A stretch of 30,410 bases of DNA from a virus: positions 1 to 30,410 of the IMG/VR virus record IMGVR_UViG_3300025168_000411; one strand, 5' to 3'. Positions 1-30,410 of the stretch are shown in pieces. Within the stretch, counting starts at the first letter, position 1. Each line of letters opens with the position of its first letter. The notes below the pieces were generated by a model. That model was not told the origin of the DNA. It saw only the letters and a list, made by a program, of their open reading frames with translations, and ran no database searches. Position numbers and translations under genes: made by a program.

Positions 1-1
1 T

Positions 2-3000
2 GATTATATAGATAGAATAAAAGAAGATGAAAAATTACAAAAAGAAGGTAGAGAAGAAGAAAATAGAAAGAAAAAAGAAAAAGAAAGAAAAGAAGAACTT
101 TCTGGAGGTGATATTCATGGAGTTGTGACAGACACAGAAACAGGAGCTATAATACCAAATGCTAAAGTAACTATAACAGACCAAGATGGAAACACGCAAG
201 TAGTTATAGCAGACGAGAATGGTTCTTATACTGTAGAAAAAGTAGACACTAATAAAAATTATACTATTTCCATAAAAAATGATGCAGGTGAAGAATTGTA
301 TAAAACCGAGGTAAATAGTGAAGATTTTGTAGATGGTAATGTTATTAGAGATTTAAATGTAGAAGACGTAGTGGAAGAGGAAGTAGAAGATGTGGTAGAA
401 TTAAAAACATCTACTTTATCAACAGAAGAACAAGATATTTTAGATAATTATAGTATAGACGGAACTGTAGGAGAAGGTAAGGCAGAAATAAAAGATTCTA
501 CTGGAAAAACTATAGCTTATTTAGAAGGAAATAAATTAATTGGTAAAAAAACTATACCAATTATAGGAGAACAAACTTTTGAAATAGGAGAATATGTAGA
601 TAATGGAGATGGCACATATACATTTAAAGAAGGTAAAGACTATAATACAGTTATGTCGGCAGCTTCTTCAGAAGAGAAAAAAGTCATAGAAACATTTAGA
701 AAAGCTGCTGAAGATAATCCACAATTCGCTCAAGATATTATAAATACAACAGAAGGAAATGATACTAATATGTCTGGAGATGATTTAAAAACATCTGCTA
801 CTACATTTACACCTTCATCAGAAGAAGAAGAGGTAGTAGTAGAAGAAATAATAGAAGAGAAACCAACAACCACAGAAGTAGAGGTTTATAATCCTAATAC
901 AGAAAAAACAGAAACTATAACAGTGCCAATTGATGATAATGGAGCTGTAACAGAATATCCAGAAAATGTAGAGTATGATGAAGATAATGATAGATACGTT
1001 TATAAATCAACGGAGATAGATTATGAAAACATAGAGTATCAAGATGTTCACTATCTTGATGATGAATCAACTGTAAAAGCAAAAATATTAAACAATAATC
1101 CTGAGCATGCAAACGACCCAGATAAATTAGAAGAACTATATAAAGAGGAGTTAGAAAGCCAAGAATGGACAAGAGAAGAAATAGAAGAACTAACAGAGAG
1201 ACAACAATATATAGACCAGATATTCGCTGAAAATCCAGAACTAGCTGAAAAATATAAAGATATTCCTATAGAAGATTATCAGATAACAGATGGATTTTAC
1301 GAAGAAATATATGACCGTATGTATGAGTTAGAGGAGGAAGATTTTGAAGTACAAAGGCGAGCAAATAAAGTAGAGACAGGAGTATTTGAAACAAATCAAG
1401 AAAGAGAAGATAGAGAACGTGATTCAATTAGGGTTAATGAATTAAACGAAAGAAAGAATAATAATACAATCACATCAGAAGAACAAACTGAACTTTCTGA
1501 AATAATAAGCAATTATGGAGGATGGGACCCCAATGAATTATACGAAGAAAATAAAACTAACCAATCAGAAAGAGACGCTAATATAGAAGCTGGTAAAGGA
1601 GATTTTACAAACAGTGAGATACAAGACCAAGAATATGAAGAAGAAGAGTTAGATTATGAAAGAGAAGATAATTTTAAAATAACTGGAATAAAAGAAACTA
1701 ACTCAGAAAAATCTGATAGAATTGAAAGTGAAAAAATTGCTAATGAAGAAAAAGGTTTAGGTAGAATTACAGACGTTCAAGCAGAAGACCAAAATGTTAT
1801 ATGGAGTACTCCTGATTCAGAAAAGAAATTAAGAAATGATTTAAAAGATTCACTTAATACTCAAGAAAGTCAAATAAGAGCTGCTGCTGGAGATGATGAA
1901 AAGATAGCGGAACTAGAAGAGCAAGCAGAAACAACAAGATTAGCTTTAGAATATTTAGAATTAAAAAACAAGCATGGTAGAAAAGATGATGTATTTGATA
2001 TAAAAACATTTAAAGAGGCTCTAGAAAATAATGATACACAGCAACTTAGTATGTTTTATAATGACCAGAGAACAGAAGCTATAGGTAAATTAGAAAAAGA
2101 TAGACAAAGTATTGAAGACGGAACCTTTGAAGGTAGTGAAGAAGAAAGAGATAAAATATTAACCACACTTGAAACATTAAAAGAGTCTAAGCAAAAAAGT
2201 GAGTTACCAACTGAATACACTGATAGATTTGGAGAGATAAAAGGTACTGAAAGATTAAAATGGGACAAAAAAGGAAAAGCTTATGTAGGACACGGAGACA
2301 TAACAGGAGACTCAAGAACATCTAGAGAACTAGTATATCTTACTAATATTGACGCTGATGATAAGCAAATAAGCCAACTAAACGCTTTATTAAAAGACAG
2401 GGAATATATAGAGGAAGGAAATAAGAATAATTTAGCAGTTATAGCAAACGCACAAAACGACCTAGCAAATTCTGGTATTACTACAGTAGAACCTGTAGGA
2501 GGACTTTCAGGTTCAGGATTTGCGAGGGTAATTGATTGGAATACTGGAACATCCTATTATGTGGACAGTGATTGGTTATATGCAGATGTGGGTACACGAG
2601 CAATAAATTTAGAAAAGAAAGAAAAAAAAGGTTCAATTACATTAGAGGAAGCTGAAGAACTAAAAGGGTTAAGACAAAATGCACCTTATCTACGTATACA
2701 AGGACAAGTAAACAAAACAGCAGGACTATTAAGCAATGTCAAAAGTGGAACTCACGGACATCCAAAAGGAGTTCATTCTCGTTATAATAGTATAAAAGAA
2801 GTAGATGAATTTATACTTAGCAGAAAAAAACAAATATTTAAAACAGGAGCTAATCCTGATGTTAATTTATCTGCAGAACAAATTGCTTTATTTGATGAAA
2901 TAAACGACCCTGATTTTGATAATTCTTTGTTAGAACAAAAATTAAACGAAATAGTATCTTATAGTCCAGAAGCATTTGAATATGATTTAACAAAAGAACC

Positions 3001-3718
3001 TGAAACAACAAATGAAGAAACTAGAAGTCAGGGTCCTACAGGACAAGATATATTACAAGGAACAATTGATGTTGCTACAGGAATTATGGATTCATTTGGA
3101 GGTCCAGATGCTTTAATTAACGCTGTAATGGGAAAGAAAGCTTTAGCAGCAGCTATGAAAGATGTTACTCCTATGCAACAAGCTAAATTAAGTCCTATGT
3201 TTCACGAACATTTAAGAGAAACAAAAGAGTTATCTAAAAGAGGATATCATCCATCAGAAGAACTTAAAATAAGAAGAGGAATAGACACAGCTTACCAACA
3301 AGGATTAGAAAATACTGTAAGAGGAACAGCTGGAGATAGAGCTAAGTTTTTAGCTGCTTCAGGAATATTTGACGCAAAAAGAAGTTTAGCTTTATTAGAA
3401 GTATCTGCTCAAGACGCTGCTCTACAAAGGGAGAATAAAAAAGCATACACTGAATTATTAACTTATAAAGAAAACTTTGACGCTGCGCAACAGGAAGCTA
3501 AAAGAACAGAAAATCTACAAATGCAATTAGCAAACAAAAAAGCTGCTTCTGAGTTTGCTGGGCTTACGTTCGCAAACGCTTTATCAGGAATGGGTGGTAA
3601 TTCTTCTCTTATAGACCAATTAAAAGGAATGATGATGAATAATTATACAAAAAATAATGGATTCAAATTAACCAGTGAATACGAAGAGAATCCACCAACA
3701 AACGAAACCGAAGAATAA
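2..3718 (+). CDS. Large acidic virion-associated protein, 5'-truncated (putative ejection/internal protein)
   Basis: The reading frame is open from the window edge, so the true start lies upstream. A GTG at 125 is in frame but would cut a domain: the residues before it (LSGGDIHGV) continue into VTDTETGAIIPNAKVTITDQ, a carboxypeptidase-regulatory-like/prealbumin beta fold (about bases 98-350). The middle of the protein is extremely Glu/Asp-rich and predicted helical, with another short beta-rich stretch near bases 450-640. The last ~180 residues (from about base 3160) are Ala/Gln/Lys-rich helices that look like an internal virion protein. The stop overlaps the next ATG (TAATG at 3716-3720), so translation is coupled to the 722-aa gene. 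Position as first of three giant genes suggests a gp14-like role in DNA ejection; that is inference from context. I do not recognise a precise family. Confidence 0.75.
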   Translation, partial: DYIDRIKEDEKLQKEGREEENRKKKEKERKEELSGGDIHGVVTDTETGAIIPNAKVTITDQDGNTQVVIADENGSYTVEKVDTNKNYTISIKNDAGEELYKTEVNSEDFVDGNVIRDLNVEDVVEEEVEDVVELKTSTLSTEEQDILDNYSIDGTVGEGKAEIKDSTGKTIAYLEGNKLIGKKTIPIIGEQTFEIGEYVDNGDGTYTFKEGKDYNTVMSAASSEEKKVIETFRKAAEDNPQFAQDIINTTEGNDTNMSGDDLKTSATTFTPSSEEEEVVVEEIIEEKPTTTEVEVYNPNTEKTETITVPIDDNGAVTEYPENVEYDEDNDRYVYKSTEIDYENIEYQDVHYLDDESTVKAKILNNNPEHANDPDKLEELYKEELESQEWTREEIEELTERQQYIDQIFAENPELAEKYKDIPIEDYQITDGFYEEIYDRMYELEEEDFEVQRRANKVETGVFETNQEREDRERDSIRVNELNERKNNNTITSEEQTELSEIISNYGGWDPNELYEENKTNQSERDANIEAGKGDFTNSEIQDQEYEEEELDYEREDNFKITGIKETNSEKSDRIESEKIANEEKGLGRITDVQAEDQNVIWSTPDSEKKLRNDLKDSLNTQESQIRAAAGDDEKIAELEEQAETTRLALEYLELKNKHGRKDDVFDIKTFKEALENNDTQQLSMFYNDQRTEAIGKLEKDRQSIEDGTFEGSEEERDKILTTLETLKESKQKSELPTEYTDRFGEIKGTERLKWDKKGKAYVGHGDITGDSRTSRELVYLTNIDADDKQISQLNALLKDREYIEEGNKNNLAVIANAQNDLANSGITTVEPVGGLSGSGFARVIDWNTGTSYYVDSDWLYADVGTRAINLEKKEKKGSITLEEAEELKGLRQNAPYLRIQGQVNKTAGLLSNVKSGTHGHPKGVHSRYNSIKEVDEFILSRKKQIFKTGANPDVNLSAEQIALFDEINDPDFDNSLLEQKLNEIVSYSPEAFEYDLTKEPETTNEETRSQGPTGQDILQGTIDVATGIMDSFGGPDALINAVMGKKALAAAMKDVTPMQQAKLSPMFHEHLRETKELSKRGYHPSEELKIRRGIDTAYQQGLENTVRGTAGDRAKFLAASGIFDAKRSLALLEVSAQDAALQRENKKAYTELLTYKENFDAAQQEAKRTENLQMQLANKKAASEFAGLTFANALSGMGGNSSLIDQLKGMMMNNYTKNNGFKLTSEYEENPPTNETEE

Positions 3719-5886
3719 TGGCAATAGACTATGGATTTTGGTCAACTTTAAGCACAGGATATCAGTCTTCTCAAGATAGAAAAAAGACAAGAGACGCTGA
3801 ATCTATGAAAGAGATGCAATTGATGCAAATGATGCAAACGCAACAAGCTCAAAGAATAGACCAACAAAACAAAATACAATTAGAGTTAGATAATGCTTCA
3901 GCATCAGCTACACAACTATTAAATAGTTCTTTTGGTAGACAAAAAGATGTTGATGATATGAAGACATGGCATGCAGAACATTCTGGATGGGGAGATATAA
4001 AAAATGTAATTCAACAATATAACGGAGATTATACACAAGCTAGACTGTATGGTAACTTAGATTATTATATAAATCAATATAAGATGAATATTAATAATCC
4101 AAATGCCGACCCTACAAAGGGAAATCCGATATTAAGAAGAGTTGCTGACAACAAAGCTAATTTAACAAATTTTATAGCGACCGCTCAAAATACAGAAACA
4201 TCAATGTTAATTATGCCTGGAGATAAAGATAGATACGATGCGTTTATAGCAGGGGAAACAGATGAATTTGATTATAGAGGAATGAGAGGAGACTGGGATA
4301 TAACTTCTATGATGGCAGACACAGATATGGGTAAAGAAATAGATGTAGATACTTTCTACGCTCATAATATGCATGCTATATTATCAGATATGGCTAAAGA
4401 TACTGGAATGGATATGGGGACATTACAAAATAATCCAGAAGCTGTAAAAACTTGGATAAAAGATGCGTTGAATTGGACTGGAGAACCTGTATATGGACAA
4501 AAGAAAATTGAAACATCTTATGTTAATCAATTTCAAAGTAATATGGATGAAATACCTGCATTACTTTCTGAATATAAAGGCTCTACAGGAGCATTTACAT
4601 TATCAGATGTTTTTGAAATGGAAGAAAAACATGGAGGAAAATATAAAAGTGGATTTGCGTCTTTATTAGAAGGAAGAAGTAGTGAAGACGGAACATCATA
4701 TTCTGATGTATGGCAAATGTTAGGAGGATACGATAGTCAGCAAAATCCTCATAGTAAATTAGGAGGTACAAATATTATAGCTGGACATCAGTTAATGTCA
4801 TCAGCCAGAATATTAACAGACCCAGCTTTACAAAATTCTGTTTTAAAATCTCATTATGGTGATTCATATTTTGCAGATGGCCAAACGGTTAATGATATAG
4901 ACGTAAAAGGATTATATACAGAAACTGGAACTATGGTAACAGATGATGATATATCTGGAACTTGGTGGGAAAGAGGAATAGAAGTTGGAGGTACAACTGC
5001 AGTAGGGGGAGCTGCAGTAGGAGCAGTTACAGGTCCAGGAGCTTTAGTAGTAGGAGCTGTTAGTGGGGTTGTTGGATTTGCAGCGGGAGCTTTAGGATTC
5101 AATCCTTATGGAGAAGGCGAACAAATGGACCTAAAATATAATGGAACTTATTTAGGATTTAGAGTAAGAGGATTAGACAATCAAACAGGAGAGCCAACAT
5201 CATTTTTAATAACTAGAGATACAGACAAAGCTGATATACAAAAGATAAAGTCACAATATGGAAATATGCCAGTTGAAATAGTTATGGTAAACGAGCTTAT
5301 TGATACAGATTATACTTCATCTGATGATATGTATTACGATGTAGTAGATATGAATAATATGTCATTTAGACAACAAATGGACGCAACAACAGATAGTGAA
5401 TCATTAAGTAAAGTATATAACGAATCATTATCTTATGAAACAAAACAAAAGAATGATGCTTTTTATCTAAAAAGAAAAACAATGTTAACTCAAGAGTTAG
5501 CTAATGTTTATACAGGAGGTAATACAGAAATATTACCACAAGTAGCTGATACATATAAATCAAGTATAGAAACAAGTCTTGTTGTTGGAGGAGTGAGTGC
5601 AGAACAAAGTAATCTTACATCTCCTATAATAATGAGTTGGTTATTAACAGAAGCAAATAAAGTTTCTGGTGGAGATATGGCTAAGACAAATCAAATTATG
5701 AAAGAAGCTACATCTGGATTAAGTTCTATGTTAAGTAAACCAGAGAACGCTCAACTACAAGAAGCAATGAAAAGTGGACCAAAAGGATTTATGAATTGGT
5801 ATAGTAAAAATACTGATAAAGAAACATTTAATAAATTTAAAAAAGTAAATAAATCTTGGTCACAATACTTTACTATAAATAAATAA
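3718..5886 (+). CDS. Putative internal/ejection virion protein with glycine-zipper segment (722 aa)
   Basis: No family is recognised with certainty. The N-terminus (residues ~20-60) is Met/Gln-rich and looks like a coiled coil (MQLMQMMQTQQAQRIDQQNK). The body is mixed alpha/beta and soluble. At about residues 420-465 there is a Gly/Ala/Val-rich stretch (VGGTTAVGGAAVGAVTGPGA and on) typical of glycine-zipper membrane-spanning hairpins. The protein starts on the stop codon of the gene before it, and only one base separates it from the 3,940-aa gene after it, so the three form one translation unit. T7 gp15, in the same relative position, is 747 aa; size and order match, but I see no clear sequence motif. 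The zipper would suit insertion into a host membrane during DNA entry. Function is inferred from context only. Confidence 0.7.
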   Translation: MAIDYGFWSTLSTGYQSSQDRKKTRDAESMKEMQLMQMMQTQQAQRIDQQNKIQLELDNASASATQLLNSSFGRQKDVDDMKTWHAEHSGWGDIKNVIQQYNGDYTQARLYGNLDYYINQYKMNINNPNADPTKGNPILRRVADNKANLTNFIATAQNTETSMLIMPGDKDRYDAFIAGETDEFDYRGMRGDWDITSMMADTDMGKEIDVDTFYAHNMHAILSDMAKDTGMDMGTLQNNPEAVKTWIKDALNWTGEPVYGQKKIETSYVNQFQSNMDEIPALLSEYKGSTGAFTLSDVFEMEEKHGGKYKSGFASLLEGRSSEDGTSYSDVWQMLGGYDSQQNPHSKLGGTNIIAGHQLMSSARILTDPALQNSVLKSHYGDSYFADGQTVNDIDVKGLYTETGTMVTDDDISGTWWERGIEVGGTTAVGGAAVGAVTGPGALVVGAVSGVVGFAAGALGFNPYGEGEQMDLKYNGTYLGFRVRGLDNQTGEPTSFLITRDTDKADIQKIKSQYGNMPVEIVMVNELIDTDYTSSDDMYYDVVDMNNMSFRQQMDATTDSESLSKVYNESLSYETKQKNDAFYLKRKTMLTQELANVYTGGNTEILPQVADTYKSSIETSLVVGGVSAEQSNLTSPIIMSWLLTEANKVSGGDMAKTNQIMKEATSGLSSMLSKPENAQLQEAMKSGPKGFMNWYSKNTDKETFNKFKKVNKSWSQYFTINK

Positions 5887-5887
5887 T

Positions 5888-8800
5888 ATGGCAGACAAAG
5901 TAGAAGGATACGATTTACCAACAATACTTAATGAAAATTTAATGGCTCCAGAAGACGCTGTTAAAGGATACGATAAATCTATGCCGACTTCTTCGGATAT
6001 ATTTAATAGTATGTTAGCTCCTACGCAACAAGAAGTAAGTCAAGAAAGAGATGTTGACGATTACTTCAAGAGTGCTGCTCAGAGGGAATCAAGAGAAAAT
6101 TTAACACAAGGTTTAACAGAACCAATGAGAGGAGATGTTGAAACAGGAAGTTTATATATGACTGACCCTGACGCCGTTATGGGAGATGCTACTTCAGATT
6201 TCGGTAGAGCTATAAGAGCGGGTTGGGGAGATTTAGTTTACGGCACAGGAGATACGATAGATTTTGTTTCAGCTTTAGTTAATCCAAATGACCCAGACCC
6301 AAATACCGCTGTAGGAGATTGGTTAAAGAAGAAAGGAGAAGAGTTTCAAAACGAAAATCTTTTAATTATATCAGAAGACTTACAAGACGTAACATGGGCA
6401 GATATGTTTAAAGCTGAAATGTGGACCCATAAAGTAGCTAGACTTATACCATACGCAGCTTCCTTTATGATACCATATGGAGGAGGAGCTTTCGCTGCAG
6501 GTAGATTTGCTAGTTGGGCTGTAAAGGGGTTAAAAGTAAGTAAAATGGGAAGAATGGTAAGTACAACACACAAAGGTTCTAAAGTATCTAAATTATTATA
6601 TGGAACAAATGTAGTTGGAGGTTCTGGTATAACCAAACATCTTGCTATAGACGCTGGTAAACAAGGAGTAATCCTAACAAAAGGAGCTGAAACTGTTTCA
6701 AAAGCTATAGGTGGTGGTCTTGCAGCTAATACATTTGAAGGATTTTATTTAGGAGGGGAAACTTACAATCAAGCTATTAAAGATGGGTTAACTAAAGAAC
6801 AAGCAGCAAGTGCTGCGAGTGGAGTTGTTTGGGACAACTCTAAATGGGCGGCTGTGGATATAGTTCAATATGGGTTACTATTCGGAGGATTAGGTAAGAC
6901 TATGAATATAAATAGAGTAGCTAGACTAACTCCACAACCAATGGCTTTTAGTGCTAGTGTCGGAGGAGTTATAAAACCTTTAATACAAAGAGGTCTTATA
7001 AATTTACCTACAGCTGGTGTTTATGCGGGAATAGAAGGATTTACTGAAGGAGTACAAGAAACATATCAAGAATGGATTAAATATGCTAATCTACAAGAAG
7101 AAAAAGGGTTGGGATATGACTCTTATTCAAATTATCTAACTGAAGCAGACGGAACATTTACCGCAGAAGCAAGAGATATATTTTGGACATCTGTAGGATT
7201 AGGAGGAGCTATGGGTGGTACCAGAGGAGTAGTAGACGGAATCGCTGAAAGACAAAAAATGTTAGATGAAAAAATAGAGAAAACTGAACAACTAAGATTA
7301 TTATCTGAAGATGGAAGTTATTCAGAAGAATCATTGAGAGACTTTCAAAACCTATCTGACGAATTAGTTGCAGACCATATATGGAACTATAATGGAGACG
7401 GAAGTAATATGAAATCAGTTATAGAGCAACAAGTTAAAGATGGTAAATTAACGGAAGAAGGAATGGAGGGCGTATTTCAAACTATAGATAGAATGGTTGA
7501 AAACTATGAGAAACATTCTGTAAATACAACATTAACTGAATCAGGAGCTAAACAAGTTTTTTATAGAGAAAATAGATTAACTAGAAATACCTCACAACAA
7601 GAACAAGTAAAAGGAATATTTGAAGAAAAAAGAAAAAAGGTTAAAGAAAATGTTTCTAAAGAAAAACAACAAAGTAAACTGAACGACCTTAACATGGAAG
7701 AAAAGGCTACTTTAGAAGAATTAGAAAAAGAAGAAAATCAATTAAGAAACGAAATAGAAAACTTTTATTTACAAAAGGAAGAGGTAATGACCAAAAAAGG
7801 TGAGGTAGATAAAAGGTATAAATCTAGACTTACTTCCGATGAAATGGAAAAATACACACAGAAGGGAGAAAAAAGAATGAACGCTAAGGAAGCTAAAGAA
7901 GCTGGCATGTCTATAGAAGAATATAGAGAGTATAAGAAAAAAGAAGAAGGAAAAGGATTTTTAAGTAAAGCTTTTGATGCTATTAAAGGAGGAGTTAAAA
8001 AAGGAGCAGAACTAGGTAAAAAAGGAGTGCAAGCGGTTTCATCAGCAGCTAAAAAAGGAGTAGAATCTGTTCAAGAATTAAGAGGAAAAGATATTATTGA
8101 AAGTGCAAAAAAATTAACAAAAAAGAATGTTGTTGAAGCTGTTGATAGAACAGAAAGAATATTAAAGAAATCAAAAACTGCACAACAAATAAGAAAAGCT
8201 TTTACTGAGTTTAAAAAGAAAATGAAAGGGATGTCTGGTGTAAGTGTTGAAACCTATAAAAAAGCAGAAGAATATTTAAAAGGAAAGCAAGACGGAACAA
8301 TTACAGAGTCATACACGGAGTGGGCAAACAAACAGGGAGAAAGTAAAAAAAAAGCGGTAACTGAAAAAAAACAAGTAAAATTACCTGAAGAACCTAAATC
8401 CGAAGAGGTTCGTAAGAAAATTCCTATAAAAGAAAAGGTTAAAAAATTAGCTGAAGCTATAGTTAAAAAAGGCGGAGAGCTTATAGTAAAAGCTACATCT
8501 ATTGTTCCTACTAGTGGTGGTAATAGTTATATGATTACAGACAGTAAGGGAAGTACAATTAAATTTTATAATCAAAAAGGTAAGGTAGGAAATCAAACTA
8601 TAGATAATTTCTTAGCTAAATATATAAATCAAGATAGTGTAGATGTAAAAATAAAATTAATATTACCACAAGAAGGACAAGAGAATGTTGTAAATATAGA
8701 TGGTCAATTATTTTTTCAATTTAACAACAACCTTTATCAATATAAAATGGTTGCTGAGGTTGATGGTAATGTAATAGGAACTATAGAATATAGAGACTAT

Positions 8801-11800
8801 GCTGTTTTAGATGAAGATATAAAAAGAGCTAAAAAACCTACTAAAGTAAAAGAGAAAGTAAAACAAGTTAAAGAAAAGATTAAATCTATTTATGAAAAAA
8901 TAAAAACTAAAGTTAAAAAAGAAGACACTAAACCATCTAAAGATAATACATTTGAAAAGTATGATGGAGCTGTACCTAGAAGAAATCACGAAGTATATAC
9001 AAACGCTGGATTAGGAGAATATGTAATGTTACAAAGACTAATCAAAAAAGGATTAATACCAGCAGACCAAGCTTATATTTTGAGTGGTCAACTTTTAGAT
9101 TCTTTTGGAAATGAAGCAGTATCATTAGCTATAGGTAGCACATTATTAATATCAGAAGGAGGAACTATAGGTACAGATATTATACATGAAGGTGGTCATG
9201 TATGGTATAGAATGCAAGCTGAATCTCCACTAATTAAAAGAGTAAATAAATTATTAGTTGAATCAGATATATTTGATTTAACATCTATACAATATCCTGA
9301 ACTAACATTAATTGATGTAGGAGGAACTGTTATGACAGTAGGCACATTTGTAGAACTACAAAAAGGTATCATGAATAATAGTAACGAGGTTAAAAGTGAT
9401 ATTAAAGATATTATAACAAACATTATAAAAAATGAAGGAATAGACGATACTAAAACAGCAGAATTATATGTATCTCTTATTACACAACTTACTACAAAAA
9501 GAAGAGGAGGAGCTATAGCTAAAAAGTTATCTAACTTAGAACAAAAACATTTATTAGAAGAATCTTTCGTAAGAACATTAGAAGCTAATACTTATGGTAG
9601 TTTAAACTCTATTATAAAAAATAGTAAAGTTCAAAAACAACTAGAAAAAGATTTAGTTAAGTTTTATCAAGAAACTAAGAAACTTGCTACAGAAGAAGAA
9701 GCTAGGGAATTTTTGAATTTAGTAGACGATGTAATACCTACCCTTACACTAGACGCTGCAATGAAACACATACTCTTAAACTTCGGTAAAAAGGGAACTA
9801 TAGAAAATTCTGGATACGCTGAAATCAAACAAGCTAAAAAAGCAGCATTTAGAAAAGCTACAGAATATTCATTAGTTCATACATTCTTAAACTATGAGTT
9901 AGGTAAAGGATTAGAAGACGAACAAATTGCAGATAATGTAATTAAAAGAATAGATAAATCTGGATTAATTAATTCTAAATCTTTAAAACCTAAACAAAAG
10001 GAACAACTAAAACAATACATAAGAGCTGTTTTATATACAACTAATCCTAAGTATAAAAAGAATTTAGCTGGTAGTGATAAATTGTTAATAGAAGCAATAC
10101 TTAAAGAAAAAGGTATTGGTCTTAAATCTAAAGAAGGGGAACAACTTACAATACAATTTCAAGAAGAAGAGTTCAATGACGAAACTGATGTAAATTTAGC
10201 TCAGCAGCATAACGAAGAGTTAAAGAACATGAATATGCCTAAAACTCTTACTAACTTTTTTAAGGCAGTTGCAGAAATATACAATGTAAAACAAACAGAA
10301 TCTCCTTTTGAAAGAAAGAAGTTAATGTATCAATTATATAATCTTGCTAAGTCAGTTAGAAAAAATCCAGAAGACTTTATAAGAATGGTTAGAGAAAGCA
10401 AGTCTGTTGAAATAGAACAAATGCTTAGTATATTAGATAACAAAGTATTTGAAAATCAACATTATACAGATGCTAAGCTATTACAAATATCTAATATATT
10501 TCAAAGTATGGTAATTGAAAGATTACAGGGAGACATGTTACTTATAAAAGATGGTAAATATTTATGGAAAGACAACACCCTATTAAGTAGAACAACAGAA
10601 CAAAGCATTATAAGTAGAATGATAGATGGTTGGTCTAATCTTACAAAAGCAGAGCAGAAACAAAAAATAACTTCTTTAGAAAATATATATAATCAAGTGT
10701 CAGAAGATAATTATAGTGAAGGGTCTAAGCATAATGGTACGACAGCTATATTAGAAACCTTATTTAAAGATACAGATGGATGGGAAAGAGTTGATATAGA
10801 CGCTGTATTAAATGAAACAATTATATGGAATAATAAACCAATGTTTTTAACAGATGTGTTTTTTGATTCACAAGCAGGATTACAAGGAATTAATCTAAAG
10901 CATGGTAGATGGATGTTGTTTAACAAAAAAACAGAAAAGTGGACTACTAAAGTAAATGAACAAGCTCAAGCTTACGATTACACTAAAAATAATTTGCAGT
11001 CATTTAAAGAAGTTTTAAGAGAAGTTATGGTATTATCTAGACCTATGAACTATTTATCTATTGTAGACAATGTAACAGGTGATGGTATTAGTATATTTAA
11101 TAATAATAATTCATTACATAATCAAGCTTATGATTCAGTAGAACAAATATTAAGTGTAGATAAAAGAAAGAAAAGTATATTCAATCCTAAGAATAATATT
11201 TATTCTAAAATGATAGAGGAAAAAATGGAAATGGATATATTGTTTGATGGAAGAACTGGAGAAATACTAGATAATCCATTTGATATAAGTGTACACGCTG
11301 GAATGTATAGATATACTCCTGGTCAAGAATCTATAGAAAGATGGGATAATGGAGCAAAATCTATGACAGAAATAGACCCAACTGAAATGATGGCTATTGA
11401 TATGTATCATTTCTTAAATGCAGTACAAAAACAAAAAGGTGGAGAATCTGTTTTATATGACCAAGCTATTGGTACGTTCTCTGACAAAAGTAGAAGATAT
11501 TATGTTAAGTCTATTGCTATAACAGACGTAGCTAGTAGAAATAAAGTTCTAGGAACATTATATAATAATCCAGCATTAAAAGACAAGTATATAAAAGGTG
11601 GTGACGTGTTTCCTTATACTATTGTAAAAGATAAAAAAGGTAATTATCAAATCAAACAGATAGATGAGATTTATGATAATTTTGTATCAGAATTATATAT
11701 AACTCCTGAGTTATTAGAAAATAATAAAGCTTGGGAAAATAGTACAGTAGAACAACGTAAAAACTTTTTAATGAGTTATATATCTAATAAGTTTATGGCT

Positions 11801-14800
11801 CAACAATTATTAGGATACGACCATAAACAAGCTAAAGACGAAGTAGATTATATTAAAAGGTTAGCTGGTAGTATTGCTTCTCATACTACATATGACCATA
11901 ATACATCATTTGAACCTGTTATAATAAAAGACTATTATGTAGACAAAAAAGGCAATATATATACTGAAAGCGAAAGACCTAAAGATGTAGAAACATGGAT
12001 AGAAAATGACGCTGCTGGATATATACTACCACAACAGGCAAAAATAATTACAGAAAAATATGGTGGAGTTAAAGATGTAGGAGGTGTATACAAGTTTGTA
12101 TATAACTATAGGGGAGTAGATGGCAATACTACATATCTAAAATTTGCTGTACAAGTGTTAACCCCAGAAATGGAAAAAACAAGTGAAATACATAAAAATA
12201 TAGCTAATGTATTAAGAGAAAGAAATATAAGTATTGCAGATGTTACTATACCTAATTTAGAATATATAGATATGTTTGCTCATGGTCATCTTATAATAGC
12301 AGCTTCTGAATCATCAGCTAAATTATGGTTTGATGGAGTTAATGGTAAAAAAGGTAGTCAATATATATATGATGTAAGAAACCTTGACGAAATCAACTTA
12401 AATAATATATTAAATAAACAAGATGAATTATTTATAGAGGGAGATAAACTTGACTCTAATAGAGAGTTCAAAGGATTAAGCGGTAAGGGACTAGGAATAC
12501 AATTAGAATTAGACAAACAAAAAGATGAAAGATATTATCCGTCACAATTATTTTACAATTTAGCTAATAATATGAACTCCCCTAAAGATATGGGGATTCT
12601 TAATAGAATGTTAGAACTTCGTAAAAATGTAATGGAGAAATCTAATAAAGAAAGAAATCTTGATGAAGGAATGATTACATCTTCAGACTCTACAACTCAA
12701 GATGTATTTAATGAAATGGAAAGTTTTAAAGATTCTGTAGACCCAACAGTGTTTGGACAGTTAATTGCTTCTATGTTTGGTAATATAGACGGCAGATACC
12801 CTGCAATGAACTCTGTGTACAATTCTATATCTAATGGTAGGGTAGCTAAGAAAGGGACTAAAATGTATACAAAAGGAAGTATAGCTTATCAATCGTCTTC
12901 ATTAGGAATGGGATTAAAAGCTTTTGAAGAGACAACTATTGATGGTAAAAAGGTAGTAGTTTCAGAAGCTTATATTCCTGGTTATATGGAAAAGCAAGGA
13001 GTTAAGGTTGGAGATTTATTTTTAGGAACTAGAATACCATCTCACGGTAAAGTAAGTACAAGTGTATTTATGGTAAAAGGATTCCATGGACAATTAAAAG
13101 GAAGTCCTACATCTAAGATAACTATACCAGCAGAAGTTTCTGCATATTGGGGAGCCGATTTAGATGGAGATTCGGTTCACATGAACTTTAAATATAATAA
13201 AGATGAAATTAAAGGAGCTGATGATTGGAGAAATGATAGTAATAAGTTCTTTGATTTATATGTAGACTTAGTTAGTAGAGAAGATATAAGAAAAGAAATT
13301 ACAGCAAATATAGATTTTGTATCAGATGTAGAAAATGTAATTGGTAAAGAAAGACCAAAGGCAGAATCTCAATTAACTCCTGTAGGAGATTCTAAAGTAT
13401 TTAAAGAAAATGTTCCTACAAAAGCTCTTGTAGGTATTGTAGCTGCCTTACAAAGAAGTTTAAATATATTCTCTGCTAGTGGGGTTGAATTAGGATTTGA
13501 AGTAAATATAAACGGAAGAAAGGTAAATAAATTTTATGATAATAGAAATGAGGAAGGAGGCAAGGGTAACTGGTTTGGATTAGCTCAGTTACTTAATATA
13601 GTATTAGACAATGCTAAACACCAATATGCAGATAGACTAGGACTAAACGAACAATCTGTAGCAGGATTTGTAATGTTGAGAAGACTTGGATATTCCTTAC
13701 AACAAATTAAAGACATATACACATCTGATATAGTTCAAAAATATTTCCAATGGCAGAAAACAATAGATGGTAAAAGATTTGTTTCTTCTGATTCTACTAT
13801 ACAAGAATTACTAGGAATAAAAAAGAAACCTGGTAAAAAAAGTTCAGACTTTAAAAAATGGTTAGGCAAGCCACTAGGATTGACAAAAGAAGAAAATAAA
13901 ATTTTAACTCTTGTATATAATTTAGAACAATTTAATAAAGATGTAGCTCAGCCTGTAGGTAAAGCGTTTACAGTACACCAGTCTATTGAAAAGAATCCTT
14001 TAGAATTAAGAAGTACAATTAAAAAGATTGAGGACATTAGAAACGACCCTAAAAGAAATATGGGAGGTTTATTTGAAAACCCTATTCTAACACACGCTTT
14101 AGAATTATTTGATACTATGTTAGAAAGAGCTTCTGTAACAGATATAAGATATACTCCTTATATGCAATCTATAATGGAAGAAGCTTATAACGACAAGAAA
14201 GGATTGTTATTTAAATCACAATCAGAAAAAAATAAAATTGTAAATAAAATAATATCTGATAAGATGGTAGAAAATATGGTAGGTATTATTTTCCCTACAT
14301 CTACTAAAGGTGCGTTAATAAATGGACTAAAAGATATTATTAAATCTAAACCTGATAACAAGTTTATTAAATCTATTAAGATAGTTAAGAATAGTAAAGG
14401 TCGTGAGATTATAGTATTAAACAAAGAATTACTTAATGAATTTATTACAGAGTCAGAAATAAATGAAATCAGAAAAGACTTTAATGAATTAACAGAAAGA
14501 GAGCAAACTCTTATATTTAATATAGAGTACAAATTCTTTGATTTTGGATTTAAAGAAGAATCATTAACTCCTTTATTCTCTGATAAGTTTATAGAAAAGA
14601 TAAATGGATATATGGATAAAACCATTAAATCTATGCAAGAACCATCTAATTCGCAATTAAGTCCTATAGGAATTATTAGCACAATAGAAGATAAAATTAA
14701 AACAGAATCTCAAAGAGAATTTGATATTAATAAACAATTAGAAGAAAGAGCTAAACAAATTAAAGAAGAAGAAGATAATGTAGGTAAAATGACATTAGAA

Positions 14801-17710
14801 AATATAGAAGAAGAATCTATAATTTTAGGGAACAAGAAAACAATTAGTCATGGATATGACACCTATAACAATACAGGTTCTGATGTACCAAAACTAATTA
14901 AACCTGGTAATACATTAATAGTTATTAGTCCTCCTATAAAAAGAAATAGTATAGATGAGATTAATAATTTAGATACATGGGCTAAAAGTGAAGGATATGA
15001 TAACTTTGAAGATATTAAAGAAAATGGTAATAAATATCATAAATCATTTATTAAAGGAGAATCCCCTATATACATATATAAAATAAAGAATGTTTCTGCC
15101 GCTACAGAAGTTAAAAGAGCTAAGAAAGCATTTGATAGATACAATAGTGAAGGGGTGGAATATATGGATAGTAGCGATATGTTGTCATTTGATGAATGGT
15201 TAAATGATAAAGGAATTACTATACAATCTATAACAAAAGACAGTTTAATACACGCAAGACTAAAAGAAAGATATAGACAGTATGTTATTGACCACAATAT
15301 AGCAATAGACTTAGTAGAAGAAAGATTAACTAAAGAAGAGTTGCAAAAACATACTGATGAATATCTTTATGATGCAATGACTAAGTTAGATAAATTAGAT
15401 AGCTCCGCTACAAATAGAGCTAAACATTTAATTAGAACGGAAATAGCTCAAAGAGCTTTTGAAAAACAAACCAAATTTTTACAAGAAAAAGCAGATTTAC
15501 AAAACTATGATTTTCAAAAACCAGCTAAAAATGACGATATAAGTTGGTTAAGAAAATGGATGGGGTCTAATAATATGACATCTAAAAGACCAGAGATACA
15601 ATATATGATAAACGAAATAGAAAAAAACTATTATAATTATTTAGAAAGATATAGAATATATGCAAACGAAATCAATAGTGTACACGACAAACTAATAGAA
15701 TCTAAAATGTCTAGTGTTGGAGTAATTGAAAGAATGAAGGGTAAAATGAATATGTCTGAAAGATATGAAAAGCTATATGGTAATATTACAAATAGAAGTA
15801 AAGGAGGAAGAATTGTAATGATATCTACAGAAGAAATGAACGAAAAAAGAGATTCAGTTAGTCAAGAAGAATATGATTATTGGAATTTATATCGTGAGAT
15901 GAATAATAAATTTGGAAATATTATTAATCAAGAAAGAGGAGAAAATATTAAAAATATACAAATGGGAGACTTAGAAATGTTTTCTAAAGAAGGATTGTTT
16001 GGTCTTTATGATATGAGAATGGGTAAAAATATGCATGTAGATAATGTTAAATTGTATTTAGATATTAATGGAACTCAAGTATTAATGTCCTTAAGCAGTA
16101 TTAGAACTTATTTAAAAAGTGCTGGTACATCTAAAGAAAGAATTGCTAATGTAGCTTTATTAGAGAAATTAAAACATAAAGCAACTAATTTAAAAAAGAA
16201 AGGAATAAACGAAGATGGAAGTAAAATAACTTTAACTGATGCTGAAATAGACGCTTTATTAAATGATGGAGACGCTATTACAAAAATGGCTGAAGGAGTA
16301 CCTCCAGATAAATTAAGTGACGCTGATAAAGCTTTAATAGAAGAATATAAAAGAAGACAGTCTACAGAATTTGAACATATGTCAATGGATTTAAATGGAG
16401 CTTTATTAGAATATGTTAGAGGAACCTTATTTAAACATGGAGATGTTATAAGAGATGCTTATGGTAATTCTATAAACTTACAAGAAAATCCATTTGTAGG
16501 GATGAAAAATATGTCTGTATTAGTAGATTCAATTATTCAATTTAATAAAGAAAATGGAAATCAAAATGCTGCTGAATATTTAACTAGATGGTGGAAAGAA
16601 TCATTCTTAGAAAAGAAAGAAAGAAAGTTAAATACAGCTGAAAAAATATTAGATTGGATAGTTAGACTAACTACATTAAGATTTATAGGATTTAATCCAT
16701 GGGTAGCTCTTGGAAATATTTTAGCTGGTAAATATCAAGAACTACGTAAACGTGGAGGGAAACAATTTATATTAGGTGAAAAAAGATTCTTTAAAGATTG
16801 GAGCTACTCTCAAGAAATATTAAAGAAACATAGAATAATTGAATATAGCTTTAGTGATTTTGTGCACATGGATAATAAAAAAGGAGCTTTTGGAAAGATA
16901 GAAAGATTATCTTTTATGTTTATGGATAAATCAGAAAACTATATACAAGGAACTGCTTTCTTAGGAATGTTAACAGAAGAAGAATATAAGTCTGGTGAAA
17001 TATCACAAGAACGTGTAAGGCAAATTAACCACAAAATTTCTACATTACATGGTGAAGGATATACAGCATTAGATGCTAGAATGTTAGGTACTTATGCTTT
17101 AGGTAGAGCTATGTTACAATTTAAGAAATGGTTCTATACATTAGTAGGAGATAGATTCCAACAAAGAGATATAGATAGATTTGGTGAGGTACAAACAGGT
17201 AGTTATACTACAGCAGGTGGATACGTTCAAAGTTTATGGGGGAAAATGATTAATGGAGAAATTTCTATGCAGTCATTTAAAGAAGAATATAATAAACTAG
17301 AAATAGACCAACAAAAAGAAATGGGAGCTTTAATAAGAGGAATAGGATTAGCTGGAATTGTATCTTTACTAATATTATTATTAGATGATGATGATGATAG
17401 TGACGATATAATAATTAGAAGTCTTAAAGGGTTAAGTAAAGATATTAATATAATGACAGATTATAATAGATTTATAAATTATACTATTATTCCTTCAAGT
17501 TTTGGTACAGCTCAAAATATAGGTAATACTGTTAATTATGTTATTAGTGGAGAAGAGCAAAAGAAAGATTCTTATTTAGCAGAAAAAGGAACTCCTAAAT
17601 GGAAATCAGAATTGAAATATGATGTATCTCCATTTGGTCAATCTCATAAAGAACTAAGAAAATTAATGTATAGTGGCGAATCTGAAAAAGAAATACCAAT
17701 AATACGATAA
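5888..17710 (+). CDS. Giant polyvalent virion protein with zincin and single-chain multisubunit-type RNA polymerase core (3,940 aa)
   Basis: Layout by residue: hydrophobic and Gly-rich segments (~184-215 and ~270-460) that could be membrane-active; coiled coil (~570-690); Lys/Gly amphipathic repeats (~690-780); a Lys-rich hinge (~978-1018); zincin motif HEGGH (1100-1104) with a possible third ligand in EESFVRTLE (E1224/E1225); a long helical region; an RNA polymerase core with GDKLDSNREFKG (K2187, K2195), LGTRIPSHG (R2382) and GADLDGD (D2424/2426/2428); a possible bridge-helix-like segment near D2574; a possible PUA/ASCH-like module (~2978-3065); and a C-terminal hydrophobic helix (~3811-3832) followed by five Asp. 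The two-barrel order matches YonO and crAss-like virion polymerases. It probably enters the cell with the DNA and makes early transcripts. The polymerase call rests on two catalytic motifs; membrane and virion roles are inferred from position. Confidence 0.85.
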   Translation: MADKVEGYDLPTILNENLMAPEDAVKGYDKSMPTSSDIFNSMLAPTQQEVSQERDVDDYFKSAAQRESRENLTQGLTEPMRGDVETGSLYMTDPDAVMGDATSDFGRAIRAGWGDLVYGTGDTIDFVSALVNPNDPDPNTAVGDWLKKKGEEFQNENLLIISEDLQDVTWADMFKAEMWTHKVARLIPYAASFMIPYGGGAFAAGRFASWAVKGLKVSKMGRMVSTTHKGSKVSKLLYGTNVVGGSGITKHLAIDAGKQGVILTKGAETVSKAIGGGLAANTFEGFYLGGETYNQAIKDGLTKEQAASAASGVVWDNSKWAAVDIVQYGLLFGGLGKTMNINRVARLTPQPMAFSASVGGVIKPLIQRGLINLPTAGVYAGIEGFTEGVQETYQEWIKYANLQEEKGLGYDSYSNYLTEADGTFTAEARDIFWTSVGLGGAMGGTRGVVDGIAERQKMLDEKIEKTEQLRLLSEDGSYSEESLRDFQNLSDELVADHIWNYNGDGSNMKSVIEQQVKDGKLTEEGMEGVFQTIDRMVENYEKHSVNTTLTESGAKQVFYRENRLTRNTSQQEQVKGIFEEKRKKVKENVSKEKQQSKLNDLNMEEKATLEELEKEENQLRNEIENFYLQKEEVMTKKGEVDKRYKSRLTSDEMEKYTQKGEKRMNAKEAKEAGMSIEEYREYKKKEEGKGFLSKAFDAIKGGVKKGAELGKKGVQAVSSAAKKGVESVQELRGKDIIESAKKLTKKNVVEAVDRTERILKKSKTAQQIRKAFTEFKKKMKGMSGVSVETYKKAEEYLKGKQDGTITESYTEWANKQGESKKKAVTEKKQVKLPEEPKSEEVRKKIPIKEKVKKLAEAIVKKGGELIVKATSIVPTSGGNSYMITDSKGSTIKFYNQKGKVGNQTIDNFLAKYINQDSVDVKIKLILPQEGQENVVNIDGQLFFQFNNNLYQYKMVAEVDGNVIGTIEYRDYAVLDEDIKRAKKPTKVKEKVKQVKEKIKSIYEKIKTKVKKEDTKPSKDNTFEKYDGAVPRRNHEVYTNAGLGEYVMLQRLIKKGLIPADQAYILSGQLLDSFGNEAVSLAIGSTLLISEGGTIGTDIIHEGGHVWYRMQAESPLIKRVNKLLVESDIFDLTSIQYPELTLIDVGGTVMTVGTFVELQKGIMNNSNEVKSDIKDIITNIIKNEGIDDTKTAELYVSLITQLTTKRRGGAIAKKLSNLEQKHLLEESFVRTLEANTYGSLNSIIKNSKVQKQLEKDLVKFYQETKKLATEEEAREFLNLVDDVIPTLTLDAAMKHILLNFGKKGTIENSGYAEIKQAKKAAFRKATEYSLVHTFLNYELGKGLEDEQIADNVIKRIDKSGLINSKSLKPKQKEQLKQYIRAVLYTTNPKYKKNLAGSDKLLIEAILKEKGIGLKSKEGEQLTIQFQEEEFNDETDVNLAQQHNEELKNMNMPKTLTNFFKAVAEIYNVKQTESPFERKKLMYQLYNLAKSVRKNPEDFIRMVRESKSVEIEQMLSILDNKVFENQHYTDAKLLQISNIFQSMVIERLQGDMLLIKDGKYLWKDNTLLSRTTEQSIISRMIDGWSNLTKAEQKQKITSLENIYNQVSEDNYSEGSKHNGTTAILETLFKDTDGWERVDIDAVLNETIIWNNKPMFLTDVFFDSQAGLQGINLKHGRWMLFNKKTEKWTTKVNEQAQAYDYTKNNLQSFKEVLREVMVLSRPMNYLSIVDNVTGDGISIFNNNNSLHNQAYDSVEQILSVDKRKKSIFNPKNNIYSKMIEEKMEMDILFDGRTGEILDNPFDISVHAGMYRYTPGQESIERWDNGAKSMTEIDPTEMMAIDMYHFLNAVQKQKGGESVLYDQAIGTFSDKSRRYYVKSIAITDVASRNKVLGTLYNNPALKDKYIKGGDVFPYTIVKDKKGNYQIKQIDEIYDNFVSELYITPELLENNKAWENSTVEQRKNFLMSYISNKFMAQQLLGYDHKQAKDEVDYIKRLAGSIASHTTYDHNTSFEPVIIKDYYVDKKGNIYTESERPKDVETWIENDAAGYILPQQAKIITEKYGGVKDVGGVYKFVYNYRGVDGNTTYLKFAVQVLTPEMEKTSEIHKNIANVLRERNISIADVTIPNLEYIDMFAHGHLIIAASESSAKLWFDGVNGKKGSQYIYDVRNLDEINLNNILNKQDELFIEGDKLDSNREFKGLSGKGLGIQLELDKQKDERYYPSQLFYNLANNMNSPKDMGILNRMLELRKNVMEKSNKERNLDEGMITSSDSTTQDVFNEMESFKDSVDPTVFGQLIASMFGNIDGRYPAMNSVYNSISNGRVAKKGTKMYTKGSIAYQSSSLGMGLKAFEETTIDGKKVVVSEAYIPGYMEKQGVKVGDLFLGTRIPSHGKVSTSVFMVKGFHGQLKGSPTSKITIPAEVSAYWGADLDGDSVHMNFKYNKDEIKGADDWRNDSNKFFDLYVDLVSREDIRKEITANIDFVSDVENVIGKERPKAESQLTPVGDSKVFKENVPTKALVGIVAALQRSLNIFSASGVELGFEVNINGRKVNKFYDNRNEEGGKGNWFGLAQLLNIVLDNAKHQYADRLGLNEQSVAGFVMLRRLGYSLQQIKDIYTSDIVQKYFQWQKTIDGKRFVSSDSTIQELLGIKKKPGKKSSDFKKWLGKPLGLTKEENKILTLVYNLEQFNKDVAQPVGKAFTVHQSIEKNPLELRSTIKKIEDIRNDPKRNMGGLFENPILTHALELFDTMLERASVTDIRYTPYMQSIMEEAYNDKKGLLFKSQSEKNKIVNKIISDKMVENMVGIIFPTSTKGALINGLKDIIKSKPDNKFIKSIKIVKNSKGREIIVLNKELLNEFITESEINEIRKDFNELTEREQTLIFNIEYKFFDFGFKEESLTPLFSDKFIEKINGYMDKTIKSMQEPSNSQLSPIGIISTIEDKIKTESQREFDINKQLEERAKQIKEEEDNVGKMTLENIEEESIILGNKKTISHGYDTYNNTGSDVPKLIKPGNTLIVISPPIKRNSIDEINNLDTWAKSEGYDNFEDIKENGNKYHKSFIKGESPIYIYKIKNVSAATEVKRAKKAFDRYNSEGVEYMDSSDMLSFDEWLNDKGITIQSITKDSLIHARLKERYRQYVIDHNIAIDLVEERLTKEELQKHTDEYLYDAMTKLDKLDSSATNRAKHLIRTEIAQRAFEKQTKFLQEKADLQNYDFQKPAKNDDISWLRKWMGSNNMTSKRPEIQYMINEIEKNYYNYLERYRIYANEINSVHDKLIESKMSSVGVIERMKGKMNMSERYEKLYGNITNRSKGGRIVMISTEEMNEKRDSVSQEEYDYWNLYREMNNKFGNIINQERGENIKNIQMGDLEMFSKEGLFGLYDMRMGKNMHVDNVKLYLDINGTQVLMSLSSIRTYLKSAGTSKERIANVALLEKLKHKATNLKKKGINEDGSKITLTDAEIDALLNDGDAITKMAEGVPPDKLSDADKALIEEYKRRQSTEFEHMSMDLNGALLEYVRGTLFKHGDVIRDAYGNSINLQENPFVGMKNMSVLVDSIIQFNKENGNQNAAEYLTRWWKESFLEKKERKLNTAEKILDWIVRLTTLRFIGFNPWVALGNILAGKYQELRKRGGKQFILGEKRFFKDWSYSQEILKKHRIIEYSFSDFVHMDNKKGAFGKIERLSFMFMDKSENYIQGTAFLGMLTEEEYKSGEISQERVRQINHKISTLHGEGYTALDARMLGTYALGRAMLQFKKWFYTLVGDRFQQRDIDRFGEVQTGSYTTAGGYVQSLWGKMINGEISMQSFKEEYNKLEIDQQKEMGALIRGIGLAGIVSLLILLLDDDDDSDDIIIRSLKGLSKDINIMTDYNRFINYTIIPSSFGTAQNIGNTVNYVISGEEQKKDSYLAEKGTPKWKSELKYDVSPFGQSHKELRKLMYSGESEKEIPIIR
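9185..9586 (+). other. Zincin-like metallopeptidase motif inside the giant protein
   Basis: Codons for IIHEGGHVWYRM place H1100, E1101 and H1104 as the HExxH zinc and catalytic residues, in a helix preceded by a beta strand. About 120 residues on, HLLEESFVRTLEANTYG supplies glutamates that could be the third zinc ligand. Zincin domains of this sort are known in phage polyvalent proteins. It may process the giant protein itself or attack host proteins after entry; the target cannot be read from sequence. Confidence 0.65.
12440..13189 (+). other. Two double-psi beta-barrel catalytic motifs of a multisubunit-type RNA polymerase
   Basis: The first motif, GDK-x7-KG, has the same Lys-Lys spacing (+8) as the beta-subunit barrel of bacterial RNA polymerase (GDKMAGRHGNKG in E. 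coli beta). The second, 229 residues after K2195, reads YWGADLDGDSVHMNF against beta' YNADFDGDQMAVHV; its three Asp (2424, 2426, 2428) would bind the catalytic Mg. Between them LGTRIPSHGKVSTSVFMV resembles beta' LNRAPTLHRLGIQAF. Order (Lys barrel, then Asp barrel, one chain) is that of YonO and related single-chain enzymes. Activity is untested. Confidence 0.82.
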
Positions 17711-17717
17711 AATTTAC

Positions 17718-17731
17718 TAACTTTGTAAAAA
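17718..17731 (+). promoter_or_regulatory. Candidate Bacteroidota-type promoter (-7 element) for the accessory structural genes
   Basis: TAACTTTGTAAAAA lies eight bases after the giant gene's stop and 15 bases before the next ATG. TAACTTTG fits TAnnTTTG, the Bacteroidota -7 element, and the same 14 bases recur exactly at 25159-25172. No convincing -33 TTTG is visible at the usual spacing, so a phage-polymerase promoter is an alternative. A weak 5-bp inverted repeat (TTTAC/GTAAA) brackets the core here. Confidence 0.5.
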
Positions 17732-17746
17732 TTAAAATTTAAAATT

Positions 17747-18136
17747 ATGGCAAACATAAATGATGTATACAATGCTGGATATGGGCAGATGGGTTCTGTA
17801 TTTGCAGATACTGCAAACGGAAAAATTACACCTCCAACTAATAGAGTTTTTATAGCTATTACATTTGTAACTGACACGCAGTTAGAAACACTTGGTGAAA
17901 ATGCTGGAGGATTAACAGGAGACACTTCTAATGACGGAGTCGAGTTCATAGGTACTGATGTAGCTGCTCACAACGCAACTGCTGGTAGTGGTGAAACAAC
18001 TATAACAGGAGGAGGAGGAGTAGTAGTTGATGGTAGTAACACTTTCCCTGGTGGATTAACTATTTTTGGTAGATGGACTAGTGTAGAAATTAAAAATGGT
18101 GGAACTGGTTCACTAATTGCATACATAGGAGTATAA
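17747..18136 (+). CDS. Small Gly/Thr-rich putative structural protein (129 aa)
   Basis: No signal peptide or membrane segment. The N-terminus (MANINDVYNAGYGQMGSVFA) is followed by a region rich in Gly, Thr, Val and Ile with alternating hydrophobics, suggesting an all-beta fold, and a Gly run (TTITGGGGVVVDG) in the middle. It is the first gene after the giant protein and sits directly behind the candidate promoter at 17718, so it may be abundantly made. Its stop overlaps the start of the LamG-like fibre gene (TAATG), tying it to that protein. A capsid decoration, head-fibre or tail-collar protein are all possible; I recognise no specific family. The small structural proteins at 25182-26048 share the general look but I cannot align them convincingly. 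Confidence 0.6.
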   Translation: MANINDVYNAGYGQMGSVFADTANGKITPPTNRVFIAITFVTDTQLETLGENAGGLTGDTSNDGVEFIGTDVAAHNATAGSGETTITGGGGVVVDGSNTFPGGLTIFGRWTSVEIKNGGTGSLIAYIGV

Positions 18137-18951
18137 TGTTAAGTTTAAGACAAGGTTTATTTGCAAAAGATAGTCCTGCAACAACAGCCTGGACTCCTCT
18201 AGATATGTTAAATGATGCAGATGGAGAGGATTATTGGTGGCATAGTGGTAATGGTGTTTACCAAGATGATGGAGTATCCTCTGTGCCGTTCCACGTAGAT
18301 GGTGGAGAAGATGCATCAATAGGAATTTGGGAGCCATATAAAAATATAGGAAATGCATCCACAAGAGTATTTTCAGACGCTTCTGCTGCTGGAAAAGACT
18401 TTTTACATGACCAAGGCTATGTTTATTCGCAAGACGGTGAAAATAGCAAGTTTACATTATTGGATGGAGTAGGAGGTTCGGCCGTGCAGTTTGAAATGTC
18501 TAATTTTTATATATGTATGAGAGTTAGATTTAGTACATTTACAGGAGGGTCTGATTGTTTTTATCAAGATTTAGATAATCCGACAAGAGATGTTTGTAAA
18601 CTGATAAATCCTACAACAATAAGAATGAAAATTAATTCTGGTACAAATAGAAATTTTGATATAGAAGAAATACAGCTTGATACATGGGTTACTATAGAAT
18701 TTCAGAGGCATCTGAACGCAATTTCTGTATTTGTAAATGGGTCAGCGTCTGTTTCAAACACTGTAATAGATAGTGGTACATCTGACCTTGATAGAATTTT
18801 TGCTGTATCTGATGGTCACGTAGCTGATTTTCTTATAAAAAGTAACAGTATACCATCAGATGATGAAAAAACAAAATTACGGAATTATTTAAATAATTTT
18901 GGTAATGCGTCATATGGTTCTGCTAGTACTTTTGACAAAATAGATGGGTAA
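18136..18951 (+). CDS. LamG/ConA-like jelly-roll protein, putative tail fibre or receptor-binding protein (271 aa)
   Basis: The C-terminal two thirds have the strand pattern of a LamG/concanavalin A-like sandwich: FYICMRVRFSTFTGGSDCFY, then LDTWVTIEFQRHLNAISVFV followed by NGSASVSNTV, and a final DFLIKSNSIPSDDEKTKL ending in a short helix. This order (exposure strand, W-containing 'how the observer sees it' strand, NG turn, closing statement of Asp/Leu/Lys) is usual for phage LamG domains that bind cell-surface glycans. No signal peptide, so probably a virion part. It overlaps the 129-aa gene by TAATG. The 270-aa protein at 20021 has the same fold type and almost the same length, so the phage seems to carry two lectin-like fibres. 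Assignment is by fold pattern only. Confidence 0.55.
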   Translation: MLSLRQGLFAKDSPATTAWTPLDMLNDADGEDYWWHSGNGVYQDDGVSSVPFHVDGGEDASIGIWEPYKNIGNASTRVFSDASAAGKDFLHDQGYVYSQDGENSKFTLLDGVGGSAVQFEMSNFYICMRVRFSTFTGGSDCFYQDLDNPTRDVCKLINPTTIRMKINSGTNRNFDIEEIQLDTWVTIEFQRHLNAISVFVNGSASVSNTVIDSGTSDLDRIFAVSDGHVADFLIKSNSIPSDDEKTKLRNYLNNFGNASYGSASTFDKIDG

Positions 18952-18974
18952 TATTAATTATAAAATTAAAAAAA

Positions 18975-19139
18975 ATGAATTGGATAAATAGTTATAAATC
19001 TACAAATAAGAATGAAAAATATTTAGTAGAAATTAGAATTGGAACAATGACAGTTTTAGAAATTAAACTTTGTCTATGTGATGCAAAAAAATGTGCTAGG
19101 TTTAGATTAATGATATTTAACTTAGGGTTCGAGTTCTAA
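18975..19139 (+). CDS. Hypothetical microprotein (54 aa)
   Basis: ATG at 18975 opens a 54-codon frame ending in TAA at 19137-19139, filling the only gap between the two flanking genes and ending one base before the next ATG. The leader is the A-rich type seen before other genes here (TTAAAAAAA). The product is basic (MNWINSYKSTNKNEKYLVEI at the start) with three Cys in a CLCDAKKC stretch and a hydrophobic tail. No family recognised; it could bind a metal through the Cys cluster, which is speculation. Tight fit between neighbours is the main evidence that it is real. Confidence 0.5.
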   Translation: MNWINSYKSTNKNEKYLVEIRIGTMTVLEIKLCLCDAKKCARFRLMIFNLGFEF

Positions 19140-19140
19140 T

Positions 19141-19350
19141 ATGAAAATGACAAACGAACAATTACACGCTGAGTTATTGGAACTTAAGCAAGATATTAGG
19201 GAAATTAAAAGAAGATTATTAGACCCTGATGACGGAACAATTGCTCGTATTAATAAAAACACATCTTTTAGAAAGACTGCAAGAATTTGGCTTGGAGTCT
19301 TTTTTACATCTATAATAGGAATAATAACTAAAATATTATTTGACAGCTAA
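19141..19350 (+). CDS. Small coiled-coil protein with C-terminal membrane anchor (69 aa), XhlA-like
   Basis: Residues 1-30 form a charged heptad helix (LHAELLELKQDIREIKRRLL), followed by a conserved-looking linker (DPDDGTIARINKNTSF) and a single membrane segment near the C-terminus (IWLGVFFTSIIGIITKIL). This arrangement is like the haemolysin XhlA/holin-accessory type found in phage lysis regions. The stop overlaps the ATG of the next membrane coiled-coil gene (TAATG), so the two are probably made together and could interact. It lies 4.5 kb upstream of the obvious holin-endolysin pair, so a lysis role is only a possibility. Confidence 0.6.
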   Translation: MKMTNEQLHAELLELKQDIREIKRRLLDPDDGTIARINKNTSFRKTARIWLGVFFTSIIGIITKILFDS

Positions 19351-19673
19351 TGACAAAAGAATTAAACGAAGACACTACGTTCAGAATGAGCATAAAGACA
19401 ATGGGAATGATAGCAGCTGGTATTGTTGTTGTAGTAGGAGGATGGTATTCTCTTATGTCTGAAATACAAGAAGCAAAAGAAAAGCCAGTGCCTGTAGATG
19501 TTACAATAATCAAAGAAGAGATTTTAAAAGAAATTCCAGAAGCTGAGATTACCAGAATGGAATTTGACATGAAAGACCAAATGATTAGACAAACTATTAT
19601 CACCACTCAAGGAGATATAGAAGAAATGAAAAAGACTCTTGAAAAGATAGAGGATAAGTTATATAATAGATGA
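19350..19673 (+). CDS. Membrane-anchored coiled-coil protein (107 aa)
   Basis: A short N-terminal tail (MTKELNEDTTFRMSIKTM) leads into one membrane helix (MGMIAAGIVVVVGGWYSLM, about residues 17-37), then a long charged helix that reads as a coiled coil (DIEEMKKTLEKIEDKLYNR at the end). The likely topology is N-in with the coil in the periplasm. An inner-membrane spanin (Rz-like) has this layout, and no other spanin candidate stands out, but there is no sequence motif to prove it. It overlaps both neighbours by four bases or fewer, so it is part of a coupled run with the 69-aa membrane protein and the thioredoxin-fold protein. Confidence 0.6.
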   Translation: MTKELNEDTTFRMSIKTMGMIAAGIVVVVGGWYSLMSEIQEAKEKPVPVDVTIIKEEILKEIPEAEITRMEFDMKDQMIRQTIITTQGDIEEMKKTLEKIEDKLYNR

Positions 19674-20020
19674 AGCCTCTTTATAAGATATGGACAGCTT
19701 ATATATTAATTATTATATTTATGATAATAGCTGGCACATCTTTTGGACAAGTGGTGGTAACTCATTTTAATGCTAGCTGGAATAACCATAATAAAGCAGA
19801 CTGGGTAGACTCGTTAACAGATTGTGAAATAACGTATGTTGATATATCTAAAAGTCCTAAGATACAAAAAAGATATAAGATAACAGTTGTACCTACAGTT
19901 CTTATATTTAAAGATGGAGAAGAAATATATAGATTTGAATCAGACGTGAGTTTTAAATTAATAGCTACAAGAAAAGAGTTGCAGGAGTATATTAACGAAT
20001 TGATAAAAGATAGATATTAA
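19670..20020 (+). CDS. Secreted thioredoxin-fold protein lacking the catalytic cysteines (116 aa)
   Basis: A signal peptide occupies residues 1-26 (hydrophobic IWTAYILIIIFMIIAGTSFG) with Gln27 directly after the predicted cleavage. The rest follows thioredoxin closely: VVVTHFNASWNNHNK aligns with the E. coli active-site strand and loop (FWAEWCGPCK), DISKSPKIQKRYKITVVPT gives the family's cis-Pro loop (P75), followed by VLIFKDGEEIYRF. Both CxxC cysteines are Asn here (N38 and N41, loop W-N-N-H-N-K), so it cannot do disulfide chemistry in the usual way. It probably acts as a periplasmic binding or scaffold protein; one Cys remains at position 52. It overlaps the coiled-coil membrane gene by 4 bp and abuts the LamG-like gene. 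Fold call is strong, role unknown. Confidence 0.7.
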   Translation: MKPLYKIWTAYILIIIFMIIAGTSFGQVVVTHFNASWNNHNKADWVDSLTDCEITYVDISKSPKIQKRYKITVVPTVLIFKDGEEIYRFESDVSFKLIATRKELQEYINELIKDRY

Positions 20021-20833
20021 ATGTTAGGATTAAGTTTAGGTATAGATAAAAAAACTTCTATTGTAGAAACTTCAGAGTCAATATCACCATCTGATATAAG
20101 TGGATTAGATGTTTGGTTTAAAGTTAATACAGACATAAAAGCTGCTAGTGGTAATCAAGCTAGCGATAGTAATATGGAAGACGGTGAAGATATTAATTCA
20201 TGGGACGACCAAACTCTCAATAATAGGCACGCTTCACAAACAGTCGCCAGTAGGAAACCACATTGGAAAACTGACTCGGCTGACTTTGGAGGATTAGTGT
20301 GGCCTGATGATACCGCTGACACCCATTTAAATATGGCAACAAATGTAGGGGGGAATACAGATAATATTGCAGCAAGTGAAGATTTTACTATTATGATAAG
20401 AGTTAAATTGACAAATTTTGACACGGCGCATGGGATAATAGGAAGCGCTGCAAAAGAAGTGATTAAATGGACGAGCAACGCACGAGTAGGGGTTTTTATA
20501 GGTGGTAACAATCCAATCTTAAATTTTGAAGAAACAGGTGGTCTTGTAATAGCTACAGACACTTATTATATCCACACACTAACAAGAAGCAATGGTAGTA
20601 CAGGAAATTTAACATACCACGTACATGGTGGAGTCCATAATGATAAAGATTGGGATTCTGCTGAAAATCATGAGGATGCAGATGTTTTTACTTTAAATAA
20701 TATAGGGTGTGCTGCTAACTCTGCGTTACCAACAGAAGGGATATTTAAAGATGTTCTTGTTTGGAAAGGAACAGCCTTGAGTGATTCACAAAGAAATGAT
20801 ATGTATACTTATATAAATGGACAAGACTACTAA
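20021..20833 (+). CDS. LamG/ConA-like protein, second putative fibre or adhesin (270 aa)
   Basis: Begins one base after the thioredoxin-fold gene. Residues ~23-60 (ISGLDVWFKVNTDI then INSWDDQTLNNRHASQ) match the usual opening of phage ConA-like lectin domains, where a Gly-Leu-x-x-Trp strand is followed by a W-DD-x-x-N-N-x-A-x-Q stretch. Later strands (EDFTIMIRVKLTNF, YYIHTLTRSNGSTGNLTYHV) and the closing IFKDVLVWKGTALSDSQRND complete the sandwich. No signal peptide. Expected to bind polysaccharide or glycan on the host surface as part of the tail. Length nearly equals that of the 271-aa protein at 18136; the two are fold relatives but not obviously close in sequence. Confidence 0.6.
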   Translation: MLGLSLGIDKKTSIVETSESISPSDISGLDVWFKVNTDIKAASGNQASDSNMEDGEDINSWDDQTLNNRHASQTVASRKPHWKTDSADFGGLVWPDDTADTHLNMATNVGGNTDNIAASEDFTIMIRVKLTNFDTAHGIIGSAAKEVIKWTSNARVGVFIGGNNPILNFEETGGLVIATDTYYIHTLTRSNGSTGNLTYHVHGGVHNDKDWDSAENHEDADVFTLNNIGCAANSALPTEGIFKDVLVWKGTALSDSQRNDMYTYINGQDY

Positions 20834-21892
20834 ATGAAAAAATTATTATTATATATATTTTTAATATTAACAAATATAGTTAATGCTCAAATTTTAAAAT
20901 ATTCTACATTTTATGTGTCTGGAAATATAGAATCTCCATTAGTAGAACAAGATAACTACATGATGGATAGAGTAACTGGTCAATTAACTGATTTAACAAT
21001 CATTAATCCTTATAATTATGAGATTAACATAGGATTAAGAAAAATAGCAAGATTTGATTATGAAAATAAAGCTAAAAGGTTTTATGATGGTTCTGAAAAT
21101 ACTATCAGTAGTAATGCTAGTATTGGTGCTGTTACTGGTGGCGAGTATTTATTATCCTGTAGTTTTATTCGTGATAGGGGTAGAGAATTTACTAACCACG
21201 AATACTGGTACAGACACGTAGGTAAATACTTTTTAGTTAAAGGAGAGTATACAGACAATCAAGAAATAAAACTAAAAACATTTGGAGGTGATGTAAGAGG
21301 TAAAATTAGTTTTAGTGGATTTGATTTATCTGCTGGGGTTAAACATAGAACACATCCAGTGTATGGATTAAATCCATTTACAGAGAACTATGATTTAGAA
21401 ACAGACCCTTGGTGGAATGTAGCTTATGACCTAGGGTACACTGATGAATATTATTATGTCGATGGAGAGAGTAACGGTGTTGATGATTGGTATGATTATT
21501 ATAATTGGCATTGGTTTGCCCCAGATGGCACACAAGTTGCTTTAACAGACCAAGAGTTTATGAAATATGAGTTTGGTAAAGCTGTAGACCAATATAACAA
21601 ACAACAATTAGATAGTTTAGGATTACAACAAGAATTATCAGCTGTTATAGGACTATCTTATTATTACTATAATCCTAAATTCTGGATACACACTTGGGGA
21701 GATGTTATGCCGAAACATAAAGGATTGTCAGAGTATTCTTACACTGAAGATAATATAGATTTTGATATAGGAGGAGTTATAGGGACTAAAATAACGAAAA
21801 GAATAGGTATATTTGTAGAAGGAAGATGGAGACGTTATTGGGATATAGATAATTATGAATTTAAAACAGGTATTAATTATATAATAAAATAA
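20834..21892 (+). CDS. Exported outer-membrane beta-barrel-like protein (352 aa)
   Basis: The N-terminus MKKLLLYIFLILTNIVNAQ is a clear type I signal peptide with the A-Q cleavage context common in Bacteroidota. The mature part is made of amphipathic Tyr/Phe/Trp-rich strands (e.g. YEINIGLRKIARFDYENKAK, GKISFSGFDLSAGVKHRTH, LSAVIGLSYYYYNPKFWIHT) with short turns, and ends with paired strands (GIFVEGRWRRYWDIDNYEF, KTGINYIIK) as in outer-membrane barrels, although the last residue is Lys rather than Phe. A phage-coded barrel could alter the infected cell's surface (superinfection exclusion or receptor masking) or help breach the outer membrane at lysis. It overlaps the next small gene by TAATG. 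No specific family recognised. Confidence 0.6.
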   Translation: MKKLLLYIFLILTNIVNAQILKYSTFYVSGNIESPLVEQDNYMMDRVTGQLTDLTIINPYNYEINIGLRKIARFDYENKAKRFYDGSENTISSNASIGAVTGGEYLLSCSFIRDRGREFTNHEYWYRHVGKYFLVKGEYTDNQEIKLKTFGGDVRGKISFSGFDLSAGVKHRTHPVYGLNPFTENYDLETDPWWNVAYDLGYTDEYYYVDGESNGVDDWYDYYNWHWFAPDGTQVALTDQEFMKYEFGKAVDQYNKQQLDSLGLQQELSAVIGLSYYYYNPKFWIHTWGDVMPKHKGLSEYSYTEDNIDFDIGGVIGTKITKRIGIFVEGRWRRYWDIDNYEFKTGINYIIK

Positions 21893-22047
21893 TGCCTGAA
21901 GAAAAGAAATCAGAAGGATTAGGTGATACGTTACAGAAAGTTATTACAAGAAGTGGCGTAACTAAGTATGTAAAAATAATAAGTGAAGACTGTGGTTGTG
22001 ATAAAAGAAGAAAAAAATTAAATAAATTATTTCCTTATAAAAAATGA
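21892..22047 (+). CDS. Small CGC-motif protein (51 aa)
   Basis: ATG overlaps the stop of the barrel-like gene (TAATG at 21890-21894), and the 51-codon frame ends at 22047, overlapping the ATG of the 232-aa gene by four bases. The product is basic: an N-terminal Gly-Leu-Gly-Asp-Thr helix, then EDCGCDKRRKKLNKLFPYKK. The CGC-x-x-R-x-x-x-LNKLFP pattern recalls a small conserved protein often found in phages of aquatic bacteria. The two Cys could bind a metal or another protein. Coupling to both neighbours supports it as a real gene; function unknown. Confidence 0.55.
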   Translation: MPEEKKSEGLGDTLQKVITRSGVTKYVKIISEDCGCDKRRKKLNKLFPYKK

Positions 22048-22742
22048 GTTACCAATACGAATCTAAGGATAAAATATTAATGTCAGAATCTTCTGTATGG
22101 GCAGCTGAACATCAATGGTGTATATGCGCTGTATGGACAGACAGTATTTGTAGAGGATACAGAAATAACACTGCTCCAGGTTGGTATGACACTAGTTGGT
22201 TATGTCAAGATGACCCTAATCAATGGTGGCCAAGAGCTTTTGCTCATCCAGGGAATCCCTTAAACCCATTATACCCTTCTAATTATGATGCGTTTTATCA
22301 TTATATTGTATCTCAAATTGGACCAATTAATGTAGGGGACCAAATAGTTTTTGATACACAGCCATATAATTACGCTAGTTGTAGTTTAGGAGGTGTGTGT
22401 GGAATTACAAAATTATGTTTTGTATATAAAGGTCATTATTATATGAACCCACAAACATATACAACTTTAGGAGCCCCTCCTAGTAATCCTGTTCCAGGAT
22501 ACGACATACATAAAGGTCCTTGTTGTGAATCATTTCCTAATACATCTGTAAAAACAAGTTGGGATTGTGTGCAAATCGGAAACCATCCAAAATTTGGATA
22601 CAAGTGTGTAGAAATACAGGGCTCTGGAGGACAGTATCCTACAAAAGCAGATTGTATTAACTCTCCTTGCAGTCAAGCAGCTCCATTAAATCCTGATGCA
22701 GGAATGCCAGGAGCAGGAGGAACATTAAACCCAACACCTTAA
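22044..22742 (+). CDS. Cys/Trp/Pro-rich extracellular-type protein, paralogue 1 (232 aa)
   Basis: The composition is strikingly unlike the neighbours: many Cys, Trp, Pro, Gly and Tyr, few Lys/Glu. It aligns over most of its length with the following 371-aa protein: YIVSQIGPINVGDQIVF against WAVTEVGPINIGDKIEW, KLCFVYKGHYY against KICLEYLGRHY, and a C-terminal Cys module (TSWDCVQIGNHPKFGYKCVE then GQYPTKADCINSPC) that is nearly identical. The module resembles short disulfide-linked repeats seen in phage and environmental virus surface proteins. No signal peptide is visible, so it is probably a virion component. A tail-tip or adhesin role is likely but inferred. It ends in a Pro/Gly tail (GMPGAGGTLNPTP). 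Confidence 0.55.
   Translation: MSYQYESKDKILMSESSVWAAEHQWCICAVWTDSICRGYRNNTAPGWYDTSWLCQDDPNQWWPRAFAHPGNPLNPLYPSNYDAFYHYIVSQIGPINVGDQIVFDTQPYNYASCSLGGVCGITKLCFVYKGHYYMNPQTYTTLGAPPSNPVPGYDIHKGPCCESFPNTSVKTSWDCVQIGNHPKFGYKCVEIQGSGGQYPTKADCINSPCSQAAPLNPDAGMPGAGGTLNPTP
22653..22685 (+). repeat. Duplicated segment, copy A
   Basis: These 33 bases match 23613-23645 with one difference; the last 24 are identical. They code for the INSPCSQAAP end of the Cys module in the first paralogue. The near-identity at DNA level, including synonymous sites, points to recent duplication or ongoing gene conversion between the pair. Confidence 0.85.
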
Positions 22743-22745
22743 GAT

Positions 22746-23861
22746 ATGGAATTTAAAGAAGATTATTACGATTGTGGTCATCCAGACTCTCCAGGACCTA
22801 AACATATATGGGATAGTCCTGGATATAATAAAAAGAATCCACCACAAAATTATTGGGGATTACATATGTGGAGAGTTTGTAATCACTATAATATATCTAT
22901 GGTTGGTTATACTCCATCAACATGGACTGGACAACCTACATGTGATTGGCCTGGGGTAAACACTTACACTCCTAATACTGTAGGTCCTTTTTATTTTTGG
23001 GGGACACCAGGATGCCAAAGGTATTGGAATGGAGCGGGTTGGTCTTTTAATGTAACAGCTCCTACTCCAAGTGGGTACATACCACTAAATGAATATCCTT
23101 TTCCAAATTATTTTTATGATTGGGCAGTTACTGAAGTAGGTCCAATAAACATAGGAGATAAGATAGAATGGAATTGTTGCGAACAACAAGACCCATATAT
23201 AAGTAAAAAAGGTACACCTCCAACTGGTGAATTTCCAACCCCCTTTTGTGTAAATAATACTATCGGAGGCTCAGGTTCAGGAAATAAAATATGTTTAGAA
23301 TATTTAGGTAGACATTATATAGGGGGTCATCCTATGATACCACCAGGACCTCCGAATTGGGGGCTTCCAACACCACAACCTTGGCCTATTTATATAGGAC
23401 AATATTATTGGGGAGGAACTTTTATGACAACAAGTGTAATGAGTGCTACTGTATATTCAATGAAAAATTATCCAGAAGAAAATCCAACATGTTGTAAAAA
23501 CTTTGAACATGATACATCATGGGACTGTGTACAGATAGGAGACCACCCTAAGTTTGGTCATAAATGTGTAGAGATATATGGAATATCAGGCCAATATGAA
23601 ACAAAACAAGAATGTATTAATTCTCCTTGCAGTCAAGCAGCTCCACCAGACCCAGGAATGCCAGGCTTAGGAGGATTTAATCCAGTTACAGGTGGTGGTG
23701 GTGGAGAAATAGATGATAAAAGACCTCCTAGTGGAGGAGGTGAAGTAGGTGATGGTGGTGGTGAAATAGGTTATGGTGGTGGTGGTGATACTAACCCTAC
23801 ATTTGGGGATTATGATGATGGAAAAGGAAGTGGTGGAGAAGGAAGTGATGGAAAGTATTAG
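22746..23861 (+). CDS. Cys/Trp/Pro-rich extracellular-type protein, paralogue 2, with Gly-rich tail (371 aa)
   Basis: Tandem paralogue of the 232-aa protein, three bases downstream. It is longer at the front (Trp/Pro/Tyr-rich N-terminal ~110 residues) and in the centre (a Pro/Gly-rich insert around GGHPMIPPGPPNWGLPTPQP), and shares the terminal Cys module (TSWDCVQIGDHPKFGHKCVE, QECINSPCSQAAP). After the module comes an unstructured tail made almost only of Gly, Asp and Glu (GGGGGEIDDKRPPSGGGEVG and on), coded by GGT/GGA tracts. Such tails are often flexible linkers or sites of recombination. No signal peptide. Probably arose by duplication of the neighbour followed by expansion. Surface binding is a reasonable guess only. 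Confidence 0.55.
   Translation: MEFKEDYYDCGHPDSPGPKHIWDSPGYNKKNPPQNYWGLHMWRVCNHYNISMVGYTPSTWTGQPTCDWPGVNTYTPNTVGPFYFWGTPGCQRYWNGAGWSFNVTAPTPSGYIPLNEYPFPNYFYDWAVTEVGPINIGDKIEWNCCEQQDPYISKKGTPPTGEFPTPFCVNNTIGGSGSGNKICLEYLGRHYIGGHPMIPPGPPNWGLPTPQPWPIYIGQYYWGGTFMTTSVMSATVYSMKNYPEENPTCCKNFEHDTSWDCVQIGDHPKFGHKCVEIYGISGQYETKQECINSPCSQAAPPDPGMPGLGGFNPVTGGGGGEIDDKRPPSGGGEVGDGGGEIGYGGGGDTNPTFGDYDDGKGSGGEGSDGKY
23613..23645 (+). repeat. Duplicated segment, copy B
   Basis: Second copy of the 33-base segment, in the same place in the Cys module of the 371-aa paralogue. It is a direct repeat about 960 bases from copy A and could allow homologous recombination that deletes or fuses the pair. Confidence 0.85.
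23691..23787 (+). repeat. GGT-triplet-rich low-complexity tract
   Basis: Three runs of GGT triplets (three to four in a row) are separated by GAAATA-like spacers and code for the Gly-rich tail of the 371-aa protein. The stretch is locally G-rich in an otherwise AT-rich genome and is prone to slippage, so tail length may vary between isolates. Confidence 0.7.
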
Positions 23862-23894
23862 AATACAGAGTTATAATAATAAAATAATAAAATT

Positions 23895-24290
23895 ATGAGT
23901 ATATTAGGAACAATATTTAGCGGAGGTGCAAAAGACCTTGTAGAAGGTGTAGGTGGAGTTATAGACAATCTACATACATCTAAAGAAGAAAAATTAGAAG
24001 CAGAACAAAAAATAAAAGAGTTGGTTGCTTCGTATCAAAACACATTAGAAAAAGAAATTTCTAGTAGATGGGAGTCAGACATGAAATCTGATTCTTGGTT
24101 ATCAAAAAATGTTAGACCAATGGTATTGATATTTTTAGTAATATCTACAGTATTATTAATCTTTATTGACGCAGGAGTTATTAACTTTGTAGTAGAAGCA
24201 AAGTGGACCGATTTATTACAACTAGTATTAATAACAGTGATTGGAGCATATTTTGGTGGTAGGTCACTAGAAAAAACTAAGAAAAAATGA
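23895..24290 (+). CDS. Phage holin, 3TM gene-transfer-agent type (131 aa)
   Basis: The N-terminal half is a soluble amphipathic helix region (AKDLVEGVGGVIDNLHTSKE, then EEKLEAEQKIKEL), followed by a conserved-looking SWLSKNVRPMVLIFLVISTV membrane segment, a second hydrophobic segment (VLLIFIDAGVINFVV) and a third (LLQLVLITVIGAYFGGRSLE), ending in basic residues EKTKKK. Order, the N-x-R-P motif before the first helix and the Y-x-G-R-S-x-E-K end fit the holin family with three membrane segments first described in gene transfer agents. It forms the inner-membrane lesion at lysis. It overlaps the endolysin gene by four bases (ATGA), making a standard lysis pair. Preceded by a 33-base AT-rich spacer with no clear promoter. 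Confidence 0.8.
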   Translation: MSILGTIFSGGAKDLVEGVGGVIDNLHTSKEEKLEAEQKIKELVASYQNTLEKEISSRWESDMKSDSWLSKNVRPMVLIFLVISTVLLIFIDAGVINFVVEAKWTDLLQLVLITVIGAYFGGRSLEKTKKK

Positions 24291-24904
24291 CAAAAGTATA
24301 TTATAGAGAGTTGATTCATAAAGCTATGTTAGAAAAAGGTTATAAATACTTTACTAATGATAATTACGATGTAAATATTATAGGAGTAAGAAATTCTAAC
24401 ACTAATAGTAAGGTTACAAATAAATTTGATGATATAATGACTATATCATATAAAAGTGAAAATGGTGAATGGCAATATCATGAATATGATTGTACTACAG
24501 ACCCTGGTGATGATTGGATGGAAAATCCATGGATAGATAAAATAGGGTGTGCGGTATTAAAACCTGGACAATATAGAGGTTCTCATAAACTCAGATTGCA
24601 TGGTGGTAAGTATTTAGCATTAGGCCAAAAGAAACCTGTAACAGTTTATAGAGATAATAATAGAAATGATAAATATGAGTTTGACGAATCGTCTTGTGAT
24701 ACAGGAGTATTTGGAATCAACATACACAGAGCAACAGCCTTAGAGGGAGAAACCTCTACACGTGTAAATAAATGGTCAGCAGGATGTCAGGTAATAGCAT
24801 CTAATGACGATTGGCATGAATTTTTAAACATATGTCAAACAGCTAGGGAAATATGGGGAAATTCCTTTTCTTACACTCTTTTAGAAAGTAAAGATTTAAT
24901 ATAA
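24287..24904 (+). CDS. Putative endolysin, YkuD/L,D-transpeptidase-like (205 aa)
   Basis: The core motif is FGINIHRA (H147) followed, 17 residues after the His, by VNKWSAGCQVI (S164, C167): the H...SxGC arrangement of L,D-transpeptidase-like (YkuD) folds, where the Cys is the nucleophile. Proteins with this GINIHR...SAGCQV signature occur as phage peptidoglycan-cleaving enzymes. The upstream HEYDCTTDPGDDW and LKPGQYRGSHKLRLHGG strands fit the same family. There is no signal peptide, so it would need the adjacent holin to reach the wall; the gene starts inside the holin's stop (ATGA) and ends on the next ATG (TAATG). Lytic action (cutting) rather than cross-linking is inferred from the lysis context. 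Confidence 0.7.
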   Translation: MTKVYYRELIHKAMLEKGYKYFTNDNYDVNIIGVRNSNTNSKVTNKFDDIMTISYKSENGEWQYHEYDCTTDPGDDWMENPWIDKIGCAVLKPGQYRGSHKLRLHGGKYLALGQKKPVTVYRDNNRNDKYEFDESSCDTGVFGINIHRATALEGETSTRVNKWSAGCQVIASNDDWHEFLNICQTAREIWGNSFSYTLLESKDLI

Positions 24905-25161
24905 TGGATTCCGAAGACAGTATAATATTTAAAGATATATATAGAAATGCATACTATGTTCTTATTGGTAAACTATGTATAGATGATTTACTTGAATATA
25001 ATGGGTGTGTATTGCCGTTTCAACCATATGCTTCTAAAGAAGAAATTAAAGAAGAGGTGTATGATGAAATAATAAATCACTTTATTCTCACAGAAGAATA
25101 TGAAAAGTGCGCTAAAATAAAAAAAATTAAAGATAGTATCTATAATAAAAAAAATTCTTAA
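24904..25161 (+). CDS. Small protein with UVR-like helical hairpin (85 aa)
   Basis: Starts on the endolysin's stop (TAATG). The N-terminal half (IYRNAYYVLIGKLCIDDLLE) is mixed, with CVLPFQPYA in the middle; the C-terminal half reads as two helices, the second of which (LTEEYEKCAKIKKIKDSI) looks like a UVR/UvrB-C interaction motif, where an EEYE-x-A/C-A-x-I-x-x-I pattern forms a helical hairpin for protein-protein contact. Similar short proteins occur in many large phages without known function. The TAA stop codon is also the start of the candidate promoter at 25159, so this is the last gene of its unit. Confidence 0.55.
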   Translation: MDSEDSIIFKDIYRNAYYVLIGKLCIDDLLEYNGCVLPFQPYASKEEIKEEVYDEIINHFILTEEYEKCAKIKKIKDSIYNKKNS

Positions 25162-25172
25162 CTTTGTAAAAA
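25159..25172 (+). promoter_or_regulatory. Candidate Bacteroidota-type promoter for the small structural gene cluster
   Basis: TAACTTTGTAAAAA, identical over 14 bases to the site at 17718. It begins on the stop codon of the 85-aa gene and ends nine bases before the next ATG, so the transcript would have a very short leader. As at 17718, the -7 element TAnnTTTG is present but no clear -33 element is seen. Confidence 0.5.
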
Positions 25173-25181
25173 ATAAAAACA

Positions 25182-25580
25182 ATGCCAAGTAATTATACAT
25201 TTAATGCAAGTATGAGCTGTTCAGCTTCGTCTGACTCAGGATATGGTGCATCACAATCAGGTTCATTTAGTTTAAATATAACTCAAGTAAATTCAGTACA
25301 AAGTGGGAGAAAAGAAATAGCTCTCACAAATACAGAAATCTGTGCAGCTCCATCAGGAACTGGCATGGCAGGAAAAATAGTATATGTTAGAAATCTAGAT
25401 AAAGTTAATTTTCTTGAAGTTCATTCTGTAGCAACAGTAGATACTAATGTAATTGGTATTTTAGAACCAGGAGAATGGCTATTCACTGTATTAAGAGATG
25501 ACCAAGCAGTTGGAGCTTCTGCCGATACAGCAGTAATAGATATAGAATATTTTGCAGTAGAAATAGATGACCAAGCATAA
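25182..25580 (+). CDS. Small beta-rich putative structural protein (132 aa)
   Basis: Rich in Ser, Thr, Ala, Val; no signal peptide or membrane segment. Alternating hydrophobics suggest an all-beta fold. The second half (KIVYVRNLDKVNFLEVHSVA, then ILEPGEWLFTVLRDDQAVGA) has the same layout as the next protein (RIYTFVKNIDSDHSIEVSPA, then DLKPGEFFFAPM), so the two are tandem paralogues. The PGE-W/F turn in both is the clearest shared landmark. Position directly behind a candidate promoter and among virion genes fits a decoration, tail-tube-associated or minor structural protein made in quantity. Family not recognised. Confidence 0.6.
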   Translation: MPSNYTFNASMSCSASSDSGYGASQSGSFSLNITQVNSVQSGRKEIALTNTEICAAPSGTGMAGKIVYVRNLDKVNFLEVHSVATVDTNVIGILEPGEWLFTVLRDDQAVGASADTAVIDIEYFAVEIDDQA

Positions 25581-25601
25581 TTAATAAAAAAACTTATAAA
25601 A

Positions 25602-26048
25602 ATGGCAATTCAAACAACATCATTTACAGCTTCAGGTACATTTTCATTAACAGATGCAGAAGGAACAACAGTATTTTCTTATAGTCCTTCGTTTACATCT
25701 AGTTCAAATGTAGCTTCAATATCAATAACTGCAGGTGAAGTCTTAGCTGGTACAACAGCTGTAGATATACTTATAGGTGGTGAAGATGCTGCGGCTGTAG
25801 CGGCTTCTAATCATGATAGAATCTATACTTTTGTAAAAAATATAGATAGTGACCATTCTATTGAAGTTTCTCCAGCTGGACAAGAAGACGCTTCGTCAAT
25901 GGAATGTGCTGATTTAAAACCTGGAGAGTTTTTCTTTGCTCCTATGGAATTAAATAGTGATGCAAATACTACCACTAGTTTAACAGTAGGAAATGGTACG
26001 TCAGCACAAAAAGTTCAATACTTACTTTGTGACGCTATAGATAATTAA
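25602..26048 (+). CDS. Small beta-rich putative structural protein, tandem paralogue (148 aa)
   Basis: N-terminal half is Ser/Thr/Ala-rich (AIQTTSFTASGTFSLTDAEG) with repeated strand-turn pattern, followed by a half that parallels the preceding 132-aa protein: a YxFVKNID strand, an S-I-E-V strand, an LKPGEFFFAPM turn and a final strand ending at LLCDAID. Compared with its paralogue it carries a short Ala-rich insert (GGEDAAAVAASNHD). No signal peptide. The 21-base spacer before it is A-rich with no promoter motif, so it is probably co-transcribed. Likely a virion surface or tail component, from context. Confidence 0.6.
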   Translation: MAIQTTSFTASGTFSLTDAEGTTVFSYSPSFTSSSNVASISITAGEVLAGTTAVDILIGGEDAAAVAASNHDRIYTFVKNIDSDHSIEVSPAGQEDASSMECADLKPGEFFFAPMELNSDANTTTSLTVGNGTSAQKVQYLLCDAIDN

Positions 26049-26056
26049 TAGATACC

Positions 26057-26641
26057 ATGCCTTTAATTAAAGATAAGGACAGGTATAAAAAATTATCAGC
26101 TAGAGATAGAGGAAGAGCTAGATTTGGAGAAGAACCGAATCTACCTAATAAATTAACCAACACCACTCAAAGAGAAAAACAAGAAGCCACTGACAAATCA
26201 AAGTCAGAGGCTATTCTTGACGCTCAGATTAATCCTCATCCAATTTTATCGTATCACGTAACTCAAATAAATGTTGTAGAAAATATCTTTAAAATCCCTA
26301 AAGGGCACTCTTTAATTAATGTACTTCTGGGTTCTACTGAAACTTCTGTAAATACTAAACTATCCATTCATTGGAGTTATTCGAAACCAGAGGATTTAAC
26401 ATTTGCAGCTGTTACATTGGACGGAATAATACCTGCCGTCACTGGAGGAGATACAATACATTTTCATCATTCTTCCGCCATTGGCGCTGGTGGGACAGTA
26501 TCTGTTTTTCCTCTCCTACTGTCTTTTGTTTTACCTTCATCTGTTTTTACTAATGTACCAAAGGATGTATATATCTATGCGTGCTCTAATAAAAATACTG
26601 ATATTACATACGCAACAATTGAAGCGGGTCAGTCTAGTTAA
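26057..26641 (+). CDS. Putative structural protein with charged N-terminal segment (194 aa)
   Basis: Residues 1-55 are highly charged and predicted helical or disordered (LIKDKDRYKKLSARDRGRAR onward), as in proteins that anchor through their N-terminus to a capsid or tail. The rest is beta-rich with alternating hydrophobic residues (KLSIHWSYSKPEDLTFAAVT, GGTVSVFPLLLSFVLPSSVF, DVYIYACSNKNTDITYATIE), resembling a jelly-roll or fibre head. No membrane segment or signal peptide. It closes the small-structural-gene unit begun at 25182; the candidate promoter of the next gene starts on the base after its stop. A head fibre or tail-spike adaptor is possible. Not recognised as any named family. Confidence 0.6.
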   Translation: MPLIKDKDRYKKLSARDRGRARFGEEPNLPNKLTNTTQREKQEATDKSKSEAILDAQINPHPILSYHVTQINVVENIFKIPKGHSLINVLLGSTETSVNTKLSIHWSYSKPEDLTFAAVTLDGIIPAVTGGDTIHFHHSSAIGAGGTVSVFPLLLSFVLPSSVFTNVPKDVYIYACSNKNTDITYATIEAGQSS

Positions 26642-26656
26642 TAACTTTGTTAAAAA
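26619..26656 (+). promoter_or_regulatory. Candidate Bacteroidota promoter for the metallophosphoesterase gene
   Basis: TAACTTTGTTAAAAA (26642-26656) repeats the motif at 17718 and 25159 with one extra T. Here a TTG (26619-26621) lies 20 bases upstream of the TA, the spacing of a Bacteroidota -33/-7 promoter, making it the best of the three. It would give a leader of roughly 70-75 bases before the ATG at 26731; that leader is AT-rich and holds no obvious hairpin or ORF. Confidence 0.55.
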
Positions 26657-26730
26657 CTAATTTTCAACTATTTCATAATCAACATATTAAATAATAATTT
26701 TATAGGCATGTAAAATCAATAAATAAAACT

Positions 26731-28014
26731 ATGTCTTTAAATGATGAAATACGTAAGTATTTATTAGAAAACCCACACTTATTAAGAAGTAAATACGCAG
26801 ACACCGCTAAAAAATTTGGAACTAATTATGAACAAATTAGAAAAGTAGCAAGAACTTTAAGAGCTAAAAATCCAGACAACGAACCCAAAGAAAAAGAAGT
26901 ATTAAATTTCCAAGAAACAGATAAAGAAGCTATTGTTACAGCTGAAAATTGTACAAGAGTTAAATCTTTAGATGACTTACTTACACAATGTGATGTAGAT
27001 TTAAATAAATGGTTTGTAGAGAAATACGATATAGGAACCTATGAAGTTACAGGTTTTGATAAAGAACGTAATCCTATCACTATTACTATGTATAGAACTA
27101 AAGCTTGGTTAAAACCTATTGCTCAAGAACTTAATATAGAACTTGTTAAAAAACAGCTTAAAGAAGATTTATCGGATTTATCTCCAATTATTAGTTTCAA
27201 AAAAAGGAATCGTGAAGATAAAAAAGATAAATATCTTTTAGAAATATCAGCGTTTGATTTACATTTAGGTAAGATTGGTATCAAAGGTGATAAGTATAGT
27301 TTGAAAATTGCAGAGAATAGATTGTTTGATGCGATAGACCATTTACTATATAGAGCTAAGGGATATTATGTTGATAAAATATTATTTATAGCAGGACACG
27401 ACCTTTTAAATTCAGATGGTGATTGGCCAATACCTAGCACAACTAAAGGTACGCCTCAATTTAATTCTGATTACCATATAGATATATATAGAGCAGGTAG
27501 AAAACTTTTAATTAAAGCAATTAACTACTTGTCTGAAGTAGCTCCTGTACATGTAATGGTTATTCCTGGTAATCATGATAGAGAATCTATGATGCATTTA
27601 GGAGATACACTAGAATTATATTATGAAAATAATCAAAATGTAAAAGTAGATAATAATGATTGCCTTATGAAGATGTTAGTATATGGTAAGAACATGATAG
27701 TCTCAGACCATGGAGACGGAGCTAAAGCTAATGACTTACCTGGAATCATATCTCAAAGATATAAGAACGCATGGAGTGATGTAGATTATGTTGAAGTACA
27801 CAGAGGTCATCTACACACTAATAAATCTACAAAAATGCAAGCTATTGAAGAATTGCAGGGCATAACAATTCGTAATCTATCTTCAATGTCTGCAACAGAC
27901 TATTGGCATGATAGTAAGGGTTATATTGGAAACATCAAAAAAGCCCAAGCGTTTTTATATAACAGAATGAATGGGCTACAAGGCATATTAAATTATAATG
28001 TTGAAATAAGCTAG
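26731..28014 (+). CDS. Calcineurin-like metallophosphoesterase with N-terminal helix-turn-helix-like segment (427 aa)
   Basis: The C-terminal ~250 residues hold the full metal-binding set of calcineurin-like phosphoesterases: D176-x-H178 (FDLHLG), GHD with D224 (AGHDLLNSDGD), G-N281-H282-D283 (PGNHDRES), H327 (SDHGD) and G-H360-L-H362 (RGHLHTNK). All ligands are present, so it is probably an active metal-dependent phosphatase or nuclease. Residues ~1-50 (IRKYLLENPHLLRSKYADTA, then FGTNYEQIRKVARTLRAKN) look like a winged or simple helix-turn-helix, suggesting DNA binding. It has its own candidate promoter and is the last + strand gene; its TAG stop overlaps the convergent gene. Substrate unknown; DNA ends, cyclic nucleotides or RNA modifications are all possible. 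Confidence 0.75.
   Translation: MSLNDEIRKYLLENPHLLRSKYADTAKKFGTNYEQIRKVARTLRAKNPDNEPKEKEVLNFQETDKEAIVTAENCTRVKSLDDLLTQCDVDLNKWFVEKYDIGTYEVTGFDKERNPITITMYRTKAWLKPIAQELNIELVKKQLKEDLSDLSPIISFKKRNREDKKDKYLLEISAFDLHLGKIGIKGDKYSLKIAENRLFDAIDHLLYRAKGYYVDKILFIAGHDLLNSDGDWPIPSTTKGTPQFNSDYHIDIYRAGRKLLIKAINYLSEVAPVHVMVIPGNHDRESMMHLGDTLELYYENNQNVKVDNNDCLMKMLVYGKNMIVSDHGDGAKANDLPGIISQRYKNAWSDVDYVEVHRGHLHTNKSTKMQAIEELQGITIRNLSSMSATDYWHDSKGYIGNIKKAQAFLYNRMNGLQGILNYNVEIS
28011..28014. other. Shared CTAG: overlapping stop codons of convergent genes
   Basis: The palindrome CTAG gives TAG to the + strand phosphoesterase (28012-28014) and TAG to the - strand 50-aa gene (28011-28013). The two transcription units meet with no spacer and with no visible terminator hairpin, so transcripts probably run into each other unless another mechanism stops them. 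Confidence 0.8.
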
Positions 28015-28163
28015 GAACTTTTATATACAGTTCTTTCTAATTCTTTAATGTATTTATCTACAGTTTTCATGCTTTTTTCTAAGTATCTATAGTATTTTCT
28101 CCAATATCTTAGTTTATCTTGTTTAGTATAATTAGGAGGAATTAACTTACTGTGTTTTCTCAT
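28011..28163 (-). CDS. Hypothetical basic microprotein (50 aa)
   Basis: On the - strand, ATG at 28163 opens a 50-codon frame to TAG at 28011-28013. The product (MRKHSKLIPPNYTKQDKLRY at the start) is Lys/Arg/Tyr-rich and predicted to be one or two basic helices. It overlaps the end of the preceding 71-aa gene by 17 bases and the end of the convergent phosphoesterase by 3 bases of shared stop. Reading frame compactness and fit at the end of the operon are the evidence; no family recognised. Confidence 0.5.
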   Translation of the reverse strand: MRKHSKLIPPNYTKQDKLRYWRKYYRYLEKSMKTVDKYIKELERTVYKSS

Positions 28164-28362
28164 TTCTCTTTATTTTATCTTTTGTTAATATTTCTTTTAA
28201 CTTCTTATCTCCATATATAGGCCTAGCGTTTGATAATTTAACATATTCATCAGGATTAAAAATACATTTAACCTCTCTAATCAAACCTTGTTTGTCTTTT
28301 TTAACAATCCATCTTCTTAATGGGTATGTTTCTGTCTTTGAAAATGTTTTAATAAAACTCAT
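28147..28362 (-). CDS. Hypothetical small basic protein (71 aa)
   Basis: Starts at ATG 28362, 11 bases after the stop of the 109-aa gene. Sequence is basic, with a strand-rich first half (YPLRRWIVKKDKQGLIREVK) and a Lys-rich helical end. It does not resemble a family I know. It overlaps the downstream microprotein by 17 bases. Part of the convergent - strand block of small accessory genes. Confidence 0.55.
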   Translation of the reverse strand: MSFIKTFSKTETYPLRRWIVKKDKQGLIREVKCIFNPDEYVKLSNARPIYGDKKLKEILTKDKIKRNEKTQ

Positions 28363-28373
28363 AGTATTAATTT

Positions 28374-28703
28374 TTATTCGTAAGTTCCTGTTATTTTATT
28401 TCTAATTTGTTCGTTTCTTTTTACTTCAGTATAGTTTTTATTTTTATTTTTAAATCCTGTCCTTGCATGTACGTTTAAATCTATAACAATAACATTGCAT
28501 TCTATAGGTTTTTTAGGATTAATTTTCAGTATATCTCTTTTATGTACGTTGTAATCCAGTAAAGGATATGTATCAACATATTCTCTACCGAACACAACAT
28601 TTCTAAGTTCTACTGTTTCTGTTTTAGTTCTATTACGATAAAGTCTATCATATTGATATGTTATATCACAATAAACTATTTCACCTGGTTCTAGACTATC
28701 CAT
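28374..28703 (-). CDS. Hypothetical protein (109 aa)
   Basis: Its ATG overlaps the stop of the methyltransferase (TAATG across 28701-28705), so it is translationally coupled to it. The N-terminus (MDSLEPGEIVYCDITYQYDR) and following strands (TVELRNVVFGREYVDTYPLL, IECNVIVIDLNVHARTGFKN) suggest a small beta-rich fold, with a charged C-terminal tail. The start phrase EPGEIVYCDI looks like an SH3- or OB-type barrel opening, but this is weak. A role as partner of the methyltransferase is possible only from coupling. Confidence 0.5.
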   Translation of the reverse strand: MDSLEPGEIVYCDITYQYDRLYRNRTKTETVELRNVVFGREYVDTYPLLDYNVHKRDILKINPKKPIECNVIVIDLNVHARTGFKNKNKNYTEVKRNEQIRNKITGTYE

Positions 28704-29521
28704 TAGTAATTCATTATTAATAATTCTTCTCCTTTGTTTTGTTTCTTTCCTTTAAGAGCACCAGCAGCTTTACTAAACTCTTTACTAGTCCATCTATATT
28801 CTTTTCTAGGATACATTACTTCTAAGTCATCAAAGTAATAATAAGATAAAGCAAATTTACCTCTTATTTCATTTAATAGCACAGACATCATTTCGTGGTC
28901 ACATGAATCGAAATCATGATTAGAGTAATAATTTTCAGTTTTCCAATATGGTGGGTCTAAATAAAAGAATGTATTTGGACCATCGTATTTCATAATACAA
29001 TCCATATAATCTAAATTCTCACATTTAGTGATTTTAGTTAAACGATTAACTGTATCAAAGTGTAGCAATCTATCACGAAAAGAATCAAACTTAGATTTAT
29101 ATTTACCTTTTAAATCTATATATTTAGATTCCATTATTTTACTACCACTAAATACTTGTGTAGCAATGTAAGCGTATTTCATGCCCATATCAAATGAAAA
29201 ATCTTTAAAACCTAAGTCACATGTATTTTTTATTTCTTCTTGATATTTATAAAACAATTCTTCATTTTGTGACTTAATTCCAGAGTCTTCTATATGTCTA
29301 TAAAATAAGTGTGGTTCTGTACAACATTGAAACAAATTAACCATAAACCTATTTTTATCGTTATAGACGATTTCTTTTAGTTTCGGACCCTCATGTATAT
29401 CTCCTTTAATATATACCCAGAAAGCTCCTCCAAAGACCTCTACATAAGTTTCTATGTTTTTTGGTATATATTCACATATCCATTTTGACATTCGGCTTTT
29501 TCCTCCTATATAACTAATCAT
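28703..29521 (-). CDS. DNA N6-adenine methyltransferase, D12/Dam-like class (272 aa)
   Basis: All main motifs of the D12 (alpha-group, Dam/DpnM-like) family are visible: the SAM-binding start ISYIGGKSRMSKWI (residues 2-15), the FxGxF-like YVEVFGGAF (26-34), YNDKNRFMVNLF (53-64), and the catalytic FFYLDPPYWKTENYY with DPPY at 189-192. The end (GEELLIMNY) is also usual. Length is typical of Dam (about 270 aa). It would transfer a methyl group to adenine N6 in DNA, probably to protect phage DNA from host restriction. The target site cannot be read directly; GATC is common for the class, but GATC appears to be absent from this window. ATG overlaps the upstream microprotein gene by eight bases. 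Confidence 0.88.
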   Translation of the reverse strand: MISYIGGKSRMSKWICEYIPKNIETYVEVFGGAFWVYIKGDIHEGPKLKEIVYNDKNRFMVNLFQCCTEPHLFYRHIEDSGIKSQNEELFYKYQEEIKNTCDLGFKDFSFDMGMKYAYIATQVFSGSKIMESKYIDLKGKYKSKFDSFRDRLLHFDTVNRLTKITKCENLDYMDCIMKYDGPNTFFYLDPPYWKTENYYSNHDFDSCDHEMMSVLLNEIRGKFALSYYYFDDLEVMYPRKEYRWTSKEFSKAAGALKGKKQNKGEELLIMNY

Positions 29522-29645
29522 TTTTTTCGTTTTTTCTCCACATTCTTTTGTTTTTAGTAATCTTTTTATCTATTCCTTTTTCTATTTGAGTTACTACATA
29601 CATTCCTGATATAAACCCTACTCCAAACATTATTATTGGTAACAT
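29514..29645 (-). CDS. Small single-pass membrane protein (43 aa)
   Basis: ATG at 29645 gives a 43-codon frame ending TAG at 29514-29516, inside the start of the methyltransferase gene. The product begins MLPIIMFGVGFISGMYVVTQ, one membrane helix, then a basic tail (KKITKNKRMWRKNEKND), so N-out/C-in by the positive-inside rule. It fills the gap between two genes exactly. Function unknown. Confidence 0.5.
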   Translation of the reverse strand: MLPIIMFGVGFISGMYVVTQIEKGIDKKITKNKRMWRKNEKND

Positions 29646-29650
29646 ATTAT

Positions 29651-29950
29651 TTATTTTTTATATTTTGTGTGTATTCCGTAAAATGTAACATCTTGTCTTA
29701 CGTATTTTTTCCAGAATTTAGTTTCTGTTAAATCAAACCAATTATTATATAACAATTTACTGTTGTCTATTTTCTCCATAGCTTGTTCTTCAAGTCTTCT
29801 TAAGTCTCTTTCTACTTCTAAAGCAGCTCTTTTCTTTTCTTTAGCTCCATATCTGTCTCTCGTTTTGTTTTGTTTTTCTTTGTATTGTAAACGATTATCT
29901 TCTTTTGCTAATTCTCCAATCTGCATTTCGAGAGGGTCCCAGAAATTCAT
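29651..29950 (-). CDS. Hypothetical coiled-coil protein (99 aa)
   Basis: Residues ~15-65 are Glu/Lys/Arg/Leu-rich (LAKEDNRLQYKEKQNKTRDR, then LEVERDLRRLEEQAMEKID), a probable coiled coil, followed by an aromatic C-terminal segment (NNWFDLTETKFWKKYVRQDV). The 29651 stop lies five bases from the next ATG. No family recognised; the layout is common among phage assembly or scaffold-like small proteins but its place in the accessory block argues against that. Confidence 0.55.
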   Translation of the reverse strand: MNFWDPLEMQIGELAKEDNRLQYKEKQNKTRDRYGAKEKKRAALEVERDLRRLEEQAMEKIDNSKLLYNNWFDLTETKFWKKYVRQDVTFYGIHTKYKK

Positions 29951-29953
29951 TAT

Positions 29954-30094
29954 TTATTTTTTTATTTCTTTAATTTTAATATGATTAACGCAAGTTGGTT
30001 CTTCTAATCCATCACACACTGACTGTGCAACGTGATTCTGTGCACCTTCCTCACATTCTATTACCATTATTACTTCATATTTTCTTTTTTTCAT
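29954..30094 (-). CDS. Hypothetical microprotein with three Cys (46 aa)
   Basis: ATG at 30094 opens 46 codons to TAA at 29954-29956, filling the space between its neighbours with two or three bases to spare on each side. The product (MKKRKYEVIMVIECEEGAQN onward) has a strand-helix-strand look (YEVIMVIEC, AQNHVAQSVCDGL, TCVNHIKIKEI) with Cys at three places. It could be a very small metal-binding or partner protein. No family recognised. Confidence 0.5.
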   Translation of the reverse strand: MKKRKYEVIMVIECEEGAQNHVAQSVCDGLEEPTCVNHIKIKEIKK

Positions 30095-30096
30095 AA

Positions 30097-30387
30097 TTAT
30101 ATTTTTTCTCTTTTAATTTTCTCTAGTTCAAATTCTAAATGAGCTATTGCTTTTTTTATATCTTCTACAGGACTTTTATGCTTATGATAAGCTCTTAATA
30201 GATATGTTACAGCTGTAGCTAAATGATATGGTAATTCAAAATTGTCACATACTTTTCTAGCTTCATATCCTTCTTTGCCTTTATAGTATTCAGGTATTCT
30301 GTCATCATCTAATGTTGTTGTAGGATAGTATCCATTCCTACCATAATCATAGTAATGTTTGTTGTGTTTTTTATCTTCCTTGGCCAC
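30097..30387 (-). CDS. DUF3310 family protein (T7 gp1.7-like), possibly truncated at the window edge
   Basis: The start here is GTG at 30387, but the frame stays open to the window edge, so a start further upstream is possible. The N-terminal HYYDYGRNGYYP and the core FELPYHLATAVTYLLRAYHK followed by DIKKAIAHLEFELEKI match the DUF3310 pattern (HY box, then an aliphatic-x-A-x-x-Y-L-x-R-x-x-K box and a helical A-x-x-x-L-x-x-E end). T7 gp1.7, a nucleotide kinase, belongs to this family, so a role in nucleotide metabolism or host takeover is plausible. First gene of the visible - strand block; its promoter must lie to the right of the window. Confidence 0.72.
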   Translation of the reverse strand: MAKEDKKHNKHYYDYGRNGYYPTTTLDDDRIPEYYKGKEGYEARKVCDNFELPYHLATAVTYLLRAYHKHKSPVEDIKKAIAHLEFELEKIKREKI

Positions 30388-30410
30388 GATATTTCTTTTT
30401 AAATTTAGTT

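Follow-up and report, generated by a model that had tools for sequence, protein, structure and literature searches.

Adjacent cysteine-rich paralogues beside the holin gene of a marine bacteriophage: a possible exchangeable surface-protein cassette

The gene pair and its surroundings

The window, i.e. the whole stretch of 30,410 nucleotides that was analyzed, contains two open reading frames on the + strand, A and B, that are separated by 3 bases and lie in a slot between a 51-aa gene and a holin gene (Table 1). A BLASTP comparison of the two proteins yielded 100 bits (E 1e-29), with 80 identities in 210 positions, and their terminal modules, counted on the sequences from TSW to SQAAP, are identical at 36 of 44 positions. 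This bears out the preliminary description, which had claimed two adjacent paralogues with a near-identical Cys module. It had also claimed a scaffold common to both over their full length. The head motifs are present in both proteins (GPINVGDQI in A and GPINIGDKI in B; KLCFVY in A and KICLEY in B), but the BLASTP alignment spans only residues 72-231 of A and 113-314 of B, which does not amount to the full length.

Table 1. Features of the slot and its edges in the window
Feature	Position	Strand	Remarks
Outer-membrane-protein-like gene	20834..21892	+	352 aa, signal-peptide-like start; upstream of slot
51-aa gene (...SEDCGCDKRRKKLNKLFPYKK)	21892..22047	+	Upstream edge of slot
Gene A	22044..22742	+	232 aa; head, C-terminal Cys module and short Pro-rich tail
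Head of A	22101..22541	+	Residues ~20-166; W-C-I-C, GPINVGDQI, KLCFVYKG, GPCC
Cys module of A	22554..22670	+	Residues 171-209, TSWDC...SPC
Pro/Gly-rich tail of A	22671..22739	+	Assigned from the sequence
Gene B	22746..23861	+	371 aa; paralogue of A, its head longer than that of A and its long tail rich in Gly
Head of B	22836..23510	+	Residues ~31-255; GPINIGDKI, KICLEYLGRHY, CC
Cys module of B	23514..23630	+	Residues 257-295, TSWDC...SPC
Gly-rich low-complexity tail of B	23631..23858	+	Length and sequence vary among relatives
Holin	23895..24290	+	Downstream edge of slot; PHROG 3427, E 4e-31
Probable endolysin-type gene	24287..24904	+	PHROG 3000 (unknown function), E 2e-32; endolysin PHROG, E 2e-12

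The relationship between the heads does not depend on the module. After removal of the module, a profile of head A found the B proteins with whole-sequence E values of 3.6e-4 to 0.012 (single-domain E 0.02 to 0.1) and a profile of head B found the A proteins with E 1.4e-4 to 6e-3, in searches over 2.8 Mb of partly redundant loci. The heads of A and B are thus related even without the module, with a first part that is barely alignable. Residues C28, C113, C125, C160 and C161 of head A are the same in all five aligned sequences. In the module of the pair the cysteines are spaced C-x12-C-x15-C-x4-C, and the proteins also contain CC, C-x-C and C-x4-C pairs.

In composition, the pair was described as standing out from all neighbors. 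This holds for Pro (10.3% in A, 11.9% in B) and Trp (3.4% and 3.8%), which range from 0.8 to 5.7% and from 0 to 2.9%, respectively, in the 18 other forward genes measured. It does not hold for Cys (5.6% and 3.8%), since the 51-aa and 85-aa genes close by reach 3.9% and 3.5%; the three largest genes of the comparison set (1197, 722 and 3940 aa) contain none. The total number of Cys residues in the A protein is 13 in the window, 11 in the related loci L002 and L003 (L numbers denote the loci compared) and 12 in L013. The odd number in the window, L002 and L003 makes full intrachain pairing impossible, such that an unpaired thiol or an interchain bond is to be expected. The absence of a signal peptide from both proteins was confirmed by a Kyte-Doolittle scan of the N-termini, which revealed no hydrophobic N-terminus: the best 10-residue mean within the first 35 residues is 1.41 for A and -1.18 for B, compared with 2.88 and 3.73 for two upstream genes with a signal-peptide-like start, one outer-membrane-like and the other thioredoxin-like.

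Neither A nor B matched a tail or fibre family in Pfam, PHROG or NCBIfam. The best PHROG hit of A had an E of 0.29, and NCBIfam gave no match for the pair. Residues 86-108 of B matched Pfam DUF2510 (PF10708) with E 1.4e-4 and 22 bits, narrowly missing the cut-off of 24. In a tblastn search of the 50,697 named phage records of INPHARED, no match to A or B was obtained up to E 0.1, nor did one phage module and two bacterial modules find any among these records, which include Flavobacterium phages. Profile searches of the PDB with A1 and A3 gave no match; that of A6 to RPB3 (E 0.01) was read as chance arising from a Trp/Pro/Asn-rich sequence. The AF2 model of the 232-aa protein had a mean pLDDT of 41.6 and was for this reason kept out of the fold search. 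A literature search by title and abstract, with subscription papers mostly outside its scope, found no paper on the module or the pair.

Turnover of the slot among related viruses

The pair, a head or the module was seen in 10 IMG/VR contigs by the scans made; the contigs compared are fragments in which assembly errors are possible. Among relatives the edges of the slot persist but its content varies. The slot holds A and B in the window, L003 and L004, and in L002 these two are joined by a third, 430-aa gene that carries the module as well. A lone 393-aa gene of this third type is found in L012, one 596-aa gene in which a GPIN head is combined with a further domain and the module in L011, and one 465-aa gene with a different head in L010, where the contig end cuts the upstream side. 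L013 and L125 contain one diverged A, the head of which is also carried by L124 and L126. In L015 and L077 the holin gene, with a product 94 and 77% identical to that of the window, directly follows the neighboring gene, i.e., the slot is empty. Pfam searches of L010-L012 up to E 10 gave no match. Judged by eye only, the third-type gene of L002 and L012 has a propeller-like look.

The genes in and around the slot differ widely in how closely they match those of the window. Across seven relatives, insofar as the gene occurs, the holin is 88-95% and the phosphoesterase 80-94% identical, head-bearing A 33-84% and B 66-75%. The 51-aa gene is 90-94% identical in four relatives and 71% in two, the outer-membrane-like gene 31-36% in the five slot-bearing relatives that show it, and the 132-, 148- and 194-aa genes 36-49%. 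In L002 and L003 gene A is 84% and the holin and endolysin-type genes are 91-92% identical; in L010 and L011 the endolysin-type position is taken by another gene. Because other neighbors diverge as much as the pair or more, rapid point evolution of the pair alone was rejected, and the slot is marked by the turnover of whole genes rather than by the speed of point change. The 51-aa gene was likewise rejected as a member of the cassette: its pattern was matched in 3 of 26 wider loci (L097-L122), with no match in the other 23, and in these three unrelated genes adjoin it.

Evidence of a crossover inside the module comes from one event. Before a breakpoint in the last third of its module, B of L003 equals B of L002 at 27 of 29 informative sites; after it, B of L003 equals the third gene of L002 at 21 of 25. 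None of 20,000 permutations attained the observed largest-contrast statistic (p 5e-5), and this p is quoted instead of the Fisher p because the breakpoint for the latter was picked by eye. The small gene after B in L003 also stands after the third gene in L002. The simplest account of these sequences would be recombination between the module of B and that of the third gene, with deletion of the head of the third gene. The proposal of a rapidly changing locus is therefore supported with regard to gene content, which turns over and includes this crossover, and less so with regard to point divergence, in which several neighbors exceed gene A.

One relative of the window, a contig of 56 kb (L003 and L296), carries terminase, portal and major head genes upstream. 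Its portal and capsid proteins, encoded by genes that lie outside the window, matched mainly uncultured 'cr', Bacteroides and Flavobacterium phages, with 28-32% identity among the matches listed; the 'cr' records are presumably those of crAss-like phages. These portal and head matches, taken without a tree, suggest a distantly crAss-like virus of Bacteroidota. The portal and capsid of the 56-kb relative distantly resemble those of PhicrAss001 and other crAss-like phages, unlike the pair, which has no relative in named phage records up to E 0.1. Relatives of the outer-membrane-like gene occur in six genome contigs that do not agree on a host, two being binned as Woesearchaeota, one as Nitrosopelagicus, one as Flavobacteriales and two as Maricaulis; flavobacteria are the likely hosts.

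A four-cysteine module in phages and flavobacteria

The preliminary description, which hinged in part on whether the module has relatives, is upheld in this respect: they occur in flavobacterial exported proteins and in other phages. A profile built from phage rows alone found three weak matches among 395 genomes from the order to which a Flavobacteriales MAG belongs. Two of the three were read, L227 being the remaining one, and both clearly contain this module: the first in two copies within a lipoprotein-like protein, the second in a 660-aa frame. With bacterial rows added, the profile matched 63 of the 395 genomes, many of them several times; two of the 63 had donated profile rows. In the control set, the order of a Maricaulis MAG, 5 of 393 genomes were matched, all in frames of 22-65 aa, and these five were judged by frame length alone. 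The assignment of both genome sets to orders rests on the taxonomic labels of two MAG contigs.

From the bacteria, 30 loci were fetched, the 15 with a + strand match were read and 10 of those were scanned for the sorting domain of the type IX secretion system (T9SS). The cut-off for the type A sorting domain was passed by 8 of the 10 proteins; L239 and L241 among the bacterial loci look like near copies. A complete 5' end is present for six bacterial proteins. Read from the first Met, four of them begin with a hydrophobic stretch; allowing any of the first four Met residues as the start raises this to five, and the remaining protein has a lipoprotein-like signal that starts before its first Met. 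Where tested, the bacterial relatives of the module thus occur in exported proteins. The exported proteins of Flavobacteriales (L228/L229, L232, L257) resemble the pair in that the four Cys residues are in register and in the patterns S-[WYF]-x-C and G-[QT]-Y-x5-C-x3/4-C. Across 10 mixed phage and bacterial rows, all four Cys, the Tyr and one Gly show no variation. Unlike the pair, the Flavobacteriales proteins mostly carry both a signal peptide and a sorting domain of the T9SS; TIGR04183 and its kin were not found in NCBIfam searches of the pair up to E 1, and TIGR04183 is absent from the window. The loop between the first and second Cys comprises 4 to ~9 residues in the bacteria compared with 12 in the pair, and long-loop forms in L280 and L284 bridge the C-x12-C of the pair and the short bacterial loop. 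A scan of genome contigs with the long-loop module returned 19 stretches, none of which was confirmed.

A DNA pattern of the bacterial type was found in 32 IMG/VR stretches, of which 25, several being near copies, carry the module in 26 ORFs and 7 were unconfirmed by the profile. Among the 16 phage module proteins with a complete 5' end, a hydrophobic N-terminus was seen in none from the first Met and in three from a later Met. Three of 11 phage module proteins scanned (L269, L276 and L289, the first two related to each other) matched PHROG 14478, 'virion structural protein', with E below 1e-100. They contain the same module family as the pair and, in L269 and L276, likewise lack a signal peptide, the 5' end of L289 being cut; in contrast to the small proteins of the pair, they are very long, with 3 to 11 modules, and are not encoded in a small slot beside a holin gene. 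The pair itself did not match PHROG 14478 up to E 1, and no GPIN head was found in the three proteins. The matches to this virion family sit in other phages that have the module, not the heads, in common with the pair. In L282 a single phage protein combines two modules with what looks by eye like a GPIN head, for which the head profile gave an E of only 0.29 to 0.84. The notion, taken from their look, that phage proteins with GCTD repeats are T9SS cargo found no support in an NCBIfam search up to E 1 of the one tested, in L003.

The four Cys are invariant in all 39 phage modules, partly by construction, because the rows were picked by pattern or profile. Against Pfam, four families were each matched by a single one of the 39 modules, the best being DUF7478 (E 0.017), and a sequence search of the PDB with the module-family profile A10 gave nothing better than E 4.7. 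The four-Cys module thus belongs to a broader family for which neither Pfam nor the PDB offers a match. AF2 predicted from the 39 sequences a beta-beta-alpha structure (mean pLDDT 76.1, pTM 0.48), for which Foldseek returned nothing significant, with TdPI as the first row (E 4.2). In VIA-align, no more than 5 of the 48 chains reached a Z of at least 2 (2.2-2.5, with an rmsd of 3.5-4.5 across 36-38 residues). All five are Kunitz-type protease inhibitors: two by their titles and three being TdPI, a tick inhibitor of this type. The Kunitz domain (PF00014) resembles the module in having a beta-hairpin, predicted for the module, followed by a C-terminal helix, and its pattern [FY]-x5-C-x3/4-C also occurs in the module. 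However, the Kunitz domain has six Cys in three disulfides, compared with only four conserved Cys in the module; the CC before the module is absent from several family members, and none of the 39 members matched PF00014 in Pfam searches up to E 1. With fold matches at noise level, the predicted Kunitz-like resemblance is a weak echo, a lead rather than a finding.

Possible roles of the pair

The model that we favor, with middling confidence, is that A and B make up an exchangeable cassette, expressed late, whose surface proteins are probably borne by the virion and meet the host or its surroundings. This model sharpens the preliminary interpretation, which the results support in part. In each protein, the variable head at the N-terminus would be followed by the small beta-beta-alpha module with its four cysteines and then by a flexible tail rich in Pro and Gly. 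A and B would be made in the cytoplasm around the time of lysis, without an export signal, and their cysteines would pair upon maturation of the virion or exit from the cell. Disulfides are suggested by the conserved Cys and the exported relatives, and a location in the virion by the module proteins of other phages together with the gene order; in T7-like phages, a fibre gene directly before the holin is familiar. The heads, i.e., the GPIN type, the third type of the 393- and 430-aa proteins and others, would be gained, lost and recombined between phages, with the module as a homologous joint for their exchange, because module DNA is alike in every copy. The exchange of heads suggests contact with the host, and the proteins may act as adhesins or in receptor binding. 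Marine flavobacteria, the likely hosts, use the same module family in exported proteins.

Disulfides do form in virions: in a crassvirus structure, they are reported to stabilize the tail barrel and the fibre hubs of PhicrAss001 (PMC10172136). A report on gut Bacteroidota phages describes modular adhesins with Ig-like, BACON and PKD domains that bind epithelium when displayed on another phage (PMC13370021). As proposed for the pair, these are modular surface proteins with exchangeable domains, although no Ig-like or BACON domain was found in the pair by Pfam.

As the genes adjoin the holin gene, their products could also be lysis-time products. In this rather unlikely scenario, the proteins would not be virion parts but would be freed at lysis or displayed on the dying host as decoys or extracellular inhibitors. 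The holin and endolysin-type genes directly downstream, the two upstream genes with signal-peptide-like starts, the empty slot of L015 and L077 and the protease inhibitors among the fold matches, which make up all five chains at Z of at least 2, accord with it. Arguing against it are the noise-level Z values and the presence of the module family in virion structural proteins of other phages; furthermore, as the proteins lack an export signal, no route is known by which they could be displayed on the surface before lysis.

Many virion decorations are dispensable, and A and B might be ordinary minor tail or head decoration proteins that turn over neutrally and have no role in host choice. The slot may indeed be empty, but whole heads are swapped while the joint stays, the pattern of recognition proteins, with which neutrality is still compatible; we consider this reading rather unlikely. 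Very unlikely are cytoplasmic zinc- or iron-binding Cys-rich proteins for host takeover: phage takeover proteins often belong to orphan families, and the lack of a signal peptide and the closely spaced Cys pairs would fit, but all four module Cys are kept in exported bacterial proteins, in which disulfides are usual, and the Trp/Pro/Gly-rich composition, the long Gly tail and the adjacent lysis genes also argue against this reading.

An extension of the cassette model, though quite unlikely, is that marine flavobacteria and their phages have one small disulfide module in common as a surface currency. While the host would employ it in exported proteins, the phage would use this clasp, without export, in two ways: as a joint for shuffling recognition heads by homologous recombination, and to engage or mimic the surface layer of the host. 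The fold of the module may be a reduced Kunitz-like one.

If the cassette model is correct, it leads to the testable question of how cysteine-rich proteins are assembled in phages that do not export them. The pair and its relatives would then represent a direct case of recognition heads that are exchanged by recombination through a conserved joint, and the small, common module would provide a means of finding host-recognition cassettes in uncultured marine phages that lack annotated tail fibres.

A thioredoxin fold lacking the active-site cysteines

The thioredoxin-fold protein has a signal-peptide-like start both in the window and in the fetched locus L003, and the match to Pfam Thioredoxin has 23.6 bits against a cut-off of 23.5. 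Asparagine replaces both active-site cysteines in the two proteins, the usual CxxC reading NNHN in the window and NNPN in L003, so the protein cannot work as an ordinary redox enzyme. The 3940-residue window protein contains no cysteine.

Coordinates of the features in the window and in fetched loci (L-numbers)
Feature	Window	Fetched loci	Basis
Thioredoxin-fold protein	19670-20020	L003 2347-2697	Pfam Thioredoxin
3940-aa protein	5888-17710		
Outer-membrane-like protein	20834-21892		
Small CGC-x2-R gene	21892-22047	L097, L117, L122	
GC[TM]D-x-NY repeat proteins		L003 2697-5375; L013 16-2358; L077 4218-6554; L021 3195-5378	
Very Cys-rich phage proteins		L024 321-4139; L274 1793-4831; L284 6310-9544; L289 1187-11590	

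Genes upstream of the paralogues

At least 547 IMG/VR stretches carry a relative of the outer-membrane-like protein, yet a search up to an E value of 1e-3 gave none among the named phages. In many contigs the gene that comes next is another Cys-rich one, and its start resembles a signal peptide. A relative is also borne by contigs binned into the archaeal MAGs of Woesearchaeota and Nitrosopelagicus (L208-L210), which are probably misbinned phage contigs. The small CGC-x2-R gene occurs outside the lineage of the window as well, with unrelated genes alongside.

Repeat and Cys-rich proteins of other phages

GC[TM]D-x-NY repeats build phage-borne proteins of 700-900 residues with signal-peptide-like starts, a kind of protein not seen in the window. 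Their C-terminal stretch resembles, by eye, a T9SS sorting signal, which NCBIfam did not confirm in the L003 protein, the only one scanned. Module-bearing phage proteins in L265, L280 and L290 close with residues that resemble the end of a Hint/intein domain. The very Cys-rich proteins, some of which are cut at the 5' end, include one of 1272 residues with 112 cysteines (L024) and one with 11 modules (L289); they seem to represent a whole class in marine phages.
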